A DNA stretch of 64,000 nucleotides from Nocardioides sp. Root1257 (GTDB lineage: Bacteria; Actinomycetota; Actinomycetes; Propionibacteriales; Nocardioidaceae): the NCBI RefSeq assembly GCF_001425175.1, contig NZ_LMDV01000009.1, positions 248,001 to 312,000 on the forward strand, written 5' to 3'. Under the pieces are notes generated by a model. It saw only the letters and a program-made list of their open reading frames with translations, was not told the origin of the DNA and did not search any database. How positions within the stretch are numbered: the stretch's first letter is position 1; the number at the start of each line of letters is the position of its first letter. Shown here in pieces: positions 1 through 64,000 of the stretch. Position numbers and translations under genes: made by a program.

Positions 1-97
1 CACGCACGGCCGCCGGCTTCGTCCCCGCCGCAGTGGTGTCGGGCATGCCTCCACGAGAGCACCGGGACACGCCCGGCGCCATAGGTCGTCTGGGCGG
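1..97. other. Window edge, no gene seen
   Basis: This short stretch lies downstream of the stop codon of the large secreted protein. I see no convincing coding frame, hairpin or RNA in it. Confidence 0.5.
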
Positions 98-3000
98 TCA
101 GACGATCTTGCGGCTCGGCTTGGTCTTGACCGTCGTCGCCTGGTAGCCCGCCGCCGTGGCCGTGACCTTGACGAAGACCTTCTTGCCCTTCAGCGCCCTG
201 CTCAGCTTCAGCTTGGACTTGGTGGCCCCCTTCACGGCCTTGGCGCCGACGAACCACTGGTACGTGAGCCTGACACCCGGCGCCGACCAGGTCCCGCCCG
301 ACACCGTCAGGGTCTTGCCCACCTTCGCCGTGCCGGTGATCGCGGGCGCCCGCGTGGCCGTGATCGTGCCCGCCGCCACTCGGGCACTCGCCGCGGACGT
401 CGCTGTCGCCGCTGCGAACCCGGCCGCGGATGCCGTCACCCGCACCTTGAGCACCTTGCCGACGTCGCCGGCCACGGGCGTGTAGGTGGACTTCGTCGCC
501 CCTGCGACCGGGACGTCGCCCGCCAGCCACTGGTAGGCGAAGGTCGCACCGGCCGGCGTCCAGCTCCCGGGGTTCGCGGTCACGACCCGCCCGACCACCG
601 GCGTTCCCGGGATGCCCGGCGCCGTGTTGTTGACGACCGACGCCGTCCCCGCATCGACGACGGGACCCACCCCGGCCGAGGTCACGGAGGCCGACGGCGT
701 ACCCGCCTTCGACGCGGTCACCCGCACCTTGATCGTCTTCCCGATGTCACCAGCCACCGGCGTGTACGTCGACGCGGACGCCCCGCCGATCGCCACATCG
801 TCCGCCAGCCACTGGTAGGCGAACGTCGCGCCCGACGGCGTCCACGTGCCGGGCGCCGCGGTGAGAACCGACCCGACCCGTGGCGTCCCGGAGATCGACG
901 GAGGCACCGTGTTCGCCATCGGAGGCACCACGGACGCGGCGAGCTGGGCGTTGCGGCCACCCACCGTCGCGCCGGCGGGCACGACCACGTCGGTCCCCGC
1001 CGCCACGGTCGCGACGTTGTCGAAGAACTCGCTCTGGTAGGTACCGGCCGGGTCGGCGAATCCGAGACGGTAGGTGCCGGCAGGCAGCTGGAGCGAGTAC
1101 GTGCCCCCGAGACCGGTCGAGGCGGACGCAACCTGCGGGAACGAGCCGCCGTCGTTGCGGTATGCCGTCACCGTGATGCCCCCCAGCGCCTGTGCCGAGG
1201 GGCCGGTGACCGTGCCGGTGACGGTCCCCCGCTGCTGCATCGAGAAGCTGATGCTGTCCGCGCCGCCGGCCGCCCCGAGGACGATGTCGGTAGCGGTCGC
1301 GAGCGTCGCCTTGTCGTTCCAGTACTCGTCGATGTAGCCATCCCAGCTCGCGCTGGCACCGACCCGGTAGGTGCCCGGTGCGAGGCCCTCGAAGAAGTAG
1401 AGACCGGTGTCGCGGCTGCCGACGTCCTCCAGGGCCACGTAGGAGCTGCCCACCAGCTGGTAGAGCGTGACGTCCGCGCCGGTGACAGGACCGCCGCCCT
1501 GCGCGGTGATGACACCGGAGATGTGACCGCCGGCGCCCAGCACCGCGTTCCGACCGGTGGTCATCGCGCCACCTGCGACGGTGACGTCGCTGGCGGTGGC
1601 GATCGTGGGCTGGTCGTTCCACAGCTCGCGCCCGTACACGCCGTCGGGGTCCCGGAACCCGACGCGGTAGGCACCGTCGGCCAGCCCCGCGAGCACGTAC
1701 GCGCCGGCGTTGTCGGTGTCGTCCTCCGCGACGGCCACCCAGTTCCCGCTGCGCGAGGTGTACGCCGTGACCTCGATGCCCGGCAGGGCGCCGCCGGCGT
1801 CGCTGACCGTGCCGCTGATGCCTCCGGACTTCGCGAGGCCGGCGTCCCGGGTCACGGTGGCGCCGGCGGCGATCGCGATGTCGTCGGCCTGCTCGACCGA
1901 CGCCTTGTCGTTCCACCACTCGAGCTGGTGGCCGGCCGGCGGGTCGAACTGCAACCGGTAGGTCCCGGCACGCAGGCCCTGGATGCGGTACGTGCCGGAG
2001 CTGTCGGTCGAGACACCACGGACGTCGTCCCAGAACCCGTTCGTGAACTGGTACATCGAGACCCAGACCCCGGACAGGGGCCCGCCACCGGTCTCGGTCA
2101 CCGTTCCCGTCAACGTCGCACCGGCCTCGAGGGCGGCGTCGACGGTGCTGAGCGTGGCTCCGGCCGCGAGCACGATGTCGTCGGCGGTGTCGAACGAGGC
2201 CCGGTTGTTCCAGTACTCCCCGAGGTAGGCGCTGCCGTCGGGCGCGTCGAAGCCGACCCGCCAGGTCCCCGCCTGCAGCCCGTTGAACGAGTAGCCACCC
2301 GTGGCATCGGTGTCCGTCGAGGACCAGTACCGCCACGCCGTGCCGACCTTGCGGTAGGCGGTCACGGATGCGTCCGCGAGCGCCGCACCACCGGTGCCGG
2401 TGACGTGGCCACCGATCGTCGCGCCCCCGGCGAGCTGCGCGTTCTTTCCGGTGACCGCCTGGGAGGCCGCGACGGTCACCGCGGTCGCACCGTCGCGCTC
2501 CGGCTGGTTGTCGAACCACTCCGGGGCGAACCCGCCGGCCGGGTCGCTGAACTGCAGCCAGTACGTGCCCGGGTCGAGATTCGACACGATGTACGAACCG
2601 GACGCGTTCGTCGTCGCCGACCCGGCGAAGCTGTCGAAGCCGCCCGCGTCCCGGTAGGCCTGGATGCGAATGCCGGCGAGCGCCGTACCCGAGCTGTTGG
2701 TCACCGTGCCCGCGATGCTGCCGCGCGGTGCGAGCGTGGCGTTGCGGCCGCTGGTGGTGGCTCCGGCCGTGACGACGACATCGGTCGCCGCGTCCACACT
2801 CGCCTTGTCGTCGTAGTACTCGGTCAGGTAGGCCGGGTGGGCGTAGCGGAGCCGGTAGCTGCCCGGCGTCAGCCCGCTGAGGTCGAACGCGCCGGTCGCG
2901 CTCGTGTTCGTGGTCGTGAGCGCGCTCCAGCCCGACCCGTCGTTGCGGTAGGCCGTGACGGAGACGCCCTGCAGGTTCCCGCTGGGGCCGCTCACCGTGC

Positions 3001-4921
3001 CGGTGATGTGGCCGGCCCTGGCGAGCACGGCGTTGGTGCCGGCGACGGTGCCGGCCGCCGGGACCGCGATGTCCGTGCCCGACCTGAGGTCCGGCTTGTC
3101 GTTCCAGGCCTCGGAGAGGTAGCGGCCGCTCGGGTCGCTGAAGACCACTCGGTGGGTGGTGGCCCGCAGGCGCGAGAGCGTGTATGCGCCTGCGGCGTCC
3201 GTGGTGGCGGTCTGCGCCGACTCCCAGTCGCCGCGGACGAGCTCGTACGCCGTCACCCGGACGCCCTGAGCCGCTCCGGTGCCGTCGGTGACCGTGCCCG
3301 AGATGGCTCCCGACCGGGTCAGCTGGGCGCTGATGCCGGGCAGGGTCGCAGAGGCCGGCACGTGCAGGATCTTGGCCTTGCCGAGCAGCGTGACATCGTC
3401 GAAGAACTCCTCGGAGTACGTGCCCGTGCCGTCGGCGAACCCGATCCGGTACGGGCCGGGGTCGAGTCCTCCGACGTCGTAGGTGCCGTTGGCCGCGGTC
3501 GTCGTCTCGCGGAACGAGTACCAGCCGTCGTCGTAGCGGTAGACGGTGACGTCGACGCCCGGGACGCCGACACCGGTCGAGCTCGTGACCGTGCCGGTGA
3601 TGTGGCTGGCGGAAGCGAGCGACGCGTTGCGACCGGTCACGGTCTGCGACGCCACGACGGCGATGTCGATCGCCGTCTCGAGGGTGGCCTGGTCGTTCCA
3701 GTACTCGCCGCGGTAGACACCTGCCGGGTCGGCGAACCCGAGCCGGTAGGTCCCCGAGTCCAGCCCCGAGAGCGTGTAGGCGCCCCTCGCGTCCGTGGTG
3801 GCGTCGGCGACGCTGTCGTAGCCGAACTCGGTGCTGCGGTACGCCGTCACGTGGATGCCGGTCAGGGCCGCCCCACCGGCCGCAGCGGTGACCGTTCCGG
3901 TGATCCGCCCCGGCGTCGCCAGCTGGGCGTTCCGACCGCTGGTGGTCGAGCCCTGCACCACCGCGACGGCGTCCGCAGTCTCCACTGTGGGCTTGTCGTT
4001 CCAGTACTCCGAGAGGTACCCGGTCGCCTCGAACCCGAGCCGGTACGCACCGGTCGCCAGGCCACCGATCGAGTAGGTGCCGTCGGCTGCGGTCTGGTCG
4101 CTGCCCACCTCGTCGAAGAAGCCGCCGTCCGGCTGGTAGACCGTGACCGTCGCGTCGGCGATCGGGGCGCCTCCGGGCGCCGTCACGGTGCCGGTGACCC
4201 GGCCCGGCTCGGCGAGGACCGCGTTCTTCCCGGTCACGTCGGTGCTCGCCGCGACGACCACGGGATCCGCGGTCGCCAGGTCGGGCTTGTCGTTCCAGTA
4301 CTCGCCGACGTGAGCACCGCTGAAGTCCTCGAACCCGATCTTGTAGGTGCCGGCGCTCAGCCCTCCGACGGTGTACGTGCCGTCCGCGGCCGTGAACGCA
4401 TCGCCCACCCAGTTGCCGTCCGACGCCCGGTAGACCGATACGTCGACGTCCGCCAGGCCCGTCGCGCCGTTCGTGACCGTCCCGGAAATGGTGCTCGCGC
4501 GGGCGAGCGTCGCGTTCCTCCCGGTCACCGCCTGACCGGCACCGACGACGACGTCGTCGGCAGTCTCGACGCTCGGCTTGTCGTTCCAGTACTCCGACTG
4601 GTAGCCGGAATCGGAGAAGTCGTCGAAGCCGACGCGATAGGTCCCCGCGGGAAGGTCGGTGACCGCGTAGTGCCCGCTCGCGTCCGTGGTGGCACCGGAC
4701 ACGTAGTCCCAGAAGTCGAAGTCCTGGTCGTAGGCGTAGACGGTGACCTGGATGTTCTCGAGGGGTGCGGCGCCTCCACCCGTCACGGTGCCGCTGATGG
4801 ATGCGGTGTCGGCCGCACGGGCCGGTGCGGCGAGGACGCCGAGCGGCACCAGCACGGAGCTGACCAGGAGGAGCGATGCGAGGAGCCGTCCACGACCGGG
4901 ACGCTGCGAGGGTGCCGACAT
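98..4921 (-). CDS. Giant secreted protein of 13 carboxypeptidase-regulatory-like modules plus 3 C-terminal Ig-like repeats
   Basis: The protein has 1607 residues. A signal peptide with a basic n-region and a hydrophobic core ends at about residue 36 with ARA before AD. Thirteen tandem modules of about 95 residues follow. Each opens with an I-S/T-GTVT-like strand, contains TTDASGxYxLxGLxxGTYRLGF-type prealbumin-fold sequence and closes near EYWNDK and TGRNAxLA. The last 270 or so residues hold three Ig-like repeats built on TPxGATFAYQWL and STYTPVAGDxGK. No LPXTG, transmembrane anchor or catalytic motif is visible, so it is probably released or loosely wall-bound. The start ATG has a good GGAGGT Shine-Dalgarno. 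An adhesive or spacer role is inference from the fold only. Confidence 0.88.
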   Translation of the reverse strand: MSAPSQRPGRGRLLASLLLVSSVLVPLGVLAAPARAADTASISGTVTGGGAAPLENIQVTVYAYDQDFDFWDYVSGATTDASGHYAVTDLPAGTYRVGFDDFSDSGYQSEYWNDKPSVETADDVVVGAGQAVTGRNATLARASTISGTVTNGATGLADVDVSVYRASDGNWVGDAFTAADGTYTVGGLSAGTYKIGFEDFSGAHVGEYWNDKPDLATADPVVVAASTDVTGKNAVLAEPGRVTGTVTAPGGAPIADATVTVYQPDGGFFDEVGSDQTAADGTYSIGGLATGAYRLGFEATGYLSEYWNDKPTVETADAVAVVQGSTTSGRNAQLATPGRITGTVTAAAGGAALTGIHVTAYRSTEFGYDSVADATTDARGAYTLSGLDSGTYRLGFADPAGVYRGEYWNDQATLETAIDIAVVASQTVTGRNASLASASHITGTVTSSTGVGVPGVDVTVYRYDDGWYSFRETTTAANGTYDVGGLDPGPYRIGFADGTGTYSEEFFDDVTLLGKAKILHVPASATLPGISAQLTRSGAISGTVTDGTGAAQGVRVTAYELVRGDWESAQTATTDAAGAYTLSRLRATTHRVVFSDPSGRYLSEAWNDKPDLRSGTDIAVPAAGTVAGTNAVLARAGHITGTVSGPSGNLQGVSVTAYRNDGSGWSALTTTNTSATGAFDLSGLTPGSYRLRYAHPAYLTEYYDDKASVDAATDVVVTAGATTSGRNATLAPRGSIAGTVTNSSGTALAGIRIQAYRDAGGFDSFAGSATTNASGSYIVSNLDPGTYWLQFSDPAGGFAPEWFDNQPERDGATAVTVAASQAVTGKNAQLAGGATIGGHVTGTGGAALADASVTAYRKVGTAWRYWSSTDTDATGGYSFNGLQAGTWRVGFDAPDGSAYLGEYWNNRASFDTADDIVLAAGATLSTVDAALEAGATLTGTVTETGGGPLSGVWVSMYQFTNGFWDDVRGVSTDSSGTYRIQGLRAGTYRLQFDPPAGHQLEWWNDKASVEQADDIAIAAGATVTRDAGLAKSGGISGTVSDAGGALPGIEVTAYTSRSGNWVAVAEDDTDNAGAYVLAGLADGAYRVGFRDPDGVYGRELWNDQPTIATASDVTVAGGAMTTGRNAVLGAGGHISGVITAQGGGPVTGADVTLYQLVGSSYVALEDVGSRDTGLYFFEGLAPGTYRVGASASWDGYIDEYWNDKATLATATDIVLGAAGGADSISFSMQQRGTVTGTVTGPSAQALGGITVTAYRNDGGSFPQVASASTGLGGTYSLQLPAGTYRLGFADPAGTYQSEFFDNVATVAAGTDVVVPAGATVGGRNAQLAASVVPPMANTVPPSISGTPRVGSVLTAAPGTWTPSGATFAYQWLADDVAIGGASASTYTPVAGDIGKTIKVRVTASKAGTPSASVTSAGVGPVVDAGTASVVNNTAPGIPGTPVVGRVVTANPGSWTPAGATFAYQWLAGDVPVAGATKSTYTPVAGDVGKVLKVRVTASAAGFAAATATSAASARVAAGTITATRAPAITGTAKVGKTLTVSGGTWSAPGVRLTYQWFVGAKAVKGATKSKLKLSRALKGKKVFVKVTATAAGYQATTVKTKPSRKIV

Positions 4922-5043
4922 GCTGACCTCCGGGGTGCGGGATCAGCGCAACGTAGGACTCCTGGCCGGGCCTGCCTGCCGGCGTTCACCGCATTCCCCT
5001 GTTTGTGGGGTCCGGTCCAGTCCAGTCCCACGAGCAGCCGGCT

Positions 5044-5256
5044 CTACTGCTGGGGGGCCTCCGTCGCGCGACGGCCCTTGGGCCTCCGCGCCTCCCACTC
5101 CGCCCAGGTCATCTCCTCGTCCAGGTCCCACTCGGGATGGTCCGCCACAGCGGTGGCCTGGCTCTGGGCCGCCTGCTCCTGCGTGGCACCGCCGTCGATG
5201 ATGGCCTGGTAGGCAAGGAAGTGTCGCCGGCTGAACCTGTCGTTCGTCTCGGTCAC
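5044..5256 (-). CDS. Small conserved-looking hypothetical protein
   Basis: This 70-residue acidic, Trp/Glu-rich protein starts at a GTG (VTETND...). An in-frame start at 5307 exists, but it would add a proline-rich extension reaching toward the ppdK promoter, so the shorter form is preferred. There is no membrane segment or known motif; a helical region around DEEMTWAEWEARRPKG is visible. It is divergent from ppdK, about 120 bp away. Function unknown. Confidence 0.55.
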   Translation of the reverse strand: MTETNDRFSRRHFLAYQAIIDGGATQEQAAQSQATAVADHPEWDLDEEMTWAEWEARRPKGRRATEAPQQ

Positions 5257-5375
5257 GCCACGATCCTCCGTCAGCACTCCGGGGGAGGCGGGAGTCGTCG
5301 GGCGCACATACCCTGAATGGTCGATGACCAGCGGTCACTGGGCCCGCGGGCTGGTCGATGCGGAGGTAGGACGGC

Positions 5376-8048
5376 ATGGTCTACGTGTACGGGTTCGCGA
5401 GCGGCAGCAAGGAGCAGCGAGACCTCCTCGGCGGCAAGGGGGCGAACCTCGCCGAGATGACCAACCTCGGTCTGCCGGTGCCGCCCGGTTTCACGATCAC
5501 CACCGAGGCGTGCCGCGCCTACCTCGCCGACGGCGGCGATCCCGAGGGGCTGGCGGAGGAGATCACCGAGCACCTCGCTGCTCTCGAGGAGAGGATGGGG
5601 CGCCGGCTCGGGCAGGTCGACGACCCGCTGCTCGTCAGCGTGCGGTCGGGAGCGAAGTTCTCGATGCCCGGGATGATGGAGACCGTCCTCAACATCGGGC
5701 TCAACGACGAGTCGGTCGTGGGCCTCGCCCGCCAGAGCGAGGACGAGCGGTTCGCGCAGGACTCCTACCGCCGGCTCCTGCAGATGTTCGGCGTGACCGT
5801 CCTCGACATCGACTCCGAGCACTTCTCCGACGCGCTGGAGGCGGCCAAGAAGGCCCGCAGCACCGACGACGACCTCGGCCTCGACGCCGATGACCTGCGT
5901 GAGCTGGTCAGCACGTTCAAGCGCATCGTCCGCAAGCAGACCGGTCGGGACTTCCCGCAGGACCCGCGCGAGCAGCTCGACCTCGCGATGCGCGCGGTCT
6001 TCGACTCGTGGAACGGCGACCGGGCTCGGCTCTACCGCCGCCAGGAACGCATCCCCGACGATCTCGGCACCGCCGTCAACGTGCAGGCGATGGTGTTCGG
6101 GAACTTCGGCATGAGCTCGGGGTCCGGCGTCGCGTTCACGCGCGACCCGGCCAGCGGGTCCCAGGGCGAGTACGGCGACTACCTGCAGAACGCCCAGGGC
6201 GAGGACGTCGTCGCCGGCATCCGCAACACGGTCAGCCTGGCCGAGCTCGCCGAGATCGACGCGACCTCCCACGACGAGCTGCTGGCGATCATGGCGCGCC
6301 TGGAGCGGCACTACCGCGACATGTGCGACATCGAGTTCACCGTCGAGCGCGGCAAGCTCTGGATGCTCCAGACCCGGGTGGGCAAGCGAACGCCGGAAGC
6401 GGCGTTCCGGATCGCCATCCACATGGTCGACGAGGGCCTGATCCAGATGGACGAGGCGGTCACCCGGGTCACCGGGGAGCAGCTCGCCCAGCTGATGTTC
6501 CCGCGGTTCGACGAGTCAGCCGAGCGCGTCCTGCTCGCGACCGGCATGAACGCCTCCCCGGGCGCCGCTGTCGGCAAGGCCGTCTTCGACTCCGACACCG
6601 CCGTCGAGTACGCCGCACGCGGGGAGGACGTGATCCTGGTCCGCAAGGAGACCAACCCCGACGACCTGCGCGGCATGGTCGCCGCCCGCGGCATCCTCAC
6701 CAGCCGTGGCGGCAAGACCTCGCACGCGGCGGTCGTGGCGCGCGGCATGGGCCGCACCTGCGTGTGCGGCGCCGACGCGCTCGAGGTCGACACCGTGGCA
6801 CGCGAGTTCCGCACCCGCGACGGCGAGACGGTGCGCGAGGGCGAGCTGATCTCGATCGACGGCACCACCGGAGAGGTGTACGCGGGCGAGGTCCCTGTCT
6901 CGGCAGCCCTGGTCGTGCGCCACTTCGAGGGCGAGAAGGTCGACGACGACCTGGTCAGCGCGGTGGCCCGGATCATGGCGCACGCCGACGGCGCCCGACG
7001 GCTCCGGGTGCGCGCCAACGCCGACACCCCCGACGACGTCGCCCGGGCACGACGGTTCGGCGCTCAGGGCATCGGGCTGTGCCGTACCGAGCACATGTTC
7101 CTCGGCGAGCGGCGCGAGCTGGTCGAACGACTGGTCGTGGCGGAGAGCGAGGACGACCAGGCCGCAGCGCTCGAGGCGCTCCTGCCCCTCCAGCGTCAGG
7201 ACTTCACCGAGATCTTCGAGGCGATGGACGGTCTGCCGGTGACCATCCGTCTGATCGACCCACCACTGCACGAGTTCCTCCCCGACCTGACCGAGCTGTC
7301 GGTCAAGGTGGCGCTCGCGGAGGAGCGCGGGGAGGTCGACGAGCACGACCGGGTGCTGCTGCGGCACGTCCGCCGGCTGCACGAGCAGAACCCGATGCTC
7401 GGCCTGCGCGGCGTACGCCTCGGCATCCAGATCCCCGGCCTCTTCCGGATGCAGGCCCGCGCCATCCTCGAGGCGGCCGCCGAGCGCACCGCGGCCGGGA
7501 TGCGACCGGTGCCGGAGATCATGATCCCGCTGGTCGCCAGCGTCCGGGAGCTCGAGATCGTCAAGGCCGACATCCTCGCCGTGGCCCAGGAGATCGAGGA
7601 GGACCGCGGGATCACCCTCGCCTACTCGGTCGGCACCATGATCGAGCTCCCGCGGGCGGCGTTCCTGGCCAACAGGATCGCTGCGGAGGCGGAGTTCTTC
7701 TCGTTCGGCACCAACGACCTGACCCAGATGGCGTGGGGCTTCTCCCGTGACGACGTGGAGGCGTCGTTCTTCTCGCGCTACTTCGAGCACGCGATCTTCG
7801 ACGTCTCCCCCTTCGAGTCGCTCGACCAGCTGGGCGTCGGCGGGATGGTCGAGATGGGCACCAAGAAGGGCCGGAAGACCAAGCCCGACCTCAAGGTCGG
7901 CGTCTGCGGCGAGCACGGCGGGGACCCCCGCTCGATCCACTTCTTCGACAAGGTCGGGCTCGACTACGTCTCCTGCTCGCCGTTCCGCATCCCCGTCGCA
8001 CGGCTCGAGGCCGGCCGATCGGTGCTCATCGCGAGGACGAACGGCTGA
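5376..8048 (+). CDS. ppdK: Pyruvate, phosphate dikinase
   Basis: This cytoplasmic enzyme interconverts pyruvate + ATP + Pi and PEP + AMP + PPi. The 890 residues match the usual length. The N-terminal ATP-grasp domain begins with the GGKGANLAEMTNLGLPVPPG signature. The central phosphohistidine loop GGKTSHAAVVARGMG lies near residue 450. The C-terminal TIM barrel ends with GVCGEHGGDP near residue 845, which carries the catalytic Cys. The ATG at 5376 is preceded by GGAGGTAGG. With PEP carboxykinase 1 kb downstream this forms a small PEP-node neighbourhood, though the tRNA and lipoprotein between them argue against one operon. A strong hairpin follows the stop codon. Confidence 0.97.
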   Translation: MVYVYGFASGSKEQRDLLGGKGANLAEMTNLGLPVPPGFTITTEACRAYLADGGDPEGLAEEITEHLAALEERMGRRLGQVDDPLLVSVRSGAKFSMPGMMETVLNIGLNDESVVGLARQSEDERFAQDSYRRLLQMFGVTVLDIDSEHFSDALEAAKKARSTDDDLGLDADDLRELVSTFKRIVRKQTGRDFPQDPREQLDLAMRAVFDSWNGDRARLYRRQERIPDDLGTAVNVQAMVFGNFGMSSGSGVAFTRDPASGSQGEYGDYLQNAQGEDVVAGIRNTVSLAELAEIDATSHDELLAIMARLERHYRDMCDIEFTVERGKLWMLQTRVGKRTPEAAFRIAIHMVDEGLIQMDEAVTRVTGEQLAQLMFPRFDESAERVLLATGMNASPGAAVGKAVFDSDTAVEYAARGEDVILVRKETNPDDLRGMVAARGILTSRGGKTSHAAVVARGMGRTCVCGADALEVDTVAREFRTRDGETVREGELISIDGTTGEVYAGEVPVSAALVVRHFEGEKVDDDLVSAVARIMAHADGARRLRVRANADTPDDVARARRFGAQGIGLCRTEHMFLGERRELVERLVVAESEDDQAAALEALLPLQRQDFTEIFEAMDGLPVTIRLIDPPLHEFLPDLTELSVKVALAEERGEVDEHDRVLLRHVRRLHEQNPMLGLRGVRLGIQIPGLFRMQARAILEAAAERTAAGMRPVPEIMIPLVASVRELEIVKADILAVAQEIEEDRGITLAYSVGTMIELPRAAFLANRIAAEAEFFSFGTNDLTQMAWGFSRDDVEASFFSRYFEHAIFDVSPFESLDQLGVGGMVEMGTKKGRKTKPDLKVGVCGEHGGDPRSIHFFDKVGLDYVSCSPFRIPVARLEAGRSVLIARTNG

Positions 8049-8055
8049 AATCGAA

Positions 8056-8089
8056 GGAGCCGCAGGTCAGCTGGCTGACCTGCGGCTCC
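8056..8089. terminator. Bidirectional hairpin terminator between ppdK and tRNA-Arg
   Basis: A perfect 16-bp inverted repeat (GGAGCCGCAGGTCAGC and its complement) has a 2-nt centre. It starts 8 nt after the ppdK stop and lies just beyond the 3' end of the oppositely oriented tRNA gene, so it can serve both transcripts. There is no long U tract, as is common in actinobacteria. Confidence 0.85.
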
Positions 8090-8099
8090 TCGTGTCCTG

Positions 8100-8172
8100 C
8101 GCGCCTGTAGGGATTCGAACCCCAAACCTTCTGATCCGTAGTCAGATGCTCTATCCGTTGAGCTACAGGCGC
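8100..8172 (-). tRNA. tRNA-Arg (anticodon ACG)
   Basis: The reverse strand folds as a 73-nt cloverleaf. The 7-bp acceptor is GCGCCTG/CAGGCGC, the anticodon loop is CTACGGA, giving ACG, and the T arm is TGGGG-TTCGAAT-CCCTA. The discriminator base is G and no CCA is encoded. Confidence 0.95.
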
Positions 8173-8212
8173 TCATCACCACTCGTGAGAGCGACTGGAC
8201 GAGGATAGCCGA

Positions 8213-8752
8213 ATGCACCGAGGTTGCCGAAATCAGTGGCGGGGCGTGGTCCTCGCGGTCGCGGTGGTGCTCGCGCTGGCCGGCTGCCAGGGTGACGAGA
8301 CGCCGGACGCCGCGACGACGAGCGTGCAGGCTTTCCCGGACGCGCCGCACGTCTCGGGGCCGCTGACCGTCGAGCTGCGACCGGCCCTGTCGCTGGTCTT
8401 CGACGACCGGCGCTGCCGGCCGGACCCGGCGGCCGGCCAGCTCTGCTCGAGCGACGGATCGGGCGGCTACCGGGTACTGGGCACCAGCGGGCCGCTGGTG
8501 GTCGCCGAGGTCGGCACCGCGCCGTCCGCCGACCACACCTCCTGGCGGACGACCGTGCGGTTCGCGCCCGGCTCGCGCGACGCCGTACGACGGGTGCGGG
8601 AGCAGACCGCGGGGATCGGCGGCGTGGTCGTCGTGACGGTCGGCGACGCCATCGTCATGGTCGCCACGCCGCCCGAGCTGCACCCGGGACGGATCCTCCG
8701 CTTAGGTCTCGGAAAGGCCGAAGCGTGGTCTCTTGTGGACGCATTCGGATAG
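8213..8752 (+). CDS. Putative lipoprotein of unknown function
   Basis: The protein has 179 residues. A hydrophobic segment (VVLAVAVVLALAGC) ends in a lipobox with Cys25 as the likely lipidation site. The remaining ~150 residues contain two further cysteines near residues 68 and 79 in a CRPDPAAGQLC context, which may form a disulfide. No enzyme motif is recognised. It faces away from the tRNA and precedes the long pckG leader. The C-terminal half (VVVVTVGDAIVMVATPPEL) looks like a compact beta-rich domain. Function unknown. Confidence 0.72.
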   Translation: MHRGCRNQWRGVVLAVAVVLALAGCQGDETPDAATTSVQAFPDAPHVSGPLTVELRPALSLVFDDRRCRPDPAAGQLCSSDGSGGYRVLGTSGPLVVAEVGTAPSADHTSWRTTVRFAPGSRDAVRRVREQTAGIGGVVVVTVGDAIVMVATPPELHPGRILRLGLGKAEAWSLVDAFG

Positions 8753-9002
8753 CCCAGACCCGCTCAAAACAAGGGATGTGACGCTTCCCACGGTCCGTTG
8801 ATCGATCCAATGTGTGCACGCCAGACTCCCCGGTACTGTCGCCGCATCCTGGACCCCGATCAGGTCCTCGGACCGGGATGCACACCACTCGCCGACAACG
8901 ACGCCGAGCGATCCACCACTACTCCACGACACACCGTCGATGCGCTCGACGGCCGGCCGCCACCTCCACCGGGCGGGCCGCGAATCGCGAGAGGGACGCA
9001 GC
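8753..9002 (+). promoter_or_regulatory. Promoter and leader region of pckG
   Basis: About 250 bp separate the lipoprotein stop from the pckG start. A frame is open through most of it, but a GAGAGGG Shine-Dalgarno and the conserved protein N-terminus place the start at 9003. Hence this is regulatory and leader DNA. No recognised riboswitch or clear operator is visible. Confidence 0.5.
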
Positions 9003-10832
9003 ATGACCGCCACCGAGGCTCCTATCACCCACCCCACCACCCACCAGGGCATCGTCGACTTCGTCAACGAGGTCGCCGAGCTCACCCAGCCCGACCGGAT
9101 CCAGTGGTGCACCGGCTCCGACGAGGAGTGGACCGAGCTCACCCAGACGCTGATGGCGACCGGGACGTTCACCCAGCTGAACCCGGCCATCAAGCCCAAC
9201 TCGTTCTACGCCGCGTCCGACCCGATCGACGTCGCCCGCGTGGAGGACCGCACCTACATCTGCTCCGTCGACGAGCACGACGCCGGCCCCACCAACAACT
9301 GGATGGCGCCGGACGAGATGAAGGAGCTCATGCGCGGCCTGTACGCCGGCTGCATGCGCGGACGCACCATGTACGTCATCCCGTTCGTGATGGGCCACCT
9401 CGAGGCCGAGAAGCCGATGTTCGGCATCGAGCTCACGGACTCGGCGTACGTCACCGCCTCGATGCGCGTGATGGCCCGGATGGGCAGCCACGTCCTGGAG
9501 CGGATGACCGAACTGGACGCCGAGTTCGTCCCCGCGATCCACTCGGTCGGCCACCCGCTCGCGCCCGGCGAGGCCGACGTCGCGTGGCCCTGCAACGACA
9601 CCAAGTACATCGTGCAGTTCCCCGAGGAGCGCGCGATCTGGTCCTTCGGCTCCGGGTACGGCGGCAACGCGCTGCTCGGCAAGAAGTGCTACGCGCTCCG
9701 CATCGCGTCGGTCATGGCCCGCGACGAGGGCTGGCTCGCCGAGCACATGCTGATCCTCAAGCTCACCTCGCCGCAGGGCGTCGTCAAGTACATCGCCGCG
9801 GCCTTCCCGAGCGCCTGCGGCAAGACCAACCTCGCGATGCTCAAGCCGACCATCCCGGGCTGGAAGGTCGAGTCCATCGGCGACGACATCGCCTGGATGC
9901 GGATCGGCGCCGACGGCCGCCTGTGGGCGGTCAACCCGGAGTACGGCTTCTTCGGCGTGGCTCCCGGCACCAACGAGCACACCAACCCGCACGCGATGGC
10001 CACCATCAACAAGGGCAACTCGGTCTTCACCAACGTCGCGCTCACCGAGGACGGCGACATCTGGTGGGAGGGTCTCGAGAACCCGCCGGCCAAGGCGACC
10101 TCGTGGAAGGGCGAGGAGTGGACCCCCGAGTCCGACTTCGACTCCAGCCACCCCAACAGCCGCTACTGCACCCCGATCAAGCAGTGCGACATCCTCGCGC
10201 CCGAGTTCGACGACCCGCGCGGTGTGCCGATCGACGCGATCCTCTTCGGCGGTCGCCGCAAGACCACGGTCCCGCTGGTCTTCGAGGCCCGCGACTGGAC
10301 GCACGGCACCTTCCTCGGCGCCACGCTCTCCTCCGAGACGACCGCCGCCGCGGTCGGCGCGGTCGGTGTGGTCCGGCGCGACCCGATGGCGATGCTGCCC
10401 TTCATCGGCTACAACGCCGGCGACTACTTCAGCCACTGGATCAACGTCGGCAAGGACAACGACGCCGCCAAGCTGCCGAAGATCTTCTACGTCAACTGGT
10501 TCCGCCGCGACGAGGACGGTGGCTTCCTGTGGCCCGGCTTCGGCGAGAACAGCCGCGTCCTCAAGTGGGTCGTCGAGCGCATCGAGGGCCAGGCCGCCGC
10601 GGTCGAGACGCCGATCGGCCACGTGCCGACCCCGGACTCGCTCGACACCGAGGGCCTCGACATGACCCGGGAGGCCCTCGAGGCCGCGCTCGCCGTCGAC
10701 GCCGACGAGTGGTCCGCGGAGCTGCCCCAGATCCAGGAGTGGTTCGAGAAGTTCGGCGACGACCTGCCGGCCGTGCTCTGGACCGAGCTCGACGGCCTCC
10801 GTGAACGGCTGGGCGCCCGGCCGGGGCGCTGA
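9003..10832 (+). CDS. pckG: Phosphoenolpyruvate carboxykinase (GTP)
   Basis: The enzyme converts oxaloacetate + GTP to PEP + GDP + CO2, the entry step of gluconeogenesis. The protein has 609 residues, normal for the GTP family. The GTP-family P-loop FPSACGKTN is near residue 268, including the reactive Cys of this class. The substrate-loop region [13 protein letters not shown] precedes it and the metal/nucleotide region [10 protein letters not shown] follows. The start ATG at 9003 follows GAGAGGGACGCAGC, and the residues after it are family-like. The stop is followed by a 16-bp terminator hairpin. Confidence 0.97.
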
Positions 10833-10858
10833 CCCGCCGCTCCGCCGTACGACCACCT

Positions 10859-10893
10859 CACGAGGGCCCCGTCCGCTGGACGGGGCCCTCGTG
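10859..10893. terminator. pckG terminator hairpin
   Basis: A perfect 16-bp stem (CACGAGGGCCCCGTCC and its complement) closes a 3-nt GCT loop 26 nt after the pckG stop. Confidence 0.88.
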
Positions 10894-10955
10894 CTTGGGC
10901 CGCTGTGGGATCATCGGGCTCACGGGGACGGCAAGGGGGACTGGCAGGAGGGGAT

Positions 10956-11966
10956 GTGGGGACACCCGACGCTGAAGGGCGCGCGCTCTTCGGAACTGCG
11001 GGGACGCAGCTCTACGAAGAGATCCTGGCCTCCGGTGGTCTGGTCGCCGGGGAGCCGCGGATCGTCGTGGGGGGCGAGCTGCACGACGCCTTCGAGCAGC
11101 TCCGGGAGCTCGGGCTCGTCCACCTCGACCCGGAGAAGGACACCTGGGTGGCCGAGGACCCGTCCCTCGCGCACACCCGGGTCGTCGCGCCGCTGACCCA
11201 GCAGGGCGCCGAGCTCCTCCAGGAGTCGTTGCGCTGGACCGAGTCGTTCGCCACCCTCACCCAGGCTTGGCGCAAGGCGCCCGGCGCAGCCGAGGGCGGC
11301 CCGTTCCGCTACCTCCGCGGCGGGGCCGACATCGGGAACTACGTCCTGAGCGTGGCCGAGGACGCGGAGGACGAGGTGCTGACCGCGCAACCGCAGAGCG
11401 ACCACCGCGGGGAGTACACCGAGGACGCCACGCGGACCGAGCGCCGGCTGCTCGAGCGGGGCGTGCGGATCCTCACGCTGTACCAGCACAGCGCCCGACG
11501 CAGCACCGCAACGCGCGCCTACGTCGCCGAGCTGAGCCCGATCGGTGCGGAGGTGCGCACCCAGGACGAGTTCTTCAACCGGATGATCGTCGTCGACCGC
11601 CGGGTCGCGATCATCCCGTCCACGCACGACATCGGGACCGCCTTGGCGGTCCAGGAGCCCACGATCGTCGGCTACCTGGCCGACGTCTTCATGCGCTCGT
11701 GGGAGCGGGCCCGACCGTTCACCAGCCAGGAGGCCTCGGTCGTCAAGCACATCGCCGACGAGCAGCGGGCGATGACGATGCGGATGCTCATCGAGGGCCA
11801 CTCCGACCCGGTCTCGGCCAAGCGGCTCGGGGTCAGCCCCCGCACGTACGCCGGGTACGTCGCCGACCTCAAGGACGAGTTCGACGCGGAGACCCGCTTC
11901 CAGCTCGGCTACTCGCTCGGCCGCCTCGGGGTGCAGGCCGAGGTCGACAGCCCGGAACAACCCTGA
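10956..11966 (+). CDS. HTH transcriptional regulator with TrmB/PLD-like middle domain and LuxR-like C-terminal HTH
   Basis: The protein has 336 residues. The GTG start at 10956 is chosen because AGGAGG lies 6 nt upstream; earlier in-frame starts sit in the pckG terminator region. Residues ~1-95 resemble a winged-helix half (LYEEILASGG, ELHDAFEQLRELGLV). Residues ~130-235 resemble the PLD-like effector domain of TrmB-type regulators (LLERGVRILTLYQHSARR, EFFNRMIVVDRRVAIIP). Residues ~275-315 form an HTH (DPVSAKRLGVSPRTYAGYVADL). It is convergent with the micropeptide gene at 12098-12217 across a terminator. The ligand is unknown. Regulation of the neighbour is inference from position and from operator-like repeats upstream of it. 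Confidence 0.8.
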   Translation: MGTPDAEGRALFGTAGTQLYEEILASGGLVAGEPRIVVGGELHDAFEQLRELGLVHLDPEKDTWVAEDPSLAHTRVVAPLTQQGAELLQESLRWTESFATLTQAWRKAPGAAEGGPFRYLRGGADIGNYVLSVAEDAEDEVLTAQPQSDHRGEYTEDATRTERRLLERGVRILTLYQHSARRSTATRAYVAELSPIGAEVRTQDEFFNRMIVVDRRVAIIPSTHDIGTALAVQEPTIVGYLADVFMRSWERARPFTSQEASVVKHIADEQRAMTMRMLIEGHSDPVSAKRLGVSPRTYAGYVADLKDEFDAETRFQLGYSLGRLGVQAEVDSPEQP

Positions 11967-11971
11967 CGACG

Positions 11972-12012
11972 TGATTGAGGGCAGTGGTCCGATGGACCAC
12001 TGCCCTCAATCA
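11972..12012. terminator. Bidirectional terminator between regulator and micropeptide gene
   Basis: A perfect 19-bp stem (TGATTGAGGGCAGTGGTCC and its complement) has a 3-nt GAT loop. It begins 6 nt past the regulator stop and lies downstream of the convergent micropeptide gene. Confidence 0.88.
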
Positions 12013-12097
12013 GTTGAGGCGAGCTCTGGGGGGAGAGCCTCGGAGCCAGCGACGGTGGGGGGTGTGTGCCGTCTCCCGCCTCAGGTTCTGGGTGCCG

Positions 12098-12217
12098 TCA
12101 GCGACGGACCGAAGTCGTCCAGTTGAGGTCGGCATGCGCCGGAGCGGAGATGCCGACGAGACCGATGCTGAGCGTCGCGGTGGCGACCACGACTGCGACC
12201 TTGCGCGCAAGCTTCAT
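12098..12217 (-). CDS. Secreted micropeptide precursor, 39 residues
   Basis: This is a short frame starting ATG AAG CTT at 12217 and stopping at TGA (12100-12098). The upstream reverse-strand sequence GAGGGTGAACGTT provides a Shine-Dalgarno at normal spacing. The product is almost entirely a signal peptide: n-region MKLARK, core VAVVVATATLSIGLVGIS, then an AHA signal-peptidase I site after APAHA. Cleavage would release DLNWTTSVRR, 10 residues. Strong hairpins lie on both sides and the upstream DNA is AT-rich for this genome. I do not recognise a named family. A signalling peptide is inference; a cryptic short frame cannot be excluded without homologues. Confidence 0.7.
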   Translation of the reverse strand: MKLARKVAVVVATATLSIGLVGISAPAHADLNWTTSVRR

Positions 12218-12232
12218 AACGTTCACCCTCTG

Positions 12233-12269
12233 ACTTGTCGGACCCCACGGTTGGCCCGTTACGACAAGT
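12233..12269 (-). promoter_or_regulatory. Inverted repeat upstream of the micropeptide gene
   Basis: ACTTGTCG at 12233-12240 and CGACAAGT at 12262-12269 are perfect 8-bp inverted halves separated by 21 bp. The inner half is 16 bp upstream of the micropeptide start, within its probable 5' leader. It could be an operator or a leader stem. Confidence 0.45.
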
Positions 12270-12309
12270 GTGAGCGATGGAAGAGCGGCCTCTCACCCAA
12301 ATTGTGCCT

Positions 12310-12353
12310 CAGATATCTGCATTGCAACATCCTGCAATCTGCAACGAAATGCA
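12310..12353 (-). promoter_or_regulatory. Candidate promoter and TGCAA-repeat cluster for the micropeptide gene
   Basis: On the reverse strand TTGCAG (12337-12332), a 16-nt spacer and TATCTG (12315-12310) make a plausible sigma-70-type promoter. On the forward strand TGCAA occurs at 12323, 12333 and 12340, with TGCA at 12350. This gives spacings of 10, 7 and 10 bp. A 10-bp palindrome CAGATATCTG covers 12310-12319. Repeats overlapping the -35 suggest protein binding; the binder is unknown. Confidence 0.45.
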
Positions 12354-12378
12354 CCCGACTCTACGCCTGAAATCGGCT

Positions 12379-12412
12379 CCGGCCCCCGACACGCGCAGCG
12401 TGTGGGGGCCGG
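12379..12412 (-). terminator. tRNA-Ser(GCT) terminator hairpin
   Basis: CCGGCCCCC-G-ACACGC pairs with GCGTGTGGGGGCCGG around a 3-nt loop, with one bulged G: 15 bp in all. It lies 6 nt past the CCA end of the reverse-strand tRNA-Ser. Confidence 0.8.
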
Positions 12413-12417
12413 ATCAC

Positions 12418-12511
12418 TGGCGGAGGCGGAGGGATTTGAACCCTCGATGGGGTTGTAGCCCCAAACCCGCTTAGCAGGCGGGCGCCATAGACCGGACTAG
12501 GCGACGCCTCC
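12418..12511 (-). tRNA. tRNA-Ser (anticodon GCT), CCA encoded
   Basis: A reverse-strand class II tRNA. The acceptor is GGAGGCG/CGCCTCC, the anticodon loop CTGCTAA gives GCT, and the long variable arm and GGTTCAAAT T loop are present. The discriminator is G, followed by an encoded CCA. It reads AGC/AGU. Confidence 0.95.
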
Positions 12512-12576
12512 CGACAGCCAGGACAGGCTACAAGCACGCGACGGCGGGTGCCGAATCAGGGCCCACCACGCGCGCG

Positions 12577-13047
12577 TCAGGTCAGCGGCCGCAGGCCCTG
12601 ACCCCGGCGGAGGTGACCCTGGAGGTCCCGCACGAACTGCTCGCGGTCCACGTCGAGCAGGGTGACCGGGATGGTGGTCTCGCGCGCGTCCGTGAGCCTG
12701 AGGACGACGACCGGCAGCCCCTGGGGCGTCGCGGTGACGGCCTCGAGCACCTCCCGCCAGGCGGCGGCGTGCACCCCGGCGCCGCGCACCATCCGCACCT
12801 GGTAGCCCGTGGTGTCCATCCGGACCACCGGGACCCGCCGGGTCACCAGGTGCCCGGCGACGAACACGGCAGCGACCCCGGCCAGGGCACCGGCGACCAG
12901 CACGAGGACCGACAGGCCCGCCAGCGCGACGACCAGCGTCAGCACCGCCAGCAGCACCGCCACCACGACCAGCAGACCGCCGACGATGCGGGCGGACACT
13001 GCCGGCGCGAACCGGTACTCGGAGACGTCGGGAGGCACTGCTGGCAT
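12577..13047 (-). CDS. Small two-TM membrane protein of unknown function
   Basis: The 156-residue protein starts at ATG 13047. Residues ~18-60 form two adjacent hydrophobic helices (VGGLLVVVAVLLAVLTLVVALAG, then VLVLVAGALAGVAAVFVAG). A soluble C-terminal domain of ~90 residues follows, with the region REVLEAVTATPQGLPVVVLRL, which looks like a PH-like small domain. It is divergent from the gene at 13157. The Shine-Dalgarno is weak, so the start is uncertain. Function unknown. Confidence 0.65.
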   Translation of the reverse strand: MPAVPPDVSEYRFAPAVSARIVGGLLVVVAVLLAVLTLVVALAGLSVLVLVAGALAGVAAVFVAGHLVTRRVPVVRMDTTGYQVRMVRGAGVHAAAWREVLEAVTATPQGLPVVVLRLTDARETTIPVTLLDVDREQFVRDLQGHLRRGQGLRPLT

Positions 13048-13156
13048 GCACTGATTGAACAAGACATCGGATTGGTGGCCCACAGCGGGTTGTCGCGAGC
13101 CCGATGCCGGGCGACACTCGAAGTCCCCCACTCCTCCGGGCCCCCGGGAGGCTGCC

Positions 13157-13540
13157 ATGACCGTCACCGACACCGGGTTGCCGGCCGCGATGCAGAGCCT
13201 GGGCCTGGCCGCCGAGGCGTACGGCGCGCCGGGGGTCTCCGTCGGCCAGTGGCGCTGGCGCGTCCGGCAGCAGTTGGCCACCGTCCGCGACGCGCTCGTC
13301 GCCGAGGCCGGCAACGGTGCCGACGGGTGGACCGTCGCCCGTCAGGGCGGCATGCTGCGCGAGCGCAACGCCCTCCTCGCGCGGGTGGGGACGCTCGGGT
13401 CGCGGGTCCTGGAGCACCCGGACGCCGACGCGGTGCACCTCGACGTGCAGCGGCTGCTCGTCGACGTCGGCCACCACGCCCAACGTCTCCACGACCTCGC
13501 CTACGACGAGGTCGAGCTCGAGCTCGGCGGCTCCGAGTAG
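13157..13540 (+). CDS. Hypothetical helical protein
   Basis: The 127-residue protein starts at an ATG behind GGGAGGCTGCC. It is mostly alpha-helical by appearance (RNALLARVGTLGSRVLEHP, VQRLLVDVGHHAQRLHDLAYD), soluble and has no signal peptide. It contains paired His residues (VGHHAQRLHD) but no established metal motif. It is followed by the second tRNA-Ser. Function unknown. Confidence 0.65.
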   Translation: MTVTDTGLPAAMQSLGLAAEAYGAPGVSVGQWRWRVRQQLATVRDALVAEAGNGADGWTVARQGGMLRERNALLARVGTLGSRVLEHPDADAVHLDVQRLLVDVGHHAQRLHDLAYDEVELELGGSE

Positions 13541-13604
13541 GCACCGGGTCGCCCCGGGTCGCGCCCTACACTGCTCCCGTGCGTGGGCTCCGGCCCGCGC
13601 GCGA

Positions 13605-13689
13605 GGAGGGGTGCCGGAGCGGCCGATCGGAACCGCCTTGAAAGCGGTCGTAGGGAGACCTACCGCGGGTTCGAATCCCGCCCCCTCTG
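13605..13689 (+). tRNA. tRNA-Ser (anticodon TGA)
   Basis: A class II tRNA. The acceptor GGAGGGG pairs with CCCCTCT (one G-U pair). The anticodon loop CTTGAAA gives TGA, the variable arm (TAGGGAGACCTA) is long, and the T arm is GCGGG-TTCGAAT-CCCGC. The discriminator is G with no encoded CCA. Confidence 0.94.
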
Positions 13690-13698
13690 CTCAGCTGC

Positions 13699-13724
13699 CT
13701 CGGTCCGAGCTTGCGAGGACCGAG
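13699..13724 (+). terminator. Hairpin after tRNA-Ser(TGA)
   Basis: CTCGGTCC and GGACCGAG form an 8-bp stem around a 10-nt loop 10 nt after the tRNA. Flanking GCTGC/GCAGC can extend it with an internal loop. Confidence 0.6.
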
Positions 13725-13737
13725 ACCCAGCAGCAGA

Positions 13738-13790
13738 GGTTGAGGAGCCGCGCGACCGAGGAACGAGGTCGCGACCGGCGTCTCGAAACC
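13738..13790. repeat. Dispersed GGTTGAGGA...TCTCGAAACC repeat, copy A
   Basis: Flanks GGTTGAGGA and TCTCGAAACC bracket a hairpin, CGCGACC at 13751-13757 with GGTCGCG at 13767-13773. The same architecture recurs at 20612-20654 and 31643-31685 in this window. Confidence 0.6.
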
Positions 13791-13810
13791 CGTTCAGGGA
13801 CGCATACCCA

Positions 13811-14044
13811 TCAACCGAGCACGACCTCGACGAGGACGTCACCCTCCTGCACGACATCGCCCGGGGCGACCTTGATCGCGCGGACGGTGCCGGGGGCCTC
13901 GACGAGCACCGGGATCTCCATCTTCATCGACTCGAGCAGCACCACGGTGTCGCCGGCGGCGACCGGGTCGCCGGGCGAGACCGCGACCGACAGCACGTTG
14001 GCCACCATCTCCGCGACGATCTCGGTCACCTGTTCACGCGCCAT
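13811..14044 (-). CDS. Free-standing biotin/lipoyl-type carrier protein
   Basis: The 77-residue protein consists of a single biotinyl domain, with ESMKMEIP placing the modifiable Lys at residue 41. In acyl-CoA and acetyl-CoA carboxylases this swinging arm carries CO2. Here the carboxylase and transferase partners are not adjacent. The leucine-type carboxylase at 47.9-51.3 kb already has its own carrier domain (Lys587). The partner of this protein is therefore unknown. The ATG lies 61 bp beyond nothing but the copy A repeat and tRNA on its 3' side, and it is divergent from the gene at 14113. Confidence 0.85.
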   Translation of the reverse strand: MAREQVTEIVAEMVANVLSVAVSPGDPVAAGDTVVLLESMKMEIPVLVEAPGTVRAIKVAPGDVVQEGDVLVEVVLG

Positions 14045-14112
14045 GCTGCGAACCTAGCCGTTACCCGTACGTAGGCCGGTATCAGGGCGCCCGCACCCGG
14101 CTCCTCGGGAGC

Positions 14113-14754
14113 ATGACCACTCTCCGCATCCGCGTCGCGGTCGCCACCCTCGGAGGCGCGGACCTCCCGCAGCCCTACGTCTGCGAGGACCTGGACGCCG
14201 TGGTGCGCCTCGACGCCGACGTGTACGTCGGGTGCGGGGTCACCACCGGACGCCACCAGCAGGCCTGGTGGCGCAAGATGCGGGAGGCGGGGCTGGAGAC
14301 CTACCACCGCCACGACGACGCCCCGGTCTCCACCCGGCTCCCGGTCCTGCACCCGTGGACCGCCGCCATCCGCCTCGACCTCGCGCCGGCCACGCAGGTG
14401 CTCGGGCCGCAGTTCTCGGGACGGCGCCTCGAGCGGTGCCGCGGACGTGGCGTCACCAGCATCATCGCCGGCGAGCTCGGCGAGCGGCCGCCGGCGTACC
14501 ACCCCGAGCAGGTCGTCGTCGCCCACGTCGGCACGGTCGGCATCGTGGTCGTGCCGGCGCCCGGCGTCGAGGTCGTCCTGAGCGGCGAGCTGGGCGTTCC
14601 CACCACGGACCTGCACGGCGAGGTGCCGGTCTTCGCCGCCGACCTGGACCTGCGCCAGGTGTCGGTCAGAGCAGGGCGCGGGTCCGCCGAGGCTCCGGTC
14701 GCAGCGCCGTGGCCTCCTCGGCCCGTCGACCGCGACGTCCGCGTGGCCCGGTGA
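14113..14754 (+). CDS. Hypothetical protein
   Basis: The 213-residue soluble protein has no signal peptide. It has alternating hydrophobic stretches (RIRVAVATLGGADLP, VVVAHVGTVGIVVVPAPGVEVVLSGELGV) suggesting an alpha/beta or beta-sandwich fold. The sequence PYVCEDLDAVVRLDADVYVGCG has a regular beta-alpha look, and the N-terminal half is Trp/His-rich (QQAWWRKMREAGLETYHRH). The last ~30 codons overlap the end of the convergent membrane-protein gene by 89 bp, which is long for this window. The C-terminus or a shorter product is therefore open. Function unknown. Confidence 0.6.
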   Translation: MTTLRIRVAVATLGGADLPQPYVCEDLDAVVRLDADVYVGCGVTTGRHQQAWWRKMREAGLETYHRHDDAPVSTRLPVLHPWTAAIRLDLAPATQVLGPQFSGRRLERCRGRGVTSIIAGELGERPPAYHPEQVVVAHVGTVGIVVVPAPGVEVVLSGELGVPTTDLHGEVPVFAADLDLRQVSVRAGRGSAEAPVAAPWPPRPVDRDVRVAR

Positions 14755-15874
14755 ACGCCAGGTCGAGCCGGATCACCACGAACCCGATGACCAGGCCCAC
14801 GACCGCGCCGTAGGTCACCGCCAGGGCGCTCTCGGTGAGCGTCACCGTCGGGTTGACCAGCGCGTTGGCGACCGGGGTGGTGGCGGCGACGCCGAAGGCG
14901 CACACCCACCAGCCCTGACGGCGGCGGGCGCGCATGTGCACGCCCCAGGCGAGTGCGGGGATGCCGAGGACGGTCTCCAGCGGGCGCGGGAAGGCACCCA
15001 GGTTGTCGCGCGACCAGACGACGACGTCGAGCAGGCTGCTGACCAGGCCGGGGGTGCCGTAGCGCCGCAGCAGCTCGGCGTACGCGAGCGTCAGGGCCAG
15101 CACGCCGGTGCCGATCAGCACGATCACGATGCCGCGCCGGCCGAGGCCGTGGAGGCCCGCGCCGAGGCGGTAGACGAGCGCGAACACGCCGAGCAGCGCC
15201 AGCCCGAGGGTGACGTACTCGAAGCGGGCGACCTGGACGACCGGCTCGAAGCCGACCGTCGCGAGCGCACCCACGGACGCGATCACGACCGCGATGACGA
15301 CCTCGCGCACGGCCGAGACGAAGCGGACCGAGGGGACGGTCGCCATGACGGCGAAGACCGCCGACACGACGCAGGTCAGCACGGCGGCCCCGGTTTGCAG
15401 CGCGTCGTCGTCGCTCAGGACGGCGACCAGGCCGAGCACCAGCGCCAGGCCTCCGGCGACGATCGGACGGCCGCCGGTGCGGACCGCCAGCGCCCAGGAG
15501 TACGTCGTCGCCACCGTGACCGCGCCCGCTCCGCAGGCCCAGCCCGGGCCGACGTCGAGCAGGCAGCCGACGAGCGCGACCAGGCCGGCCAGGGTGACGA
15601 CCGACCACAGGACGAACGGCCACCGCGACCGGACGAACCGCTCCCGGCGGGTGTGCGAGCGCTCCGCCCTGTCGACGCTCGCGGTGGCCGCGGGAGCAAT
15701 GGCCGGCGACTCCGCCGGGGTCTCGACCGGGGTCGCGGGCGGCGGTGCGGTGACCTTCGGCGGCTTCGGGGCCTTGGGGGCCTTCGCGGCCTTGGGCGGC
15801 TTCGGCGGCTTCGCGGTCCGGCGCTGCCGCCGCGACGCCGGCTCGGCGCGACGACGGGGGGCGGACCTGGACAC
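14666..15874 (-). CDS. Polytopic membrane protein with Lys/Pro/Ala-rich cytoplasmic tail
   Basis: The 402-residue protein starts at GTG 15874 (VSRSAP). No Shine-Dalgarno precedes it; TAACCT a few bases upstream could be a -10 giving a leaderless mRNA. Residues ~20-45 are a PPKxPK-type low-complexity tail and residues ~95 onward contain about ten hydrophobic helices. No transporter signature is recognised. It follows the nitrilase by 11 bp on the same strand, so it may share its transcript. Function unknown. Confidence 0.7.
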   Translation of the reverse strand: MSRSAPRRRAEPASRRQRRTAKPPKPPKAAKAPKAPKPPKVTAPPPATPVETPAESPAIAPAATASVDRAERSHTRRERFVRSRWPFVLWSVVTLAGLVALVGCLLDVGPGWACGAGAVTVATTYSWALAVRTGGRPIVAGGLALVLGLVAVLSDDDALQTGAAVLTCVVSAVFAVMATVPSVRFVSAVREVVIAVVIASVGALATVGFEPVVQVARFEYVTLGLALLGVFALVYRLGAGLHGLGRRGIVIVLIGTGVLALTLAYAELLRRYGTPGLVSSLLDVVVWSRDNLGAFPRPLETVLGIPALAWGVHMRARRRQGWWVCAFGVAATTPVANALVNPTVTLTESALAVTYGAVVGLVIGFVVIRLDLAFTGPRGRRGRRAEEATALRPEPRRTRALL

Positions 15875-15885
15875 GGGGAGGAAGG

Positions 15886-16650
15886 TTACAGACGCCGGTT
15901 GGCCAGGGAGGGGTTGGTCCTGCGGGCCCGCTCCAGGACCGTGTGCTCCAGCACAGCGGTGAGGACCTCGGGACCCTCGCCGCCCTCTGCCAGCACCTCG
16001 CCGAGCGGGTCGACCACGAGCGAGTGCCCGGTGTAGCGCGGGCCTGGCTGACCGACGGCCACCACGAACGCGGTGTTCTCGATCGCCCGGGCTCGCACCA
16101 GCGTGCGCCAGTGGTCGACCTTGTGCGGGCCGGCGACCCAGGCCGCCGGGATCACCAGCACCTCGGCGCCGGCGTCGACGAGCGAGCGCGCCAGCTCGGG
16201 GAAGCGCAGGTCGTAGCAGGTCATCAGCCCGACCCCGAAGCCCTCGAGGTCGAACACCACGGGCTCGAGGGGCCCCGCGGAGAGCCGGTCGGACTCGCGG
16301 TAGCCGAAGGAGTCGTAGAGGTGGATCTTCCGGTACGCCGCCTCCGCGGCGCCGCGCGCGACCAGGGTGTTGAACGGCCGGTCGGCGTCCTCGCCGGGCT
16401 CGAACATCCCGGCGACGACGGTGGCACCGCGCTCGGTCGCCACCCGGGCGACCTCGGTCGCGAACGGGCCGTCCAGCACCTCGGCGTACGCGCTCACGTC
16501 GGAGCCGGCCTCGCCGAAGTCGCGGGCGAAGGCCTCCGGGAAGACCACGAGGTCGGCGTCCTGCGGGGCGAGCTCGTCGAGCAGGCCCCGGTTCGCCTCC
16601 GGCTCGAGACCGGAGGCGTGCTGGACGAGGGCGACGCGGAGCTGGGCCAC
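15886..16650 (-). CDS. Carbon-nitrogen hydrolase (nitrilase superfamily amidase)
   Basis: The 254-residue cytoplasmic amidase has the catalytic triad visible as Glu39 (VVFPEAF), Lys108 (AYRKIHLYD) and Cys145 (LMTCYDLRFPEL). The domain is complete with no fusions, like the omega-amidase and deaminated-glutathione amidase branch. The exact amide substrate cannot be read from sequence. The start is GTG 16650, only 18 bp from the divergent mobA ATG, leaving no room for a Shine-Dalgarno leader in either direction unless the promoters lie inside the neighbour gene. Confidence 0.92.
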   Translation of the reverse strand: MAQLRVALVQHASGLEPEANRGLLDELAPQDADLVVFPEAFARDFGEAGSDVSAYAEVLDGPFATEVARVATERGATVVAGMFEPGEDADRPFNTLVARGAAEAAYRKIHLYDSFGYRESDRLSAGPLEPVVFDLEGFGVGLMTCYDLRFPELARSLVDAGAEVLVIPAAWVAGPHKVDHWRTLVRARAIENTAFVVAVGQPGPRYTGHSLVVDPLGEVLAEGGEGPEVLTAVLEHTVLERARRTNPSLANRRL

Positions 16651-16668
16651 GGTGCGAGACTGCCACAC

Positions 16669-17217
16669 ATGTCCTTCGCCGTGATCGTGCTGGCCGGAGG
16701 CCGTGCCTCCCGGCTGGGCGGCTCGGACAAGGCGTCGATCGAGCTCGACGGACGGACCCTCCTCGAGCACGCGCTCGACGCCGTGACCGACGCGGACGAG
16801 GTGGTCGTCGTCGGAGACCCGGTGCCGACCACGCGCCCGGTGACGTTCGTCCGGGAGAGCCCGCGGTACGGCGGTCCGGTCGCCGCCCTGCTCACCGGGC
16901 GCGACGCCCTGCTCCGCGCACCGTCGACGCTGGGGCTGCTCGCGGTCGACATGCCCCGGGTCAGCGCGTGGACGTTCCGACGGCTGCGCGACGCCGCCGT
17001 CGGGCACGACGGCGCGTTCCTGACGGACGTCGACGGCCGCCGGCAGCTCGCGGGCGTGCTCGTTGCCGATCGCCTGGACGTCGTACGACCGGATCACGAG
17101 GCGCAGCACGGCATGGCCCTGCGGGCGCTGCTGGCCGACCTCGACCTCGCCCTGGTGCCGCCCGACGGGGACGAGGGCCGCGACGTCGACAGCTGGTCGG
17201 ACCTGCGCGACCTCTGA
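16669..17217 (+). CDS. mobA: Molybdenum cofactor guanylyltransferase (MobA-like NTP transferase)
   Basis: The 182-residue protein has the nucleotidyltransferase signature LAGGRASRLGGSDKA near residues 8-22 and the metal-binding LLAVDMP near residue 88. It would transfer GMP from GTP to molybdopterin to make the guanine dinucleotide cofactor. The following DUF6457 gene is a typical partner, which supports MobA over other NTP transferases. The ATG is 18 bp from the divergent nitrilase start, so translation is probably leaderless. Confidence 0.85.
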   Translation: MSFAVIVLAGGRASRLGGSDKASIELDGRTLLEHALDAVTDADEVVVVGDPVPTTRPVTFVRESPRYGGPVAALLTGRDALLRAPSTLGLLAVDMPRVSAWTFRRLRDAAVGHDGAFLTDVDGRRQLAGVLVADRLDVVRPDHEAQHGMALRALLADLDLALVPPDGDEGRDVDSWSDLRDL

Positions 17218-17272
17218 ACCAACCCGGCGAAAAGGTTGCGACACGCCCGCCGATGCGGCAAACCTTGGACCC

Positions 17273-17626
17273 GTGAACCTGCACGACTGGATCGACGAGG
17301 TGTGCGACGTCCTGGACATCGACACCGAGGTCGACGAGGGACTGGTGCTGGACCTGGCTCGGGTCGCGGCTCACAACGTCGCACGCCCGGCGGCGCCGAT
17401 CACGGCGTACCTCCTCGGGTATGCCGCCGGCAGCCAGGACGCGGACCCGGAGGCCGTCGAGGAGCTGGCCGCTCGCGCGCAGGTCCTCGCCGAGGCGTGG
17501 GACCGGCCGGCGGGCGCTCCTGACCCCGACGACATCAACGACGAGATCCCCGACGACCGGGCGGTCGACCACACCGGCGACGTCGTGGACGACGACGAGG
17601 ACGACCAGGCCGACGAGGACGAGTGA
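17273..17626 (+). CDS. DUF6457 domain protein linked to MobA
   Basis: The 117-residue protein starts at GTG 17273 (VNLHDWIDEVCDVLDID). Residues ~1-80 are the helical DUF6457-type domain (LARVAAHNVARPAAPITAYLLGYAAG). The last ~35 residues are an Asp/Glu tail. This domain is commonly beside or fused to MobA in actinobacteria, so a role in molybdenum-cofactor nucleotide attachment is likely but not demonstrated. Confidence 0.82.
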   Translation: MNLHDWIDEVCDVLDIDTEVDEGLVLDLARVAAHNVARPAAPITAYLLGYAAGSQDADPEAVEELAARAQVLAEAWDRPAGAPDPDDINDEIPDDRAVDHTGDVVDDDEDDQADEDE

Positions 17627-17662
17627 GGGCGGGTCCTGGGCCCCGTCCCTAGGGTGGGGTCC

Positions 17663-18637
17663 ATGCGTGCCGTGATCGCCACCGAGCCCGGTGGCCCCGA
17701 CGTCCTGACCGTCACCGAGATCGCCGACCCCGAGATCGGTCCCGGCGAGGTGCTGCTGGACGTGGCGGCTGCGGGTCTCAACCGCGCCGACCTGCTGCAG
17801 CGGCAGGGCTTCTACCCGCCGCCGCCGGGGGCGTCGGACGTCATCGGGATGGAGTGCAGCGGCACCGTCGCGGCGGTCGGCGCGGACGTGACCGGCTGGT
17901 CCGTCGGCGACCAGGCGTGCGCGCTGCTGGCCGGGGGTGGGTACGCCGAGCGGGTCGCCGTACCGGCCGGACAGCTGATGCCGGTCCCGGAGGGCATCGA
18001 CCTGGTGACCGCGGCGGCGATCCCCGAGGTCGCGGCGACCGTGTGGTCCAACGTGTTCATGGTGGCCGGGCTCCAGCCGCAGGAGACGCTGCTGGTGCAC
18101 GGCGGCGCGGGCGGCATCGGGTCGTTCGCGATCCAGCTCGCGCACCGGCTCGGCTCGCGGGTGGTCACCACCGCCGGGAGCGCCGACAAGCTGGCGGCGT
18201 GCAGGGCACTCGGCGCGGACGTCGCGATCAACTACCGCGAGCAGGACTTCGTGGAGGTCGTCGCCGAGCAGACCGACGGCGGCGTCGACGTCATCCTCGA
18301 CAACATGGGCGCGAAGTACCTCGACCGCAACATCGACGCCCTGCGCATCCAGGGGCGGCTGGTGATCATCGGCATGCAGGGCGGCTCGAAGGCCGAGCTC
18401 GACATCAACAAGCTGCTGCGCAAGCGCGGGGCGGTGATCGCGACCAACCTCCGCGGCCGACCGGTCGAGGAGAAGTCCGCGATCTGCGCCTCCGTCGTCG
18501 AGCACGTCTGGCCACTGGTCGCCGAGGGCCTGGTGCAGCCGATCGTCGGCCGCTCGTTCCCGCTCGCCGAGGCGGGTGCCGCGCACGCGTACATGGAGTC
18601 CGGCGACCACAGCGGGAAGATCCTGCTCACCGTCTGA
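17663..18637 (+). CDS. NAD(P)H quinone oxidoreductase, PIG3/zeta-crystallin-like MDR
   Basis: The 324-residue medium-chain reductase has no zinc-ligand cysteines. The GroES-like N-terminal domain carries NRADLLQRQGFYPPPPGASD, typical of the PIG3 group. The nucleotide-binding motif is VHGGAGGIGSFAIQLA near residues 142-157. It likely reduces quinones with NADPH. The ATG 17663 follows GGTGGGGT. A GTG 9 bp earlier is in frame but too close to that ribosome site. The Bpa gene follows 23 bp after the stop. Confidence 0.92.
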   Translation: MRAVIATEPGGPDVLTVTEIADPEIGPGEVLLDVAAAGLNRADLLQRQGFYPPPPGASDVIGMECSGTVAAVGADVTGWSVGDQACALLAGGGYAERVAVPAGQLMPVPEGIDLVTAAAIPEVAATVWSNVFMVAGLQPQETLLVHGGAGGIGSFAIQLAHRLGSRVVTTAGSADKLAACRALGADVAINYREQDFVEVVAEQTDGGVDVILDNMGAKYLDRNIDALRIQGRLVIIGMQGGSKAELDINKLLRKRGAVIATNLRGRPVEEKSAICASVVEHVWPLVAEGLVQPIVGRSFPLAEAGAAHAYMESGDHSGKILLTV

Positions 18638-18660
18638 GGGCGCCCGGCTACGGTGAACCC

Positions 18661-19233
18661 ATGAGCGAGCCCGACGCGTCACAGCCCGAGCAGCAGGTCG
18701 TCGTCATCGGCCCGGACGGCCAGCCCGTCGCCGTACCCGCGTCGGCGGTGTCGGTCGCGCCCGAGCCCGACGACGCCGACTCGGACGGGATCACCGACCT
18801 GGTCGAGCAGCCGGCCAAGGTGATGCGGATCGGCGGCATGATCCGCCAGCTGCTCGAGGAGGTGCGCTCCGCACCGCTCGACGAGGCCAGCCGGATCCGG
18901 CTCAAGGAGATCCACACGGCCTCGATCAAGGAGCTGGAGACCGGCCTCGCCCCCGAGCTGGTCGAGGAGCTGGAGCGGCTGTCGCTGCCGTTCACCGACG
19001 ACGCCGTCCCCACCGACGCGGAGCTGCGGATCGCCCAGGCTCAGCTCGTCGGCTGGCTCGAGGGGCTCTTCCACGGCATCCAGACCGCGATCTACGCCCA
19101 GCAGATGGCGGCGCGGGCCCAGTTCGAGCAGATGCGTCGTGGGCTGCCGCCCGGCAGCGGGCGCCCCGAGGGAGCGCCTGCGCCCGAGGGCGGCACGGCC
19201 GCTCCGGGTGACTCGGGCGGCATGTACCTCTAG
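18661..19233 (+). CDS. bpa: Bacterial proteasome activator
   Basis: The 190-residue protein matches the Bpa/PafE family (DUF2587): an acidic N-terminal tail, then a helical core (KVMRIGGMIRQLLEEVRSAPL; QLVGWLEGLFHGIQTAIYAQ) and a flexible Gly/Pro-rich tail ending GMYL. The terminal -YL with preceding hydrophobic residue is the gate-opening tail that docks into the 20S core. The ring allows ATP-independent degradation of unfolded proteins. Its presence implies that this organism has a 20S proteasome, although no prcAB lies in the window. Confidence 0.92.
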   Translation: MSEPDASQPEQQVVVIGPDGQPVAVPASAVSVAPEPDDADSDGITDLVEQPAKVMRIGGMIRQLLEEVRSAPLDEASRIRLKEIHTASIKELETGLAPELVEELERLSLPFTDDAVPTDAELRIAQAQLVGWLEGLFHGIQTAIYAQQMAARAQFEQMRRGLPPGSGRPEGAPAPEGGTAAPGDSGGMYL

Positions 19234-19235
19234 CT

Positions 19236-19811
19236 CTACGCGCGCCGCCGGCTGCGCCAGGCGACGAGCACGAGGCCGAGCACGCCGATGATGACCAGGG
19301 CGGCGCCCGGGGCGGCCAGCCGCTGCACGTCGGCGGGGGCGTCGGCGACGGTCGTGAACGTCGCGGTGTCCGGCGTCGGCGGCACGGCCGGACGACCGTC
19401 GCCGAGGAGCTTCTCCACGCGGCCGATGTAGACGTCGCTGGCGGGCGCGGTGCCGCCACCCTGCGCGATCGTGAGCGCGTCGTCGGCGCCGGCCGCGGCG
19501 AAGAAGACGTACGGGTCGCCGACCACGAGGCTCGGCAGGCCGCAGGCACGGGGCCGGATGTCGGTGGTCACCGCGGCCTGCTCGTCCGTGACGGCCTCGC
19601 CCTTGTAGATGCGGTCGACGTCGACGGTGAAGGTGGCGATGTTGCCCGCGACCGTCTTGTCGGAGATCACTCCGGTGAAGACGTCGTCCGCACCCATCGT
19701 GCGCTGCTCGAGCGTGAGCGGCGCGCTGGCCGGGCACGCCTGCGACGGCGCGGCCAGCGCCACCACGCCCGCGGGGGCGAGCAGCAGGACGGCGAGGAGT
19801 CGGCGGATCAC
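19236..19811 (-). CDS. Secreted, C-terminally anchored protein of unknown function
   Basis: About 191 residues from GTG 19811. A signal peptide (RRLLAVLLLAPAGVVALAAPSQA) ends before CPASAPLTLEQR. The extracellular part (TIMP/NTR-like: TFTVDVDRIYKGEAV... CGLPSLVVGDPYVFFAA) has cysteines near residues 27 and 91 and a plausible beta-barrel. A C-terminal transmembrane helix with an RSRRRA stop-transfer tail completes it. The frame is open to 19844 inside the upstream HAD gene; the GTG 17 bp after the HAD stop fits the signal peptide better. It is probably the last gene of the serS operon. Confidence 0.75.
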   Translation of the reverse strand: MIRRLLAVLLLAPAGVVALAAPSQACPASAPLTLEQRTMGADDVFTGVISDKTVAGNIATFTVDVDRIYKGEAVTDEQAAVTTDIRPRACGLPSLVVGDPYVFFAAAGADDALTIAQGGGTAPASDVYIGRVEKLLGDGRPAVPPTPDTATFTTVADAPADVQRLAAPGAALVIIGVLGLVLVAWRSRRRA

Positions 19812-19827
19812 TGAGCCATTCAACAGA

Positions 19828-20649
19828 TCAGAGGTCGAAGACACCAGCCAGCACCTGGGCCACGCCGTCCTCGTCGTGACCGGGCGCCAGGTGGTCGGCG
19901 GCGGCGACGACGCTCGGATGGGCGTCCGCCATCGCGTACGACGTGCCCGCCCACGTCAGCATCGGGAGGTCGTTGGGCATGTCCCCGAACGCGATCACGT
20001 CCGCCGCGTCCACACCGAGGCCGGAGGCCACCTGCGCGAGCGTGGAGGCCTTCGTCACCTCGGGCGCACTGATCTCCAGCAGGGCGGTCGAGGACGACCA
20101 GGTGATCACCAGCCGGCCCTGCACGACGTCCTCCGCCAGGGCCCAGAACTCCTCCGGGTCGAGCTCCTCGTGCCGGGCGAGCAGCTTCAGCGCGGGGCGG
20201 TCGAAGAGCTCGGCGACCGGCGCACGGCGTACGCCCGGCGGCAGCGAGGCCCGCTCCATGAACTCGGGCTCCAGGTCGATGCCGTCCAGCGACTCGACCG
20301 CGAACGTCGTGCCGGGCACGGCGGCCCGGAGCTCCTCGGAGACCGCGATCGCGGTCGCGGCGTCCATGGTCCGGACCGTGCGGGGCTCGTGCCGGGCGAC
20401 GTCCCAGACCAGCGCGCCGTTGGAGACGATCGCGAGGCCGTGGGACCCGACGTGCTCGAAGACCACCTCGGTCCAGCGCAGCGGGCGGCCGGTCACGAAG
20501 ACGACCGGGACGCCGAGCGCCTCGACGGCGGCCAGCACGCCGGCGGTGTACGGCGAGACGGAGCCGTCGGTGCGGACCAGGGTCCCGTCGAGGTCGGTCG
20601 CGACCAGCTTGGGTCTCGAGACAGGCGCTGGCGCGCCTTCCTCAACCAC
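19828..20649 (-). CDS. HAD-IIB (Cof-type) phosphatase
   Basis: The 273-residue haloacid-dehalogenase hydrolase has DLDGT with nucleophile Asp19, VTGRP for motif II, and FGDMPNDLPML for motif IV. The Cof-type cap suggests a sugar-phosphate or nucleotide substrate. The GTG start and first residues (MVEEGAPAPVSR) come from the dispersed repeat at 20612-20654, and the start overlaps the GNAT stop by 8 bp. The real domain begins around KLVATDLDG. Confidence 0.9.
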   Translation of the reverse strand: MVEEGAPAPVSRPKLVATDLDGTLVRTDGSVSPYTAGVLAAVEALGVPVVFVTGRPLRWTEVVFEHVGSHGLAIVSNGALVWDVARHEPRTVRTMDAATAIAVSEELRAAVPGTTFAVESLDGIDLEPEFMERASLPPGVRRAPVAELFDRPALKLLARHEELDPEEFWALAEDVVQGRLVITWSSSTALLEISAPEVTKASTLAQVASGLGVDAADVIAFGDMPNDLPMLTWAGTSYAMADAHPSVVAAADHLAPGHDEDGVAQVLAGVFDL

Positions 20650-20654
20650 CGAGG
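20612..20654. repeat. Dispersed repeat, copy B, at the GNAT/HAD junction
   Basis: GGTCTCGAGAC, then a perfect 6-bp hairpin (AGGCGC-TGGC-GCGCCT), then CCTCAACCACCGAGG. It contains the GNAT stop codon and the HAD start codon. Architecture is shared with copies at 13738-13790 and 31643-31685. Confidence 0.6.
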
Positions 20655-21139
20655 TTTCCGGGAAGCGGCCGGGCCATCACGAGCTCGCCGTCCTCGTTGG
20701 CGCCCCGGAGCTCGGTGAAGCCGCACTTCACGAGCACCCGGATGCTGGGCTTGTTGGTGGGCTCGACGCTGGCCCGGACGCGCACGCCGGCGGCGTCCGT
20801 CTCCGCCAGCAGAGCCTTGAGCGCCTCGGTCGCGAAGCCGTAGCCGTGGGCCTCGTCGACGAGCCCGTAGCCCACCTCGACCTCGGGCGTGCCGTCCGCC
20901 GCGTCCTCGGGCGGGCCGAAGAAGCCGATCGAGCCGAGCGCGGTCGCGCCGCGGATGATGTGCCGCGGTGCCCAGGGGTCGCCGCGGTGGTACATGCCGG
21001 CGGCGTCCTGGTCGTCCTGGCGCGGGTAGTCACGGTGCCACCCCTCGCGGCTGCGCCCGGCGCGGATGTCGGCCGCCTCGTCGGGGGTCCAGACGGGCAG
21101 GGTGAGCCGTTCGCTGGTGACGAGCTCGGGGAGGCTCAC
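20642..21139 (-). CDS. GNAT family N-acetyltransferase
   Basis: The 165-residue RimJ-like acetyltransferase has strand-turn LTLPVWTPDEAADI, the acetyl-CoA site region EVEVGYGLVDEAHGYGFATE, and the C-terminal NKPSIRVLVKCGF helix. The GTG start at 21139 overlaps the upstream HAD stop as GTGA, so translation is coupled. The substrate is unknown. Confidence 0.88.
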   Translation of the reverse strand: MSLPELVTSERLTLPVWTPDEAADIRAGRSREGWHRDYPRQDDQDAAGMYHRGDPWAPRHIIRGATALGSIGFFGPPEDAADGTPEVEVGYGLVDEAHGYGFATEALKALLAETDAAGVRVRASVEPTNKPSIRVLVKCGFTELRGANEDGELVMARPLPGNLGG

Positions 21140-21963
21140 GGGAACCACCGCGACAGCTCGGTGGCCAGGCCGTCGTCGTAGACGCTGCCGGTCACGTCGT
21201 CGGCCGCGTCGAGGACGGGCTGGATCGCCTGCCCCATCGCGACCCCGCGACGCGCCCACTCGAACATCTCGAGGTCGTTGCGGCCGTCGCCGACCGCGAG
21301 GGCGTCGGCGGCGCTGAGGCCGAGCTCGCGGGCGACGTGCTCGAGACCCGAGGCCTTCGAGACGCCGACCGGCGCGAGGTCGAGCCAGGCGGTCCAGCCG
21401 ACGACGTAGTTGGTGCCGTGCAGGCCGAGGTCCGCCGCCAGCGCGACGAACTCGTCGGCCGTCGAGTCGGGGTCGCGGATGATGACCCGGCTCACCTCGG
21501 CGGCGAGCAGGTCGGCGACCTCGGTGAGGATCATGTCGCCGGAGAGCTCGCCCTCCGGGAAGTGCGAGTTGACCCGGTAGCCGACCCCGCGCTCCTCGAC
21601 CGCGACCAGGGCGCTCGGGTGCCGCTCCAGGATGGCCTCGACGGCGGGCCGGGCGTCGAACTTCTCCTCGTGCACGACCTCGAGCGGCGGGTAGCGGAAG
21701 ACGACGGCTCCGTTGGACGCCACGATCCACAGCCGGCCGCGCTGCTCGTCGTACAGCTCGAGCATGTCGGCCACGCCGGTCATGCCGTGCGGCGAGCGAC
21801 CACTGGCGAGGACGACGTGCGCGCCGGCGTCGAGAGCGCGGTGCACGGCGTCCTTGACCGCGGGCGAGATCTCCTCGTGGGTCATGCCGGCACCCTCGAC
21901 CCACTTCAGGATCGTGCCGTCGATGTCGAGGGCGACCAGCGCGGGCCGCCAGGTGTCAGCCAC
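21136..21963 (-). CDS. HAD-IIB (Cof-type) phosphatase
   Basis: The 275-residue hydrolase is a paralogue of the one two genes downstream. It has DIDGT with nucleophile Asp13, ASGRS for motif II and [11 protein letters not shown] for motif IV. The GTG start (VADTWRP) overlaps the serS stop by 8 bp and its stop overlaps the GNAT start. The substrate is unknown, and co-expression with serS looks like convenience rather than pathway. Confidence 0.9.
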
Positions 21964-23221
21964 CGATGGGCTCCAGGACCTCGCGCCCGAGCCACTTCTG
22001 AAGCGCCTTCGGGACCTTCACCGAGCCGTCGGCCTGCTGGTGCGTCTCGAGGATCGCGACGATGGTGCGGGTCGAGGCGCACAGCGTGCCGTTGAGCGTG
22101 GCCACCGGCTCGATGCCACCGTCGAACCGGCCGCGGATGTCGAGGCGCCGGGCCTGGAAGTCGAGGCAGTTGGAGGTCGACGTGAGCTCGCGGTACTTGC
22201 CCTGGGTGGGGATCCAGGCCTCGCAGTCGAACTTCCGCGTCGCGGACAGGCCGAGGTCGCCAGCCGCGGTGTCGATGACCTGGTAGGCGAGCTCGAGCTT
22301 GTCCAGGAACGCCTTCTCGATGCCGAGCAGGCGCTGGTGCTCGGCGTACGACTCCTCGATCGTCGTGTAGACGAACATCTCGACCTTGTCGAACCAGTGC
22401 ACCCGGATGATGCCCTTGGTGTCCTTGCCGTGCGAGCCGGCCTCCTTGCGGAAACAGGGGCTGAACGCGGCGTACCGCAGCGGGAGCGCGGCGCCGTCGA
22501 GGATCTCGTCGGAGTGGTACGCCGCCATCGGGACCTCCGAGGTCCCGACGAGGTACATGTCCTGGCCCTCGATCCGGTAGACGTCGTCGGCGGCCTGGCC
22601 GAGGAAGCCGGTGCCCTCCATCGCCCGGGGCTTGACCATCGAGGGCGCGATCACCTGGGTGAAGCCGTGTTCGCGGGCCGTCTCGTTGGCGAGGTTGATC
22701 AGCGCGAACTCGAGCTCGGCGCCGACGCCGGTCAGGAAGTAGAAGCGCGAGCCCGACACCTTGGCGCCGCGCTCGATGTCGATGGCGCCGAGGATCTTGC
22801 CGAGCTCGATGTGGTCGCGCGGCTCGAAGTCGAACTCGACCGGCGTGCCGACCCGCTCGATCAGCCTGAAGTAGTCCTCGCCGCCCGCGGGCGCCTCGTC
22901 GGCGGCCAGCGCCGGGATGCTCAGCAGCGCCGCCTGCCACTCCTCCTCGGCGGCGTTCTGCGCGGCCTCGGCGGCCTTCACCTCGCCCGCCAGGGTCTTC
23001 GTCTGGGCGAGCAGCGCCTGCTTCTCGTCGCCCTGCGCCTGCGGGATCAGCTTGCCGAGCTGCTTCTGCTCGCCACGCTTGCCCTCGAACTCGAGGATCG
23101 CCTGCCGCCGGGCGGTGTCGGCCGCCAGCGCGCGGTCCACGACGTCGTCGGACAGACCCCGCTTGGCCTGGGCGGCACGGACACGGTCGGGGTCGTCTCG
23201 GAGGATGCGCGGGTCGATCAT
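21956..23221 (-). CDS. serS: Seryl-tRNA synthetase
   Basis: The 421-residue class II synthetase charges tRNA-Ser. The N-terminal antiparallel coiled-coil arm spans about residues 30-100 ([21 protein letters not shown]). The catalytic motifs are [32 protein letters not shown] (motif 2) and [18 protein letters not shown] (motif 3). It heads a coupled operon of HAD, GNAT, HAD and probably the secreted protein. Two tRNA-Ser genes also lie in this window, 9-10 kb away. Confidence 0.97.
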
Positions 23222-23308
23222 GCCGTCAGGCTATCGGGGGTGGCGCGGACCACGCGCGCGAGATAGCGGTCGCTGGGGATCAACCCGGCGACGGGCATAC
23301 TTCGGGGC

Positions 23309-24880
23309 GTGCTCGACCGCCCCCGCGCCATCGTCCTGAGCTGGGCAGCGCTCTGCTTCGTGCTGCTCGGGCTGCTGACCCTCGCGGTCGTCGACGAGGC
23401 GGCGTGGCTGGTCGACCTCGACAACCGCGGTCAGTCGTCGCAGGAGTGGGCGACCGACGTCGCCTGGCTGCACGACGTGCTGCGCGTGGTCGAGATCGCG
23501 TTCGGCACGATCGCGATGACGGCGTACACGGTCGTGCTCGTCGCCCTGCTGCTGCGCCGCTACCACCGCGCGGCGTTCTTCACCGCGGGCGTGATGATCG
23601 TGACCCCGCTCCTGACGACGCTGCTGAAGCTGGTCGTCGACCGGGATCGGCCGTCGTGGCAGAACGCCGACGCGCTGCTCAGCAGCAACGCGTTCCCGTC
23701 GGGGCACGCATCCGCGGCGACCGCCCTCGGCGGCATCGTCGTCGTGCTGGTCTCGATGCTGGTGCGTCGCAAGAGCGTGCGCCGCCTCGCGTACGTCGGC
23801 GTGGTGGTCATGGTCGTCGTCGTGTGCCTCGACCGGGTGCTGCTCGGGCGTCACTACCCGTCCGACGTCGTCGGCGGCGTGCTGCTCGGCCTGGGCGTCG
23901 TGCTGCTCGGGATCGGCGTCTACAACCCGCTCCCCCGCAGCCACGCCGCCAGCGTGGAGCCGCTGCCCGAGGTGTTCGTCTCCGAGCGGCAGCTCGCCGT
24001 GGTGCTCAACCCGATCAAGGTCGAGGACGTCGACCAGTTCAAGGCGATCGTGACCGCGATGGCTGCGGAGACCGGCTGGTCGACGCCGTCGTGGCACTAC
24101 ACGACCGTCGAGGACCCGGGCACCGGGATGGCCGCCGCGGCCTCCGTGGGCGGCGCCGACCTGGTCCTCGTCTGCGGCGGTGACGGGACGGTGCGCGAGG
24201 TGTGCGCCGAGCTCGCCGGCACCGGGATCCCGGTCGGGATCATCCCGGCCGGCACCGGCAACCTGCTGGCCCGCAACCTCGACATCCCGCTCTACCTGCG
24301 GGCGGCGATCGACGTCGCGCTCACCGGCCAGGACCGGGCGATCGACCTGGTCGAGGTGTCCGGCGACGGCTTCGAGGACACGCACTTCATGGTGATGGCC
24401 GGCATGGGCTTCGACGCCGCGATCATGGAGGGCGTCAACGAGGACATCAAGAAGCGGGTCGGCTGGCTGGCCTACGTCCTCTCGGCCCTGAAGTCGCTGA
24501 TGTTCCCCGCCGTACGCGTGGAGGTGTCCGTCGACGGCGGCGAGTTCACCAAGCACCGGGCGCGCACGATCGTCGTCGGCAACGTCGGCTTCCTCCAGGC
24601 CGGCATGCCGCTGCTCCCGGACGCGGCGATCGACGACGGCGTCCTGGACGTCGTGATGCTGCACCCGCGCAAGTTCCTGTCCTGGATCCCGCTCGCCTAC
24701 CGCGTGCTCGCCCGCCGACCCCGCACCGACGAGCTCGTCAACCGGATGACCGGTCGCACCATCGTGATCCGCGCCGCCTCCGACACCCCGCGCCAGCTCG
24801 ACGGCGACTCCATCGGCCCCGGCCGCGAGCTGCACCTCACCTGCGTGCACGGCCGGCTGCTGGTGCGGGTGCCGCGCTAG
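23309..24880 (+). CDS. Fusion of PAP2 phosphatase and diacylglycerol kinase-type lipid kinase
   Basis: The protein has 523 residues. The N-terminal ~210 residues have about five transmembrane helices and the PAP2 motifs KLVVDRDRP, FPSGH (PSGH) and GRHYPSDVVGG. The C-terminal ~300 residues are a DagK/YegS-type kinase with VVLNPIKV and GGDGTVREV, plus GTGNLLARN. One protein thus pairs dephosphorylation of a lipid phosphate with phosphorylation of a lipid or sphingoid, probably in phospholipid or lipid-carrier turnover. It is divergent from serS. Confidence 0.92.
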   Translation: MLDRPRAIVLSWAALCFVLLGLLTLAVVDEAAWLVDLDNRGQSSQEWATDVAWLHDVLRVVEIAFGTIAMTAYTVVLVALLLRRYHRAAFFTAGVMIVTPLLTTLLKLVVDRDRPSWQNADALLSSNAFPSGHASAATALGGIVVVLVSMLVRRKSVRRLAYVGVVVMVVVVCLDRVLLGRHYPSDVVGGVLLGLGVVLLGIGVYNPLPRSHAASVEPLPEVFVSERQLAVVLNPIKVEDVDQFKAIVTAMAAETGWSTPSWHYTTVEDPGTGMAAAASVGGADLVLVCGGDGTVREVCAELAGTGIPVGIIPAGTGNLLARNLDIPLYLRAAIDVALTGQDRAIDLVEVSGDGFEDTHFMVMAGMGFDAAIMEGVNEDIKKRVGWLAYVLSALKSLMFPAVRVEVSVDGGEFTKHRARTIVVGNVGFLQAGMPLLPDAAIDDGVLDVVMLHPRKFLSWIPLAYRVLARRPRTDELVNRMTGRTIVIRAASDTPRQLDGDSIGPGRELHLTCVHGRLLVRVPR

Positions 24881-24899
24881 CTGTCGCGACACGCCGGTG

Positions 24900-24991
24900 C
24901 GGGTTTCACCGGCTGACCGCCAGAACCCGCACGACACGCCGTCGGCGCACGGCGCGTCGTGCGGGTCTTGGCGGCTGACCGGTGAAACCCG
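24900..24991. repeat. Long imperfect palindrome between convergent genes
   Basis: Two 42-nt arms (24900-24941 and 24950-24991) are near-complementary, with a few mismatches, around an 8-nt loop. Each arm also holds its own inverted halves (GTGCGGGTT/AACCCGCAC). It fills the gap between two convergent genes and can act as a terminator in both directions. The nested structure also resembles a REP- or MITE-type element. Confidence 0.7.
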
Positions 24992-25459
24992 TCAGCGCGG
25001 CGTGAGCCAGAAGAGCGGCAGCTCGCGCTCGGTGCGTTCGGCGTACCTCGCGTAGTTGGGCCAGCCGGCGACGGCGACCGCCCACTTCTCGTCACGCTCG
25101 GGGCCGGAGAGCTCGCGGGCGTCGACGGCCATGGTCCGGCCCTTGTACGTCACCAGGGGCTCCTCGGCGACCCGCAGGTTCCCCGCCCAGGCGGGCGGGT
25201 CCTGGGCGCCCCAGTTGGAGCCGACGATCAGCCAGCCGTCGCCGTGCGGCACGGTCAGCAGCGGCGTCGAGCGCAGGATGCCGGTCTTGCGGCCGGGGAC
25301 CTGCAGCACGAGCTCGTGGAGGCCGGTCGCCATCATGATGGTGACCCGCCCCCACGAGATCCGCTGGAGGAGCTTGTCGGTCCCGACGATCAGGCGCGAG
25401 TAGCGCGGCAGCCAGGGCTGGGCGCCGAGCTTGATCGCCATCCACCGCATCGGGTTCAT
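24992..25459 (-). CDS. Nitroreductase/quinone reductase family protein, Ddn-like (F420-dependent)
   Basis: The 155-residue split-barrel protein matches the Ddn/deazaflavin-dependent nitroreductase group: MMATGLHELVLQVPGRKTGILRSTPLL and the region VGSNWGAQDPPAWAGNLRAEE-like, which binds F420 in studied homologues. It probably reduces quinones or nitro compounds with F420H2. It follows the DHA2 exporter gene on the opposite end of a 21-bp gap (same strand, upstream of nothing else). The palindrome at 24900-24991 terminates it. Confidence 0.85.
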   Translation of the reverse strand: MNPMRWMAIKLGAQPWLPRYSRLIVGTDKLLQRISWGRVTIMMATGLHELVLQVPGRKTGILRSTPLLTVPHGDGWLIVGSNWGAQDPPAWAGNLRVAEEPLVTYKGRTMAVDARELSGPERDEKWAVAVAGWPNYARYAERTERELPLFWLTPR

Positions 25460-25480
25460 GGCCGGACCCTAGCGGTCCTG

Positions 25481-27064
25481 TCAGGCCGGGGTCCCGACTT
25501 CCTCGGGAGCCTCGGGGGCCGCCTCCGGGGCGCCGTGCTGGACGAAGTCCTGCTGCCGGATCAGCACCAGGCAGAGCGCCCCCACGGCGAAGGCGGTGAC
25601 CGCCGCGATCAGGCCGATGTGGTTGAGCGCGTCGACGAAGCTCGACGTCGCCGCGTCGGCCAGGGTCGGACGTACGGCGGGCGGTGCGGCCTCGATGACC
25701 CGCGCGACCTGGCCGCCGGTGACCGCATCGGCGATCTGGTCGGACCGCCCGGCCACCGGCGTCCCGGCCAACTTGTCCTGCAGGCCGGCCGCAACCTGGT
25801 GGCTGAAGATCGACCCCAGGGCGGCGATGCCGGTCGCGATGCCGACCTGGCGGAAGGTCGAGTTCACGCCGGACGCCATGCCGGCCCGGGCGGGCGCGAC
25901 CACGCCGACGGCCGTCGAGACCAGCGGCGGGTTGATCATGCCGACGCCGACGCCGGACACGATGAGGCCGGGGACCAGGTGCGTCCAGCTCGATCCGGGA
26001 TCGATGCCGATCACGAGCAGCAGCCCGACGCCGAGCACCAGGAAGCCGGGCCCGATGAGCCACTTCGTCGGCAGGTGGTCCATGAACCGGCCGGTCACCG
26101 CGGAGGCGACGAACGTGGCCGCCGAGAGGAAGAGCAGCCGGACGCCGGTCTCGACGGCCGAGTAGCCGAGGACGTTCTGGAGGTAGATCACGATGTAGGT
26201 GAGCAGCGAGAAGATCGAGGCCGAGACGCCGAACGCCGCGAGCAGACCGGCGGTGAAGGTCGGCTTCTTCAGCAGCGTCAGGTCGAACATCGGGTCCTTC
26301 TGGAGCAGCTGGCTGACCACGAAGGCGGCCAGCAGCACTGCGGAGGCCACCAGGCTGGCGACGACCGTGCTGTCCCCCCAGCCGTCCTTGCCGGCCTCGA
26401 TCAGCCCGAACACGAGCAGCCCGAGGGCCGAGCTGAAGGTCGCGAAGCCGACCCAGTCCGGGCGACCGGCGTACGGGTTGCGCGACTCCTGGACCCGGGT
26501 CATCGAGATGAACATCGCGACCAGGCAGATCGGCAGGTTCACGAAGAAGATCCAGCGCCAGGACAGGCCGCTGGTCAGGATGCCGCCGAGCACCGGGCCG
26601 ATCGCCACGGCGACGCCGGTCGTCGCGCCGAAGGCGCCGAAGGCGACACCACGGTCCTTGCCGGTGTACGTCGTGCCGAGGATCGCCAGCGAGGTCGCGA
26701 ACATCGCGGCACCGCCGATGCCCTGTCCGGCCCGGGCGATCGCGAGGAACTCGATGCTCGGGGCGATGCCGCACAGCAGCGAGCCGATCGTGAAGAGCGC
26801 CGTGCCGATCACGAACACCTTGCGCCGGCCGTAGATGTCGGCGAGCGAGCCGGCGGTCAGCAGCAGGGCGGCCAGGCTGAGGGCGTAGGCGTCGATCACC
26901 CACTGCAGCCCTGAGAGCGAGGCGTCGAACTGGCTCTGGATGTCGGGAAGCGCGACGTTCACGATCGTCACGTCGAGCAGCAGCATGAACACGCCGGTGC
27001 AGACGGCGACCAGCGTCCACCAGCGGCCCGTGTCGGGTTCGGTCTCTGTCACGTGCTGGGTCAT
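25481..27064 (-). CDS. DHA2-family (14-TM) drug efflux transporter
   Basis: The 527-residue EmrB/QacA-type MFS exporter contains LDVTIVNVALPDIQSQF (motif D1) near residues 30-46, the GSLADIYGRRKVF loop (motif A) and ATGVAVAIGPVLGG (motif C, antiport). Fourteen hydrophobic helices are readable. Upstream GAGG precedes ATG 27064. Its divergent neighbour is a double MarR protein, with an inverted repeat over the shared promoters, typical of a ligand-controlled efflux pair. Its stop lies 21 bp from the start of the Ddn-like gene, which may be co-transcribed. Confidence 0.93.
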   Translation of the reverse strand: MTQHVTETEPDTGRWWTLVAVCTGVFMLLLDVTIVNVALPDIQSQFDASLSGLQWVIDAYALSLAALLLTAGSLADIYGRRKVFVIGTALFTIGSLLCGIAPSIEFLAIARAGQGIGGAAMFATSLAILGTTYTGKDRGVAFGAFGATTGVAVAIGPVLGGILTSGLSWRWIFFVNLPICLVAMFISMTRVQESRNPYAGRPDWVGFATFSSALGLLVFGLIEAGKDGWGDSTVVASLVASAVLLAAFVVSQLLQKDPMFDLTLLKKPTFTAGLLAAFGVSASIFSLLTYIVIYLQNVLGYSAVETGVRLLFLSAATFVASAVTGRFMDHLPTKWLIGPGFLVLGVGLLLVIGIDPGSSWTHLVPGLIVSGVGVGMINPPLVSTAVGVVAPARAGMASGVNSTFRQVGIATGIAALGSIFSHQVAAGLQDKLAGTPVAGRSDQIADAVTGGQVARVIEAAPPAVRPTLADAATSSFVDALNHIGLIAAVTAFAVGALCLVLIRQQDFVQHGAPEAAPEAPEEVGTPA

Positions 27065-27104
27065 GTCCTCACCTGCTGATTCGTTCGGGGGTCAATCATC
27101 ATCT

Positions 27105-27154
27105 ACTTAACGATTACTCGCAGTACGATACGCTGGTTCGTGAATTCGTCAAGT
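27105..27154. promoter_or_regulatory. Divergent promoters with MarR-type operator candidate
   Basis: On the reverse strand TTGACG (27152-27147), a 16-nt spacer and TATCGT (27130-27125) form a good promoter for the exporter. On the forward strand TTAACG (27107-27112), 16 nt and TACGCT (27129-27134) is a weaker one. ACTTAACGATTACTCG at 27105-27120 and the complement of CGTGAATTCGTCAAGT match at 12 of 16 positions, an operator-like inverted repeat. TAACGAT also repeats directly at 27108 and 27158. Confidence 0.55.
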
Positions 27155-27179
27155 GCCTAACGATCAGGGGATGGATCAC

Positions 27180-28064
27180 ATGGGGATGCCCGACGCCTCC
27201 GGCAGTCGCGAGCTGCTCCCTGCGCTGGCCGAGCACCCCGGCCACCTCTTCTGGCGCGCCGCCGCGCGGGTCAACGTCGCGCTCAGCGAGGCGCTCCCGC
27301 CGAACGTCGACGTGCACGCGTACGCCGCCCTGCTCGCGCTCGCGGGCGGAGCCGAGCGGTCCCAGCAGGCGATCGCGGAGTCGATCAGCATCAGCCGCAC
27401 CACGATGGTCAAGGTGGCCGCCAGCCTGTCCGACCAGGGTCTCGTGACGCGCGTGCGCAACCCGAACGACCGACGCTCCTACGCCCTCGCCCGTACGCCG
27501 GAGGGCGCCGCCGCGGCGCGGCGCTGGCGCCGGCACATCGAGGACTTCGAGGACGCGATCACCGCCGGCTTCACGCTCGAGGAGCGCGAGGACCTGAGCC
27601 GGATGCTGGTGCGCATCGCCGGGCCCGAGCTCGCCCCCGACACCCCGGCACCCCTGCTCGACAGCCTCGGGTTCCTGATCACCCGGGTCCACTTCCGGCT
27701 GCACCGCGACTTCGCCGAGATCCTGGAGCCGGTCGGCATCGAGCCACGCCACGTCGGGTGCCTGACGGCGCTCGACGCCGCCGGGCCGATCCCGCAGGCC
27801 CAGCTCGCCCGCATCCTGGGGGTCAGCGGCGCGAGCGTCGTGCAGATGGTCGACGACCTCGAGCGCCGGGGCCTGGTCGAGCGCCGGCGCCTCGCGACCG
27901 ACCGGCGCACCCAGGTGCTGCACCTGCTGCCCGAGGCCGCGGAGGTCGCCGTCGAGGCTCGTCGGCTCAGCGGCACCGTGCTCGCCGAGCGGCTCGCGCC
28001 GCTGAGCGCGGCCGATCGCCAGCGCCTGACCGGCTACCTGGTCCGGTTCGTCACCGCGCCCTGA
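27180..28064 (+). CDS. Transcriptional regulator with two tandem MarR domains
   Basis: The protein has 294 residues from ATG 27180, chosen because AGGGG lies 9 nt upstream; GTG 27153 and ATGs at 27171 and 27186 are alternatives. Each half is a complete winged-helix MarR unit: first QQAIAESISISRTTMVKVAASL with wing NPNDRRSY, second QAQLARILGVSGASVVQMVDDL with wing ATDRRTQ. MarR proteins are normally dimers of one such unit; here a single chain carries both. It probably represses or senses ligands for the divergent DHA2 exporter, and its own promoter overlaps the operator candidate. Confidence 0.88.
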   Translation: MGMPDASGSRELLPALAEHPGHLFWRAAARVNVALSEALPPNVDVHAYAALLALAGGAERSQQAIAESISISRTTMVKVAASLSDQGLVTRVRNPNDRRSYALARTPEGAAAARRWRRHIEDFEDAITAGFTLEEREDLSRMLVRIAGPELAPDTPAPLLDSLGFLITRVHFRLHRDFAEILEPVGIEPRHVGCLTALDAAGPIPQAQLARILGVSGASVVQMVDDLERRGLVERRRLATDRRTQVLHLLPEAAEVAVEARRLSGTVLAERLAPLSAADRQRLTGYLVRFVTAP

Positions 28065-28075
28065 CGAGCGCCCGG

Positions 28076-28471
28076 TCAGGACCCCTGGGGACGGGCGTGG
28101 TCGACCGCCTCGAGCTCCTCGGGCGAGAGCTGCTGCTCGCACCGCCAGTCGCTGATGCTCTTGGCGTAGGTGCGCGCGTCGCTGCGCCCGTGGATCGAGG
28201 TCAGCACGACCCCGTTGCCGCCGTCGTCGAGCAGCGCCACCGACCACGAGAGGTGGCCGCCCATGTCGCCGAAGGCGTCGTAGCGCACCACCGCGAGGTG
28301 GCGCAGCGCGTCGCTGCCCTCGCGGCGCAGGGCCGCGACCTCCTGCCGCAGGCCGTGCACGTCCTCGGGCACGGCCTCCAGCCCGTCGTCCGGCCGGCGA
28401 GCGCCCCGCCGCAGGCCCTCCACCGCGACCAGCAGGGCGACGACGGCGACGACGAGCGCGACGATCTCCAC
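28076..28471 (-). CDS. DUF4446 family membrane-anchored protein
   Basis: The 131-residue protein starts at GTG 28471. One N-terminal transmembrane helix (VEIVALVVAVVALLVAVEGL) is followed by a basic linker, a short coiled region (EDVHGLRQEVAALRREG) and the DUF4446 core (RYDAFGDMGGHLSWSVALLDD, SIHGRSDARTYAK). Function unknown in the family. It is divergent from pheA. Confidence 0.85.
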   Translation of the reverse strand: MEIVALVVAVVALLVAVEGLRRGARRPDDGLEAVPEDVHGLRQEVAALRREGSDALRHLAVVRYDAFGDMGGHLSWSVALLDDGGNGVVLTSIHGRSDARTYAKSISDWRCEQQLSPEELEAVDHARPQGS

Positions 28472-28532
28472 CCCCTGAGGGTAGGTCTGCCCGCCGGACA
28501 CGAGCCGTAGCGGCACGCGCCAACGTGGGACC

Positions 28533-29387
28533 ATGACCGGCGTGACAGGACGCATCGCCTACCAGGGCGAACCCGGCGCCAACTCCCACCAGGTGTGCAA
28601 CGAGCACTACCCCGACTGGGAGGCCGTGCCGTGCGCGTCCTTCGAGGACGTCTTCGCCGCAGTCGAGGGTGGCGACGCGGATCTCGCGATGATCCCGATC
28701 GACAACTCGATCGCCGGCCGGGTGGCCGACATCCACCACTTCCTGCCGAGCTCGAGCCTGCACATCGTCGCCGAGCACTTCCTGCGGATCCGGTTCTGCC
28801 TGATGGGCCTGCCCGGCACCTCGATCGACAAGATCCAGACGGTGCACAGCCACGTGCACGCGCTCGGCCAGTGCCGCAAGATCATCCGCGAGCACGGGTT
28901 CAAGGCGGTGATCTCCGGCGACACCGCCGGCGCCGCGCGCGAGGTGGCCGAGCTCGGCGATCCGACGATGGGCTCGATCTCGCCGCCGATGGCCGCCGGC
29001 ATCTACGGCCTCGAGGTGCTCGCCGAGGACGTCGAGGACGAGGACCACAACACCACCCGCTTCGTCGTGCTCTCCCGCGACCTGGTCGAGGCGCCGCACG
29101 GCAACGGCCCGGTGGTCACCTCCTTCATCTTCAACGTCCGCAACCTGCCGGCCGCGCTGTACAAGGCGCTGGGCGGGTTCGCCACCAACGGCGTCAACAT
29201 GACCAAGCTGGAGAGCTACATGGTCGACGGCTCCTTCGCCGGCGCGACGCAGTTCCTCGCCGAGGTCGACGGCCACCCGCACGACCTCGGCCTGCGACGC
29301 GCGCTCGAGGAGCTCGCGTTCTTCACGACCGACGTGAAGATCCTCGGCGTCTACCCGGCCGACGCCTTCCGCGACCAGGAGCGCTAG
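28533..29387 (+). CDS. pheA: Prephenate dehydratase
   Basis: This 284-residue monofunctional enzyme converts prephenate to phenylpyruvate for phenylalanine synthesis. The catalytic domain has IAYQGEPGANS at the start, ADLAMIPIDNSIAGRVADIH and ISGDTAGAAREVAELGD. The C-terminal ACT domain (TSFIFNVRNLPAALYKALGGF, NMTKLESYMVDG) binds phenylalanine for feedback. Its stop overlaps the convergent VOC gene by 4 bp. Confidence 0.95.
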   Translation: MTGVTGRIAYQGEPGANSHQVCNEHYPDWEAVPCASFEDVFAAVEGGDADLAMIPIDNSIAGRVADIHHFLPSSSLHIVAEHFLRIRFCLMGLPGTSIDKIQTVHSHVHALGQCRKIIREHGFKAVISGDTAGAAREVAELGDPTMGSISPPMAAGIYGLEVLAEDVEDEDHNTTRFVVLSRDLVEAPHGNGPVVTSFIFNVRNLPAALYKALGGFATNGVNMTKLESYMVDGSFAGATQFLAEVDGHPHDLGLRRALEELAFFTTDVKILGVYPADAFRDQER

Positions 29388-30160
29388 GACCCCGCCGCAC
29401 CCATCAGGTTGAACATCGCACCCTGCGGGTCCGCCAGGAGCGCCATCCGGCCGACGCCCGGCACGTCGAACGCCGGCGCGACCACGGTGCCGCCGAGCTC
29501 GACGACCCGGGAGACGGTGTCGTCCACCGACTCGACGTTGAAGTAGACGTTCCAGTGCGGACGGACGCCCTCCATCATCGGCGGCATCGCCCCACCGACC
29601 TGGCGGCCCTCGACCATCAGGCAGGTGTAGTCCATGCCGCCGTCCATCGCCTGCTTCTCCCAGCCAACGCCGAGCACTTCGGTGTAGAACGCGGTCGCCG
29701 CGTCGAGGTCGGGCGAGATGAGCTCGTTCCAGATCGGGGTGCCGGGCTCGTTGGCGCGGACCGTGCCGATCGTGGCGCCGGCCTGCCAGAGGCTGACGAA
29801 GGCGCCGGACGGGTCCTTGACGACCGACATCCGGCCGAGGTCCATGACGTCGAACGGCGCTGCCTCGACCGTCCCGCCGGCCGCCTCGACCTTCGCCGTG
29901 ACCGCGTCCACGTCGTCGACGGAGAGGTAGACGCCCCAGTAGGCCGGGTGGTCCTCCATCCCGGGCATCGGTCCGCTGATCCCGGCGACCGAGTCGCCCT
30001 CCTTGCCTACGGCGACGTAGTAGCCGGCGTCGCCCATCGGCACGTCCTCCAGCTCCCAGCCGAACAGCGGCCCGTAGAACTCCTTGGCCGCGGCCTGGTC
30101 GGGCGTCGTCAGCTCGACGTAGCTGGGCGTGCCCTGCGCGTACTTCTCCATCTTCGGCAT
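29384..30160 (-). CDS. Two-domain VOC (glyoxalase/bleomycin-resistance fold) protein
   Basis: The 258-residue soluble protein is made of two homologous VOC halves of about 125 residues, each with a TPDQAAAKEFYGPLFGWE-like opening (second: DLDAATAFYTEVLGVGWE). Such repeats are common in actinobacteria as 27-kDa antigen-like or hydroxylase-type proteins. No substrate or metal triad can be assigned with confidence. It is divergent from larB. Confidence 0.88.
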   Translation of the reverse strand: MPKMEKYAQGTPSYVELTTPDQAAAKEFYGPLFGWELEDVPMGDAGYYVAVGKEGDSVAGISGPMPGMEDHPAYWGVYLSVDDVDAVTAKVEAAGGTVEAAPFDVMDLGRMSVVKDPSGAFVSLWQAGATIGTVRANEPGTPIWNELISPDLDAATAFYTEVLGVGWEKQAMDGGMDYTCLMVEGRQVGGAMPPMMEGVRPHWNVYFNVESVDDTVSRVVELGGTVVAPAFDVPGVGRMALLADPQGAMFNLMGAAGS

Positions 30161-30237
30161 CTCAGTGCTCCCTCATGTGTCTCGACCGACCCCACCCGCC
30201 AGACAACACCCGACCACCGACAGTGACAACGTCTCTC

Positions 30238-30259
30238 GGGTGAACGAGTAGGTTCACCC
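30238..30259 (+). promoter_or_regulatory. Perfect palindrome abutting the larB start
   Basis: GGGTGAAC at 30238-30245 and GTTCACCC at 30252-30259 are perfect 8-bp inverted halves with a 6-nt centre, ending one base before the GTG. TAGGTT at 30249-30254 could be the -10 of a leaderless transcript starting at the GTG. It reads as an operator or a start-masking hairpin. Confidence 0.6.
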
Positions 30260-30260
30260 C

Positions 30261-30955
<695 letters not shown>

Positions 30956-30959
<4 letters not shown>

Positions 30960-32119
30960 CCGCGGTCTGGGTCGACGCGTCCTCCGGCGCCAGCGGCGAC
31001 ATGCTGCTCGGCGCCCTGGTCGGTGCCGGGGTGCCGGTCGAGGTCCTCCAGGAGGCGATCGACGCGGTGGCGCCCGAGCCGATCGCGCTCCGCGTCGAGG
31101 AGGTACGCCGCGGCGCCCTGGCGGCCACCCGCGTCCACGTCGACGTGGCCGAGTCCCACCACCACCGGACCTGGCGCGACGTCCGCTCGATGCTGGCCGG
31201 CGCCGAGTCGGCGCTGGCGGTCTTCGAGCGGCTCGCTGTCGCCGAGGGAGCCGTCCACGGCGTACCGGCCGACGACGTCCACTTCCACGAGGTCGGCGCG
31301 CTGGACGCGATCGCCGACGTCGTCGGGGTGTGCGCGGGCTTCGCCCACCTCGGCGCGACCAGCGTCACCGTCTCCCCCGTCGCGGTCGGCTCGGGCACCG
31401 TCCAGACCGCCCACGGCACGCTGCCGGTCCCACCACCCGCGGTCGCCGAGCTCCTGCGCGGCGTCCCGACGTACGCCGGGCCGGCGCCCATGGAGCTGTG
31501 CACGCCCACCGGGGCTGCGCTGCTGACCACCCTCGCCACGGCGTACGGCCCGCAGCCGCCGATGACCGTCGACACCATCGGGGTCGGCGCGGGCGGGCGG
31601 GATCCCGAGGGTCACGCGAACGTGCTCCGGCTCTTCGTCGACGGTGGTATCGAGGCTCGCTCCGCTCGCACCTCGACCGCCGAGGGGCCGCTGCTGCTGG
31701 AGTGCAACGTCGACGACCTCGACCCCCGGGTCTGGCCGGCCGTGATCGCCGCGCTGCTCGAGGTCGGGGCCTCGGACGCCTGGCTGACCCCGATCCTGAT
31801 GAAGAAGGGCCGCCCGGCGCACACCCTCAGCGTCCTGGTCGACGCGGCACGCGCCGAGGACGTGCGCGCCACGATCTTCCGCCAGACCAGCACGATCGGG
31901 CTCCGCGAGCAGCCGCTGACCAAGCACGCCCTCGACCGTGAGATGGTGGCGGTGGAGGTCGGCGGACACACCGTGGCCGTCAAGCTGGCCCGGCACCACG
32001 GCGTCGTGGTCAACGCCCAGCCGGAGTACGACGACGTCGCACGCGCCGCCTCCGACCTCCAGCGCCCGGTGGCCGACGTGCTCGCCGAGGCGACCTCCCT
32101 CGCCAGGAAGTTCCGCTAA
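30956..32119 (+). CDS. larC: Nickel insertion protein LarC
   Basis: The 387-residue protein has DASSGASGDMLLGALVGAGVP at the N-terminus, VHFHEVGALDAIADVVG in the middle and the C-terminal domain (LLLECNVDDLDPRVWPAVIAALLEVGA, LTPILMKKGRPAHTLSVL). It inserts nickel into the pincer cofactor, using CTP in studied enzymes. Here LarC is one continuous frame, with no LarC1/LarC2 frameshift. A dispersed repeat (31643-31685) adds about 14 residues, GIEARSARTSTAEG, in frame between the two domains. LarE and LarA are not in the window. Confidence 0.93.
31643..31685. repeat. Dispersed repeat, copy C, in frame inside larC
   Basis: GGTGGTATCGAGG, then CTCGCTCCGCTCGC, then ACCTCGACCGCCGAGG. It matches the flank pattern of the copies at 13738 and 20612. 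It lies in the inter-domain linker of LarC without disrupting the frame. Confidence 0.5.
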
Positions 32120-32710
32120 GTGGATCCCGTCGTCATCGGCCTGACCTTCCTCGCGATCTTCGTCGTCGAGCTGCCCGACAAGACGTTCCTCGCGACCCTG
32201 GTGCTCGCGACGAAGTACCGGCCGGTCCTGGTGTGGATCGGCGTCAGCCTGGCCTTCCTGGTGCAGACCCTGGTCGCGGTGCTGCTCGGCCATGCGGTGT
32301 CCTTCCTGCCCGAGGAGATCGTGCAGGCGGCCGCCGGGCTGATGTTCCTGGTCGGCGCCGTGATCCTGATCCGGGAGGGCCGCAGCCACCAGGAGGCGGC
32401 GGCCAGCGACGAGGAGGTCGACACCAAGGAGGCCACCGGCTACAAGGCCGTGCTCGCCAGCTTCCTCGTGCTCTTCGCCGCCGAGTGGGGCGACCTCTCC
32501 CAGCTGCTGACGATCTCCCTGGTCGCGAAGTACGAGGAGCCGGTCGCGGTCTTCATCGGCGCCCTGAGCGCGCTGCTGCTGGTCAGCGGCCTGGCGGTCG
32601 TCGCGGGCCGCCAGCTGCAGCGCTTCGTCAAGCTGCACGTGCTGCACTACATCGGCGCCGGGGTGTGCGTGGTGCTCGCCGCCATCACGGCGTACGAGCT
32701 GCTCTCCTAG
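32120..32710 (+). CDS. TMEM165/GDT1-family cation transporter (UPF0016)
   Basis: The 196-residue membrane protein has about six helices in two repeats. The family cation motif occurs twice, ELPDKT at residues 17-22 and EWGDLS at 122-127, so the G of the first ExGD motif is replaced by P. Known members move Mn2+ or Ca2+ in exchange for H+. GTG 32120 immediately follows the larC stop, so it is co-translated with a nickel pathway. Nickel or manganese export for the cofactor is inference. Confidence 0.88.
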   Translation: MDPVVIGLTFLAIFVVELPDKTFLATLVLATKYRPVLVWIGVSLAFLVQTLVAVLLGHAVSFLPEEIVQAAAGLMFLVGAVILIREGRSHQEAAASDEEVDTKEATGYKAVLASFLVLFAAEWGDLSQLLTISLVAKYEEPVAVFIGALSALLLVSGLAVVAGRQLQRFVKLHVLHYIGAGVCVVLAAITAYELLS

Positions 32711-32731
32711 GCGGTTCTCTAGGCTGGGCGC

Positions 32732-33934
32732 ATGACCACTCACGGCGCCGACTCCGAGGTCGGCCGTCTCCAGACCGTCCTCCTCCACCGACCCGGCAAC
32801 GAGCTCAAGCGGCTCACGCCGCGCAACAACGACCGGCTGCTCTTCGACGGGATCCCGTGGGTGGCGCGCGCGCAGGAGGAGCACGACGGCTTCGCGGAGG
32901 CGCTGCGCGGGCGCGGCGTCGAGGTGCTCTACCTGACCGACCTGCTGACCGAGACGCTGGAGAGCGACGCGGCCCGCAACCACGCGATCACCACCGCGCT
33001 GGCCGGGCTGCACCTCGGCGACACGCTGCGCGCCTACCTGGCGCGGTTCCTCTCCGAGGCATCGCCCGAGGAGCTCACCGGGTACCTGACCGCCGGCATC
33101 CGCAACGACGAGGTGCGGGGCGGGTTCGGCATCGTCACGTCGCTGCTGGCCCACGACGACTTCCTCATCGACCCGCTCCCCAACCTGCTCTTCACCCGCG
33201 ACTCCTCGGTCTGGGTGCGCGACCGGGTCGCGGTCACCTCGCTGGCCATGCCCGCCCGCGCGCGGGAGACGCAGCTGACCGAGCTGATCTACACGCAGCA
33301 CCCGCGCTTCGTCGGCACCCGCACGGTCCACGGCTGGCACCACGAGCACGTCGAGGGCGGCGACGTGCTGCTGCTGGCGCCCGGCGTGATCGCCGTCGGG
33401 GTCGGCGAGCGGACGACCCCGGCGGGCGTCGAGCGGTTCGCACGCCAGGCGTTCGACGTCGGGCTCGCGCACACCGTGCTCGCCGTACCCATCACGCAGG
33501 AACGCGCCACGATGCACCTCGACACCGTCTGCACGATGGTCGACGTCGACAAGATCGTGATGTACCCCAACGTCGCCGACTCCCTCACGGCGTACGCCGT
33601 CACGCCGACCGGCGACGGCACGCTCACCGTGGCCGACGCCGAGCCCTTCCTGGTGGCGGCGGCGAAGGCGATGGAGATCGACACGCTGCACCAGATCGAC
33701 ACCGGCCTCGACCCGGTCACCGCCGAGCGCGAGCAGTGGGACGACGGCAACAACACGCTGGCGATCGCGCCCCGCGTGGCGGTGGCCTACGAGCGCAACG
33801 TGGAGACCAACGCCCGGCTCGAGGAGGCCGGCATCGAGGTGGTCCGCATCGCCGGGTCCGAGCTCGGCTCGGGTCGGGGCGGTCCGCGGTGCATGAGCTG
33901 CCCGGTGACGCGGGAGCCGCTCCCGGTCGACTGA
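32732..33934 (+). CDS. arcA: Arginine deiminase
   Basis: The 400-residue enzyme hydrolyses arginine to citrulline and ammonia. Motifs are [15 protein letters not shown] at the start, [22 protein letters not shown] with a catalytic His, and RCMSCPV at the end with nucleophile Cys387. No arcB, arcC or arginine/ornithine antiporter lies next to it, so the ATP-yielding ADI pathway is either split or not used. It ends with a 14-bp terminator hairpin. Confidence 0.95.
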
Positions 33935-33963
33935 GGGCGGTCAACGGCCCGGGACGTGAAAGA

Positions 33964-34001
33964 CCCGGTCGTTGTCGACGGGGGAGGCGACAACGACCGG
34001 G
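33964..34001. terminator. arcA terminator hairpin
   Basis: CCCGGTCGTTGTCG at 33964-33977 pairs perfectly with 33988-34001 around a 10-nt loop. It lies 30 nt past the arcA stop and ahead of the convergent DUF5926 gene. Confidence 0.8.
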
Positions 34002-34081
34002 CAGCGCGACACTACGTCCCCGACGCGTTCACGGACAAACTGCACGCGCCGAAGTGACGTGAACAACGTGCAAGGTTCAGG

Positions 34082-35014
34082 TCACCGCAGCGTGACCTGG
34101 CGGTTGGCGAGCCCGGACCGGGCCGCGCGCTCCTCGGAGGACAGGTCGGAGTCGTCGGCCAGCGCCGCGGCGAGGTCGGCGGCGAACCGCTCGGCGGGCT
34201 CCTCCAGGGCCTCCGGGCCGGTCCCGACGGGGAGGTCCCAGACCGGGGCGAGCAGGCCGTGGGCGCGGAACATGCCGACGAAGCGCGAGTCCTCCACGAG
34301 GACGTCCTTGCCCGCGGCGTGCAACCGGGCGAGCGCGTCGAGCAGCGTGTCCTCGGGCTCCGGCATCACCCAGCGCAGGTGCTCCTTGGGGCCGACGTTG
34401 GTCCAGTACGCGCTCTCGACGCTGGTCAGCCGGGCGGTCGGGTTGGCGGCCGAGTTGGCCTGCTCGAGCGCGGCCTCGGCGGCGGCGCGGTCGGACTCCG
34501 GGACGTCGGCGACCCAGAAGCCGAACCCGTCGTGGACGGTCACGGCCAGCGTGTCGTCGGTGATCAGGTCCTGCAGCCGCGGGCCCTCTCCGGGCGGGTC
34601 GGTCAGGCCGACCACGCCGGGCTCGGCGGTCAGCGCGAGCTCGAGGACGGCGCCCAGGTCGCGGGCGGGGTCGCCGAAGTTGTGCTGCACCTGCAGCCCC
34701 AGCCAGATCTCGCCGTTGTCGCGCACCATCGCGGGCGCCGCCATCGGCAGCAGCGTGCAGAGCCGGACCACCCGGTCGGCGTCGCTCTTCAGGGTCAGCG
34801 GGGCGGTCGCCGCGGGCACCAGCTCGCGCAGGGCCACGACGTCGCACTCCGACGGCATCCCCTCGAAGGGACGGCCGACGTACACCGACGCCGCGCCGCC
34901 CGGGGCGCCGTGGCAGGCCTTGTAGCGCTTGCCCGAGCCGCAGGGGCAGGGCTGGCGGGGGCCGACCTCGCCGGCGGCGGGCGGCTTGGGCTTCGTGCGG
35001 GACTTCTTGGCCAT
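34082..35014 (-). CDS. DUF5926 family protein with SEC-C zinc motif
   Basis: The protein has 310 residues. A Lys/Pro-rich N-terminus leads to CPCGSGKRYKACHG at residues 23-36, the SEC-C zinc-binding motif also found at the SecA C-terminus. The rest is a DUF5926-type domain (YVGRPFEGMPSECDVVALRELVPAAT). Function unknown. It is the last gene of a tight chain with the GDPD, ABC-F and ATPase genes. Confidence 0.85.
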   Translation of the reverse strand: MAKKSRTKPKPPAAGEVGPRQPCPCGSGKRYKACHGAPGGAASVYVGRPFEGMPSECDVVALRELVPAATAPLTLKSDADRVVRLCTLLPMAAPAMVRDNGEIWLGLQVQHNFGDPARDLGAVLELALTAEPGVVGLTDPPGEGPRLQDLITDDTLAVTVHDGFGFWVADVPESDRAAAEAALEQANSAANPTARLTSVESAYWTNVGPKEHLRWVMPEPEDTLLDALARLHAAGKDVLVEDSRFVGMFRAHGLLAPVWDLPVGTGPEALEEPAERFAADLAAALADDSDLSSEERAARSGLANRQVTLR

Positions 35015-35024
35015 GCAGAGGAAC

Positions 35025-35822
35025 CTATCCGGCGGCGCTCTCCCGCTCGTCGAGCAGGTCGAGGACGTACGCCGGCCGGTCGGTGATGACCGCCTTCACG
35101 CCGAGCTCGAGGCACAGGTCGAGCTGGGTCTCGCTGTTGACCGTCCACACGTGCAGGTCGTGCCCCGCGCGGGCAATGCGGCGGCCCAGCCGGGGGTGCT
35201 CGGTCAGCTCCTTGATGCCCGGGCCGACGATCCAGTCCCGGCCGATCATCCGGCGCAGCATCGACCAGTTGCGGGAGTGCTCGATCAGCATCACGAGGGG
35301 TACGTCGGGGGCGAGCCGCTCCACGCGCTGGAGCGCGGTCCACGAGAAGCTCATCACCCGCGCGGGCGAGCCGGGGCGGTCCCAGCCGAGGTGGCGGAGC
35401 TGGTCGACGAGCCGTCGCTCGACGAGCCCGCCGTACCGGGTCGGGTGCTTGGTCTCGATCGCCACCTCGACGCGGCGGTCGTAGTCGGCGACGGTCTCCA
35501 GCAGGGTGCGCAGCGTGAGGACCTTGTCGAGCCGGTCGTCCGGGTCGGGCGCCTCGTCGTCGAGGTCGGCCCAGGGGTGCTTCCAGGAGTGGAAGTCGAG
35601 CTGGTCGAGCTCCGAGAGCTCGGTGTTGGAGATGACCGCGCGCGAGCTCGCCGTACGCCGCAGGTCACGGTCGTGCACGCACACCAGGTGGCCGTCGGCG
35701 GTGAGCCGGACGTCGCACTCGAGGGCCTCGGCGCCCGCGTCGAGGGCGGCGACGTACGCCCGCAGGGTGTGCTCGGCGTTGTCGTGGCTGGCGCCACGGT
35801 GCGCGACGACCTGGGGTCTCAC
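35025..35822 (-). CDS. Glycerophosphodiester phosphodiesterase
   Basis: The 265-residue TIM-barrel enzyme starts at GTG 35822 behind AGGAG. Catalytic and metal residues are visible in AHRGASHDNAEHT, ALECDVRLTADGHLVCVHD and VEVAIETKH. It hydrolyses glycerophosphodiesters to glycerol-3-phosphate and an alcohol. There is no signal peptide, so it is cytoplasmic (UgpQ-like). Thirteen bases separate its start from the ABC-F stop. Confidence 0.92.
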   Translation of the reverse strand: MRPQVVAHRGASHDNAEHTLRAYVAALDAGAEALECDVRLTADGHLVCVHDRDLRRTASSRAVISNTELSELDQLDFHSWKHPWADLDDEAPDPDDRLDKVLTLRTLLETVADYDRRVEVAIETKHPTRYGGLVERRLVDQLRHLGWDRPGSPARVMSFSWTALQRVERLAPDVPLVMLIEHSRNWSMLRRMIGRDWIVGPGIKELTEHPRLGRRIARAGHDLHVWTVNSETQLDLCLELGVKAVITDRPAYVLDLLDERESAAG

Positions 35823-35835
35823 GACTCCTATCGTG

Positions 35836-37469
<1,634 letters not shown>

Positions 37470-37473
<4 letters not shown>

Positions 37474-38669
37474 CGCGACCTCAGGAACTTGCCGAAGTGG
37501 GGGACGGTGAAGGCGACGCTCCCCCGCTCGCCGGAGTAGACGAGGCCCTTCTTGATCAGGCCGTCGCGCGCCGGGGAGAGCGACTGCGGCTTGCGCGCCA
37601 GGTGCGCCGCCACGTCGGCGGTCGGGATCGGGCCGTCGACGGTGCCGTCGCCGCGGTCGACGCCGAGGTCGGCCATCGCGGTCATGTAGTCGCGCTCGGC
37701 CGGGGTGGCGCGGTCGTAGCGGGCGCCGAAGAAGCCGACGGCCAGCTCGGCCTCGGCCTCCGGCGCTGCGGCGCGTACGTCGGCGGCGCGGATCGGCGAG
37801 CCGACGGCGGCGTCCCAGGTGACCTTGCCGTAGGCCTGCACGAAGTAGGGGTAGCCGTCGGTGAGCCGGTAGAGCTCGTCGAGGGCGTCGTCCTCGAAGT
37901 CGACGTCCTCCTCCGCCGCCGGGACGCGCCAGGCGCGGTCCGCCATCTCGCGCGGCAGCCGGTCGACGGAGGCGTAGCGGAAGAGGCGCTCGGCGTACGA
38001 CTTGGACGCGGCGAGCGCGACCGGGAGGTGCGGGAGGCCGGCGCCGACGACGATCAGCGGCGCGCCCTGCTGGCTGATCTCGTGGCAGGCGCCGCAGAGC
38101 GCCGCGAGCTCCGGGGTGGCGACGTCCTGCATCTCGTCGACGAAGAGCCCGACCCCGACCCCCAGGTCGCCGGCGAGCGTGGCGACGTCCGTGAACAGCT
38201 CGACCAGGTCGAGCTCGAGGTCCCCCGAGTCGGCGCGGCCCTTGGCGGCGACGACGTCGGTGGGCGGCGTCCACCTCAGCCCCTTGCGGTCGTCGAGGCT
38301 GGTGCGCAGCGCGAAGCTCTTCAGCACGCCGGCCACCTCGTCGACCCGGTCGGGGTCGCGGTGCCGGTGGGCCACCTCGCGGACCGCGGCGTGCACCGCC
38401 TGGGCGACCGGGATCCGGATGCTCTGGTCGGGACGGGCCTCGATCTTGCCGGTCCCCCACGCCCGTCGTACCGCCTGGCCGCGCAGCGCGTTGAGCAGCA
38501 CGGTCTTGCCGACCCCGCGCAGCCCCGACAGCACCATGCTCCGCTCGGGGCGGCCCGCCGCCACCCGCTCGAGGGTCACCTCGAACTGCTGGAGCTCGCG
38601 GTCGCGGCCCGCCAGCTCGGGCGGTCGCTGTCCCGCGCCGGGCGCGTACGGGTTCCGGATCGGGTCCAC
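37470..38669 (-). CDS. Orc1/Cdc6-like AAA ATPase
   Basis: The 399-residue ATPase has LAGRDRELQQFEVTLER, Walker A GLRGVGKT near residue 50 and Walker B GLFVDEMQD near residue 172. It ends in a winged-helix-like C-terminus (ADVAAHLARKPQSLSPARDGLIKKGLVYSGERG). It belongs to the archaeal-type ATPase/Orc1-like group often seen beside toxins or unknown regulators in actinobacteria. Its stop overlaps the ABC-F start. Function unknown; DNA binding is suggested by the C-terminal domain. A long inverted repeat lies 68 bp upstream. Confidence 0.85.
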
Positions 38670-38736
38670 GCTCGCACGGTATCCGGCTGTCTAGCGGATT
38701 CCGTAGACAACGCGCCGGGCGGCGGGCGCCGTCTGC

Positions 38737-38808
38737 TGTAACGCCGGGTTACCCACTCTTCCCACCGTGCTGCAACACCCTGGAAAGAGTCAGTAACCCG
38801 GCGTTACA
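38737..38808. repeat. Composite inverted repeat upstream of the AAA ATPase gene
   Basis: TGTAACGCCGGGTTAC at 38737-38752 and its exact complement at 38793-38808 flank ACTCTT/AAGAGT (38755-38760, 38785-38790). Each 16-mer itself contains GTAAC-N5-GTTAC. The whole can fold as a 22-bp stem with one internal bulge, or be two operator copies for one protein. Confidence 0.65.
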
Positions 38809-38821
38809 AGCGGATCGGGGG

Positions 38822-39082
38822 TCAGGCGGACTCGGAGCCGACCACGCCGAGCCGGTCACGGGCGCCCTCGTAGGAGCGGACCAGCCCGGAGCGCAGCATC
38901 TCGATCAGCGCGGGGACCTCGTCGATGGCGAGCCGGAACGAGCCGGCGCAGACGTTCTCGCGCCACAGGGACAGCACGACGAGCCCGGACTCCTCGTGCC
39001 ACGAGACGCGGAGCGCGCGGTCGCCACCTCGGGCGTCGAGGAAGATCGACCCCGTCTCCGGCAGCGGTCGTACGGCGGGCAC
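38822..39082 (-). CDS. Small conserved hypothetical protein
   Basis: About 86 residues from GTG 39082 (VPAVRPLPETG); GTG 39118 is an alternative and would add 12 residues. It is a compact all-beta looking domain (LRVSWHEESGLVVLSLWREN) followed by a short helix (DEVPALIEMLRSGL). No motif is known to me. It is divergent from the Fpg-family glycosylase. Function unknown. Confidence 0.62.
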   Translation of the reverse strand: MPAVRPLPETGSIFLDARGGDRALRVSWHEESGLVVLSLWRENVCAGSFRLAIDEVPALIEMLRSGLVRSYEGARDRLGVVGSESA

Positions 39083-39140
39083 CCCTCCATCATGCGCCTG
39101 ACCAGCAAGGACTGTCACCGCTTCTGCCTAGAATCGACGC

Positions 39141-40007
39141 GTGCCCGAGCTGCCCGAGGTCGAAGCCCTGGCCCTCGATCTGGGGAGCCGGCTGGACGGT
39201 CACGCGATCGCGAAGATCCACGTCGCGGCGTTCAGCGCCCTCAAGACCTTCGACCCGCCGCTCTCGGCGCTCGAGGGCACGATGGTCGACACCGTCACCC
39301 GGCACGGCAAGTTCCTCGACATCGAGGCGTCCGGCCTGCACCTCATCCTCCACCTCGCCCGCGCGGGCTGGGTGCGCTGGCGCGACGAGGTCCCGACGAT
39401 CCCGCCGAAGCCGAGCACCAAGTCGACCCTCGCCGTCCGCGTGGTCCTCGACGACCAGTCCGGCCTCGACATCACCGAGGCGGGCACCCGAAAGAGCCTC
39501 GCGATGTACGTCGTGCGCCAACCGCTCGACGTCCCCGGCATCGCCAGCCTCGGACCCGACCCGCTCACCGACGACTTCACCATCGAGCGACTCGCGGAGA
39601 TCCTCGAGCGCGAGGGGCGCAAGCAGCTCAAGGGCGTGCTGCGCCACCAGGGCACGATCGCGGGCATCGGCAACGCCTACTCCGACGAGATCCTGCACGC
39701 CGCGAAGATGTCGCCCTTCAAGCCCGCGAGCGGGCTGACGGACGCCGAGCTCACGACGCTGTACGACGCCATCCGCACCACCCTGGGCGATGCCGTCGAC
39801 CGCTCCCGCGGCCTGCACGCCAGCGAGCTGAAGGGCGAGAAGAAGACCAACCTCGCCGTGCACGGCAAGGCGGGCCAGAAGTGCCCGGTCTGCGGCGACA
39901 CCGTGCTGTCGGTGTCCTTCGCCGACTCCAGCCTGCAGTACTGCCCCACCTGCCAGACCGGCGGCAAGCCGCTCGCCGACCGGCGGATGAGCAAGCTGCT
40001 GAAGTAG
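39141..40007 (+). CDS. Fpg/Nei-family DNA glycosylase
   Basis: The 288-residue DNA repair enzyme has the PELPEVE start with catalytic Pro2/Glu3 after Met removal. Lys57 sits in TRHGKFLDI, the H2TH region is GIGNAYSDEILHAAKMSP, and a four-Cys zinc finger (Cys248, 251, 268, 271) stands near the C-terminus. It excises oxidised bases and cleaves the abasic site. The insertion and C-terminal details differ from typical MutM, so it may be one of the extra actinobacterial Fpg paralogues rather than the housekeeping enzyme. GTG start. Confidence 0.92.
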   Translation: MPELPEVEALALDLGSRLDGHAIAKIHVAAFSALKTFDPPLSALEGTMVDTVTRHGKFLDIEASGLHLILHLARAGWVRWRDEVPTIPPKPSTKSTLAVRVVLDDQSGLDITEAGTRKSLAMYVVRQPLDVPGIASLGPDPLTDDFTIERLAEILEREGRKQLKGVLRHQGTIAGIGNAYSDEILHAAKMSPFKPASGLTDAELTTLYDAIRTTLGDAVDRSRGLHASELKGEKKTNLAVHGKAGQKCPVCGDTVLSVSFADSSLQYCPTCQTGGKPLADRRMSKLLK

Positions 40008-40008
40008 C

Positions 40009-41235
40009 TCAGCCCAGCCGAGCGATCAGCTGCCGCGCCCGTGCCCCGAGCACCTCCGTGGACAGGCCGTATCGCTGCTCCAGGACCCGGTCGACCCGCT
40101 TCGGGTCGTAGGCGGCCCGCGCCCGGTGCAGGGCACGCACCAGCCGGGCCGGCTCGCCACGCCCGTGCGCGTCCGCGAGGTAGGCCATGGCCGCCCAGGC
40201 GACCGCGTAGTTGCCGGAGCGCGCAGCCCAGTCGCCGGCGTAGAAGTCGTCGGTCGGCAGGCCGGTGCCGCCGGTGCTGCTCCCGGGTGGCACCAGGTCC
40301 ACGTCCGGCACCCGGGGGCCGCCGGCCCGGCCGGACGCGTAGTACTCCGCCACTCCCTCGGTCGCCCAGACCGGCGCGAACGGGTGCCGGGCGAGCAGCA
40401 CGTGCACGAACTCGTGCCGCATCAGCTGCGGGAGGTACGCCGACCGGCCGCTCTCGAGCATGGAGGGGTTGACCAGCACCCGGAAGTCGACCTGGTCCGA
40501 GCCCGCACGCACCGGTATCTCGACGCCGCCGGTCAGCTCGAGGCTCTGGTAGTAGAACCCGTTGGCCTTCATCGCCCGGTCGGTGGTGAACGCCAGCACG
40601 ACCACCCCGACGTCGTCGGGCCGCGGGTCCTGCGACGCGAGGATCCGGCGCTCGTCGCGCCAGGCGTCGGCCGCCGTGTCGAGGATGCGGCGGCGCTCGT
40701 CGTCATCGGTCTCGTCGGTCACCAGGAGCACGTCGTCGCGGTGCTCGATCACGGCGTCGGGGGCGTCCCAGGGCGCCAGCACGACCTGCAGGTCGTCCGG
40801 CTCGTCCGCGTCGACGAGCCAGCAGCCGCCGTGACGCTCGAAGGTGACACGGTGACCCACGGCCACCGGCTTCTCGTCGATGCCGGCGAGCTGCACCTTC
40901 TGGTTGACGTACGCCGTCAGGGAGTCCGTCGCCGACGCCCGGGTGACGCCGAGCGTCAGCTCGAGGGTGTGCTCCGGCAGCTGCTGGATCCGGTCGAACC
41001 GGGCCCGCTGCTCATCGACACCTCGCGGGTCGGCGTCGCGCCAGGAGGTCGCGAGGAACGCCTCGAGGTCGCCGTCCCGGACGGCAGCGGTCCGTCGTTC
41101 GAGCACCGACGCAGCGGCCTTCCGGGCGTCGTCCCCGCCCACGCACGCCGCTCCTGTCACCGTCGAGTCGTCCGTGCACGCCGCCTGCGTCGCGAGCAGG
41201 ACGCCGAGCAGGGCGACGACGGGACGGGCGCGCAA
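40009..41235 (-). CDS. Secreted or lipoprotein gluzincin metallopeptidase-like protein
   Basis: The 408-residue protein starts at a TTG with AGAGG seven bases upstream, a rare start here. A signal peptide (MRARPVVALLGVLLATQAAC) has Cys20 as possible lipidation site, though the lipobox is imperfect. Residues ~40-160 are an NTF2-like domain. Zinc-site HEFVH is at 274-278 with Glu293 (WATEG) as the third ligand candidate. It would act outside the cell membrane. Substrate unknown. Confidence 0.82.
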   Translation of the reverse strand: MRARPVVALLGVLLATQAACTDDSTVTGAACVGGDDARKAAASVLERRTAAVRDGDLEAFLATSWRDADPRGVDEQRARFDRIQQLPEHTLELTLGVTRASATDSLTAYVNQKVQLAGIDEKPVAVGHRVTFERHGGCWLVDADEPDDLQVVLAPWDAPDAVIEHRDDVLLVTDETDDDERRRILDTAADAWRDERRILASQDPRPDDVGVVVLAFTTDRAMKANGFYYQSLELTGGVEIPVRAGSDQVDFRVLVNPSMLESGRSAYLPQLMRHEFVHVLLARHPFAPVWATEGVAEYYASGRAGGPRVPDVDLVPPGSSTGGTGLPTDDFYAGDWAARSGNYAVAWAAMAYLADAHGRGEPARLVRALHRARAAYDPKRVDRVLEQRYGLSTEVLGARARQLIARLG

Positions 41236-41318
41236 TCGGACCTCTGTGTGGTCGGGACGGGCTGCGGAGCCTAGTGTCGGATGTCCGGCGCTGCAGCGAT
41301 ACCCAGGAGAGTCACCCG

Positions 41319-41654
41319 ATGAGCCAGATCCCGACCGTCTCCATGGACGGCGTCCCCGACCCGCTGCCGGAGGGCCTGACCGTCCTCGACGTCCGGGAGC
41401 ACGTCGAGTGGGAGCACGGGCACATCGACGGCGCGCTGCACATCCCGATGCACGAGGTCCCCGAGCGGCTGGCCGAGGTCGGCGATGGCCAGACGCTGGT
41501 GGTCTGCAAGATCGGCGGCCGCTCCGGCCAGGTCGTGGCGTGGCTCCAGCAGCAGGGCTACGACGCCGTCAACCTCGACGGCGGCATGCTCGACTGGGCG
41601 GCGGCCGGCCGGCCGATGGTCAGCGAGACCGGCCGACCGCCCCAGGTCGTCTGA
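41319..41654 (+). CDS. Single-domain rhodanese
   Basis: The 111-residue cytoplasmic sulfurtransferase has LDVREHVEWEHGHIDGALHIP and the active loop VVCKIGGRSG with Cys63. The domain is complete. The start ATG follows AGGAGAG. It probably carries persulfide; the sulfur donor and acceptor are unknown. It is divergent from the metallopeptidase. Confidence 0.93.
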   Translation: MSQIPTVSMDGVPDPLPEGLTVLDVREHVEWEHGHIDGALHIPMHEVPERLAEVGDGQTLVVCKIGGRSGQVVAWLQQQGYDAVNLDGGMLDWAAAGRPMVSETGRPPQVV

Positions 41655-41676
41655 AGGGTCGTCTGAGACCGACGCG

Positions 41677-42141
41677 TCAGGAGGCGCCGTCCGACGGCAC
41701 GGCCGGGATCGACGGGCTCGGGCAGTTCTTCGTGGTCCAGTCGCCGAAGGCCTCGGCCGCCTTGTTGTCCTCGGCCGACACGTCGTCGCCGAGGTTCTGG
41801 AGGTCCTCGGCGGTCGCGTCGTCGTCGACGCTCTTGAAGGTCTTGATCACGACCTCGAACCCGTTGCGCGCGTCGTCGGTCATCTCGCTCGGCGTCCCGT
41901 AGTCCTCCATCTCGGCCGCCCAGTCCTTGATGCCCTTGATGGCCTTGGACGGGTCGTCCGAGCTGGCGCCGGTCAGGTTGTCGTAGAGCCCGTTGAACTT
42001 CTCGCAGAAACCGTCCTTGCTGGCGCCCTTCGGAGCGTCCTTCGCGGAGTCACCGCCGTCGCTGCCACCGCAACCGGTCAGCCCGGCTCCCACGGCGCTC
42101 AGCACGAATGCGATCCCGGCGATCTTCACAGCAGTCTTCAT
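41677..42141 (-). CDS. Small lipoprotein of unknown function
   Basis: The 154-residue precursor has a signal peptide and lipobox LTGC with Cys24. Then comes a Gly/Ser/Asp-rich linker and an acidic helical domain with two cysteines (DGFCEKFNGLYDNLTG and TTKNCPSPS), probably disulfide linked. GAGGGAG precedes the ATG by 10 bases. It is anchored on the outer face of the membrane. Function unknown. Confidence 0.85.
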   Translation of the reverse strand: MKTAVKIAGIAFVLSAVGAGLTGCGGSDGGDSAKDAPKGASKDGFCEKFNGLYDNLTGASSDDPSKAIKGIKDWAAEMEDYGTPSEMTDDARNGFEVVIKTFKSVDDDATAEDLQNLGDDVSAEDNKAAEAFGDWTTKNCPSPSIPAVPSDGAS

Positions 42142-42199
42142 GGGGTCGTCTCCCTCGTCGTGGCTCGGTCGTGGTCCCTCGGTCGTTGTGCACCGGGGC

Positions 42200-42883
42200 T
42201 CACCCTTCCCCCCTGAGGTCCGGTTCACGCACGTGCAGTGCCCGGGCGAGACGACGCAGGTACTCGGCGCGCGGGATCTCGACCACCCCGAGCGACGCCA
42301 GGTGCGGCGTCACCCACTGCACGTCGAGCAGCCGCTCGCTCGGGTACGTCGCCCGCAGCCGCTCGACGAGAGCCACCAGCGCGACCTTCGAGGCGTCCCG
42401 CTCGCGGTGGAACATCGACTCCCCCGCGAAGAGTCCGCCGATGCCCACGCCGTACAGCCCGCCCACGAGCCGGCCGCCCTGCCAGGCCTCGACGGAGTGC
42501 GCCCAGCCCAGCTCGTGCAGGCGCAGGTACGCCGCCTGGATGTCGCCGTCGATCCACCCCTGCGGGCGGGCCGGGTCGGCGCACGCCTCGACCACCTCGG
42601 CGAACGCCGTGTCGACGCGGATCTCGTACTCCCGGCAGGAGCGCCGCAGCGACTTCGAGACCACCAGGCCGTCGAGCGGGAGGACCCCGCGACGCACCGG
42701 GCAGAACCAGTACGTGGGCACCCCGCGGGTGCCCGACGGCATCGGGAAGAGCCCGCGTCGGTACGCCGCCAGCAGCGTTCCCGGCGCCAGGTCCGCCCCG
42801 ATGCCGACCAGGTCGTCGTCGGGGTCGAAGCCCGCGGGATCGCCGAACGTCCAGCGCGACGGCGGAGGCTCGACGGGTCTCAC
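42200..42883 (-). CDS. aat: Leucyl/phenylalanyl-tRNA-protein transferase
   Basis: The 227-residue GNAT-fold enzyme has FPMPSGTRGVPTYWFCPVRR, WIDGDIQAAYLRLHELGWAHSVE and GGLYGVGIGGLFAGESMF. It adds Leu or Phe to N-terminal Arg/Lys of proteins, marking them for ClpS/ClpAP-type N-degron turnover. The GTG start at 42883 is divergent from the EcsC-like gene by 23 bp. Confidence 0.95.
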   Translation of the reverse strand: MRPVEPPPSRWTFGDPAGFDPDDDLVGIGADLAPGTLLAAYRRGLFPMPSGTRGVPTYWFCPVRRGVLPLDGLVVSKSLRRSCREYEIRVDTAFAEVVEACADPARPQGWIDGDIQAAYLRLHELGWAHSVEAWQGGRLVGGLYGVGIGGLFAGESMFHRERDASKVALVALVERLRATYPSERLLDVQWVTPHLASLGVVEIPRAEYLRRLARALHVREPDLRGEG

Positions 42884-42906
42884 GTGCTCGACCGTACGAT
42901 GCCGAC

Positions 42907-43596
42907 ATGGCCAAGGGCGGCATCACCAGGATGGCGGGCAGGTACGTCGCGCCCCGGATGCCTGCGCTCGCCCCCGAGCTCAACGCGACGTTCGTGCAGG
43001 AGGCGCTGCGCCGCGCGATCCACGGGATCGGTCCGCTGCCACCCGCGGCGCGCACGGCCGAGCGCCAGCTCGACGAGCACGACGGCAAGGTGAAGAAGGC
43101 CATCAGGTCCGTGATCGACGACCACGTCCGCTACGCCGGCGCCCAGGGCATGCTGACCAGCGTCGGCGGTGCGTTCACGGCGATGGTCACGATCCCGACC
43201 AACATCACCGGTCTCGCGCTGATCCAGGCCCGGATGGTGGCCGTGATCGCGCACCTGCGCGGCTACGACCTCGAGGACCCGCGGGTGCGCAACGCGGTGC
43301 TGGCCTGCCTGCTCGGCGAGGACCGGGTCGACGCCCTGGTGCGGGCCAGCAAGATCCCGGCGCCGCCGATGGCGCTGGCCACGGCGCCGGTGCACGACCC
43401 CGAGATCGTCCGCGTCCTCTCCGCCGAGGTGACGTCGGAGATGGTCACGAAGGTCGCCGGCAAGCACGCGGCCATCGCCGTGGCCCGCAAGGTCCCGGTC
43501 GTCGGGGGCATCGTCGGGATGGGCGTCGACGGCGTCGCGACGTACCAGATCGGCCACTACGCCGCCGGCGAGCTCCGCCCCCGCACGCGACGGTAG
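42907..43596 (+). CDS. EcsC-like family protein
   Basis: The 229-residue protein has an Ala/Gly/Ile-rich helical core (SVGGAFTAMVTIPTNITGL, LALIQARMVAVIAHLRGYDL, NAVLACLLGED) typical of EcsC-family proteins. It also has a C-terminal hydrophobic stretch (KVPVVGGIVGMGVDGVATYQIGH). These are membrane-associated proteins of unclear activity. The stop region overlaps the convergent sulfotransferase gene by 40 bp. Confidence 0.8.
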   Translation: MAKGGITRMAGRYVAPRMPALAPELNATFVQEALRRAIHGIGPLPPAARTAERQLDEHDGKVKKAIRSVIDDHVRYAGAQGMLTSVGGAFTAMVTIPTNITGLALIQARMVAVIAHLRGYDLEDPRVRNAVLACLLGEDRVDALVRASKIPAPPMALATAPVHDPEIVRVLSAEVTSEMVTKVAGKHAAIAVARKVPVVGGIVGMGVDGVATYQIGHYAAGELRPRTRR

Positions 43597-44771
43597 CCCG
43601 CGAGCGCACGCCGGCCGACGCCGCTGCTCTGCAGCCGTCGCACGGCCTTCTCGCGCCAGCGGTACGTCGGGCGCAGGTAGGAGCGCTCGAGCGCGCGGTA
43701 GGCCGCGTCGAGCTCGGCCTGCAGCTCGCCCTCGCGGCGCCGCAGGCGAGCGCCCTCGAGGAGGGTGGCCTTGAGCGCGTCGACGGCCGCGTCGGCGACC
43801 TGGGCCTCGTCGGGGTGGTCGGGGTCGGCGTACTCCGCGACCGGCGGCGCGCCGACCAGGTCCGCGGTGTCGCCGACGACGTCGTAGCCGCGCCGCGCGA
43901 TCTCGTCGAGCCACGAGGCGGTGACGTCGGCGACCCACGGGTGCAGGTCCGGCGGCAGGGCCAGGCGGGGCGACTGCGTGCGGCGGGACAGCGTCTGGTG
44001 GGCCAGCAGCTCGCGCACCAGCGGCCGGTAGTCCGCGGGCTCGAGCTCCTGGTTGGCAGCGCGGTTGATGCGGCGGACCAGCGCCGTCTCGGGGACGCCG
44101 AGCGACGGGTTGGTGCGCTCGGCCTCGAGGGTGAGGTCGAGCCCGTCGAGGCCGAACACCGTGCTGAACCGCTTCCACAGCAGCTCCTGCGGACCGCCGA
44201 GCGGGGGCACGGTGACGAGGTGCACACGCTCCGGGGGCAGGTCGCCACCCCACCGGTTCAGGATGTCGGGCAGCTCCTGCACGCCCCAGAACCAGGTGGC
44301 GATCCGCGACTCGCGCCGCGGGTCCCGGATCTCGTCGAGGAAGGCGCGGTAGGAGAGGCCGGTGCGGTGCTTGACGTTCTCCTGCCACTCGGCCGGGATC
44401 TGACGCACCAGGTCGCGCACCGACACGACCACGTGGATCTCGGTGCCGTCGTCGTGCCCGAGCGACGTCAGCGCCCGGCCGACCTGGGCCCGCGACGCGG
44501 TCGCGAGGATCTCGTGGCTGATGATCGAGGTGCCCTCGTGCCGGCGCACCTGGGCGGCCAGGTCGTCCCAGCGGCCGACGGCCTGGGTCTCGAGACCACC
44601 CCACGGCATCCGCATCAGGTCGAGGGCGGCCAGGAAGTGGGCGTCGAAGCGGTCGGCCGGGTAGAGGATGCCGGCCGCGTCGAGCGTGCGCTGGTTGCGG
44701 AACAGCACGTCCTGCAGGTACGACGTACCCGTCTTCGGGGTGCCGACGTGCAGCAGGACGCGGGAGCTCAC
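43557..44771 (-). CDS. Sulfotransferase-family protein
   Basis: The 404-residue cytoplasmic protein starts at GTG 44771, coupled to the upstream gene by GTGA. The PAPS 5'-phosphosulfate loop LLHVGTPKTGTSYLQDVLF is at residues ~6-24, and the 3'-phosphate region IHVVVSVRDLVRQIPAEW is near residue 125. A WGVQELPDILNRW region and ERTNPSLGVPE follow. The C-terminal ~60 residues form a basic helical tail (RRREGELQAELDAAYRALERSY). It probably transfers sulfate from PAPS to a cell-surface glycan or lipid; the acceptor is unknown. Confidence 0.8.
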   Translation of the reverse strand: MSSRVLLHVGTPKTGTSYLQDVLFRNQRTLDAAGILYPADRFDAHFLAALDLMRMPWGGLETQAVGRWDDLAAQVRRHEGTSIISHEILATASRAQVGRALTSLGHDDGTEIHVVVSVRDLVRQIPAEWQENVKHRTGLSYRAFLDEIRDPRRESRIATWFWGVQELPDILNRWGGDLPPERVHLVTVPPLGGPQELLWKRFSTVFGLDGLDLTLEAERTNPSLGVPETALVRRINRAANQELEPADYRPLVRELLAHQTLSRRTQSPRLALPPDLHPWVADVTASWLDEIARRGYDVVGDTADLVGAPPVAEYADPDHPDEAQVADAAVDALKATLLEGARLRRREGELQAELDAAYRALERSYLRPTYRWREKAVRRLQSSGVGRRALAGYRRVRGRSSPAA

Positions 44772-45865
44772 GGGACCTTCTTCTCGAGGAGCAGGCGCAG
44801 GGCCAGCGCCAGGACGCCGGCGTCCGAGGGTTGCGTGACGCCGGGGCGCTCGACGGGCAGCAGGCCGTCGGGATCGCCGAGGACAGGGTAGCCAGCGCGG
44901 ACCACCGCGTCGCGCATGGTGCGGGCCCGCTCGCGCGCCCAGCGGGCCCGGCGCGGCGGCAGGACCAGCGCCGGACCGGGGTGCTCGGCCAGGCGGGGCA
45001 CCAGCACCTGGCGCAGGAGGGCGCGCCGCTCCGCGGGCACCGCCAGCAGGGCGAGGACCTGCCCGGTGCGCCGGGCCAGCTCGACGGCGTCCGCCGAGAG
45101 CGCCGGTGCCGCGGCCAGGGGGCGGCGCACGCCGACCAGCTTGGGCAGCGCGTCGACGTCGAGCACGACCCGCACCCGGCGTACGCCGACCCGCTCGGCC
45201 GCGGTCCGCGCCAGCCGGGGCAGGTCGATGCGGTCGGGCAGCTCGTCGAGCCGGGCGGCGCGCCCGATCCAGTCGGACCACGGGGTCACGCCGCTCCCGA
45301 TGCTCCGGGCGGTCCAGGCGTCGACGAGCATCTGCCCGACGTCGGTGCCGACCACCAGGACGAGCTCGTTGCGGCCGCCGGGCGGCCGGCCGCGCGAGAC
45401 CAGGTCGACGCGCCGCGGATCGGTGAGCATCGGGTCGCCGAGCAGCCGGTAGCGGGTGCGCCACGGCCGCGGTCGGGGCGGCGTCGACACCGGCAGCCCC
45501 GCGCCGTGCACGTCCTCGGCGAGGAGGGCGGTGGCGACCCGGAGCAGCTCGTCGGCGTCGAGGTCGGCGGGGTCGACGGGCGGCGGTCCGAACGCGAGCG
45601 GCTCGACAGAGCCGGCCAGCTCGAGGTCGGGGCGGCCGCGGCCGGGCGCGCTCGCCTCGAGCACCCGGCCGGCGAGGGCGGCCGGGACCGGGCCGGACGC
45701 GTTCAGGCGACGGAGCAGCTCGAGCTGCTGGGCCCCGGGGAGGTGCCGGCCGTGCGCAGCCCCCTCGGCGGACCAGTCGCGCCACGGCGTCGTACCGCCG
45801 TCACGCAGGTGGGCGGCCCAGCCCCAGGCGCGCCGGAGGCCGGGGGTGTCGCCGGCGTCCGTCAT
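44768..45865 (-). CDS. Diverged sulfotransferase-like paralogue lacking the PAPS loop
   Basis: The 365-residue protein sits between two sulfotransferases and overlaps both (ATGA at each side). No PKTGT loop is present. Its second half aligns by eye with its neighbours: VLVVGTDVGQMLVDAWTARS with VVVSVRDLVRQIPAEW, SDWIGRAARLDELPDRI with the helix after it, and LPPRRARWARERARTMRDAV...GYPVLGDPDGLLP with the neighbours' LPP...W...GY.VVGD..DL. It is probably a catalytically dead relative. A scaffold or regulatory role is inference. Confidence 0.7.
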   Translation of the reverse strand: MTDAGDTPGLRRAWGWAAHLRDGGTTPWRDWSAEGAAHGRHLPGAQQLELLRRLNASGPVPAALAGRVLEASAPGRGRPDLELAGSVEPLAFGPPPVDPADLDADELLRVATALLAEDVHGAGLPVSTPPRPRPWRTRYRLLGDPMLTDPRRVDLVSRGRPPGGRNELVLVVGTDVGQMLVDAWTARSIGSGVTPWSDWIGRAARLDELPDRIDLPRLARTAAERVGVRRVRVVLDVDALPKLVGVRRPLAAAPALSADAVELARRTGQVLALLAVPAERRALLRQVLVPRLAEHPGPALVLPPRRARWARERARTMRDAVVRAGYPVLGDPDGLLPVERPGVTQPSDAGVLALALRLLLEKKVP

Positions 45866-46950
45866 CGCTCCCGCAGCCGCTTGGCGACCTTGGTGACCCG
45901 CGCACTGAGGTGCTCGTCGGGGTCGTCGCGCCGGGCGGCCTCCTCGATCATCGCGACCAGGGCGTCGAGCGCCGCGTCGGCGACGTCACGGGGCCGGGCC
46001 CGGTCCGGGTTGAGCCAGACCGCGTCGGCCGGCGGACGCACCGGACGCAGGTCGTCGAGGTCGCCGACCACGTCGACGCCGGAGCCGATGATCCACTCCC
46101 GCCAGGAGTCCGCGATCTCGTCGGCCCAGTCGTAGCACGGGGGCGGCAGGGTGAGCCGGTCCGTGTTCTTGCCCGCGGCGAGCGTGTCGTGGACGAGCAG
46201 CTGGCGCACCAGGGCGCGGTAGTCGGCGTGGTCCACGTCCGCGCGCCGGAGCCGGGTGTTGAGGCGGCGCAGCATCGCGCTCTCGGCGACCCCGATCGAC
46301 GGGTTGCGGCGGACGCTGTCGAGCGGCGCCCAGGCCGGGTCCACCCCGACCGCCCGGCAGAAGCGGCGCCACAGCTCGCCGTGCGGCGCGCCGGGCTGCG
46401 GCACCGTGACGACGTGGACCTGGTCGGGCGGCAGCTGGCGGCTCCACCGCTCGAGGACCTGGGTGACGCCCTGGACCTGCCAGAATGACTGCGCGACGCC
46501 GGTGCGGGTCTTCTGGATCCGGCGGACGAACTTGCCGTACGACAGGCGGCGCTGGTGCTTGAGCCGCTCCTGCCACTCCGCGGGCACCTGGCGCGCGATG
46601 TCGCGGGCGGTCAGCACCACGTGGATCTGGGCCGGCGCGAGCGACGTGACCGCCCGCTCGACCTGCTCACGGGTGGCGCCCGCGAGGATCTCGTGGCTGA
46701 TCACGACGGTGCCGTGCGCGCGTCGGGTCCGCTTGACCAGGGCGTCCCACTCGCCCTTCGAGTCGGCGAGCAGGCCGCCCCACGGACGCTCGACGAGGTC
46801 GAGGGCGGCGTGGAACATGTCGGCGCGCAGGCCGATCGGGTAGCGGACGTCGTGGCGGGCCAGGGCCGCCCGGTTCAGCGCGAGCCGGTCCTGGATGTAG
46901 GTGGTCCCGGTCTTGGGCGAACCCACATGGAGGTAGACGACGTCGGCCAT
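45862..46950 (-). CDS. Sulfotransferase-family protein
   Basis: The 362-residue protein starts at ATG 46950. The PAPS loop YLHVGSPKTGTTYIQDRL is at residues 6-23 and the second site IHVVLTARDIARQVPAEW is near residue 118. VRRNPSIGVAE and the C-terminal GVDVVGDLDDLRPV follow the same pattern as its neighbour 1 kb away. It is 26 bp downstream of the HMG-CoA lyase gene on the same strand, so it may be transcribed with the leucine operon or have its own promoter. Sulfate acceptor unknown. Confidence 0.8.
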   Translation of the reverse strand: MADVVYLHVGSPKTGTTYIQDRLALNRAALARHDVRYPIGLRADMFHAALDLVERPWGGLLADSKGEWDALVKRTRRAHGTVVISHEILAGATREQVERAVTSLAPAQIHVVLTARDIARQVPAEWQERLKHQRRLSYGKFVRRIQKTRTGVAQSFWQVQGVTQVLERWSRQLPPDQVHVVTVPQPGAPHGELWRRFCRAVGVDPAWAPLDSVRRNPSIGVAESAMLRRLNTRLRRADVDHADYRALVRQLLVHDTLAAGKNTDRLTLPPPCYDWADEIADSWREWIIGSGVDVVGDLDDLRPVRPPADAVWLNPDRARPRDVADAALDALVAMIEEAARRDDPDEHLSARVTKVAKRLRER

Positions 46951-46976
46951 GTCGAGGATTCTGCCGCAGGCCCCGG

Positions 46977-47900
46977 CTACGCGAGCGCGCGGACGACCGC
47001 CGAGGGGCTCGGCCGGCCGAGGTGCCCCGCCATCCAGACGCTGGTGTCGACCACCTGCTGGAGGTCGACACCGCACTCGATGCCGAGGCCGCGCAGCATC
47101 CAGACCAGGTCCTCGGTCGCGAGGTTGCCGGTGGCGCTCTCGGCGTAGGGGCAGCCGCCGAGCCCGCCGGCGCTCGCGTCGTACGTCGTGATGCCGGCGC
47201 GCAGCGCGGAGAGCGTGTTCGCGAGCGCCTGCCCGTAGGTGTCGTGGAAGTGCATCGCGAGCTGGTCGGTGCCCATGCCGGCCCGGCCGAACGCGTCGAC
47301 GAGGGCGGTCACGTGCCCGGCGGTGCCGACGCCGATGGTGTCGCCGAGGCTGAGCTGGCTGGCGCCGAGGTCGAAGAGCCGCTTGCCGACGCTGACGACC
47401 TGGTCGACGGGCACGCCGCCCTCCCACGGGTCGCCGAAGCACATGGACACGTAGGCGCGGACGTCGAGACCGGCGTCGCGGGCGCGACGGACGGTCGGCT
47501 CGAACATGGCGAACTGCTCGTCGAGGCTCCGGTTGAGGTTCTTCTGCGCGAAGGTCTCGGTCGCGGAGCCGAAGATCGCGACGTGCCGGGCGCCGAGCTC
47601 GAGGGCCCGGTCGAGGCCGCGCTCGTTGGGGACGAGCACGGGGCAGTCCCGGCCGGCCTCGCCCAGCAGCTCCATCAGGTCGGCGGCGTCGGCGAGCTGG
47701 GGCACCCATTGCGGGTGCACGAAGCTGGTGGCCTCGACGATCGGCAGGCCGGCGGCGAGGAGACGGCGTACGAACTCGGCCTTCACGTCGGTGGGGACGA
47801 GGGCCTTCTCGTTCTGGAGCCCGTCGCGCGGGCCGACCTCGTAGATCGTGACCCGGTCGGGCAGGCCGTCGGCTCGGACGGTCATGGGCAGGTCACTCAT
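46977..47900 (-). CDS. mvaB: Hydroxymethylglutaryl-CoA lyase
   Basis: The 307-residue TIM-barrel enzyme has VGPRDGLQNEK at residues 22-32 (metal and catalytic residues) and the Cys loop GLGGCPYAESATGN near residue 255. It splits HMG-CoA to acetoacetate and acetyl-CoA, the last step of leucine catabolism. ATG 47900 overlaps the upstream carboxylase stop by 8 bp; ATG 47885 is an alternative. Confidence 0.95.
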   Translation of the reverse strand: MSDLPMTVRADGLPDRVTIYEVGPRDGLQNEKALVPTDVKAEFVRRLLAAGLPIVEATSFVHPQWVPQLADAADLMELLGEAGRDCPVLVPNERGLDRALELGARHVAIFGSATETFAQKNLNRSLDEQFAMFEPTVRRARDAGLDVRAYVSMCFGDPWEGGVPVDQVVSVGKRLFDLGASQLSLGDTIGVGTAGHVTALVDAFGRAGMGTDQLAMHFHDTYGQALANTLSALRAGITTYDASAGGLGGCPYAESATGNLATEDLVWMLRGLGIECGVDLQQVVDTSVWMAGHLGRPSPSAVVRALA

Positions 47901-49779
47901 CGGGCTGCACCTCCATCTCGACCTCCAGCAGGGTCGCACCGAGCGCGACCTGCGCACCGGTGGTCGCGGCCAGCGCGGTGACGGTGCCGTCGAACGGCGC
48001 CTTGAGCGACAGCTCCATCTTCATCGCCTCGAGGACGACGAGCACCTGGCCGGCCTCGACGCGGTCGCCGTCGGCCACGCGTACGTCGAGGATGGTGCCG
48101 GGCATGGGCGAGGTGATCGTGCCGTCGCCGACGTCGGCCGCGTGGTCGCCGAAGACGTCGGGCCGCTCGAAGGCGAACCGCTGGCCCCGGTAGGACACCT
48201 CCGCGACGTGCGGCTGCACGTTGACGACGGCGACGTGGCGGGTGCCGCCGACGGCGAGCACCAGCGTGTGGTCGGCGGCCGACACCTGCCGGACCTCGGT
48301 CCCGTCGACGGTCCCGCGGGCGCGGTCGACGACGACCGGGCGGTCGAGCTCGACGATGGTCGGCGCCGGGTCGGCGCCCGAGCGCCAGCCGTCGGACTGG
48401 AAGGGGTGGCCCGCGTCGACGACCGCGGTGAGCATCGCGCTCACCCAGGCCACGAAGATCCGCGGCAGCTCGTCGTCGGGCTTCTCGACCACTGCCGTGT
48501 CGAGCCAGGCCGTGTCGATCGTGGCGTCGCGGAACTCGTCGCTGGCCGCCAGCGCCCGCAGGAACCCGGTGTTGGTGGTGAGGCCGAGGATCGCGGTCCG
48601 GTCGAGGGCGTCGACCAGGGCTCGGCGCGCGTCCTCCCGCGTCGCTCCGTGAGCGATGACCTTGCCGAGCATCGGGTCGTACGACGTGCTCACCACCTGC
48701 TCCGGCTCGAGCGCGTGGTCGACCCGCACCCCGGCCGGCCAGCGCACGATGCTCGTCGCACCGGCCTGGGGCAGGAAGCCGCCGAACGAGTCCTCGGCGT
48801 ACACCCGCGCCTCGATGGCGTGGCCGGTGACGGTGACGTCGGCCTGGGTGATGGGCAGCGGCTCACCGGCGGCCACCCGCAGCTGGAGCTCGACCAGGTC
48901 CAGCCCCGTGATGGCCTCGGTGACCGGGTGCTCGACCTGGAGGCGGGTGTTCATCTCCAGGAAGTAGGCCTCGCCGGTGTCGGCGTCGAGCAGGAACTCG
49001 ACGGTGCCGGCGTTCTCGTAGCCGACGTGCCTGCTGAGCGCGACCGCGCTGCTCGTGACGAGCTCGCGTATCTCCGGGGTGATGGTCGGCGCGGGCGCCT
49101 CCTCCAGCACCTTCTGGTGGCGGCGCTGGGTGGAGCAGTCGCGCTCGAAGAGGTGCACGACGTTGCCGTGGGCGTCTGCCAGCACCTGGACCTCGATGTG
49201 ACGGCCGTGCTCGACGTACTTCTCGACGAGCATCGTGTCGTCGCCGAACGACGACAGCGCCTCGCGCCTGGCCGCGGCCACGGCGTCGTCGTACTCCTCG
49301 GCGGAGCGGACGACGCGCATGCCCTTGCCGCCGCCACCGGCGGCGGCCTTCACGAGCACCGGGTAGCTCGCGTCGTCGGTCGGCTCGCCCTGCGGCACCA
49401 CCGGCACGCCCGCGGCGATCGCGATCTCGCGGGCCGCGTCCTTGCGGCCCATCCGGTCCATCACGTCGGCGGACGGGCCGACCAGCTTGATGCCGGCCGT
49501 CTCGAGCGCGCGGGCGAAGGCGGCCCGCTCGGAGAGGAAGCCGTAGCCGGGGTGGACCGCGTCGGCGCCGACCTGCTGGGCCGCGGCGACGACGGAGTCG
49601 ATGTCGAGATAGCTCGGGACGCGCACCGCGTCGTCGGCGGCGCGCACGTGCGGGGCGTCCGCGTCGAGGTCGGTGAAGAGCGCGATCGTGCGGATGCCCA
49701 TGGCCGTGGCCGTGCGCATGACGCGGAGCGCGATCTCGCCACGGTTGGCGACGAGGAGGGTCTTCACGCTGCTGCTCAT
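47893..49779 (-). CDS. Biotin-dependent acyl-CoA carboxylase alpha subunit (methylcrotonoyl-CoA type)
   Basis: The 628-residue protein holds a biotin carboxylase domain (LLVANRGEIALRVMRTA, KAAAGGGGKGMR ATP-grasp loop, EMNTRLQVEHPVTE) and a C-terminal biotinyl domain with EAMKMEL, biotinylated Lys587. With the carboxyltransferase upstream and HMG-CoA lyase downstream, 3-methylcrotonoyl-CoA is the likely substrate, as in leucine degradation. ATP-dependent biotin carboxylation occurs here. Seven bases separate it from the beta subunit. Confidence 0.92.
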   Translation of the reverse strand: MSSSVKTLLVANRGEIALRVMRTATAMGIRTIALFTDLDADAPHVRAADDAVRVPSYLDIDSVVAAAQQVGADAVHPGYGFLSERAAFARALETAGIKLVGPSADVMDRMGRKDAAREIAIAAGVPVVPQGEPTDDASYPVLVKAAAGGGGKGMRVVRSAEEYDDAVAAARREALSSFGDDTMLVEKYVEHGRHIEVQVLADAHGNVVHLFERDCSTQRRHQKVLEEAPAPTITPEIRELVTSSAVALSRHVGYENAGTVEFLLDADTGEAYFLEMNTRLQVEHPVTEAITGLDLVELQLRVAAGEPLPITQADVTVTGHAIEARVYAEDSFGGFLPQAGATSIVRWPAGVRVDHALEPEQVVSTSYDPMLGKVIAHGATREDARRALVDALDRTAILGLTTNTGFLRALAASDEFRDATIDTAWLDTAVVEKPDDELPRIFVAWVSAMLTAVVDAGHPFQSDGWRSGADPAPTIVELDRPVVVDRARGTVDGTEVRQVSAADHTLVLAVGGTRHVAVVNVQPHVAEVSYRGQRFAFERPDVFGDHAADVGDGTITSPMPGTILDVRVADGDRVEAGQVLVVLEAMKMELSLKAPFDGTVTALAATTGAQVALGATLLEVEMEVQPDE

Positions 49780-49786
49780 CGGCGCA

Positions 49787-51322
49787 TCACATCCGGAAGA
49801 CGCCGTAGGACGGCGTCGGGGTCGGGGCATTCGCGGCGGCCGCGAGGCCGAGTCCGAGGACGCGTCGGGTGTCGGCGGGGTCGATGATGCCGTCGTCCCA
49901 GAGGCGGGCCGTGGCGTAGTAGGGCGAGCCCTGCGTCTCGTACTGCTCGCGGATCGGCGCCTTGAAGTCCTCGTCGTCGGGCTTGCCGGCGACGGTCGCG
50001 AGGACCGAGGCGGCCTGCTCGCCACCCATCACCGAGATCCGCGCATTGGGCCACATCCAGAGGAAGCGCGGGTCGTAGGCGCGCCCGCACATGCCGTAGT
50101 TGCCGGCGCCGAAGGAGCCGCCGATGACGACGGTGAACTTCGGGACGACCGAGCAGGCGACGGCCGTGACGAGCTTGGCGCCGTCCTTGGCGATGCCGCC
50201 GTTCTCGTACTCCTTGCCGACCATGAATCCGGAGATGTTCTGCAGGAAGACCAGCGGGATGCCGCGCTGGTTGCACAGCTCGATGAAGTGCGCGCCCTTG
50301 AGCGCGGACTCGCTGAAGAGGATGCCGTTGTTGGCCACGATGCCGACCGGGTGGCCCCAGATGTGCGCGAACCCGGTCACCAACGTCTCGCCGTACAGCT
50401 TCTTGAACTCGTGGAACCGGCTGCCGTCGACGACGCGGCGGATCACCTCGCGGACGTCGTACGGCGTCCGGGTGTCGGCGGGCACGACGTCGTACAGCGT
50501 GGACGGGTCCTCGTGGGGCTCCTCGACGGGAGCGAGCTCGTACGGCGCCCCAGCGGGCCGGCGCTCGAGCGTGCCGACGATGCTGCGGACGATCGCGAGG
50601 GCGTGCGCGTCGTCCTCGGCGAGGTGGTCGACGACGCCGGACGTACGGGCGTGGACGTCGCCGCCACCGAGCTCCTCGGCGGTGACGATCTCGCCGGTCG
50701 CGGCCTTCACCAGCGGCGGGCCGCCGAGGAAGATCGTGCCCTGGTTGCGCACGATGACCGTCTCGTCGGACATCGCCGGCACGTACGCGCCACCGGCGGT
50801 GCACGAGCCCATCACGCTCGCGATCTGCGGGATCCCCTGCGCGGACAGGTTGGCCTGGTTGAAGAAGATCCGCCCGAAGTGCTCGCGGTCCGGGAACACC
50901 TCGTCCTGCATCGGCAGGAACGCGCCACCGGAGTCGACGAGGTAGATGCAGGGCAGCCGGTTCTCGGCCGCGACGGTCTGCGCGCGCAGGTGCTTCTTGA
51001 CGGTCAACGGGTAGTAGGTGCCGCCCTTGACGGTCGCGTCGTTGGCGACCACGACCACCTCGCGGCCGCTGACCCGGCCGATGCCGGTCACGACGCCGGC
51101 ACTGGGGACGGGCGACTCGCCGGGGCCGCCGTACATGCCCGTCGCGGCGAGCGGGCTGAGCTCCAGGAACGGGCTGCCCGGGTCGAGCAGCCGGTCGACC
51201 CGGTCGCGGACCAGCAGCTTGCCGCGGTCGGTGTGCTTGGTCCGGGCCGCCTCGCTGCCGCCCTGCCGCGCAGCGGCGAGCCGCTCGCGCAGGTCGTCCA
51301 CGAGCTCCTTCATGTGGGTCAC
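49787..51322 (-). CDS. Acyl-CoA carboxylase beta subunit, carboxyltransferase (methylcrotonoyl-CoA type)
   Basis: The 511-residue carboxyltransferase has [22 protein letters not shown], the N-terminal acyl-CoA region [16 protein letters not shown] and the C-terminal oxyanion region [20 protein letters not shown]. It moves CO2 from biotin to the acyl-CoA. The start is GTG 51322; ATG 51313 is an alternative. A TetR-type palindrome lies 7 bp upstream. It is the first gene of an operon continuing with the alpha subunit and HMG-CoA lyase. Confidence 0.93.
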
Positions 51323-51328
51323 CCCACC

Positions 51329-51350
51329 TAGGTTAGCGATCGTTAACCTA
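51329..51350. promoter_or_regulatory. TetR-type operator in the carboxylase/thioredoxin intergenic region
   Basis: A 22-bp near-palindrome matches its own complement at 20 of 22 positions, core GGTTA-N8-TAACC. It lies 7 bp from the carboxylase GTG and 50 bp from the thioredoxin ATG. The same core with the same spacing recurs at 51778-51795. Confidence 0.75.
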
Positions 51351-51399
51351 CGGGTCCACCGCTGGGAACATCCGTCGTCCTCCAGCCGTTGAGAACGGC

Positions 51400-51783
51400 A
51401 TGGCCACCACCGAGCTGACCGCGGACACCTTCGAGCAGACCGTCGTCGACAACGGCATCGTCCTCGTCGACTTCTGGGCGTCGTGGTGCGGCCCGTGCCG
51501 GCAGTTCGCCCCGGTCTACGAGGACGCGGCCGGTCGCCACGACGACGTCGTCTTCGGCAAGGTCGACACCGAGGCGGAGCAGTCCCTGGCGGCCGCCGCT
51601 CAGATCACCTCGATCCCGACGCTGATGGCCTTCCGCGACGGCATCCTGGTCTTCAGCCAGCCCGGCGCCCTCCCCGCGCCCGCGCTCGAGCAGGTGATCA
51701 CGGCGGTCAAGGACCTCGACATGGACGACGTACGCCGCCAGATCGCCGAGCAGCAGGGCGGACAGCAGCCCGAGCAGGGTTAA
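51400..51783 (+). CDS. Thioredoxin
   Basis: The 127-residue thioredoxin has [17 protein letters not shown] with the redox pair Cys30/Cys33, cis-Pro loop SIPTLMAF and a polar C-terminal tail. It reduces protein disulfides. It is divergent from the carboxylase operon and likely co-regulated through the 51329 operator. Its TAA stop lies inside the second operator copy, just upstream of tetR. Confidence 0.93.
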
Positions 51784-51795
51784 CACCCACTAACC
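51778..51795 (+). promoter_or_regulatory. Second TetR-type operator, in front of tetR
   Basis: GGTTA, 8 bases and TAACC sit 9 bp upstream of the tetR start and overlap the thioredoxin stop codon. The half-sites and spacing match those at 51329-51350, suggesting autoregulation. Confidence 0.72.
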
Positions 51796-51803
51796 TGAGC
51801 GGC

Positions 51804-52346
51804 ATGAGCCGCAGGGACCAGATCCTGGAGACCGCAGCGGAGCTGTTCGCCCAGCGCGGCTACCACGGGGTCTCGGTGGCCGACCTGGGCGCGGCGTGCG
51901 GGATCTCCGGGCCGGCGCTCTACAAGCACTTCCCGTCGAAGCAGGCGATGCTCGCGGAGATGCTCGTGTCGATCAGCGAGGAGCTGCTCCGCGAGGGCCG
52001 GCGACGGGTCGCCGAGACGCCCGATCCCCAGGCCGCACTGGCCGCGCTGGTCGACTGGCACGTCGACTTCGCGCTGCGGCACCGGCCCCTGATCGTCGTC
52101 CAGGACCGCGACTGGGAGTCGCTGCCGGCCGAGGCACGCGAGCAGGTGCGCGCCCTGCAGCGCGAGTACGTCGACCTGTGGGCCGCCGAGCTCCGACTGC
52201 TCGACCCGGCCCTCGACCTGCCGACGGCGCGGTCGATGGCGCACGCCGCGTTCGGGCTGATCAACTCCACCCCGCACAGCGGGCTGCTGCCCGACGCCCG
52301 GATGCGGGAGCTGCTCAGCCGGATGGCGCTCGGCGCGCTGGGCTGA
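51804..52346 (+). CDS. TetR family regulator, probable repressor of the carboxylase operon
   Basis: The 180-residue protein has the TetR HTH RRDQILETAAELFAQRGYHG then VADLGAACGISGPALYKHF at residues ~3-47. The C-terminal ligand-binding domain has TADIR-like helices (DWHVDFALRHRPLIVVQDRD). Two matching palindromes, one at its own start and one at the carboxylase/thioredoxin promoters, point to a local regulon. An acyl-CoA inducer is inference from the operon content. Confidence 0.9.
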   Translation: MSRRDQILETAAELFAQRGYHGVSVADLGAACGISGPALYKHFPSKQAMLAEMLVSISEELLREGRRRVAETPDPQAALAALVDWHVDFALRHRPLIVVQDRDWESLPAEAREQVRALQREYVDLWAAELRLLDPALDLPTARSMAHAAFGLINSTPHSGLLPDARMRELLSRMALGALG

Positions 52347-52354
52347 CCTCGGCG

Positions 52355-54148
52355 TCAGCCGACGTAGACCCACGCTGCGGGCCGGAAGCCGGTGTCGTGC
52401 CCGAAGGCGACACCGCCCCCCTCCGCGAGCCCGAGGAGTCCGGCGCTCACGCCCGGCGAGAACCGTCGCCACCGGCCGCCGTCCAGCGTCCACAACGTCT
52501 GGTAGCCGTCGAAGCGGACGCAGTAGCCGCTGCCGCACGACAGCAGCGCCGGGTCTCCGGCAGCGCGCGCGGTGGTGCCGAACCGCGCCAGCAGGGTCCA
52601 CCTCCCGGCGGCGTACGTCCACTGCAGTCGGTCGTACTGCGCCGTGTCGTCGACGTCGCTCCCGCCGCTGTGGTGCACGTAGGAGCCCGTCGCCAGGCAG
52701 GTGCCCTGCGCGCTGCAGGCGAGGCGACGCACCACGACGCGCGGGTTCTGCGCCGCGTCCGACGGCAGCGCCGTCCGGGTCACGGTCCAGGTACCGGCCG
52801 TCGACCTGCTCCACAGGGCGCCCTGCCCGTCGCCGGCGGTGTCCGTGTAGCTGCCGACCGCGACGCACCCGCCGGACGCCGGACAGGCGACCTCGGCCAG
52901 GTGCCCCGTCCCCGCCTGGGCGCCCGCGGGCAGCGGCAGGTCGGTCGACGTCCAGGCACCGCCGGCGAGCGTCCAGAGCGCGGTGCCGCGCCCGCCGGTG
53001 ATCGTCAGGTCGATCGCCGCGAGGCACACCGCCGGCCCGCACGCGGTGGCGAAGTCCACCGTCTGTGCGTACGCCGGCCCGGTGGGCAGCGCGGTCGCCT
53101 CCCACCCCGTGCCGGTGAGCCGCCACACCACCCGGCGCGAGGTCAGGCCCGGGTTGGCGACGTAGAGCCCGCTCGCCGCGCAGTCGGCGCCCGGGCCGCA
53201 CGCCAGGCCCTCGACCGCACCGAGGTCGACGCGGGCTGCGTCGGCGGGCAGGGGTGCGCTCGCCACCGACCAGGTGCCGCCGGTCAGCGTCCAGAGCGCC
53301 GGGCGCGCGTTGCCCCCGAACTCGTAGGTGCCTCGTGCGGCGCAGACCGCGCCGGCGCAGGTGACGGCCCAGACGTCGCCGGTGGTGCCCGGGTCGGCAT
53401 CTGCCGGGACCGGCGCGGAGGTCACGGCCCAGCGACCGGCGGACCGGGCCCAGAGCAGGTCGGCGTCCTGGTCGCGCCCGTCGCGGTGCGCGGTGTAGAC
53501 GGCGTACGCCGCGCAGTGACCGGCGGCACCGCAGGAGACCTGCAGGGGGAACGGCGCGGCGTTGGTCGCCGCATCTGCCGGCACCGGCACGCGGGCGGCG
53601 GTCCAGCGGGTCCCGGTGAGCGTCCACGCCACAGCACCGTCGTTGCCCGATCGCTGGCGGTAGGTCCCGGTCGCCACGCAGTGCTGGTCGCTCCAGCAGG
53701 CCGCCGCCCGGAACGTCGGGGCCGCGGCGGCGTCCGTCGGGCGGGGCAGGGTCGACGCGACCCAGTCGGTGGCCCGGAACCGGAATCGACCGGTCCGCAC
53801 GACCTTCGACGTCCCGTGCCGCGTCACGACGCGCACCGGCACGACGCCGGCCGCGTGTGCGGGGGCGGTCACCACCAGGCGGGTCGCCGACCGCACCCGC
53901 ACCCGTAGCCCCGGGGTCCGGCCGAAGCGCACCGACGTGACCTTCGTGAAGTGCCGGCCCGTGACGGTCACCCGGGTGCCACCCGTCGTCGGCCCGGACG
54001 TCGACGACAGTCGTGTGACGACCGGGGGCGCGGTGGCGTGCGAGGCGGCTGGGGTCAGCGCGGCGGCCGGGACGGCGACCGCGACCGGGAGGGCGAGCAC
54101 CAGCGCGGAGGAGGTGGCGAGCAGCGTGCGGACTCGTGCAGCGATCAT
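52355..54148 (-). CDS. Secreted protein with IPT/TIG domain and Cys-paired repeats
   Basis: The protein has 597 residues. A signal peptide (residues 1-29) is followed at ~40-120 by an IPT/TIG Ig-like domain (SSTSGPTTGGTRVTVTGRHFTKVTSVRFG). Then come about eight repeats of ~60 residues, most with a CxxxxxCxAxGxY pattern (CWSDQHCVATGTY, CPASGGCVAVGSY, CSAQGTCLATGSY) and WTLTGGTW strands, giving a beta-propeller-like look. No catalytic site or anchor is visible. A binding role outside the cell is inference. GGGAG precedes ATG 54148. Confidence 0.85.
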   Translation of the reverse strand: MIAARVRTLLATSSALVLALPVAVAVPAAALTPAASHATAPPVVTRLSSTSGPTTGGTRVTVTGRHFTKVTSVRFGRTPGLRVRVRSATRLVVTAPAHAAGVVPVRVVTRHGTSKVVRTGRFRFRATDWVASTLPRPTDAAAAPTFRAAACWSDQHCVATGTYRQRSGNDGAVAWTLTGTRWTAARVPVPADAATNAAPFPLQVSCGAAGHCAAYAVYTAHRDGRDQDADLLWARSAGRWAVTSAPVPADADPGTTGDVWAVTCAGAVCAARGTYEFGGNARPALWTLTGGTWSVASAPLPADAARVDLGAVEGLACGPGADCAASGLYVANPGLTSRRVVWRLTGTGWEATALPTGPAYAQTVDFATACGPAVCLAAIDLTITGGRGTALWTLAGGAWTSTDLPLPAGAQAGTGHLAEVACPASGGCVAVGSYTDTAGDGQGALWSRSTAGTWTVTRTALPSDAAQNPRVVVRRLACSAQGTCLATGSYVHHSGGSDVDDTAQYDRLQWTYAAGRWTLLARFGTTARAAGDPALLSCGSGYCVRFDGYQTLWTLDGGRWRRFSPGVSAGLLGLAEGGGVAFGHDTGFRPAAWVYVG

Positions 54149-54246
54149 GTCGACTCCCGGTGCCACGGGAGCGCGACCGCGCCACCCAACGGGCCAGGGT
54201 GGCACCGGCGCCGACCCCGTTCATCACTCGACTTGGGGAACCGGTC

Positions 54247-54897
54247 TCAACCGGCCGGCTCGTCCTCGTCGAGGATCCGGGCGGCGTACAGCGCGGCCTC
54301 GACGGCGTGGTCGAGGTCGGCGTCCACCTCGATCGTCGACACCTGCCGCGCGTGCAGCCGGGCGAGCAGGTCGTCACGGGGCAGCCCACGCAGCTGGAAG
54401 AGCACGAACGGGTCCGCGTCGACCAGCCAGGCCAGCTGGTAGAGGACCGTCAGCGCGTGCACGCACGGGTCGGTCCAGTGGTCGCACCCGCAGGTCGAGC
54501 CGAGCTCGAACCCGCTCGGCAGCAGCTCCGCCCCCGCCTCGTCGGCCTGCTCGACCAGGTCGTGGGGCAGCTCGCCCGCCACCAGCGCGGCCACCCTGCC
54601 CGCGGCAGCGGCGACCGTCTCCACCAGCGCGGCCACGCCCGCGGCGTCGAGCACCGGCAGCGACCCCTCGACCGTCCAGAGGCCGCGTGCGTCGTCGACG
54701 GACGCGACGTACCGCCCCGACTCGGTCGCGATCTGCCCGACATGGCCGCCGCGGGCCAAGGTCCGGGCGGCGCGCAGGTCGGCCTCGGCGTACGACGCCT
54801 CCTCGACCGCGCGGACCCAGGCCTTGCCCCACCAGGTGGTGGCCCGTGCGGCTCCGCGCCGCTGCGGGACCCGGGGGTGGAGGACGGCGCCCGTCAT
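54247..54897 (-). CDS. SWIM zinc-finger protein
   Basis: The 216-residue protein has a SWIM zinc finger: Cys136, Cys138, Cys145 and His147 in STCGCDHWTDPCVHALTV. The N-terminal ~120 residues lack other motifs (TTWWGKAWVRAVEEASY). SWIM proteins of this type are regularly paired with SNF2 helicases in bacteria, as here (ATGA overlap with the helicase stop). It may bind nucleic acid or recruit the helicase. Function of the pair is unknown. Confidence 0.92.
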   Translation of the reverse strand: MTGAVLHPRVPQRRGAARATTWWGKAWVRAVEEASYAEADLRAARTLARGGHVGQIATESGRYVASVDDARGLWTVEGSLPVLDAAGVAALVETVAAAAGRVAALVAGELPHDLVEQADEAGAELLPSGFELGSTCGCDHWTDPCVHALTVLYQLAWLVDADPFVLFQLRGLPRDDLLARLHARQVSTIEVDADLDHAVEAALYAARILDEDEPAG

Positions 54898-57590
54898 GAG
54901 TCGCGGGCGTCCGGGCGCAGGGTGACCAGGTCGCGCAGCTCGTCGTTGCTGAGCTCGGTCAGCGCCGCCTCGCCGCGGCCGAGCACGGCGTCGGCCAGCG
55001 CCCGCTTGCGGCCGAGCATCTCGGCGATCCGCTCCTCGATCGTGCCGCGGGTGATCATCCGGTGCACCTGCACGGGCCGGGTCTGCCCGATCCGGTAGGC
55101 GCGGTCCGTGGCCTGCTCCTCGACGGCCGGGTTCCACCACCGGTCGACGTGCAGCACGTGGTCGGCGCGGGTCAGGTTCAGCCCGGTGCCGCCGGCCTTC
55201 AGCGACAGCAGGAACACCGGCGCCTCGCCCGCCTGGAAGCGGCGCACCATCGCCTCCCGCTCGCGCACCGGAGTACCGCCGTGCAGGAACTGGTGCGGTA
55301 CGCCGGCGCGCTCCAGGTGTGCCTCGAGCAGGCGCCCCATCGCGACGTACTGCGTGAAGACCAGCGCGGCGCCGTCCTCGGCGAGCACCGTGCCGAGCAG
55401 CTCGTCGAGCAGGTCGATCTTCTGCGAGCGCCCCGCCAGCCGCACCGCGGACTGCTTGAGGAACTGGGCCGGGTGGTTGCAGATCTGCTTGAGCCCGGTG
55501 AGCAGCTTGAGCACCAGCCCGCGCCGGGTGTCCTCGTCGGCGCGCTCGATGCGCTCCATGATGTCGCGCACGAACGACTCGTAGAGGACGACCTGCTCGC
55601 GGGTCAGCCCGATCCGGTGGTCGGTCTCGGTCTTGGCGGGCAGCTCGGGCGCGATGCCCGGGTCGGACTTGCGCCGCCGCAGCAGGAACGGGCCGATCAG
55701 CTCCGCGAACTGCGCCGCCTTCGTCGGCTCGCGGCCCGACTCGATCGGCGCGGCCCACGCCTTGCGGAAGGCGTTGCGGCTGCCGAGCAGCCCGGGGATC
55801 GCCCAGTCCAGGATGGCCCAGAGCTCGGTCAGGTTGTTCTCGACGGGTGTGCCGGTCAGCGCGACCCGGGCCGCGCTCGGGATGGTGCGCAGCGCCCGGG
55901 CGGTCGACGTCCGTGGGTTCTTGACGTGCTGCGCCTCGTCGGCGACGACGAGGTCCCACGGCACAGCGCCCAGCCGCTCGGCGTCCCGCTGCATGGTCCC
56001 GTACGTCGTGAGCACGAACCCGTCCGCGGCGCCGTCGAGCTCACGCGCGCTGCCGTGGAAGCGGACGACCGGTGTGCCGGGCGCGAAGCGGCGTACCTCG
56101 TCCTCCCAGTTGCCGAGCAGGCTGGCCGGGCAGACGACCAGCGTCGGCCCGGTCGCCCCGGCCTCGTGGCGGTGCAGGTGCAGCGCGATGAGCGTGATCG
56201 TCTTGCCGAGACCCATGTCGTCGGCGAGGCACGCGCCGAGCCCGAGCGAGGTCAGCTCGGCCAGCCAGGTCAGCCCGTGTCGCTGGTAGTCGCGCAGCGT
56301 CGCGGTCAGCGCAGCCGGCGGCTCGACCGGCTCACGGGTGGCCGCGGACAGCAGCTGCTCCCGCACCTTGAGCAGGCTGGCCCCGACGACGACCTGCTCC
56401 TGCTGGCCCTCCTCGGGGCCGGTCTGGACGATGCCGGTCAGCGCGGCGGCGACGGCCTCGGCAGGCTTCACCGTGCGCAGCAGCCGCTTGCGTGCCTTGC
56501 GGACGATCGACGGGTCCACGACGGTCCAGTTGCCCCGCAGCCGCATCAGCGGCGTCGCGGACGACGCGAGCTGGTCCATCTCCGCGTCGCTCAGCGGGTC
56601 GCCGTGCAGGGCCACCTGCCACCGGAACGCGAAGAGCGCCTCGGTCCCGAGCAGTGGCTCGTTGAGCGGCTCTTCGCGCGGCGCGGCCGGGGACGCCCGG
56701 TCGAGGGTCGCGGTGGCGCTCAGGTCGCGGCCCAGGCTGCGCGGCCACAGCACGTCGACGCCGCGCTCGCGCAGCGCGCCGACGCCCTGGTCGAGCAGGC
56801 TGACCAGCTCGTCGGTGTCGAGGGTCAGCTGGTCGGGCACCCGGAGCTCGAGCAGCCGGTCGAGCACCGGCCAGGCGTCGGCCGCGGCCCGCAGGGCGAT
56901 GGTCGCGTGGGTGCGGGCCCGGTCGCCGAACCCGTGCTCGGCCGCGCCGTGCGTCCACAGCTCGGCAAGGTCGCAGAGGTGCAGCGGGTTCTGCTCGTCG
57001 TGCACCTGCGGCACCAGGCGTACGGCGCCCGCGACCAGCTCCTCCTCGTCGGCCTCGACCCGGACGGACAGCCGCACCAGCTGCGGCAGGTCGGTCGGGT
57101 CCACGCGGCGGTGCTTGGCCAGGCGGGCCTGGAGGCGCTCCTCGAACGACGGGCGTGACGGGCCCGACGGCTCCCGCCGGCGGTCGGGCACCTCGACCGG
57201 AGGCTGCCGCGGCATCGCGTCGGCGACGGCGTCGATCAGGTCGCGGACCACCCGCTCGTCCTCGCGCTGGGCCCGCGCGAGCATCTCGATGCGCTCCTCG
57301 TCGTCCTCGTCGAGACCGCTGACCCGCCAGCTCGGCGGACCGCCCGGCGAGGAGGACTGCGGCGCGAACTTGCCCGCTGCCACGAAGCGCATCCCCAGCA
57401 GGGCGGCCCCGGAGAGCAGCCCGACGCTCGGGTGCAGGTCGTCGCGGTTGCGGGCCTTCGTCAGGACCGGCAGGGCGGCCCGGATCGGGAGCGCGACCGT
57501 GCGTCGCTCGTCGGTGAACTCCACGACCCCCTCGCGGGGCGGCTCACCGGCGCGGAACGTCGCCGGACCGGTGAGGGGGACGAAGGACAC
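54894..57590 (-). CDS. SNF2-family DEAD/DEAH-like helicase
   Basis: The 898-residue ATPase starts at GTG 57590. The C-terminal half carries the two RecA lobes: Walker A ADDMGLGKTIT, Walker B DEAQHVKN, SALTGTP-type motif III, and motifs V/VI (LSLKAGGTGLNLT, DRWWNPAVEEQATDRAYRIGQ). Residues 1-450 are an unassigned N-terminal region with a basic, Arg-rich part. It is translationally coupled to the SWIM gene and 9 bp after the ADH gene. A DNA-repair or remodelling role is family-level only. Confidence 0.93.
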   Translation of the reverse strand: MSFVPLTGPATFRAGEPPREGVVEFTDERRTVALPIRAALPVLTKARNRDDLHPSVGLLSGAALLGMRFVAAGKFAPQSSSPGGPPSWRVSGLDEDDEERIEMLARAQREDERVVRDLIDAVADAMPRQPPVEVPDRRREPSGPSRPSFEERLQARLAKHRRVDPTDLPQLVRLSVRVEADEEELVAGAVRLVPQVHDEQNPLHLCDLAELWTHGAAEHGFGDRARTHATIALRAAADAWPVLDRLLELRVPDQLTLDTDELVSLLDQGVGALRERGVDVLWPRSLGRDLSATATLDRASPAAPREEPLNEPLLGTEALFAFRWQVALHGDPLSDAEMDQLASSATPLMRLRGNWTVVDPSIVRKARKRLLRTVKPAEAVAAALTGIVQTGPEEGQQEQVVVGASLLKVREQLLSAATREPVEPPAALTATLRDYQRHGLTWLAELTSLGLGACLADDMGLGKTITLIALHLHRHEAGATGPTLVVCPASLLGNWEDEVRRFAPGTPVVRFHGSARELDGAADGFVLTTYGTMQRDAERLGAVPWDLVVADEAQHVKNPRTSTARALRTIPSAARVALTGTPVENNLTELWAILDWAIPGLLGSRNAFRKAWAAPIESGREPTKAAQFAELIGPFLLRRRKSDPGIAPELPAKTETDHRIGLTREQVVLYESFVRDIMERIERADEDTRRGLVLKLLTGLKQICNHPAQFLKQSAVRLAGRSQKIDLLDELLGTVLAEDGAALVFTQYVAMGRLLEAHLERAGVPHQFLHGGTPVREREAMVRRFQAGEAPVFLLSLKAGGTGLNLTRADHVLHVDRWWNPAVEEQATDRAYRIGQTRPVQVHRMITRGTIEERIAEMLGRKRALADAVLGRGEAALTELSNDELRDLVTLRPDARDS

Positions 57591-57599
57591 GTCTAGAAA

Positions 57600-58643
57600 C
57601 TAGCCGGGGACGACGACAGTGATGCCGGCCAGCGTGGCCCGGTCGAACGCCGGCAGCAGCCGGGCCGCCTCGTCGAGGTCGATGGACCGCTCGACCAGGA
57701 GGTCGGGGCGAAGCGCGCCCTGCTCGATGAGCTCCAGCATCGCGGGGTAGTCGACGGCGGCCATCCCGTGGCTGCCCAGCAGGTCGAGCTCCCAGCCGAT
57801 CACCCGCGCCATGGGCACCCGGGGATGGCCGTCGACCGGCGGCAGCAGCCCCACCTGGACGTGTCGCCCGCGGCGACGCAGGCTCAGGACGGCGTCCGCG
57901 CAGGTCTGCTCGCTCCCGACCGCGTCGAGGGCGACGTGGCTGCCGCCGTCCGTGAGCCCGGCCACCACGTCCGGCACGTCGGCGCCGTCGGCCAGCACCA
58001 CGTGCTCGGCGCCCAGCCGCGTCGCCACGGCGAGCGCCTCCGGGTTGCGGTCCACCGCCACCACGCGGCCGCCGAGAGCGCGGGCGATCATCACCGCGCT
58101 CAGCCCGACTCCTCCGGCACCCACGACGGTCACCCACTCGCCAGCCTGCACGCGGGCCCGACCGGCCAGCGCACGGTACGCCGTGGCGAACCGGCACCCG
58201 AGCGCGGCGGCGGTCGCGTAGTCGACGCACGAAGGCAGGGCCACGAGGTTGGTGTCCGCGGCGTGGAGGACGACCTCCTCGGCGAACGAGCCCCAGTGCG
58301 TGAAGCCGGGCTGCTGCTGGTCCGGGCAGACCTGGGCGTCGCCCGCCAGGCACCACTGGCACCGGCCGCAGCCGCAGACGAACGGCACCGTCACCCGGTC
58401 GCCCACGCGCCACCTGCTGACGCGCGCACCGACCTCCACCACCACGCCGGCGAGCTCGTGCCCGGGGACGTGCGGGAAGACGATGTCGTCGTCGTGCCCG
58501 GCCCAGGCGTGCCAGTCGCTGCGGCACAGCCCGGTCGCCATCACCCGGACGACGACCCCGCCCGCCGGCGCGGACGGCGACGGCACCTCCCGCACCTCGG
58601 GCTCGGCTCGGACCGCATCGATGACCACCGCACGCACGGGCAC
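57600..58643 (-). CDS. Zinc-dependent alcohol dehydrogenase (MDR family)
   Basis: The 347-residue enzyme has catalytic zinc ligands in GLCRSDWH and GHE, structural zinc cysteines in CGCGRCQWCLAGDAQVC, and the NAD site GAGGVGLSAVMIA. It oxidises an alcohol, substrate unknown. The GTG start (VPVRAVV) has a second GTG two codons later. It is divergent from glutathione peroxidase and leads a chain with the SNF2 helicase and SWIM genes, though the metabolic and DNA roles need not be linked. Confidence 0.93.
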   Translation of the reverse strand: MPVRAVVIDAVRAEPEVREVPSPSAPAGGVVVRVMATGLCRSDWHAWAGHDDDIVFPHVPGHELAGVVVEVGARVSRWRVGDRVTVPFVCGCGRCQWCLAGDAQVCPDQQQPGFTHWGSFAEEVVLHAADTNLVALPSCVDYATAAALGCRFATAYRALAGRARVQAGEWVTVVGAGGVGLSAVMIARALGGRVVAVDRNPEALAVATRLGAEHVVLADGADVPDVVAGLTDGGSHVALDAVGSEQTCADAVLSLRRRGRHVQVGLLPPVDGHPRVPMARVIGWELDLLGSHGMAAVDYPAMLELIEQGALRPDLLVERSIDLDEAARLLPAFDRATLAGITVVVPG

Positions 58644-58702
58644 ATCGTCCCAGGAAGGGGACCGGGTCCCGGGACGTGGCCGGTGGTTCTACGCTCGTAG
58701 TC

Positions 58703-59191
58703 ATGACGATCCTCGACTCCTCCATCGCCCGGCTCGACGGCACCGCCGCGACGCTCGGCGAGCTCACCGGCGGCAAGCCGGCCCTGCTGGTCAACGTCGC
58801 GAGCAAGTGCGGGCTCACCCCGCAGTACACGGGTCTGGAGGAGCTCCAGGAGAAGTACGCCGCGCGCGGCTTCACCGTCGTCGGGCTGCCCTGCAACCAG
58901 TTCATGGGCCAGGAGCCGGGCAGCGCCGAGGAGATCCAGGAGTTCTGCTCCGCGACGTACGGCGTGACCTTCCCGATGACCGAGAAGATCGAGGTCAACG
59001 GCGACGACCGGCACGAGATCTACCAGGGCCTCGTCGACACGCCCAACGAGAAGGGCGAGACCGGCGACGTGCAGTGGAACTTCGAGAAGTTCCTCGTCGA
59101 CGGCTCGGGCTCCGTCGTGGCTCGCTTCAGCCCCGGCGTCGTCCCGGAGGACCCGACCCTCGTCAGCGCGATCGAGGCCCAGCTCGGATGA
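58703..59191 (+). CDS. Glutathione peroxidase-family peroxidase (Cys type)
   Basis: The 162-residue enzyme has NVASKCGLTPQY with peroxidatic Cys36, LPCNQF with Gln67, and WNFEKF with Trp125. Cys64 and Cys82 are candidates for the resolving role. In actinobacteria such proteins usually use thioredoxin rather than glutathione. It reduces H2O2 and organic peroxides in the cytoplasm. ATG 58703 is chosen; the frame opens at 58676. Confidence 0.94.
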   Translation: MTILDSSIARLDGTAATLGELTGGKPALLVNVASKCGLTPQYTGLEELQEKYAARGFTVVGLPCNQFMGQEPGSAEEIQEFCSATYGVTFPMTEKIEVNGDDRHEIYQGLVDTPNEKGETGDVQWNFEKFLVDGSGSVVARFSPGVVPEDPTLVSAIEAQLG

Positions 59192-59299
59192 GCTCCGCTC
59201 CCGGCGGCGGGTTCGTTGCACTCACCTGGTGACCAAGACCACCCCGCGGGGCGACGAAAGTCGGATGACCCTGTCGGCGGGCCCGCCTAGCCTCGTTCG

Positions 59300-60778
59300 G
59301 TGAGCACCGAGACCCCCACCCAGCCCGCCCCGGCCTCCGACAAGCTGGACCGCCAGGTACTCGTGATCGCGGGCGTGGTCGTGCTCGGGGCCATCATGTC
59401 GATCCTCGACATCACGATCGTCTCGGTCGCGCTGCAGACCTTCACCCAGGTCTTCGACGCCACGGCGGCCCAGGTCGCCTGGACGATGACCGGCTACACG
59501 CTGGCCCTGGCCGCGGTCATCCCGCTGACCGGGTGGGCCGCCGACCGGTTCGGCACCAAGCGGCTCTACCTGACCGCGATCGTGCTCTTCGCCCTCGGCT
59601 CAGCGCTCTGCGCCCTGGCGACGTCGCTCCCGATGCTGGTGACCTTCCGCGTCCTCCAGGGCCTCGGCGGCGGCATGCTGATGCCGCTCGGCATGACGAT
59701 CCTGACCCGGGCCGCGGGCCCGGAGCGAATCGGTCGCGTCATGGCCGTGATGGGCATCCCGATGCTGCTCGGCCCCATCTTCGGCCCGATCCTGGGCGGC
59801 CTGCTGATCGACGTCGCCAGCTGGCACTGGATCTTCCTGATCAACGTCCCGATCGGCGTCGCCGCGATCGTCTACGCCTCGATCGCGCTGCCGAAGGACG
59901 ACGTGCAGCCCTCCGAGTCCTTCGACTGGCTGGGCATGGTGCTGCTCTCCCCCGGCCTCGCCCTGTTCCTCTACGGCATCTCGACGATCCCCGAGACGGG
60001 CACCTTCTTCGCGACCAAGGTCGTCGTCCCCGTCGTCATCGGCACGATCCTCATCGTCGGCTTCATCCCGTGGGCCCTCAACCGCCGCAACGAGCACCCG
60101 CTGATCGACCTGCGCCTCTTCCAGAACCGCAACATGACCATCGCCATCATCGCGATGTCGCTCTTCGCGATCTCGTTCTTCGGCGCCGGCCTCCTCTTCC
60201 CGCTGTACTTCCAGCAGGTCCGCCAGGAGGACGCGCTGCACGCCGGCCTCCTGCTGGCGCCGCAGGGCTTCGGCGCGATGATCACGATGCCGATCGCCGG
60301 CGTGCTCGCCGACAAGATCGGCCCCGGCAAGATCGTGCTGGTCGGCATCAGCGTCACCGCCATCGGGCTCGGGATGTTCTCGACGCTGACCGACACCACC
60401 TCGTACGCGTTCCTGATGTTCTCGCTCTTCGTCATGGGCCTCGGCATGGGCGGCACGATGATGCCGATCATGTCGTCGGCACTGGCCACCCTGCGCGACC
60501 ACACGATCGCCCGCGGCTCGACGCTGATGAACATCGTCCAGCAGGTCGCCGCCTCGATCGGCACCGCCGTCTTCACGGTGCTGCTGACCAACGGGCTGCT
60601 CGACAGCATCACGGCGTCCACGCCGCCCGAGCAGGTCCCGAGCGCGACCGCCGACGTCTACGGCGACGTCTTCCTGGTCGGTGCCGTCCTGGTCGCGCTG
60701 GTCCTGGTCCCGGCGTTCTTCCTGCCCCGCAAGAAGATCGAGCACCAGGTCGACCCGGCGCTCATGGTCGGTCACTGA
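59300..60778 (+). CDS. DHA2-family (14-TM) MFS exporter
   Basis: The 492-residue EmrB/QacA-like transporter has LDITIVSVALQTF (motif D1), the GWAADRFGTKRLYL loop (motif A) and MLLGPIFGPILGG (motif C). About 14 transmembrane helices are readable. It starts at GTG 59300 and its last 17 bp overlap the convergent reductase gene. The other DHA2 transporter in the window has an adjacent MarR regulator; this one has none nearby. Substrate unknown. Confidence 0.93.
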   Translation: MSTETPTQPAPASDKLDRQVLVIAGVVVLGAIMSILDITIVSVALQTFTQVFDATAAQVAWTMTGYTLALAAVIPLTGWAADRFGTKRLYLTAIVLFALGSALCALATSLPMLVTFRVLQGLGGGMLMPLGMTILTRAAGPERIGRVMAVMGIPMLLGPIFGPILGGLLIDVASWHWIFLINVPIGVAAIVYASIALPKDDVQPSESFDWLGMVLLSPGLALFLYGISTIPETGTFFATKVVVPVVIGTILIVGFIPWALNRRNEHPLIDLRLFQNRNMTIAIIAMSLFAISFFGAGLLFPLYFQQVRQEDALHAGLLLAPQGFGAMITMPIAGVLADKIGPGKIVLVGISVTAIGLGMFSTLTDTTSYAFLMFSLFVMGLGMGGTMMPIMSSALATLRDHTIARGSTLMNIVQQVAASIGTAVFTVLLTNGLLDSITASTPPEQVPSATADVYGDVFLVGAVLVALVLVPAFFLPRKKIEHQVDPALMVGH

Positions 60779-61817
60779 GCACGGCGACCCGCCCCGTGAC
60801 CGGCGGCAGGTCCGCGAGCGTGACGATGCCGGGCGGGGCGGCGACGACGTAGGGCACCGCGTTGGTCACCGGCATCGCCGTGTAGATCATCCCGAGGTCC
60901 ATGAAGCCCTCGGACCAGTCCTTCGGCGGCAGGCAGTGCAGCACGGTGCGCATGTTGGGCACCCCGAAGACCTGGATCACGTGGCCGTGCTGGAGCGGCT
61001 TGGGCGGCACCACGTGCTCGCCCATCGTCCAGTTGAAGCCGACGCTGACGACGTTGCGGTCGCCGACCCAGCCGCGGTGGTAGCCCATCACGCCCCCGAC
61101 GGTGCCGGCCGGGATCGTCATGAAGCCCAGGTCGCTGTCGCCGGTGGCCGCGGTGAACTCCACGTCGAAGCTCATCCGGTCCAGCGTCACCCCGAGCGCG
61201 TCCGCCATCATGGCGGCCGACTCGGCGAACACCTCGCTCTCCCGGCGCACCGACTCCGCGAGACCCGGTGTCTCCGGGTCGAGTGAGAAGCCCATCGCCC
61301 GCTGGGTCTCGGCGCTCTCGTACGTCGAGCAGTCGACCGACTCGGTGATCCGGATCTCGTCCACCCGCTCGCAGGAGCCGCTGAGCACCATGCCGACCAT
61401 GTTGGTCATGCCCGGGTGCGCGCCGCTGCCGAAGATCGAGGCGCGGCCGCTCTCGCACGCCTTCTCGATCCGCTCGCGGTCCTCGGGCGTCTGCTTGCCG
61501 CCGGTGATCCAGGCGGCCGAGGTGCACACGTTCACCCCCGACTCGAGCAGCGCGCAGAGTTCGTCGATGCTCGGCCAGAGCGGGTTGTAGCAGCAGGCGT
61601 CGGCGCCCAGCGCCACCAGCGCCGCGATGTCGTTGGTGGCGACGATGCCGGTCGGGGTCGGCCAGCCGCACAGCTCGGCGGCGTCCTTGCCGACCTTGTC
61701 GGCGCCGTGGGCGTACACGCCGACCAGCTCCATGTCGGGTCGGCCGATGATGGCGTGCAGCGAGCGCCGGCCGATGTTGCCGGTCGTCCACTGGATGACG
61801 CGCAGAGGTCTGTCCAT
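60762..61817 (-). CDS. Dihydrodipicolinate-reductase-like NAD(P)H oxidoreductase, KstR-box gene
   Basis: The 351-residue protein has the Rossmann start VIQWTTGNIGRRSLHAII and central ASIFGSGAHPGMTNMVGM. It is the actinobacterial branch related to dihydrodipicolinate reductase and 2,4-diaminopentanoate dehydrogenase. These genes are frequent in steroid and lipid catabolic regions, but the substrate is unknown. A KstR-type palindrome lies 11 bp upstream of the ATG. If functional, this gene belongs to the cholesterol or sterol regulon. Confidence 0.85.
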   Translation of the reverse strand: MDRPLRVIQWTTGNIGRRSLHAIIGRPDMELVGVYAHGADKVGKDAAELCGWPTPTGIVATNDIAALVALGADACCYNPLWPSIDELCALLESGVNVCTSAAWITGGKQTPEDRERIEKACESGRASIFGSGAHPGMTNMVGMVLSGSCERVDEIRITESVDCSTYESAETQRAMGFSLDPETPGLAESVRRESEVFAESAAMMADALGVTLDRMSFDVEFTAATGDSDLGFMTIPAGTVGGVMGYHRGWVGDRNVVSVGFNWTMGEHVVPPKPLQHGHVIQVFGVPNMRTVLHCLPPKDWSEGFMDLGMIYTAMPVTNAVPYVVAAPPGIVTLADLPPVTGRVAVLSDRP

Positions 61818-62119
61818 GGCCGCAGACTAGAACGTGTTCTACAGGTGGTCCAGCCTGAGGATGCGATGAAGATCGTGTGAACGCGCCCGCGGTTGAGCGG
61901 GAATCCGGCTGTGACGGTCATCGCGTGACTCGACGCACGTCGCTCCCGACTTGCGTCGGGCACCCGGGTCTCGACACGGTGGATGGACCAGCGCGACTCA
62001 CGCAGCGCGCCTTTCCGCCGGTTGTCCGAGCCCCCGCCATCGCGGGGCCGGCCGGCATCGCACCGCCCGCGCCCGCCCTACCCGGCGGCCGGTCCGCCGA
62101 TCCCCGAAAGGTCACGCCC
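61818..62119. other. Intergenic region between the reductase and the glycosyltransferase
   Basis: It holds the KstR-type box (61828-61841), a hairpin CCCGAC-TTGC-GTCGGG at 61945-61960, and a GGTCTCGACACGG stretch near 61967 that may be a truncated copy of the dispersed repeat. The rest should be the promoter and leader of the glycosyltransferase. I see no known c-di-AMP or c-di-GMP riboswitch fold. Confidence 0.5.
61828..61841 (-). promoter_or_regulatory. KstR-type operator TAGAAC-GT-GTTCTA
   Basis: A perfect 6-bp inverted repeat with a 2-bp centre fits the published KstR consensus TnnAACnnGTTnnA exactly. It lies 11 bp upstream of the reductase ATG, a normal repressor position. Confidence 0.75.
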
Positions 62120-64000
62120 GTGTCCCTCTCCCTCGACCCCCGCGCCTCCCGGATGGCGCACACGCAGGGTCGGGTCGGTTCGACGCAGGACGTCGTCGAG
62201 CCACCCGTCCGCCGACCGCTCGCCGCGGTCACCCCCGACCGTCCCCGCGAGATCATCGCGGTCATCGACCCCGTCTTCGCCGCTCCGGGTGACGACGTCA
62301 CCGCCAGCGTCCGGCCGCCCGTCGAGGTGGTCCAGCAGGTCGCCGCCAGGATGACGTTGCACCTGCACCCCGGCGAGGTCGTCGCCGCCACCCCGGACGG
62401 CCGGCTCACCCTGCGGCTGCGCCGCGAGGACCGCGACGCCCGCCCGGTCCGGCTCCAGGAGATGGCCTACCACGCGGTCGAGGCCTTCGACGGGGTCGCC
62501 GACCGGCACGGCGTCGTCGACCTCGGCGTCGGCTGGGCCCACATCTCCCGCAAGCAGGACCCGCAGACCGCGGAGGACCACGCGGCCTCCGCGGCCGAGG
62601 AGTCGGTCCGCGGCCGCGACCTCCAGCCCCGCTCGAGCGGCGCCCACATCCGCCAGCGGCACCCCGTCGTCAGCTGGTGGTCGGCGAGCCGCCAGGTCGT
62701 CTGGGCCACGCTCGGCTGCCTGGTCGTCCCGTTCCTGGCACTCGTCGGCCTGTACGCCGTCGGGCTCGACCTCTCCACGCCCCTGTACTGGCTCCTGGTC
62801 GGCGCGCTCACGCTCACCGCCGGCACGATCTGGGCCGAGTGCTCGCACGCGGTCGAGCCGCCGACGGTCCCGGACGCTCCGCCCGGTCCGGCTCCGCGGG
62901 CGACGGCGATCATCCCGGCGTACCTGCCCAACGAGGCGGACACGATCGTCGAGACGATCCACACGTTCCTCTCCCAGGAGTACGACGGCGGCCTGCAGAC
63001 CGTGGTCGCCTACAACACGCCGATCGCGCTCGAGGTCGAGGACGAGCTCTCCGCGCTGGCGGCCGAGCACCCCGACCTGACCGTGCTCAAGGTGCCGGAC
63101 AGCACCTCGAAGGCGCAGAACGTCAACGCGGCGCTGCGCGTCGCCGAGGGCGAGTTCGTCGGCATCTTCGACGCCGACCACCACCCGATGGCGGGCGCCT
63201 TCGACCGCGCCTGGCGGTGGATCGCCGACGGCGCGGACGTCGTGCAGGGCCACTGCGTCATCCGCAACGGCGACGACTCCGCCCTGGCGAAGCTGATCGC
63301 CGTGGAGTTCGAGCAGATCTACGCCGTCGCCCACCCGGGCCGGGCCCGGCTCTTCGGGTTCGGGATCTTCGGCGGCTCCAACGGCTACTGGCGCACCTCC
63401 GCCCTGGAGCGGATCCGCCTGCGCGGGTCGTTCCTGACCGAGGACATCGAGTCGTCGATGCGCGTCCTCGAGGCCGGCGGCCGGATCGTCAACGACCCCG
63501 GCCTCGTCAGCCGCGAGCTGGCGCCCGAGACGACCAAGGCCCTCTGGAACCAGCGGATGCGCTGGGCCCAGGGCTGGTTCCAGGTGTCGATCCGGCACCT
63601 GATGCCGATCCTGACCCAGCCCGGCCTGACCGTGCGCCAGCGGCTCGGCGTCGTCCACCTGCTCGGCTGGCGCGAGATCTACCCCTGGATCTCGCTGCTC
63701 ACCTGGCCGCTGCTCGGCTTCCTGGCGTGGCGCGACGGAGGACTCGACCTGACGTCGCCGATCTTCCTGCTGCTGACGCTGCTCACCACGGCCTCCGGTC
63801 CCCTGCAGACGATCGCCGCCTGGCGGCTGGCCGCCCCCGAGCTGCGCGAGCACCCGCGCTGGTTCGTCGCGTCGGCCTTCGCCAACATCGCGTTCTACAC
63901 CGAGCTGAAGAACATCGTGAACCGGGTCGCCCAGCTCAAGCAGCTGCGCGGCGAGCACCGCTGGGTGGTCACGCCACGCAGCGCCGGCCGCGCCCACTCC
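62120..64000 (+). CDS. Family 2 glycosyltransferase, cellulose-synthase-like, partial at window edge
   Basis: The open frame runs 627 codons from GTG 62120 (behind GAAAGG) to the window end without a stop. Residues ~60-170 are a soluble N-terminal region related to the GspE-like type of some c-di-GMP-controlled transferases. Residues ~193-243 contain two transmembrane helices. The GT2 domain has FDADHH near residue 350 (DxD), TED near 440 and QRMRW near 477 (Q..RW), the processive-type set, followed by more helices. It probably builds a surface polysaccharide. The C-terminal end lies outside the window. Confidence 0.9.
   Translation, partial: MSLSLDPRASRMAHTQGRVGSTQDVVEPPVRRPLAAVTPDRPREIIAVIDPVFAAPGDDVTASVRPPVEVVQQVAARMTLHLHPGEVVAATPDGRLTLRLRREDRDARPVRLQEMAYHAVEAFDGVADRHGVVDLGVGWAHISRKQDPQTAEDHAASAAEESVRGRDLQPRSSGAHIRQRHPVVSWWSASRQVVWATLGCLVVPFLALVGLYAVGLDLSTPLYWLLVGALTLTAGTIWAECSHAVEPPTVPDAPPGPAPRATAIIPAYLPNEADTIVETIHTFLSQEYDGGLQTVVAYNTPIALEVEDELSALAAEHPDLTVLKVPDSTSKAQNVNAALRVAEGEFVGIFDADHHPMAGAFDRAWRWIADGADVVQGHCVIRNGDDSALAKLIAVEFEQIYAVAHPGRARLFGFGIFGGSNGYWRTSALERIRLRGSFLTEDIESSMRVLEAGGRIVNDPGLVSRELAPETTKALWNQRMRWAQGWFQVSIRHLMPILTQPGLTVRQRLGVVHLLGWREIYPWISLLTWPLLGFLAWRDGGLDLTSPIFLLLTLLTTASGPLQTIAAWRLAAPELREHPRWFVASAFANIAFYTELKNIVNRVAQLKQLRGEHRWVVTPRSAGRAHS

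Follow-up and report, generated by a model that had tools for sequence, protein, structure and literature searches.

Two palindromes that flank a thioredoxin gene (trx) in Nocardioides sp. Root1257 are very probably, to judge from their sequence and conservation, operators of the TetR-family regulator encoded beside them. We favor a model in which this regulator, of the AccR/BkaR type, represses its own gene and leucine/short-chain acyl-CoA catabolism, and trx is a bystander driven by an ECF sigma factor; taken as a whole, this model appears very likely. The sites, their conservation, the protein family, and the promoter motif are read from the sequence, and we infer binding, repression, ligand, sigma-factor use, and ancestry. 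According to the model, TetR bound to operator 1 would cover the accD1 promoter and repress accD1A1-hmgL, TetR on operator 2 would repress its own gene (tetR, here also accR), and a third operator would mediate repression of an unlinked acyl-CoA dehydrogenase gene (fadE); by analogy, an acyl-CoA of the pathway probably releases TetR.

The regulator, the carboxylase operon, and the two palindromes

The following features were located in the window, the whole stretch of 64,000 nucleotides that was analyzed.

46977..47900, minus strand: hydroxymethylglutaryl-CoA lyase gene (hmgL; NF004283, 359.5 bits against a cut-off of 246; predicted start)
47893..49779, minus strand: accA1-type biotin carboxylase/carrier subunit gene (open reading frame with an internal ATG, named by eye; predicted start)
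49787..51313, minus strand: accD1-type acyl-CoA carboxylase carboxyltransferase gene (Carboxyl_trans, 515.5 bits; substrate suggested by the neighboring genes)
51330..51335, minus strand: putative accD1 -10 hexamer, TAACCT, made by an operator arm
51331..51348: predicted operator 1, GGTTAGCGATCGTTAACC, on the accD1 side (exact match)
51365..51390, plus strand: predicted sigma-R/SigH-type trx promoter element (GGAAC at 51365-51369, N18, GTT at 51388-51390)
51400..51783, plus strand: thioredoxin gene (CGPC), between the two operators (PF00085, 91.1 bits; TIGR01068, 99.3 bits against a cut-off of 96.8)
51778..51795: predicted operator 2, GGTTAACACCCACTAACC, on the tetR/accR side with the trx stop codon inside it (exact match)
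51791..51796, plus strand: putative tetR -10 hexamer, TAACCT, made by an operator arm
51804..52346, plus strand: TetR-family repressor gene, AccR/BkaR type (NCBIfam NF050111, SACE_7040 family; 271 bits against a cut-off of 250)

Profile searches assign TetR_N and TetR_C_24 domains to the TetR protein, and phmmer matched it to PDB entries 4g12, 6yj2, and 6yl2 at E values of about 3e-46 (3.3e-46 over residues 2-175 for 4g12). Entry 4G12 is Fad35R, described as another group's name for BkaR (PMC3920632). Several features of the type are present, namely, GTTA-N8-TAAC arms before both tetR and accD1, homology to BkaR/Fad35R, and a divergent accD1 operon; on sequence grounds, the protein is an AccR/BkaR-type repressor. 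The accD1 start was placed at the ATG at 51313, with an alternative in-frame GTG at 51322, and an accA1-type gene adjoins accD in many relatives. Downstream of hmgL, on the minus strand at 44768-47000, lie two sulfotransferase-like open reading frames (the VGTPKTGTSYLQ and VGSPKTGTTYIQ stretches) that look alike by eye and are possibly a duplicated pair.

GGTTA-N8-TAACC, which had been proposed at two places in a sequence-only reading of this DNA, is present as an exact match at both. The coordinates given there for the first site, 51329-51350, are those of a 22-bp extended palindrome (TAGGTTA-N8-TAACCTA) around the core proper at 51331-51348. The second site does overlap the trx stop codon (TAA, 51781-51783), as claimed, but it ends 8 bp rather than 9 bp before the tetR ATG at 51804. 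At up to two mismatches, the number of sites in the window is ordinary (three, against a shuffle mean of 2.29, with 36 of 100 shuffles reaching three).

The TAACCT arm would serve as the -10 hexamer of near-leaderless transcripts, and a bound dimer would therefore block RNA polymerase. Start codons lie close to the sites, as in the 8 bp between operator 2 and tetR, and the T that follows TAACC is kept in 47 of 51 accD-side and 31 of 34 tetR-side sites across relatives. For accD1, the search for a conserved -35 turned up a single kept base, a G located 9 bp before the site in 82% of 51 loci, and we therefore claim no firm -35 element.

Sites across relatives and elsewhere in the genome

Of 149 family genomes, 124 gave a TetR match at an E value of 1e-20 or better; our own genome and one weak (38%) match are among them. 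After leaving out the own genome, G080, G069, and G003 (the 38% match), 120 tetR loci were read; a divergent accD was in view at 102 of them and not in view at the other 18. Gaps of up to 400 bp were scanned whole and longer gaps at their two ends. With at most one mismatch allowed, a site was present at 94 of the 102 divergent accD/tetR loci (75 of them exact) and absent from 8, while four control palindromes at the same stringency were found at 0, 0, 1, and 1 of the 102. This family-wide test rules out chance palindromes. A single site serves both genes at 41 loci, where the gap is 50 to 161 bp, and the remaining loci have separate accD-side (51) and tetR-side (34) sites; the accD-side site has the lineage form GGTTA(A/G)CGATCG(C/T)TAACC. 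Together, the sites, their conservation, and the protein family support the earlier proposal that the TetR controls itself and the carboxylase/HMG-CoA lyase operon.

The divergent arrangement of accD1 and tetR over a short gap is the usual layout in these genomes and probably the ancestral one. Other genes, unrelated in sequence and in either orientation, have entered the gap at 35 loci and widened it to more than 600 bp; 29 of these loci retain a site near accD, 20 near tetR, and 19 near both. By eye, the inserts include methionine-biosynthesis-like pairs, MFS transporters, and response regulators. The accD-tetR gap thus behaves as a place of insertion, and the operators at its two ends for the most part remain beside accD and tetR. 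At the 12 loci with trx in the gap, site 1 lies 16 to 20 bp from the accD ATG; the median distance across the family is 20 bp, with the commonest values ranging from 8 to 57. A different order was seen in four relatives (L069, L070, L077, and L124), in which tetR is followed by accD in the same orientation and preceded by a gene like the window's SNF2-helicase-like open reading frame; no site with at most one mismatch was listed upstream of tetR in these four.

The whole 5.49-Mb genome holds four exact GGTTA-N8-TAACC sites and no match to the reversed control. Exact sites are therefore rare. When the inner bases were restricted to the family type (GGTTARYRNNYRYTAACC, at most one mismatch), three genome sites and no control match remained: both window operators and one site before fadE (L004). 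The genome scan that the sequence-only reading had suggested for further sites thus extends the predicted regulon, which comprises accR, accD1A1-hmgL, and fadE. An exact site lies directly 5' of fadE in 11 of the 12 relatives searched, where the fadE genes are 84 to 91% identical to that of L004; the twelfth relative, G099, has no exact site before fadE. In place of the -10 arm proposed for accD1 and tetR, most of the 12 fadE sequences have a TAGCAT-like element just downstream of the site.

Enoyl-CoA hydratase genes, which had also been suggested as places to look, gave a divided answer. In relative G108, an exact AccR-type site (L214, 1530-1547) stands directly before a gene that is enoyl-CoA hydratase-like by eye, which agrees with published echA targets of AccR. 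The closest relative of this gene in our own genome (L231) was dropped as a target, as no GTTA-N8-TAAC was found within two mismatches across its 3.7-kb locus. Eight matches of the form GGTTAC...GTAACC in relatives (L167 and L217 to L223) were not taken as AccR sites. Seven have no match to the query set; the eighth, an exact GGTTACCGTCCGGTAACC palindrome (L167, 1501-1518, in G131), follows closely on the 3' end of a trx orthologue, where it could act as a terminator hairpin instead of an operator. Two more matches, in G093 (L159 and L212), likewise have no match to the query set.

Another exact match in our own genome (L001, 1501-1518; C1:1056886) lies just 5' of a gene that is FTR1/EfeU-like permease by eye. 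It resembles an IdeR/DtxR-type iron-regulator box rather than an AccR site, and since it is one of the four exact genome matches, it lends some color to the idea that operators 1 and 2 belong to a regulator other than the adjacent TetR. We regard that idea as highly improbable: throughout the family the sites accompany this TetR, and their outer arms are shared with the BkaR motif shown by EMSA.

The thioredoxin gene and its relation to the regulon

Position between two operators of a local repressor does not by itself make a gene a target. Here trx has a GGAAC-N18-GTT element of its own; on the evidence of this motif, it is probably driven by a sigma-R/SigH-type ECF factor and a bystander to AccR. 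Operator 1 lies upstream of the element; 16 bp separate its end from the -35 box, and 51 bp separate it from the trx ATG. The genome encodes SigR (350.6 bits against a family cut-off of 251.55); its gene is preceded by the same element, 34 bp before the ATG, and followed by an open reading frame that is anti-sigma-like by eye.

Within the regulator family, trx was found within 1.2 kb before tetR at 2 of 120 loci. A genus-wide trx search gave matches in 186 of 196 genomes, and the 30 loci that were read are biased toward close relatives because they were the best scoring. Trx copies were grouped by neighborhood alone, that is, by whether tetR or accD occurs in 3.4 kb. This gave 18 copies beside these genes, one of them the window copy, plus 13 elsewhere whose start was usable; the upstream count omits matches that begin beyond query residue 3, such as L184. 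Of the 18 copies next to tetR or accD, 17 have GGAAY-N18/19-GTT within 100 bp upstream. GGAA lies at -34/-35 in 12, the window copy among them, and at -83 to -92, where the element overlaps a CsoR-type box, in 5; the one copy with no such element within 100 bp is that of L191. Among the copies away from tetR and accD, 7 of 13 have the ECF-type element and 6 do not. Over all 31 upstream sequences, the element is present in 24; shuffled sequences averaged 0.235, with a maximum of 2 over 200 rounds.

Several relatives, mostly in or beside the accD-tetR gap, have trx together with a CsoR-like gene. ATACC-N6-GGTAT boxes occur there in pairs, one exact and the other imperfect, and some of these loci add genes for rhodanese and, named largely by eye, PDO-like and TauE-like proteins. 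In six of seven CsoR-type trx upstream sequences (L176, L178, L183, L186, L190, and L192, but not L191), GGAAT-N18/19-GTT overlaps the CsoR-type box, which makes joint ECF-sigma and persulfide control possible. G306 and G156 have both a CsoR-type trx and an ECF-element trx before tetR. No CsoR-like match was found in the 3.4 kb surrounding the window trx (L173), nor an ATACC-N6-GGTAT box upstream of it. Because of its ECF element, its CsoR-like company in relatives, and a distance from site 1 that is not kept, trx most likely belongs to sulfur/thiol stress. It most likely reached the leucine genes by insertion, perhaps of such a cassette that was later reduced to trx. A weak trx tree leaves a single origin of the gap trx unsupported, with 12 open forks of 30 inner branches; the gap label needs three changes, at least two of which are forced by well-supported branches. 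As this label combined neighborhood with an ECF-type element at short distance, it cannot be evidence for the element.

The sequence-only reading had placed trx in the TetR regulon. In such a model, AccR at operator 1 would repress trx along with accD1, and the thioredoxin would supply reducing power during leucine catabolism. The position of operator 1, between the divergent accD1 and trx and close to the trx -35 box, speaks for such control, as does the nearly identical spacing in G181 (L226), which is 17 bp against 16 bp in the window. Across the 12 gap-trx loci, however, the distance from site 1 to the trx element runs from 16 bp to 6 kb, in contrast to the 16 to 20 bp kept on the accD side. 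Moreover, among 14 trx loci without accD or tetR in view, some of them truncated at contig ends, 13 lack a site with at most one mismatch in the sequence read, and the fourteenth (L183) has one poor site only. The gap also accepts many unrelated genes, of which trx is one. With this spacing not kept, the inserts in the gap, and an ECF-type element of its own, trx as an AccR target was rejected as the main reading and seems improbable to us; the proposed link between redox and leucine catabolism is most likely a matter of position. A bound dimer at operator 1 might still hinder trx, since only 16 bp separate it from the trx -35 box.

Coupling in the opposite direction, with the ECF-driven trx transcript reading into accR, is at least as plausible as hindrance of trx from operator 1. 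Thiol stress would then raise the repressor and shut down leucine catabolism, and AccR at operator 2 may in addition stop the trx transcript shortly before it is complete. In the window, the trx stop codon and the tetR start are just 20 bp apart, and in 7 of the 12 gap-trx loci that stop codon lies inside operator 2. The arrangement is not kept everywhere, however; in L229 and L230, trx and tetR are 1.5 to 1.8 kb apart, and we consider this coupling tentative and on balance unlikely. It is similarly doubtful, if conceivable, that capture of an ECF-promoter trx between twin AccR operators in a group of Nocardioides, with its stop codon made part of accR's operator, has led thiol stress to tighten repression by trx-accR read-through. 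The preferred reading keeps trx as an ECF-driven bystander of an AccR/BkaR-type autorepressor.

Relation to known systems

AccR/BkaR-type regulons have been described from Streptomyces and mycobacteria. The present analysis extends this kind of regulon to Nocardioides, with three sites counted genome-wide and strong conservation. The element that remains new would be stress-driven trx transcripts entering accR, in the direction opposite to that first proposed; if true, a coupling of redox state to catabolism would have been created by gene insertion. The accD-accR gap offers a natural test of how inserted genes do or do not get drawn into a regulon.

The CsoR-like trx cassettes of relatives resemble the ScCsoR sulfane-sulfur circuit of Streptomyces coelicolor, described with a CsoR-like regulator, PDO, rhodanese, TauE, and the box ATACC-N6-GGTAT (PMC7533328), with thioredoxin added; the window, unlike that circuit, has trx alone, without the CsoR-like gene or box. 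The window trx element fits the sigma-R/SigH promoter form GGAAT/C-N17-19-GTT given in PMC10012870, an example of which is the Corynebacterium glutamicum trxB1 promoter, GGAATA-N17-GTT. The window version is GGAAC, a form that both SigH and SigE are described as reading in C. glutamicum.

The window TetR scores over the curated cut-off of the SACE_7040 family (NF050111). SACE_7040 itself is described as a morphogenesis repressor, in a text passage that names no targets (PMC3825060). Among the closest known systems is AccR of Streptomyces avermitilis, which according to a review represses accD1A1-hmgL-fadE4, echA8, echA9, and fadE2 via GTTAA-N6-TTAAC (PMC10933834). Both are TetR repressors with the same operon type (accD1A1-hmgL, with fadE4 in S. 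avermitilis) and the same outer arms. They differ in that each window site is one base off GTTAA-N6-TTAAC, fadE is unlinked and has its own site (L004), trx separates the twin operators, and the 3.7-kb locus of the echA relative in our own genome has no site.

BkaR/Fad35R (Rv2506, MSMEG_4718) is a homologous protein that shares autoregulation; two copies of GTTA(N)T(N4)A(N)TAAC are reported to mediate its repression of both its own gene and the divergent accD1 operon (PMC3920632). In Mycobacterium smegmatis, as described there, two operators lie between bkaR and accD1 in the GTTA-N8-TAAC format of the window. The mycobacterial operon adds bkd genes, citE, and fadE19, and its two operators lie in one intergenic region. 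The window sites do not have the inner T and A of the published BkaR core; because the cores of AccR and BkaR differ from each other at these positions, the inner bases were not counted as defining the type, and the operator core appears to differ by lineage.
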